From an uncultured bacterium (lineage in GTDB: Bacteria > Patescibacteria > JAEDAM01 > Absconditabacterales > Absconditicoccaceae), in contig CAIVDB010000038.1 of the NCBI GenBank assembly GCA_903904545.1, forward strand, positions 1 to 11,666: 11,666 bases of DNA, given 5' to 3'. The number at the start of each line of letters is the position of its first letter. Within the stretch, counting starts at the first letter, position 1. The position numbers were made by a program, and so were the translations under genes. Below are positions 1 through 11,666 of this stretch, one piece after another. The notes beneath the pieces were generated by a model. It was not told the origin of the DNA. It saw nothing but the letters and a program-made list of their open reading frames with translations, and did not search any database.

Positions 1-261
1 ACCCTTGCCTTGATGCATAGGAGCTACATTAACCCAGAAAATATTATAAATATTATAGTCCATCCATGATTGAATATATCATGCTACGCCGATAATTTCT
101 CATTTCTCTTTCGCGACGATGTATTGGGGATTTACGGTATAATTTTTGAACATTGCCTCCATTTCTATGAAAGACATCTTTTCATATTTAAGAGAATAAT
201 TTTTCCCAACAATCTTAGATGCGTGTTTAATATCACTTTCTTTTAACATTCTAATCTTCAT
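1..261 (-). CDS. GNAT family N-acetyltransferase, N-terminal part (3' end cut by window edge)
   Basis: GNAT enzymes move an acyl group from acetyl-CoA to an amine; the substrate here is unknown. The 87 visible residues start MKIRMLKESDIKHASKIV, the usual GNAT opening (I-R-x-x-x-x-x-D followed by a helix). They include VAKEKGEIIGVAGY, which fits strands beta2-beta3, and end in FWVNVAPMHQGKG, the beta4 strand plus the V-x-P-x-x-Q-x-x-G acetyl-CoA pyrophosphate loop (motif A). The C-terminal half lies beyond the left edge. Two glycines (TGA at 79-81 and 100-102) need UGA=Gly; with UGA as stop the protein would break before motif A. The ATG at 259-261 lies 23 bp after the stop of the S51 hydrolase gene on the same strand, so the two are probably cotranscribed. 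No clear Shine-Dalgarno sequence is seen. The family call is firm, the substrate open. Confidence 0.8.
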
Positions 262-284
262 AGATATCTTTAGAAAAATAAAGC

Positions 285-935
285 CTAAACCATCTTTCCT
301 TCTGGATTAATTTTTATTTCGACTACCCCATCGCCTATTTTTTCGTATTTCTGTGGAAATTCATGGAGATCGAAACCTATACCTGATGCAGAGTCTACGC
401 CGATTCCATAAGTCAGTCCTGTTTCTCTCAGTTCTTGTTCCAGGAGTTTTTCTCTTTTTTTCTCTGCATAATGTCCTTCGATAATCGTATCTGGAATAAT
501 TCAGAGTCCTTGTATCAAAATATTTTCTTTTCCGTTAGTCACCCTTTGCCATTCACCTAAAATTTTTGCTCCAGCAGATTCTCAGATAATAAATTTAGCA
601 TCTTTGATGAGTTTCAAAAGTTGAGGATTTTGGACTATATTTTGCATAAGATTTAGTCCCTTCTCTCCTCCACTTATCAAAATAATAGGGGATGTCGCTT
701 GTTGAATATCTTCTGGATTGGTTGCATTGAGAAATTTCAATCCCTCGATATGGATATTACGATTGAACCAATCCCCTTCCCATTCTGGTTCTGTGGCAAT
801 GGTTCTAGCAAAAGGGACATGAAGGACTTCCTTGATCCCTGTTTGACGAATAGTTTCTTCAACGAGAGAAAGTAATGGCTGTAATTTTGCATGACCATTG
901 CTCGTTTCGGCTCATCAGAATAAATAGAGATGCAT
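285..935 (-). CDS. Peptidase E-like (S51 family, class I glutamine amidotransferase fold) hydrolase
   Basis: A 216-residue protein related to peptidase E and cyanophycinase, serine hydrolases that cleave Asp-X or isoaspartyl bonds. It opens with MHLYLFGGAET (first strand plus glycine turn). LISGGEKGLNLM (86-97) resembles the oxyanion-side loop of the family. IIGESAGAKIL (116-126) is the nucleophile elbow with Ser120, the same number as the catalytic serine of E. coli PepE. GLGIIPDTIIEGHYAEKKRE (143-162) carries the likely catalytic His155, and GIGVDSASGI (177-186) matches the family's C-terminal GIGvDE-like segment. Length is normal for PepE (about 230). Four glycines are UGA, including Gly118 of the elbow and both of FGGAE, so this gene is strong evidence for recoding. 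It ends in TAG. It sits 34 bp after the HD gene and 23 bp before the GNAT gene in the same direction. The exact substrate cannot be read from the sequence. Confidence 0.82.
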
Positions 936-969
936 ATGAAGAGAATTTTAAATTTTAAATTATAAATTT

Positions 970-1575
970 TTATTCGTATTCTTCTTTCCACTCAAATCAT
1001 CGTTTTTGGTATGCATCTTTGAGCTTTCCCTTAGTAATAATGAGTACTTCTTCTAATTCAGGGACATTAGCAACATGCTTATCTGCGTAGGTAGCCATGA
1101 AATCTGGTTGATCAAAAATATTTTCTCCTGCATCGACAAATTGATTCAATGTTTCTACCTTGTCTAATGCTTTGACAAATTTCGCTTCTTTACTTATCCC
1201 CTTTTCATATTCATTTCGATATGAGTAGACTTCTTCTCCCATCTCTCATCATAAGATATCTTTGAACTGGCGCATAGCAGCTTCTTCATTTTGTTGTTTT
1301 ATAGATTTTAAACTAGGATCTTTAACTATCTCATATGCATCTATATCTCCCGTAAGTGCCTCTGCAAGGTCGTGGAAAAGGGCTATCTTGACTGCATGAG
1401 AGACGTCTATATCTTGTCAGATTTCATTTCACAGCAAAAGTACCATCACAGCCAATCTTCGTGAATGTTCTGCAGAAGATTCTTTTCTCTTGAGACTCGT
1501 TACAGAATATCTCAATGCTGCCTTAAGCTTTTCACACTCTTGAAGAAAAGAAATAATGTTTTTTATATTGGTCAT
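970..1575 (-). CDS. HD-domain phosphohydrolase (YfbR/HDDC2-like)
   Basis: A 201-residue metal-dependent phosphohydrolase of the HD superfamily. Relatives such as YfbR and HDDC2 are 5'-deoxynucleotidases acting on dNMPs. The metal and catalytic set is visible: His37 in AEHSRRLA, His68-Asp69 in ALFHDLAEALTGDI (65-78, including Glu72 and Asp77), and Asp138 in KALDKVETL (135-143). Spacing and wording (S-x-A-E-H-S, H-D-L-A-E, G-D-I, D-K-x-E) match HDDC2/YfbR. Five glycines are UGA (LLGNEIGQD, DILGGEM, KRGFEW). With UGA as stop only an internal fragment starting at Met112 would remain and the catalytic half would be lost. It starts at the ATG at 1573-1575 and ends in TAA. It lies between pheS and the S51 hydrolase gene on the same strand. 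A role in nucleotide-pool cleaning is an inference from the family. Confidence 0.85.
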
Positions 1576-1583
1576 AGGGAAGA

Positions 1584-1667
1584 AATTATAAATTATAAAT
1601 GTTAAATTATGAATTTATTACGTGAAGTATTCTAATTCCTAATTCCCGATAAACCGATTCCCGATTC
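1584..1667. repeat. AT-rich word-repeat tract between the HD gene and pheS
   Basis: The gap is made of permuted short words: AATTATAA-type units (1584-1620), then TAATTCC/ATTCCCGAT units (1631-1667). ATTCCCGAT occurs exactly at 1642-1650 and 1657-1665. Similar tracts occur near 944-970, 4140-4222, 9444-9478 and 9532-9566. They appear non-coding. Confidence 0.5.
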
Positions 1668-2690
1668 CTATTCAAAACTCTTTGCAAATCTTAAGTCTCC
1701 ATTTGTGAAATATCTAATATCTTTGATACCGTAGCGAACCGCAGCAAGTCTGCTTATCCCGATACCGAAGGCAAACCCGGACCACTCCTCAGCATCTACT
1801 CCTGCCAACTTCAAAACATTTGGATGCACCATTCCTGCCCCGAGGATTTCCATTCGCTTAGATTTTTCCATCTGTTTGGTCTCTGGATTATACACATCAT
1901 ATCTGACATCTATCTCGAATCCTGGCTCCACAAATGGAAAATATCCAGGTCTCATCCTTGTCTCTACATCTTTGTGCAAAAGTGCTGAAAGTAATTTTCC
2001 CATCGTATCTTTGAAATGTGCTATACTGAGCCCTTTATTGATAACGATTCCTTCCAACTGATAAAACATTACGTCGTGAGAAGCATCCATATTTTCATAT
2101 CTATATACCTTACCTGGCACGACGACCTTAAGCGGTAAACCGTACTTCTGGATAAGGAAATTTTGCATCGCTGAGGTATGAGTCCTGAGAATAAGATTTT
2201 CTCCTTGAGGATCTTTTTCTTGTAAGTAAATCGTATCATGCATCTCCGTTGCTGGATGGGTAAGGGGAATATTTACTGCTTCGAAATTCTCAAATTTAGT
2301 CACGGCTTCTGTCCCGTATTCCATGATAAATCCCATAGATTTACAGATTTCTTCTGCATCTCTTCTGATCTTAGCAAGAAGTGAATAGGTCCCCTGCTGA
2401 CCACGGTCTTTGGTTAATGAAATATCGACAATATCTTCTTGGAGCTGAAGATTGATCTCTGCTAATCCTAGGACATCAGCTTTATCTTCGTAAGTTTGGG
2501 TAAGAATTTCTTTAGCTGAACTCAAATGAGCGCCCAGCGTCTTTTTCTCTTCCGGACTTGCATCTTTGAGCTGTTTGAAAGCCAAAGTCACGCTTCCATT
2601 TTTTCCTAATGAAGCTTCGAAAACAGCTTGTAGATCAGCCTGTGATACGGCATTTATCATATCTTCTTGAATTTTCTGGATATCTATCAT
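1668..2690 (-). CDS. pheS: Phenylalanine--tRNA ligase alpha subunit
   Basis: PheS is the catalytic subunit of the alpha2beta2 enzyme that charges tRNA-Phe. With the ATG at 2690 it has 340 residues, the usual length. The N-terminal ~80 residues are the tRNA-binding coiled-coil region (SLGKNGSVTLAFKQLKDASPEE). Class II synthetase motifs follow: motif 1 near NIPLTHPATEMHDTIYL (140-156), motif 2 with VYRYENMDASHDVMFYQLEG (195-214), then FPFVEPGFEIDV, EILGAGMVHPNVL, and motif 3 GFAFGIGISRLAAVRYGI (305-322). A TTG four codons upstream (2700-2702) is an alternative start; neither has a good Shine-Dalgarno sequence. It ends in TAG. This gene has no UGA codon; all its glycines use GGN. pheT, the beta subunit gene that usually follows, is absent; an HD phosphohydrolase gene comes next, 92 bp downstream. 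Confidence 0.97.
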   Translation of the reverse strand: MIDIQKIQEDMINAVSQADLQAVFEASLGKNGSVTLAFKQLKDASPEEKKTLGAHLSSAKEILTQTYEDKADVLGLAEINLQLQEDIVDISLTKDRGQQGTYSLLAKIRRDAEEICKSMGFIMEYGTEAVTKFENFEAVNIPLTHPATEMHDTIYLQEKDPQGENLILRTHTSAMQNFLIQKYGLPLKVVVPGKVYRYENMDASHDVMFYQLEGIVINKGLSIAHFKDTMGKLLSALLHKDVETRMRPGYFPFVEPGFEIDVRYDVYNPETKQMEKSKRMEILGAGMVHPNVLKLAGVDAEEWSGFAFGIGISRLAAVRYGIKDIRYFTNGDLRFAKSFE

Positions 2691-2723
2691 ATTTTTACTC
2701 AATAAATAAAATACATTGATTGG

Positions 2724-2751
2724 AATGTAATGAAATATCCTGGCTTTTCAA
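2724..2751 (-). promoter_or_regulatory. Possible sigma70 promoter for pheS
   Basis: On the minus strand TTGAAA (2751-2746), a 16-bp spacer and TACATT (2729-2724) resemble -35 and -10 boxes. The predicted start would lie about 25-30 bases before the pheS ATG. The -10 matches consensus at only four of six bases, so this is tentative. Confidence 0.3.
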
Positions 2752-2866
2752 GGACTTATTGAGCTGATTTTCATGGGTTTTTGTGAGGAATCGACTTCTT
2801 TTTGACGTATTTTCCTCTTTTTTTGTCATTTTGTCAATTCAAAAGAAAAGCGGCCTTTGTTTTGTT

Positions 2867-2895
2867 TTGCAATATTTCTCTCTCGGAAGTATAAT
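2867..2895 (+). promoter_or_regulatory. Sigma70-type promoter for the ABC ATPase gene
   Basis: TTGCAA (2867-2872), a 17-bp spacer and a perfect TATAAT (2890-2895) form a good vegetative promoter. A start near 2902 gives a leader of about 30 bases that contains AGGA (2923-2926), five bases before the ATG at 2932. This is one of only two clear Shine-Dalgarno-like sites in the window. Confidence 0.6.
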
Positions 2896-2931
2896 CATAG
2901 TGTACTAATTTTACTCTTTCATAGGAAATAC

Positions 2932-3603
2932 ATGGAGCACAATCAAGATACGCTCTTGCATATTGATGATTTCTCTCGATGATATCCAGACAATGTAAAC
3001 AAATTGTTTGAGAATTTTCATTTTCATTTACAACAATGAGAATTTCGTGTGTTAATGGGGAAATCTGGGACGGGAAAGACAACACTCGTCAAATGTATTA
3101 TTGGGCAGATTCCTGTTCCCCATAAAACCTTTTTTTATAGAGATGAAGATATGGGTCATTATACACAGATTGATCGGGAATCTTTTAGAAAGAAAATAGG
3201 GGTTGTCTTCCAAGATTATAAACTTTTCGATGCACTTTCTGTAGAAGAAAATGTTGCATATCCCCTTAGAGTATTTTGACTTGGAGAAACGATTATAGAA
3301 AACAAAGTCACTGCTATCCTCAAAACACTTGGACTCCATACTATCAGAGAGATGCAAATCCAACTTTTGAGCGCAGGAGAGAAACAAAAAGTGTGCCTTG
3401 CAAGAGCTTTGGTACATGATCCTGAGTTTGTCATTGCGGACGAACCCACAGGCAATCTGGATTGGGAGCATACCCAACAGGTGGCAGATCTTCTTATCCA
3501 AGCAAATACACTTGGGAATACGATATTACTTATTACACATGATATCCATCTTGTCAACTATCTCAAAGAAAAACACGCCATCAAACTTGATATTTTAGGG
3601 TAA
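2932..3603 (+). CDS. FtsE/LolD-type ABC transporter ATP-binding protein
   Basis: A 223-residue nucleotide-binding subunit of an ABC system, of the FtsE/LolD/MacB class by length and layout. Walker A is GKSGTGKT (43-50), the Q-loop is VVFQDYKLFDALSVEENVAYPL (Q94), Walker B is EFVIADEPTGNLD (165-177, catalytic Glu171), and the H-loop is LLITHD (His203). The signature motif reads LLSAGEKQKVCLARAL (145-160), so the usual LSGGE has Ala148 in place of the second-position Gly. Glycines at 17, 36 and 116 (SRGYP, QQGEF, VFGLG) are UGA; with UGA as stop the N-terminal strand and the second half would be lost. The start is ATG 2932, with AGGA upstream and a TATAAT promoter. FtsE partners with the permease FtsX in division and wall hydrolase control, but no FtsX-like membrane gene follows. 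The specific subfamily is therefore inferred. Confidence 0.85.
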
Positions 3604-3626
3604 TTTTATTCTTCTCCCATTGTTTC

Positions 3627-4115
3627 ATGACCACGTGCAAACAAAAGTGCCTTAGTCAAAGTATTATGAAAAACGTCAATAGTCTAGATATTGCCGGCTA
3701 TCTCAAGATAGAAATTGAAGATATCCTCAAGCATCTTCATTATTACAAACTCAAGAATATTTTGCAGAATATAGAAGCGCTCAAAGAGTATCTTCTTGTC
3801 TTAGATAGGCAGAATACTGCTCAAATTCATGAGCTTGACTTTGGTCGTGACCCTGAACGAGAAAAGAAAAATCATGACCTTCACTATTTTGTCTCTAAAT
3901 GAGGACTTACTCATATCGGAGAGATTAAAATGCATCAAAAAATCTGGGAAAATGAGTTTAATCTTCAACACATTATGCAATGAGTAAGAGGTTTTCTCTT
4001 GCTCACTATTGATGAATTTTGTAATGCCTCCCCTACGAGGATGTCGATCAATAGGATGTTTTGGCAGAAAGAGCTTCAAAATACAAAGAAGCCTAGTTGT
4101 GAATTAGTAAAATAG
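3627..4115 (+). CDS. Hypothetical protein (162 aa) after the ABC ATPase gene
   Basis: I do not recognise this protein. It follows the ATPase gene by 23 bp in the same direction and is probably cotranscribed. It is mixed alpha/beta without membrane segments or a signal peptide, so it does not replace the missing permease. An N-terminal helical part (IEIEDILKHLHYYKLKNILQNIEALKEYLLVLD) is followed by a charged stretch (ELDFGRDPEREKKNHDLHYFVSKGGLTHIGEIKMHQKIW) and a hydrophobic segment (GVRGFLLLTIDEF). Two glycines are UGA (TGA at 3900-3902 and 3981-3983), giving HYFVSKGGLTHIGE and IMQGVRGF; stop is TAG. An in-frame ATG at 3666 would shorten it to 149 residues, and neither start has a Shine-Dalgarno sequence. 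Continuous opening across two UGA codons and its place in the transcript support a real gene. Confidence 0.6.
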
Positions 4116-4226
4116 ATAGAATTGTCAAAAATCGTACAAGGTTGAACAAAATTGACCAAAATTGTGAAAGGATTACAAATAACCAATACACAAATATACC
4201 AATACACCAATTCCAAATTCCCTATC
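4116..4226. repeat. AT-rich word-repeat tract after the ABC unit
   Basis: The tract contains variants of AAATTGNNAAAA (AATTGTCAAAAAT, AAATTGACCAAAATTGTGAAA), then CCAATACACAAATATACCAATACACCAATTCC. It is degenerate, without exact long repeats, and non-coding. It ends at the putative bidirectional terminator. Confidence 0.45.
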
Positions 4227-4260
4227 AAAAAAACCCGTCAATAGTAGCCGGGCCTTTTTT
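4227..4260. terminator. Putative bidirectional terminator between convergent genes
   Basis: A run of A (4227-4233), CCCG (4234-4237), an 11-base loop, CGGG (4249-4252), CC and a run of T (4255-4260) can fold on either strand into a short GC stem extended by A-U pairs. It lies between the plus-strand gene ending at 4115 and the minus-strand gene ending at 4279, where a shared terminator is expected. The GC core is only four pairs, so strength is uncertain. Confidence 0.55.
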
Positions 4261-4278
4261 GTAAAAAATAAATATATT

Positions 4279-4770
4279 TTATTCCATTCCTTCATATTTA
4301 TCTATACTCTGAGAGATATACGAAGCATTTCTTACCTTTTTGGCAATATCTTGTTTCAACTCTTGCATAGACTTTTTGGTATGTTTGTGGAGTCTTTCCC
4401 TTATTGCTTCTGCCTCTTGTGTATGCAAAATAGTATCTACCTCATCATTTTTTTGGGGTATTGCTTTTGTAATTTTCTCTTCCTCCCTTATGTTATAGAG
4501 AAATAGTGTCTCATAGAGCTCTCCGTTCGTCAATCCATTGATAATCCACTTCTTCTTTATAATAGCATTTATCCCTTTCTCATCGAGATCCGTACTATTC
4601 AATAAGTCTAACAATTCTTTTCCTTTTCTTTCGATCAATACACAGGCTTGTTTCACATGATATTGTTGTGCTAAATTATGTTCAACATCTTGCTCTGAAG
4701 CAGAATAAGAATATCACAACAATGCTTTAGCCCTTTCATCAATTTTTTGCAAAAGATCTTTTTTCATCAT
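4279..4770 (-). CDS. Hypothetical helical protein (163 aa)
   Basis: Not recognised. The product is charged and predicted largely helical, with no signal peptide or membrane segment. It opens MMKKDLLQKIDERAKALLGY, has a middle part with KELLDLLNSTDLDEKGINAIIKKKW and a clear turn (INGLTNGELYETLFLYNI), and ends in a Lys/Glu-rich helix (EAEAIRERLHKHTKKSMQELKQDIAKK). One glycine is UGA (ALLGYSYS). With UGA as stop, translation would have to begin at a GTG at 4656 and lose 38 residues. Two adjacent ATG codons (4768-4770, 4765-4767) are possible starts, and a TATAAT box lies just upstream. It ends in TAA. It is a single-gene unit, divergent from hrcA and convergent with the ABC unit. The middle loosely recalls a winged-helix layout, but I would not assign DNA binding from this. 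Confidence 0.6.
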
Positions 4771-4791
4771 ATTTTTGATACTATTTAAAAC

Positions 4792-4820
4792 ATTATACAC
4801 ATACCATACATATTTAATAC
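4792..4820 (-). promoter_or_regulatory. Possible promoter for the 4279-4770 gene
   Basis: On the minus strand a perfect TATAAT (4797-4792) lies about 22 bases before the ATG. No good -35 is placed; the best stretch is GTATTA at about 17 bp. A start near 4785 would give a leader of only about 15 bases. The call rests on the -10 alone. Confidence 0.4.
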
Positions 4821-4875
4821 AATAAATCAACCTTTTTTTAAATTCTTTGTTTTTGTACTAGAAAAACATTTTCTC

Positions 4876-4949
4876 TTGCTTGTAAAAAACAAATCCCTAT
4901 ATATATAGTAGTCTTATTTGTTGACAGGTATTTTCATTATTAATTGTAT
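4876..4949 (+). promoter_or_regulatory. hrcA promoter region (two candidates)
   Basis: Candidate one is TTGACA (4921-4926) with TTGTAT (4944-4949) at 17 bp; its start would fall at about 4956, exactly on the hrcA ATG, giving a leaderless message. Candidate two is TTGCTT (4876-4881) with TATATA (4898-4903) inside the palindrome CTATATATAG. No CIRCE inverted repeat (TTAGCACTC/GAGTGCTAA) is seen here, so HrcA autoregulation through the classical operator is not supported. Confidence 0.35.
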
Positions 4950-4955
4950 TACTGG

Positions 4956-5618
4956 ATGGATTTTGATCCTAAATTACTCGCTCTACTAGACGTAGTTATT
5001 GATAATTATCTCAACAAAGGAGAACCCGTAGGCTCTAAATTTTTGCATTCTTTAGGAGATAGTATCTATGCTCCTTCTACCCTTAGAAAATATCTCAATG
5101 TCCTAGAAAAGGCAGGCATGGTCTATCAGCCTTACAATAGCTCATGAAGAATACCTACAGTACAATGATTATCTTTGTATATTGAGTCCTATCTTGTACA
5201 ACAGCAAGAAGAGCAACAAGAAGAAATTCATCATGCGAGAAAATGACTTACCTATCTGGTGGAGACACTCTGAGCCATCGTGGACGGCGTCGTTGTGGGA
5301 TTTATCAGAAATGATGAATATTATTATCTGGGTATCAATAATCTTTTGAGAGATGATCTCATGGATACCTATCAGGATACCAAACAGATCATTCGCTTCA
5401 TAGAGGAAAAAAGAGTTGTGAAGTTTATTGATAGCAAGATTCTTAAGAAAAATCAGATTTACTTCTCTTTCATCGAAGACAAAGATACTACAATTTCTTG
5501 TCTGTATAGCAAGATACCTGTACAAGACTATGATGCGGTCATTTGCGTCATTTGACCTACAAGAGTCAATTATAAACAAAATGTAGCACTTCTTAGGAAA
5601 CTTTTACAATCTTTATAA
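4956..5618 (+). CDS. hrcA: Heat-inducible transcription repressor HrcA, unusually short
   Basis: HrcA represses chaperone genes (groE, dnaK) by binding CIRCE operators. The N-terminal winged-helix domain is clear: LLALLDVVIDNYLNKGEPVGS (7-27, the GePVGSk signature), APSTLRKYLNVLEKAGMVYQP (39-59) and NSSGRIPT (61-68). The C-terminus keeps GINNLLRDDLMD (126-137) and AVICVIGPTRVNYKQ (194-208), the family's closing motif. The product has 220 residues, whereas HrcA is usually about 340. The missing ~110 residues fall between the winged helix and the GAF-like C-terminus, where the inserted dimerising domain normally sits. Five glycines are UGA, three at conserved motif positions (SSG, TLGAIV, VIGPTR). 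The start is ATG 4956; a TTG at 4944 is open upstream. It ends in TAA. No grpE, dnaJ or dnaK follows. Confidence 0.88.
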
Positions 5619-5674
5619 ACACCTGTACCTATGTGAACGGGAACTCCAGAAACCATAGAACGTAGCTGAGCAAA

Positions 5675-5678
5675 GGAG
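5675..5678 (+). promoter_or_regulatory. Shine-Dalgarno site deciding the start of the next gene
   Basis: GGAG within AAAGGAG lies nine bases before the ATG at 5688. Most genes here have no recognisable ribosome binding site, so this one favours 5688 over the in-frame ATG at 5631. Confidence 0.6.
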
Positions 5679-5687
5679 AAAAAAAAT

Positions 5688-6041
5688 ATGCCAAAAGTCA
5701 GCCCTTCTGAATGAGCAAAAAAATCATTAGATGCCCTCAAAACAAAAGAGCAAGAATCTTCTGAGCAAGACAAGCAAGACCTAGAAGTACTTGAAAACAT
5801 CATCCAGGGCAAGTGATCTGGTGGATCAAAACCCCGTACTCCTCCACCTCGTGCCTTTTCTCCTAGGTATCTTCAGTATAAGAAACATATTACAGACTGG
5901 ATTGTACAGCATCCTGAACGTCCACCAGAAGTTGGTCAAGCAGCCTTGGATATGCTTGATATTATAGTCAATAGTCATCAAAATCCCAATATTGTAGCTA
6001 AATCATTGGGGAAAATTATGAAAATTATTTTGAATATATAA
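5688..6041 (+). CDS. Small hypothetical protein (117 aa) downstream of hrcA
   Basis: Not recognised. It starts at an ATG with a good Shine-Dalgarno sequence, 69 bp after hrcA and in the same direction. The first 40 residues are Lys/Glu/Gln/Ser-rich and probably disordered (SPSEGAKKSLDALKTKEQES). Next comes a Gly/Ser/Pro linker (QGKGSGGSKPRTPPPRAFSP), then a compact C-terminal part of two or three helices (YLQYKKHITDWIVQHPERPP, VGQAALDMLDIIVNSHQNPN, IVAKSLGKIMKIILNI). Two glycines are UGA (SEGAKK, GKGSGG). An in-frame ATG at 5631 would add 19 residues, with UGA at its second codon. It ends in TAA. In many bacteria this slot would hold grpE, but there is no GrpE coiled coil or beta domain. Function is unknown. 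Confidence 0.6.
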
Positions 6042-6052
6042 AGAAGAAGATA

Positions 6053-6112
6053 AACGGTAGACGAACAGTAGACAAACAATAGCTAAAATTGAGCTACCGT
6101 TAAGCTATTGTT
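6053..6112 (+). repeat. Interlocking inverted repeats upstream of the Nudix gene
   Basis: Two inverted repeats are arranged A-B-A'-B'. AACGGTAG (6053-6060) pairs with CTACCGTT (6094-6101), and AACAATAGCT (6075-6084) pairs with AGCTATTGTT (6103-6112). As RNA they can form a pseudoknot or, more likely given loop sizes, two mutually exclusive hairpins. The left arms belong to three degenerate direct repeats (AACGGTAGAC, AACAGTAGAC, AACAATAGCT) at about 11-base steps. No T-run follows, so it does not look like an intrinsic terminator. Confidence 0.6.
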
Positions 6113-6221
6113 GGTCGCGAGGCTGCCTGCTAGTTATTTGCCCTTAAGGCTTGATATATCTAAAGGACGAGCGTTTATCCATGAATTAATTAATCCGCTT
6201 TATTCTAATTACATTCATTCT
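6113..6221 (+). other. Unassigned stretch before the Nudix start, locally GC-richer
   Basis: After the inverted repeats comes a stretch less AT-rich than its neighbours (6113-6180), then ordinary AT-rich DNA. The Nudix frame stays open upstream to 6087 without an ATG, but TTG codons at 6108 and 6111 could add 37-38 residues (readable part LPASYLPLRLDISKGRAFIH). AAAGGA at 6162-6167 precedes an ATG at 6181 that meets TAA after one codon. I found no tRNA or known RNA motif. It may be a leader or a small RNA. Confidence 0.3.
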
Positions 6222-6722
6222 ATGTGAGATATTATCCAAAGTGCATGAGGTATTGTGTACTATATTGCTCCTGATGGAACTCCTAGATATCTTTTGATCA
6301 AAAGACATGCTTTGAGTGGCAAAATCGAATGGGTTGCCCCCAAAGGAAAAATCCAATGAACTGAGGATATCCAGCAAACTGCCTTGAGAGAGGTAAGTGA
6401 AGAGACAGGCATTCCTATCAATCAGATGAGAATCAAACAAAAGATGGGCGTTACTCAGCTGAGAAATACCGAGAATATCAAAGGACAAATGGATAAAGAT
6501 GTCACTTATTTTCTTATCCAATATTTTGGAGATCCACAAACCGTAAGGATAGAAAATGTAGAATGATATATCGGCATCTATAAATGGGCTAACTTACAAG
6601 AAGTGCTTGCGCTTATTTATTATCAGGATATTAGAGAGATTATTAGAAAATGTCATATGTTGATCCAGGAAAATCAGAAGAATTCCTCTATAAAACAACA
6701 TTTTATCGACCAATTGAAATAG
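6222..6722 (+). CDS. Nudix hydrolase
   Basis: Nudix enzymes hydrolyse nucleoside diphosphates linked to another group, using a divalent metal. The 166-residue product opens GDIIQSAGGIVYYI and has LLIKRHALSGKIEWVAPKGK. The complete Nudix box follows at residues 44-66: G-K-I-Q-G-T-E, seven residues, then REVSEETGI (58-66), matching G-x5-E-x7-R-E-U-x-E-E-x-G-U. The W-V-A-P-K-G-K approach to the box resembles Ap4A/MutT-type members, but the substrate is not determined. Four glycines are UGA: codon 2, SAGGI, GTED just inside the box, and VEGYI. With UGA as stop no complete box could be made. ATG 6222 was chosen because it begins the family's usual first strand; a TTG start upstream is possible. 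It ends in TAG. It is codirectional with hrcA and the small unknown gene. Confidence 0.88.
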
Positions 6723-6753
6723 GATTGCTTTTGGACCGCTTTTTTTTATAGTA

Positions 6754-6777
6754 TATGGGTTATTACTTATGGGTTAT
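6754..6777 (+). repeat. Short direct repeat TATGGGTTAT
   Basis: TATGGGTTAT occurs at 6754-6763 and 6768-6777, separated by four bases, in the gap before the HPF-like gene. It might be a protein-binding site or chance in AT-rich DNA. It belongs to the same word-repeat style as other gaps here. Confidence 0.4.
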
Positions 6778-6830
6778 ATTAGATATATTTAGACAATTGA
6801 GTATGTGTACTTTATTTACTAACCCCTTAC

Positions 6831-7166
6831 ATGATGAACAATCCAATTATTTCTTATACCTTTACCGATGTTGCTCAAGAGATTCAAGATACTATCAAGA
6901 GTATAGTACAGAAGAATCTTGAGGGGAAAATGGATGCTTATCTCAAAAAAATCACAAAAAATAAACAAGATGCTGAGATTAGAATAGAATACAAGTTTGC
7001 TCAAGATAAACAAAAGAAGTATTCCTGTAACTTTATCTTTGATTTCGATGGGCTTCACTTTATGTATGAGAGTAAAGTCCCGTTCAAATTCCCTGAAGAT
7101 TTGGTCAATCATGCATTCAAACATGCAAAAGAATTCTTATCTAAGCAAGAGTCTCTATCAGAATAA
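6831..7166 (+). CDS. Ribosome hibernation factor-like protein (HPF/RaiA, S30AE fold), tentative
   Basis: A 111-residue protein whose predicted order is strand (IISYTFTDV), long helix (EIQDTIKSIVQKNLEGKMDAYLKKI), three strands (AEIRIEYKFAQ, KYSCNFIFDFDG, LHFMYESKV) and helix (PEDLVNHAFKHAKEFLSK). This is the beta-alpha-beta-beta-beta-alpha order of HPF/RaiA proteins, which bind the 30S decoding groove and inactivate ribosomes in stationary phase. Length fits short-form HPF (about 95-115). The V-x-K-N-L-x-x-K-x-x-x-Y helix and the lysine-rich surface also agree. The DmYaAID motif of typical HPF is replaced by EDLVNHAFKHA, so this is a fold-level argument. ATG codons at 6831 and 6834 both fit. 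No UGA codon occurs, as in its neighbour greA. It lies 27 bp before greA in the same direction. Confidence 0.55.
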   Translation: MMNNPIISYTFTDVAQEIQDTIKSIVQKNLEGKMDAYLKKITKNKQDAEIRIEYKFAQDKQKKYSCNFIFDFDGLHFMYESKVPFKFPEDLVNHAFKHAKEFLSKQESLSE

Positions 7167-7193
7167 TTTTTTATCTTTTATACTATCATTATT

Positions 7194-7697
7194 ATGAAGA
7201 AGAATTTCCTTACCAAAGAAGGATATGAAGAGCTTATCCAAGAGTATAATGAGTTGAAGACAGTCAAGCTTCCTCTTGTTTTGGAAAGATTAGGAGAAGC
7301 AAAGGCCATGGGAGATCTTTCAGAAAACTTTGAATATAAATCTGCACTTGAAGATAAAGATTTTATTAATTCTAGAATGTCAGAGATTGCCACACTTATT
7401 GAGAATGTAGAAATCATCAAAGAGGAAGGGAAATCTGGGAAAGGAGAAAGAACAGTAGATTATGGAGCAAAAATCATCCTAGATATCGAGGATGATGGAA
7501 GATACACGGTAACTATCGTTGGTACTGGAGAAACGTCTTTTGAATTTGATGGAGGACTCAAAGGAGTCAAGGATACCCTCAAAATTTCATTTGAGTCTCC
7601 TATGGGGATGGCACTTAGAGGGAAAAAGATTGGTGATACCGTAAAAATGAGATTAGCAAATGGGAAGAAAGAAATCAAAATTGTAGATATTCAATAA
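7194..7697 (+). CDS. greA: Transcription elongation factor GreA
   Basis: GreA binds the RNA polymerase secondary channel and stimulates cleavage of backtracked RNA. At 167 residues it is near the usual ~158. The N-terminal antiparallel coiled coil is clear: FLTKEGYEELIQEYNELKTVKLPLVLERLGEAK, then the tip signature MGDLSENFEYKSALEDKDFI (39-58) with the acidic residues that act at the polymerase active site. The C-terminal FKBP-like domain contains VDYGAKIILDIEDDGRYTVTIVG, SFESPMGMALRGKKIGDTV and the closing IKIVDIQ. All glycines use GGN, with no UGA. It starts at ATG 7194, without a good Shine-Dalgarno sequence, and ends in TAA just before a strong terminator. The HPF-like gene is immediately upstream. 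Confidence 0.97.
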   Translation: MKKNFLTKEGYEELIQEYNELKTVKLPLVLERLGEAKAMGDLSENFEYKSALEDKDFINSRMSEIATLIENVEIIKEEGKSGKGERTVDYGAKIILDIEDDGRYTVTIVGTGETSFEFDGGLKGVKDTLKISFESPMGMALRGKKIGDTVKMRLANGKKEIKIVDIQ

Positions 7698-7713
7698 TCT
7701 CTTCTACAAACAC

Positions 7714-7751
7714 AAAAAAAAACTGGAGAACATCTACTCTCCAGTTTTTTT
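7714..7751. terminator. Intrinsic terminator after greA, bidirectional
   Basis: CTGGAGA (7723-7729) and TCTCCAG (7738-7744) form a perfect 7-bp stem with an 8-base loop. It is preceded by a run of A and followed by seven T (7745-7751), so it works from either strand. It separates greA (plus) from the convergent gene ending at 7780. Confidence 0.9.
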
Positions 7752-7779
7752 GTATGGAATAATTATCTCTATCATTATA

Positions 7780-8763
7780 TTATTGTTTACTGAATGTCGA
7801 TTTAGTGACTTTCCGTTCGTTTCGTGTATCAAAGTTGATAGTACATTGAACCGCCTGTTTTTTATTACTTTCCCCCTTGAGGGTAAGAAGAATATTTTTG
7901 GGGTTCCCATATTGGATTTTGGAGGAATCTATCGTCTTGAGTGATTCATCTTCATTTGCACATTCCTCCTGGATGATAGGAAGTTTATTTTTTATAATGA
8001 AATCTTTATTTACTATATGCACCATACTAGAGATATTGAGCATCATATCATCATCTATATTTTTGAAGACATACCCAAAAATATTCCCATCAAAAGTTGT
8101 TCGGACATCTGTCGTATGTTTATAAAAGATATCTCCTGCATAGGACTCAAAATTATCTTTTTGAGAATTACGATATTCGCTTATCAGGGCATCGCATGTC
8201 TTTCCTTTTAGAATTTGTGCACAGAGAAAACGCTGAATATTTACTACAGGTTTACCTGCGAATCGAATTATGACATCACGTCATGAAAGGCTTGCTGATA
8301 ATTGTGTCTGTGAAGAGAAGTCGATATAGAGAAAATCATCTGTAAAATAATATATATTATTTTTGATAATCAATCCCTGATCGGGAAGTTTGATAGACTG
8401 AACTTCTACGATAGGAGTGCGTTTGAGAAATTTCTCTAATTTTCCTACTACTTCTACATCTCCTTTGTATGCATTCAAATTTACTGACACACTTTTTATG
8501 CCAATGTGTATTCCTTTTTTGTCTATAATACTATGGGTATAATGAGGAAAATTATTATCCGAGGAAAGGCGTCCTGAAATATGAACGAACTCCCCAATTT
8601 GTTCTGAAGTCAGATCGACAAGTGTTGCTGTTTGTCTATTTACTCGAGAAAGAATTCACTTTCCAATAATAATCACAATAATAAGGAGGATAGCCCGGTT
8701 CATTATTTTCTTTCTACTTACTATTTCATTTTTTCTGATTTTCCTTATAATCATTTCAACCAT
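7780..8763 (-). CDS. Membrane-anchored protein with possible OB-like domain, function unknown
   Basis: Not recognised as a named family. The 327-residue product has a basic N-terminus (IIRKIRKNEIVSRKK), one membrane segment (AILLIIVIIIGKGIL, about 24-38), and a long region predicted to lie outside the membrane. Residues 58-123 (EFVHISGRLSS, IGIKSVSVNLNAYKGDVEVVG, TPIVEVQSI) have the beta-strand rhythm of an OB-like barrel, including the Y-x-G-x-V-x-V-x-G-K-L-E pattern. The rest is mixed, with cysteines at 181, 190, 268 and 307. UGA encodes Gly36 (GKGIL) and Gly161 (SLSGRDV); read as stop, UGA would split the gene into fragments. Three ATG codons are possible (8763, 8754, 8703); the last begins right before the membrane segment and has a weak AGAAAG upstream. 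It ends in TAA, 29 bp from the shared terminator. Its gene is divergent from rsmG. Confidence 0.6.
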
Positions 8764-8804
8764 TAAAATTCTAAAAAAGAATATATCAAGCAATTATACG
8801 TTTT

Positions 8805-8832
8805 TTCTAAGAAAATGCAATACTTCTTAGAA
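8805..8832. promoter_or_regulatory. Pair of TTCTnAGAA palindromes in the divergent rsmG region
   Basis: TTCTAAGAA (8805-8813) and TTCTTAGAA (8824-8832) are each palindromes around a central base, and the arms also pair with each other across the gap. Centre-to-centre distance is 19 bp, close to two helical turns, in the 113-bp gap between divergent genes. This is operator-like, but no regulator is identified. Confidence 0.35.
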
Positions 8833-8876
8833 CGCACGTATGCTCCACTCCTCTTTACCCTTTTCCCGAGATACCT

Positions 8877-9446
8877 ATGGATCGAGCACCCCTCATCAAA
8901 ATATTTCTTGAAATGAATACCCATCTCAATCTTTCTGCGATTAGAGATCCTGAAGGAGTAAAGATCAAACACATTATGGATTCTATGGAGTTGACTAAGT
9001 TTTTTCCCTTGGAAAACAATACTACTGTTTGTGATATTGGTACTGGGGGAGGATTTCCGCTCCTTCCTTTGGCAATATATTATCCTTTAGTTCATTTTAC
9101 ATGAATCGATTCAACGAGAAAAAAGGTCGATGCGGTTAATGCTATGATCCAAAAACTTGAGATCAAAAATGCCAAAGCGATTCGAGCAAGGAGTGAAGAC
9201 TACAAGGAAGAATTCGATGTCGTCACTGCGAGAGCTGTGGGATATATAGATAAGGTCTTAGAATGGAGTTATCATCTATTGAAAAAGGGAGGACATTTTG
9301 TCTTCTACAAACAAGTCTCTCCTGAGGAAAAAACTGACTTACTAGAAATGTGTAAAATAGGAAAACTCAAACTTGTTCATGAACATATCTATTCGCTCCC
9401 TCCTGGAGATATCGAAAGAGTAATCTATGTATTGAAGAAAAACTAA
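8877..9446 (+). CDS. rsmG: 16S rRNA (guanine(527)-N7)-methyltransferase RsmG
   Basis: RsmG methylates N7 of G527 in 16S rRNA using S-adenosylmethionine. The 189-residue product has NTHLNLSAIRDPEGVKIKHI (14-33, the nlta-rdpeei-rH family region), the SAM-binding loop VCDIGTGGGFPLLPLAI (51-67), FTGIDSTRKKVDAV (74-87, strand beta2 with the acidic ribose-binding residue), FDVVTARAVG (113-122) and LLKKGGHFVFYK (134-145). Gly76 is UGA (TGA at 9102-9104), just before the conserved Asp. Family members usually have 205-240 residues; here about 20-25 N-terminal residues are missing. The frame upstream of ATG 8877 is open to 8811 but offers no start codon. It ends in TAA. The usual neighbours (mnmG, parA/parB) are absent. 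Confidence 0.93.
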
Positions 9447-9486
9447 TGTGTAATGCGTAATTTTTAATGATTAATGATAGTATATT

Positions 9487-9531
9487 TCTGTCTAACAGAT
9501 TCCTTCACTACCTGTCCCGCACCAGGCGGGG
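9487..9531. repeat. Two hairpins between convergent rsmG and the VanW gene
   Basis: TCTGT-CTA-ACAGA (9487-9499) is a small perfect hairpin. CCCGC-ACCAG-GCGGG (9516-9530) is a GC-rich stem-loop that stands out in AT-rich surroundings. Neither is followed by a T-run. They sit where a terminator is expected between convergent genes, so one may serve as a terminator, or the GC-rich one may be a dispersed repeat. Confidence 0.45.
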
Positions 9532-9566
9532 AACACTAAGCATTCAACACTCAACATTAGCAAAAA

Positions 9567-10640
9567 CTATCTACTTTCATTATTTTTTCCCATATAGACA
9601 GAATCGAAAGAAATTGTTTGAAGGAGATGATAAGATAATCAATCCTCCATATGGGTATCCTGAGAGGGAAAGACGGGAGTTGGTATTTTTGTTCTCCGTT
9701 TTTTCCATGTTTTTTTATATATCTGCTTTGTAAGTTTTACAGACAACTCGCTATTCCAAGTTTTCGTAATGGTAACAAAATCATCTATTTTGTACGGCGA
9801 AATCGCAGCTATATAGGTGGTCTCTCCAAATTTTTTTGTCCTAATATAGACAGCCGCATCTGAGGTATTTTTAATCTCAAATTGTTTTCTCATTTGCATC
9901 ATTGCAGCATCATCTCCGTGAACTTCCTGTCCATAATAGACGGTAAACCATTCGTTATGCGGGGCTCTTTTTGTGATTGTAATCCTAGGATGCAAGAGCG
10001 CTACTCTAAAAAGTTGAGAACTTACTCCACAGACACCTCCATAAAACATAAGTTCATCATTATTTTGTCCTCTACAATATCATTGAAGAGACTCTAAATG
10101 AGTATTTAGGTTATAGAATTCTCCTTTTTGTACTAGTTGTTTGTCTAAGGAAGAAAACGCTACCTCATAATTTTGTCTCGTACATGGCTTAAGCTGTGAA
10201 ATATCCTTATCTGCAACATAGAAGCTATATGTATTGAGATAATAATGAGCAAGTTGATTCTTAGTAATAAGAATAAATTTCCCTTGTGTTGCTGCTTTAC
10301 GAAGGGATTCTTTTTCTGCTTGTGTTTCAGGAACAAGTGAAGGATATTTTTTCTTATATACTGGTTGCGTTGCTTCATATGTAAATTTTTTATTACCTGC
10401 TTGATATATACTTTCAAATCATTGGACTTCTGACCAAACTTCGTCTACGGCTGTCTGCAATGACATTTTGGGGAGTGTTCATCTCAATAGACACTGTGGA
10501 GAAACAATAAAATCTTTCCCTTGCGCACGGATAGTGCATGGATTTTTGATATAGGTGGCATAGATATCCTGGAATATATACATACAGATACTTATAAGAC
10601 ACAGAAATCGACTGATATATAAGACTCTTTTTCTTTTCAT
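9567..10640 (-). CDS. VanW-domain secreted protein
   Basis: A 357-residue protein with a signal-like N-terminus (KRKRVLYISRFLCLISICMY, ending near IYA at residue 28). The C-terminal half is a VanW domain: GEFYNLNTHLESLQGYCRG (173-191), corresponding to the family's GevFSFN...GY; FYGGVCGVSSQLFRVALLHP (199-218), corresponding to GGGVCQVSTTLFNAALL; ITKRAPHNEWFTVYYGQEVH (222-241), corresponding to the R-x-x-H-x-x-P-V-x-Y segment; and FEIKNTSDAAVYI (254-266). VanW is named from a vancomycin resistance cluster, but its biochemical role is unknown, so no resistance claim follows. The Gln of VCQVS is Gly here. Four glycines are UGA. One of them (TGA at 9641-9639) extends the protein by 25 residues to TAG at 9567, a tail that ends GKNNESR. 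The gene stands alone, convergent with rsmG and divergent from the pilin gene. Confidence 0.8.
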
Positions 10641-10666
10641 GACCAGACAATAAGTAAATATCTTGT

Positions 10667-10696
10667 TATATATAAAAATTATCTTCTATTTTACAA
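10667..10696 (-). promoter_or_regulatory. Possible promoter for the VanW gene
   Basis: On the minus strand TTGTAA (10696-10691) and TATATA (10672-10667) are separated by 18 bp, placing a start about 20 bases before the ATG at 10640. The surroundings are very AT-rich, so chance matches are likely. Confidence 0.35.
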
Positions 10697-10736
10697 TCTA
10701 TTCGTATTTTTTTTCTTCTCAATAAGTTGATTTTTC

Positions 10737-10763
10737 TTGGAAAAAAACTATCTATGCTATAGT
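10737..10763 (+). promoter_or_regulatory. Possible extended -10 promoter for the pilin-FISUMP gene
   Basis: TGCTATAGT (10755-10763) is an extended -10 element (TGn plus TATAGT). A TTGGAA (10737-10742) lies 15 bp upstream of the -10 box. A start near 10770 would leave a leader of about 18 bases without a Shine-Dalgarno sequence. Confidence 0.4.
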
Positions 10764-10787
10764 GTATTTTGTCTCATTATAAATTAC

Positions 10788-11666
10788 ATGTGTAGATTTT
10801 CTTGATTCACTCTTATTGAGATGATGATCGTTATGGGTATCATTAGTATATTTTCTCTGACGCTCCTCCCAAGGATCTCATCATACAAAGAGAGAGCTTT
10901 ACGTGCCACCGCAGCCAAAGAAATGTCTGACATCAGCTATGCCCTTTCTCTGTATTTTTATGACAAGTGAAATTATCCTGCTTCCAGTACCTGTAGTGCG
11001 GGGATAAAAACCGACTGCTCTCTCTCCTCTATAAGGTCAAATCTTTCTCAATATCTTTCTAGTATTCCTAGAACAAGTTATTCTCTTGCAGCCAATCGAT
11101 CCTTTGGTAGTGCATACCTTGTACCCATAGCCAATCAATATGGATATGTCGGTCTTGGGAATTATTATATTTTCACCTATCATACTACTGACACTAGAGA
11201 TAACCAGCAGTATAGGGTAATTAATATGCCCGATAAAAAAGTTTGGTTAGCAGAGAATCTCAATTATGCGACCAATGACTCTTCGTGTTATAATAACAAT
11301 CCCACACAATGTGCTAATGATTATGGAAGACTTTATACCTGGGATGATGCCCAGACAGCGTGCACTCCCTGACGACATTTAGCCTCTAGCAATGAATGGA
11401 CAGCACTCATTGATAACGCTGGTATAAATCCTTGAACTGCGCTTAAAGCTCCCTCTGCCTGAGGTGCCGATACGTTTGGGCTCTCTATTCTGCTTGCAGG
11501 AAGAAGTAATGGAAATAGTTTCCATGATCGTGATAGCGACTGAGTATATCGGACTCCCCAACCTGGTAACTGAAATAATTGAGTAACCGTCAATTTCTCT
11601 GCATCAAGTGCTTCTATTTCTTTCGGTCAAGATCCTAAGAGTCGATGACGCTCTATTCGTTGTATA
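10788..11666 (+). CDS. Type IV prepilin-like protein with C-terminal FISUMP domain (3' end cut by window edge)
   Basis: The 293 visible residues start with a class III (prepilin) signal: short leader MCRFSG, then FTLIEMMIVMGIISIFSLTLLP. Prepilin peptidase would cut after Gly6, Phe7 would be methylated, and Glu11 is the conserved +5 glutamate. Residues 40-130 look like a pseudopilin stalk and small head (AKEMSDISYALSLYFYDKGNYP, like T2SS GspG). From about 141 a FISUMP domain (Fibrobacter succinogenes major paralogous domain) follows: YRVINMPDKKVWLAENLNYA (142-161), GRLYTWDDAQTACTPGRHLA (180-199), SSNEWTALIDNAG, LKAPSAGGADTFGLSILLAG and, at the right edge, SRGRSIRCI, the usual GxSVRCI ending. 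The missing part is therefore short. Nine glycines are UGA, including Gly6 itself. It probably acts as a surface pilin or minor pilin; the role of FISUMP is unknown. Confidence 0.85.

Follow-up and report, generated by a model that had tools for sequence, protein, structure and literature searches.

The window, meaning the whole stretch of 11,666 bases that was analysed, has a G+C content of 35% and carries 16 protein genes on both strands. These hold 3,425 codons and, by codon count, cover 88% of its length; the first and last genes extend past the window edges. The genes, and the codons within them on which the argument turns, are listed here with the in-frame TGA, CGA and CGG codons that bear on it.

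1..261, minus strand: GNAT acetyltransferase, running off the window (Pfam Acetyltransf_1, E 8e-06; 2 in-frame TGA)
285..935, minus strand: Peptidase S51 (PF03575, 46.6 bits with TGA as Gly, 34.7 as Trp; 4 TGA)
582-584, minus strand: TGA codon in the S51 motif [G]ESAG
970..1575, minus strand: HD-domain (YfbR-like) hydrolase (Pfam HD_3; 5 TGA, 3 CGA)
1459..1461, minus strand: HD codon 39, CGA on a conserved Trp column, EHS[W] (homologue and PDB alignments)
1216..1218, minus strand: HD codon 120, CGA on a Trp column (homologue and PDB alignments)
1668..2690, minus strand: PheS, phenylalanine-tRNA ligase alpha (Pfam PF01409; 0 TGA, 1 CGA)
1854..1856, minus strand: PheS codon 283, CGA on a conserved Trp column (outside loci and PDB alignments)
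2932..3603, plus strand: FtsE-like ABC ATPase (ABC_tran, 109.3 bits with TGA as Gly, 104.4 as Trp; 3 TGA, 1 CGA, 1 CGG)
3627..4115, plus strand: hypothetical gene (open frame; 2 TGA, 1 CGA; the longer frame 3276-4115 has no Pfam match)
4279..4770, minus strand: hypothetical gene (open frame, no Pfam match; 1 TGA)
4944..5618, plus strand: HrcA-like repressor (Pfam HrcA, 31.7 bits with TGA as Gly, 24.1 as Trp; 5 TGA)
5145-5147 and 5553-5555, plus strand: TGA codons in the HrcA motifs SS[G]R and VI[G]PTR, respectively
5631..6041, plus strand: hypothetical gene (open frame, no Pfam match; 4 TGA)
6108..6722, plus strand: Nudix hydrolase (Pfam NUDIX, 50.7 bits with TGA as Gly, 52.9 as Trp; 4 TGA)
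6831..7166, plus strand: small hypothetical gene (open frame, no Pfam match; 0 TGA)
7194..7697, plus strand: GreA (Pfam GreA_GreB_N, 71.8 bits; 0 TGA)
7780..8793, minus strand: hypothetical protein (2 TGA, 4 CGA, 2 CGG, 0 TGG; no Pfam match in either reading)
8877..9446, plus strand: RsmG (Pfam GidB, 129.8 bits; TGA at 9102-9104; CGA at codons 3 and 103)
9567..10640, minus strand: VanW-like protein (Pfam VanW, 49.1 bits; 4 TGA, 1 CGA, 1 CGG)
10737..11666, plus strand: type IV pilin-like protein with a FISUMP domain, running off the window (Fib_succ_major; 9 TGA, 3 CGA, 1 CGG)
11370..11375, plus strand: adjacent TGA-CGA, pilin codons 212-213, at the Gly-Trp of FISUMP (homologue alignment)
11550..11552, plus strand: pilin codon 272, the sole informative CGG (Pfam score)

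The gene starts are not certain: a CGA (Nudix) and a TGG (HrcA) each precede the first ATG of their frame. No tRNA genes were found within the window.

Inside the 3,425 codons of the 16 genes there are 46 in-frame TGA codons and no TAA or TAG. When the same genes are read one or two bases out, the counts of TGA/TAA/TAG become 64/57/86 in one shift and 123/101/55 in the other. Frames without a stop that reach 150 codons account for 22% of the window with TGA as a stop and 90% with TGA as sense; as a control, dropping TAG or TAA from the stops instead gives a coverage of 33 or 57%, respectively. The initial annotation had placed in-frame TGA in 13 of the 16 genes, and the codon count agrees. It had also described 15 complete genes, all ending in TAA or TAG. 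The terminators are as described (9 TAA, 5 TAG and 0 TGA), but the genes that end inside the window number 14.

The meaning of TGA was assessed in seven of the 13 genes that contain it by reading the codon as Gly, Trp, Cys, Arg or Ser and scoring the products against Pfam, the summed scores taking the best family for each protein plus N_methyl (eight domain scores). Gly exceeds Trp by 18.6 bits in Fib_succ_major, 11.9 in Peptidase_S51, 10.8 in N_methyl, 8.2 in HD_3, 7.6 in HrcA and 4.9 in ABC_tran, and falls below it by 2.2 bits in NUDIX and 2.1 in GidB. Over the eight domain scores, Gly leads Trp by 57.7 bits, Cys by 45.8, Arg by 37.5 and Ser, the closest of the four, by 19.2, and all four were rejected on these lower sums. 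HD_3 scores 2.0 bits higher with Ser than with Gly. In the pilin, the one protein for which ten residues beyond the five common readings were also scored, Gly is best among the 15, and Methyltransf_31, the second match of RsmG, reaches 46.7 bits with Gly versus 40.8 with Trp. At the level of single columns, the 119 listed homologues of RsmG (from the best 120 of 623) have G in 106 cases and W in 13 at its TGA, and Gly predominates at none of the five TGA columns of the HD protein across the 51 homologues retained. The glycine motif positions named beforehand were all found to hold TGA: SS[TGA]R and VI[TGA]PTR in HrcA, [TGA]FTLIE in the pilin and [TGA]ESAG in S51. The accompanying expectation that alignment to families would favour Gly over Trp holds for S51, HrcA and the pilin; Nudix and RsmG/GidB score ∼2 bits better with Trp, for Nudix a slight result against Gly. 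With 46 in-frame TGA, no in-frame TAA or TAG and the lead in summed Pfam scores, the proposal that UGA is read as Gly is well supported.

Protein records of the relatives need to be read with care. The entry for the window's own RsmG in the protein collection carries W at its TGA codon; W at the glycine columns of relatives is therefore probably a TGA codon translated as Trp, and for the same reason W at the TGA columns of relatives was left out as evidence for Trp. The extent of the effect can be seen in PheS, where 14 columns at which the window has Gly encoded by GGN show G 1369 times, W 269 times and other states, gaps included, 28 times across 119 listed homologues. At 10 of these 14 columns glycine is found in at least 12 of 14 outside loci, the exceptions being 167, 188, 261 and 335. 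The Gly columns of RsmG have a G/W pattern like that of PheS. Among the relatives of the HD protein, P0124-P0126 have R and W exchanged at CGA and TGG columns. Four of the 55 HD homologues (P0124, P0125, P0126 and P0145), which have R where the window has CGA or TGG and W where it has TGA, were dropped from the column counts to leave 51, and the counts over 119 homologues exclude the RsmG entry of the window itself (P0001) and a 99% identical PheS (P0185).

CGA and CGG were compared as Arg and as Trp, these two readings only, in six of the nine genes that hold them, one of the six being without any match. Reading them as Trp raises HD_3 from 118.3 to 133.2 bits (+14.9) and the PheS domain tRNA-synt_2d (PF01409) from 246.1 to 252.8 (+6.7), and takes Fib_succ_major from 47.2 bits with both codons as Arg to 56.0 with CGA as Trp and 64.6 with both as Trp (+17.4). 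ABC_tran scarcely moves (109.3 to 109.4, +0.1) and GidB declines (129.8 to 127.5, -2.3), for a net gain of 36.8 bits over the five domains. Secondary matches also lose, Methyltransf_31 by 1.8 and AAA_21 by 2.8 bits. As a control, CGT/CGC were read as Trp in two proteins, and Fib_succ_major fell to 43.6 bits (-3.6) and tRNA-synt_2d to 241.8 (-4.3).

At PheS codon 283 (CGA), W is present in 14 of 14 outside loci with the query in its Trp reading and in the five PDB alignments shown with the query in its Arg reading; the outside loci belong by name to Actinobacteria, Acidobacteria, Obscuribacterales and Lambdaproteobacteria, for which the standard code is assumed. The 119 listed homologues (from the best 120 of 7,476) have W in 76 cases and R in 43 at this codon, and nothing else. 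Codon 323 (CGC) is R in 101 of the same homologues, K in 17, a gap in one and W in none. HD codon 39 (CGA) is W in 49, Y in one and a gap in one of the 51 homologues kept, with R in none (W 50, R 2, Y 1 and gap 2 in all 55), and in the PDB it is W in 3kh1 and Y in four HDDC2 chains. HD codon 120 (CGA) is W in 38, Q in 12, T in one and R in none of the 51 (W 39, Q 12, R 3 and T 1 in all 55) and W in five of five PDB alignments shown. The third CGA of this protein, codon 192, is on an uninformative column that is Gly in 36 of the 51. For the pilin, 11 plasmid matches were obtained, four of which extend into the FISUMP domain; these four, carried by plasmids of Bacteroidota and Vibrio, were aligned, and all have Gly-Trp at the adjacent TGA-CGA of codons 212-213. 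The query carried X at each TGA, CGA and CGG, so the alignment was not steered by the choice of reading. A search for the pilin in phages gave no match. RsmG codons 3 and 103 (both CGA) are R in 93 of 119 listed relatives each and W in 14 and 24, respectively; the relatives with R may have CGA there too. Judged by such columns and scores, CGA appears to encode Trp. The further claim that TGG keeps its usual meaning as Trp is upheld by HD codon 196, which is W in 54 of 55 homologues (51 of 51 after the four were dropped), and by PheS codon 307 (TGG), where all 14 outside loci have W.

CGG is probably Trp as well, on the evidence of one Pfam column: the codon occurs 5 times in 3,425 codons and has one informative position, pilin codon 272, which scores 8.6 bits higher as W in Fib_succ_major (P0182 vs P0122). 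A single local alignment of the four reaches this column, and has M there.

The window is very probably chromosomal DNA of Absconditabacteria (SR1) with a doubly altered code, for which open frames, conserved-column residues and profile scores are the direct evidence and in which UGA is Gly, CGA and CGG are Trp and the only stops are TAA and TAG, CGT, CGC, AGA and AGG being taken as Arg. One alternative is plain genetic code 25, with UGA as Gly the sole change and CGA/CGG still arginine. Papers of 2021 and 2023 annotate both groups with code 25 (PMC8406219, PMC10746230), and the RsmG/GidB score is 2.3 bits higher when CGA is Arg. Against it, CGA lies on Trp columns at PheS 283, HD 39 and 120 and pilin 213, and Trp gains 14.9 bits in HD_3, 17.4 in FISUMP and 6.7 in PheS, making this reading highly improbable. 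The initial annotation, which had proposed genetic code 25, is thus partly supported: UGA as Gly holds, but code 25 is incomplete, given the CGA codons on Trp columns of PheS, the HD protein and the FISUMP pilin.

A second possibility shares UGA as Gly and CGA as Trp with the favoured reading and differs in leaving CGG as arginine or mixed. The scarcity of CGG, the one informative column and the M in its local alignment leave some room for this, but that column gains its 8.6 bits as Trp and both codons are Trp in Absconditabacteria by published inference (PMC8629427), so it is improbable, though less so than an unaltered CGA. The chance that UGA is instead tryptophan, as in the Mycoplasma-like code 4, is close to nil: W does stand at TGA in the database entry for the RsmG of the window, which is taken as automatic translation, and NUDIX and GidB do favour W by ∼2 bits, but Gly is ahead of Trp in the other six of the eight domain scores and by the 57.7 bits of the sum.

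As for the organism, the initial annotation offered Absconditabacteria or Gracilibacteria, and this is narrowed towards the former by the CGA codons on conserved Trp columns. The 2021 screen gives CGA and CGG as Trp in Absconditabacteria and, where it treats some Gracilibacteria, mentions only CGG (PMC8629427); Absconditabacteria are favoured because CGA as Trp is given for them alone of the two. Relatives named by organism among the best 120 of 623 RsmG matches are five of SR1/Absconditabacteria type and three ‘Peribacteria’, and among the best 120 of 7,476 PheS matches six of Absconditabacteria type and one ‘Peribacteria’; no named relative from Gracilibacteria is present in either set of 120. 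The named relatives of the HD protein (of 55) are Pacebacteria, Moranbacteria, Magasanikbacteria and unplaced bacteria, at identities of at most 53%. A scan of genome contigs with PheS gave the 14 outside loci, none from Absconditabacteria, and one of 14 genomes searched had a match to the HD protein. No DNA from relatives that carries tRNA genes was recovered. Three scans of viral contigs at the protein level gave no match, nor did a search for tRNA-Gly(UCA) with a pattern that followed a general tRNA-Gly layout.

NCBI genetic code 25 reportedly stems from Campbell 2013 and Rinke 2013, for SR1 and Gracilibacteria. In a comparison that covered TGA, TGG and the CGN box, the window is like code 25 in having UGA as Gly and TAA/TAG as stops and unlike it in that the CGA/CGG as Arg of table 25 fails in the window for CGA. 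Proteomic proof of UGA as Gly was given by Hanke 2014 for a BD1-5/SN-2 bacterium (PMC4032931), which resembles the present case in this codon and differs in belonging to the sister group; ‘CGG’ does not occur in the main text of that article. Shulgina & Eddy 2021 predicted UGA as Gly with CGA/CGG as Trp for Absconditabacteria (PMC8629427), and CGA/CGG as Trp was restated in 2026 (PMC13092985). The window matches their Absconditabacteria code in UGA as Gly and in CGA on Trp columns, with CGG on a Trp column at one Pfam position where the local alignment has M, and resembles the published Absconditabacteria also in that CGT/CGC are not Trp where tested, in low G+C and in AGA as the main Arg codon (PMC8629427). 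The combination is known biology, UGA as Gly being established in these groups and CGA/CGG as Trp having been predicted in 2021. In published work, tRNA-Gly(UCA) decodes UGA, the two Gracilibacteria in which UGA is still a stop have release factor 2, and CGA/CGG are assigned to tRNA(UCG) and tRNA(CCG), whose features fit a tryptophan identity (PMC8629427). Following that work, UGA would be read here by a tRNA-Gly with anticodon UCA, release factor 2 would have been lost, and tryptophan would be carried by tRNAs whose anticodons are UCG and CCG.

The window contains 17 CGA, 5 CGG and 23 TGG codons, so that CGA/CGG make up 22 of 45 presumed Trp codons (95% interval 34-64%). Per 10,000 codons this is 49.6 CGA and 14.6 CGG, versus published values, from Pfam-aligned columns, of <37 and, in all but one species, <7 (PMC8629427); in so short a window the excess over these upper values is not significant (P=0.14 for CGA, 0.10 for CGG and 0.055 for both codons). 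A rebound of CGA/CGG has been described in the 2021 screen for one Absconditabacteria assembly (PMC8629427). It is possible, and we put it forward tentatively, that the change of CGA/CGG to Trp is far advanced in the present lineage and that the reassigned Arg codons have rebounded to rival UGG genome-wide.

Annotation with table 25 would replace Trp by Arg at roughly half of the window's presumed Trp positions, and annotation with table 4 replaces Gly by Trp; both kinds of mistranslation have left signs in the protein collection searched. The window gives conserved-column support to a sense-codon reassignment that has so far been predicted computationally, and a lineage in which CGA and CGG are common would be well suited to proof by proteomics.

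The RsmG protein encoded at window:8877-9446 is present in the public protein collection as record P0001, which has tryptophan at its UGA position. Among the PheS matches listed, 86 of 119 relatives have at least one tryptophan across the 14 columns that the window writes with glycine GGN codons, and these residues probably have the same cause as the tryptophan in the RsmG record. Four protein records (P0018, P0023, P0119 and P0275) are labelled Candidatus Peribacteria. Among the RsmG and PheS matches listed, they lie amid close relatives of the SR1/Absconditabacteria type; the labels may reflect mislabelled bins.

According to Pfam, the gene at window:10737-11666 joins a FISUMP (Fib_succ_major) domain to a type IV pilin-like N-terminus, and the fusion protein is possibly a surface adhesin. 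That at window:9567-10640 encodes a VanW-domain protein (Pfam) with a hydrophobic N-terminal segment, for which the family name is no indication of resistance.

The protein encoded at window:7780-8793 returned no match in a Pfam search. Its gene contains four CGA and two CGG codons and no TGG; if CGA and CGG are read as tryptophan, all six tryptophans of this protein are encoded by reassigned codons.
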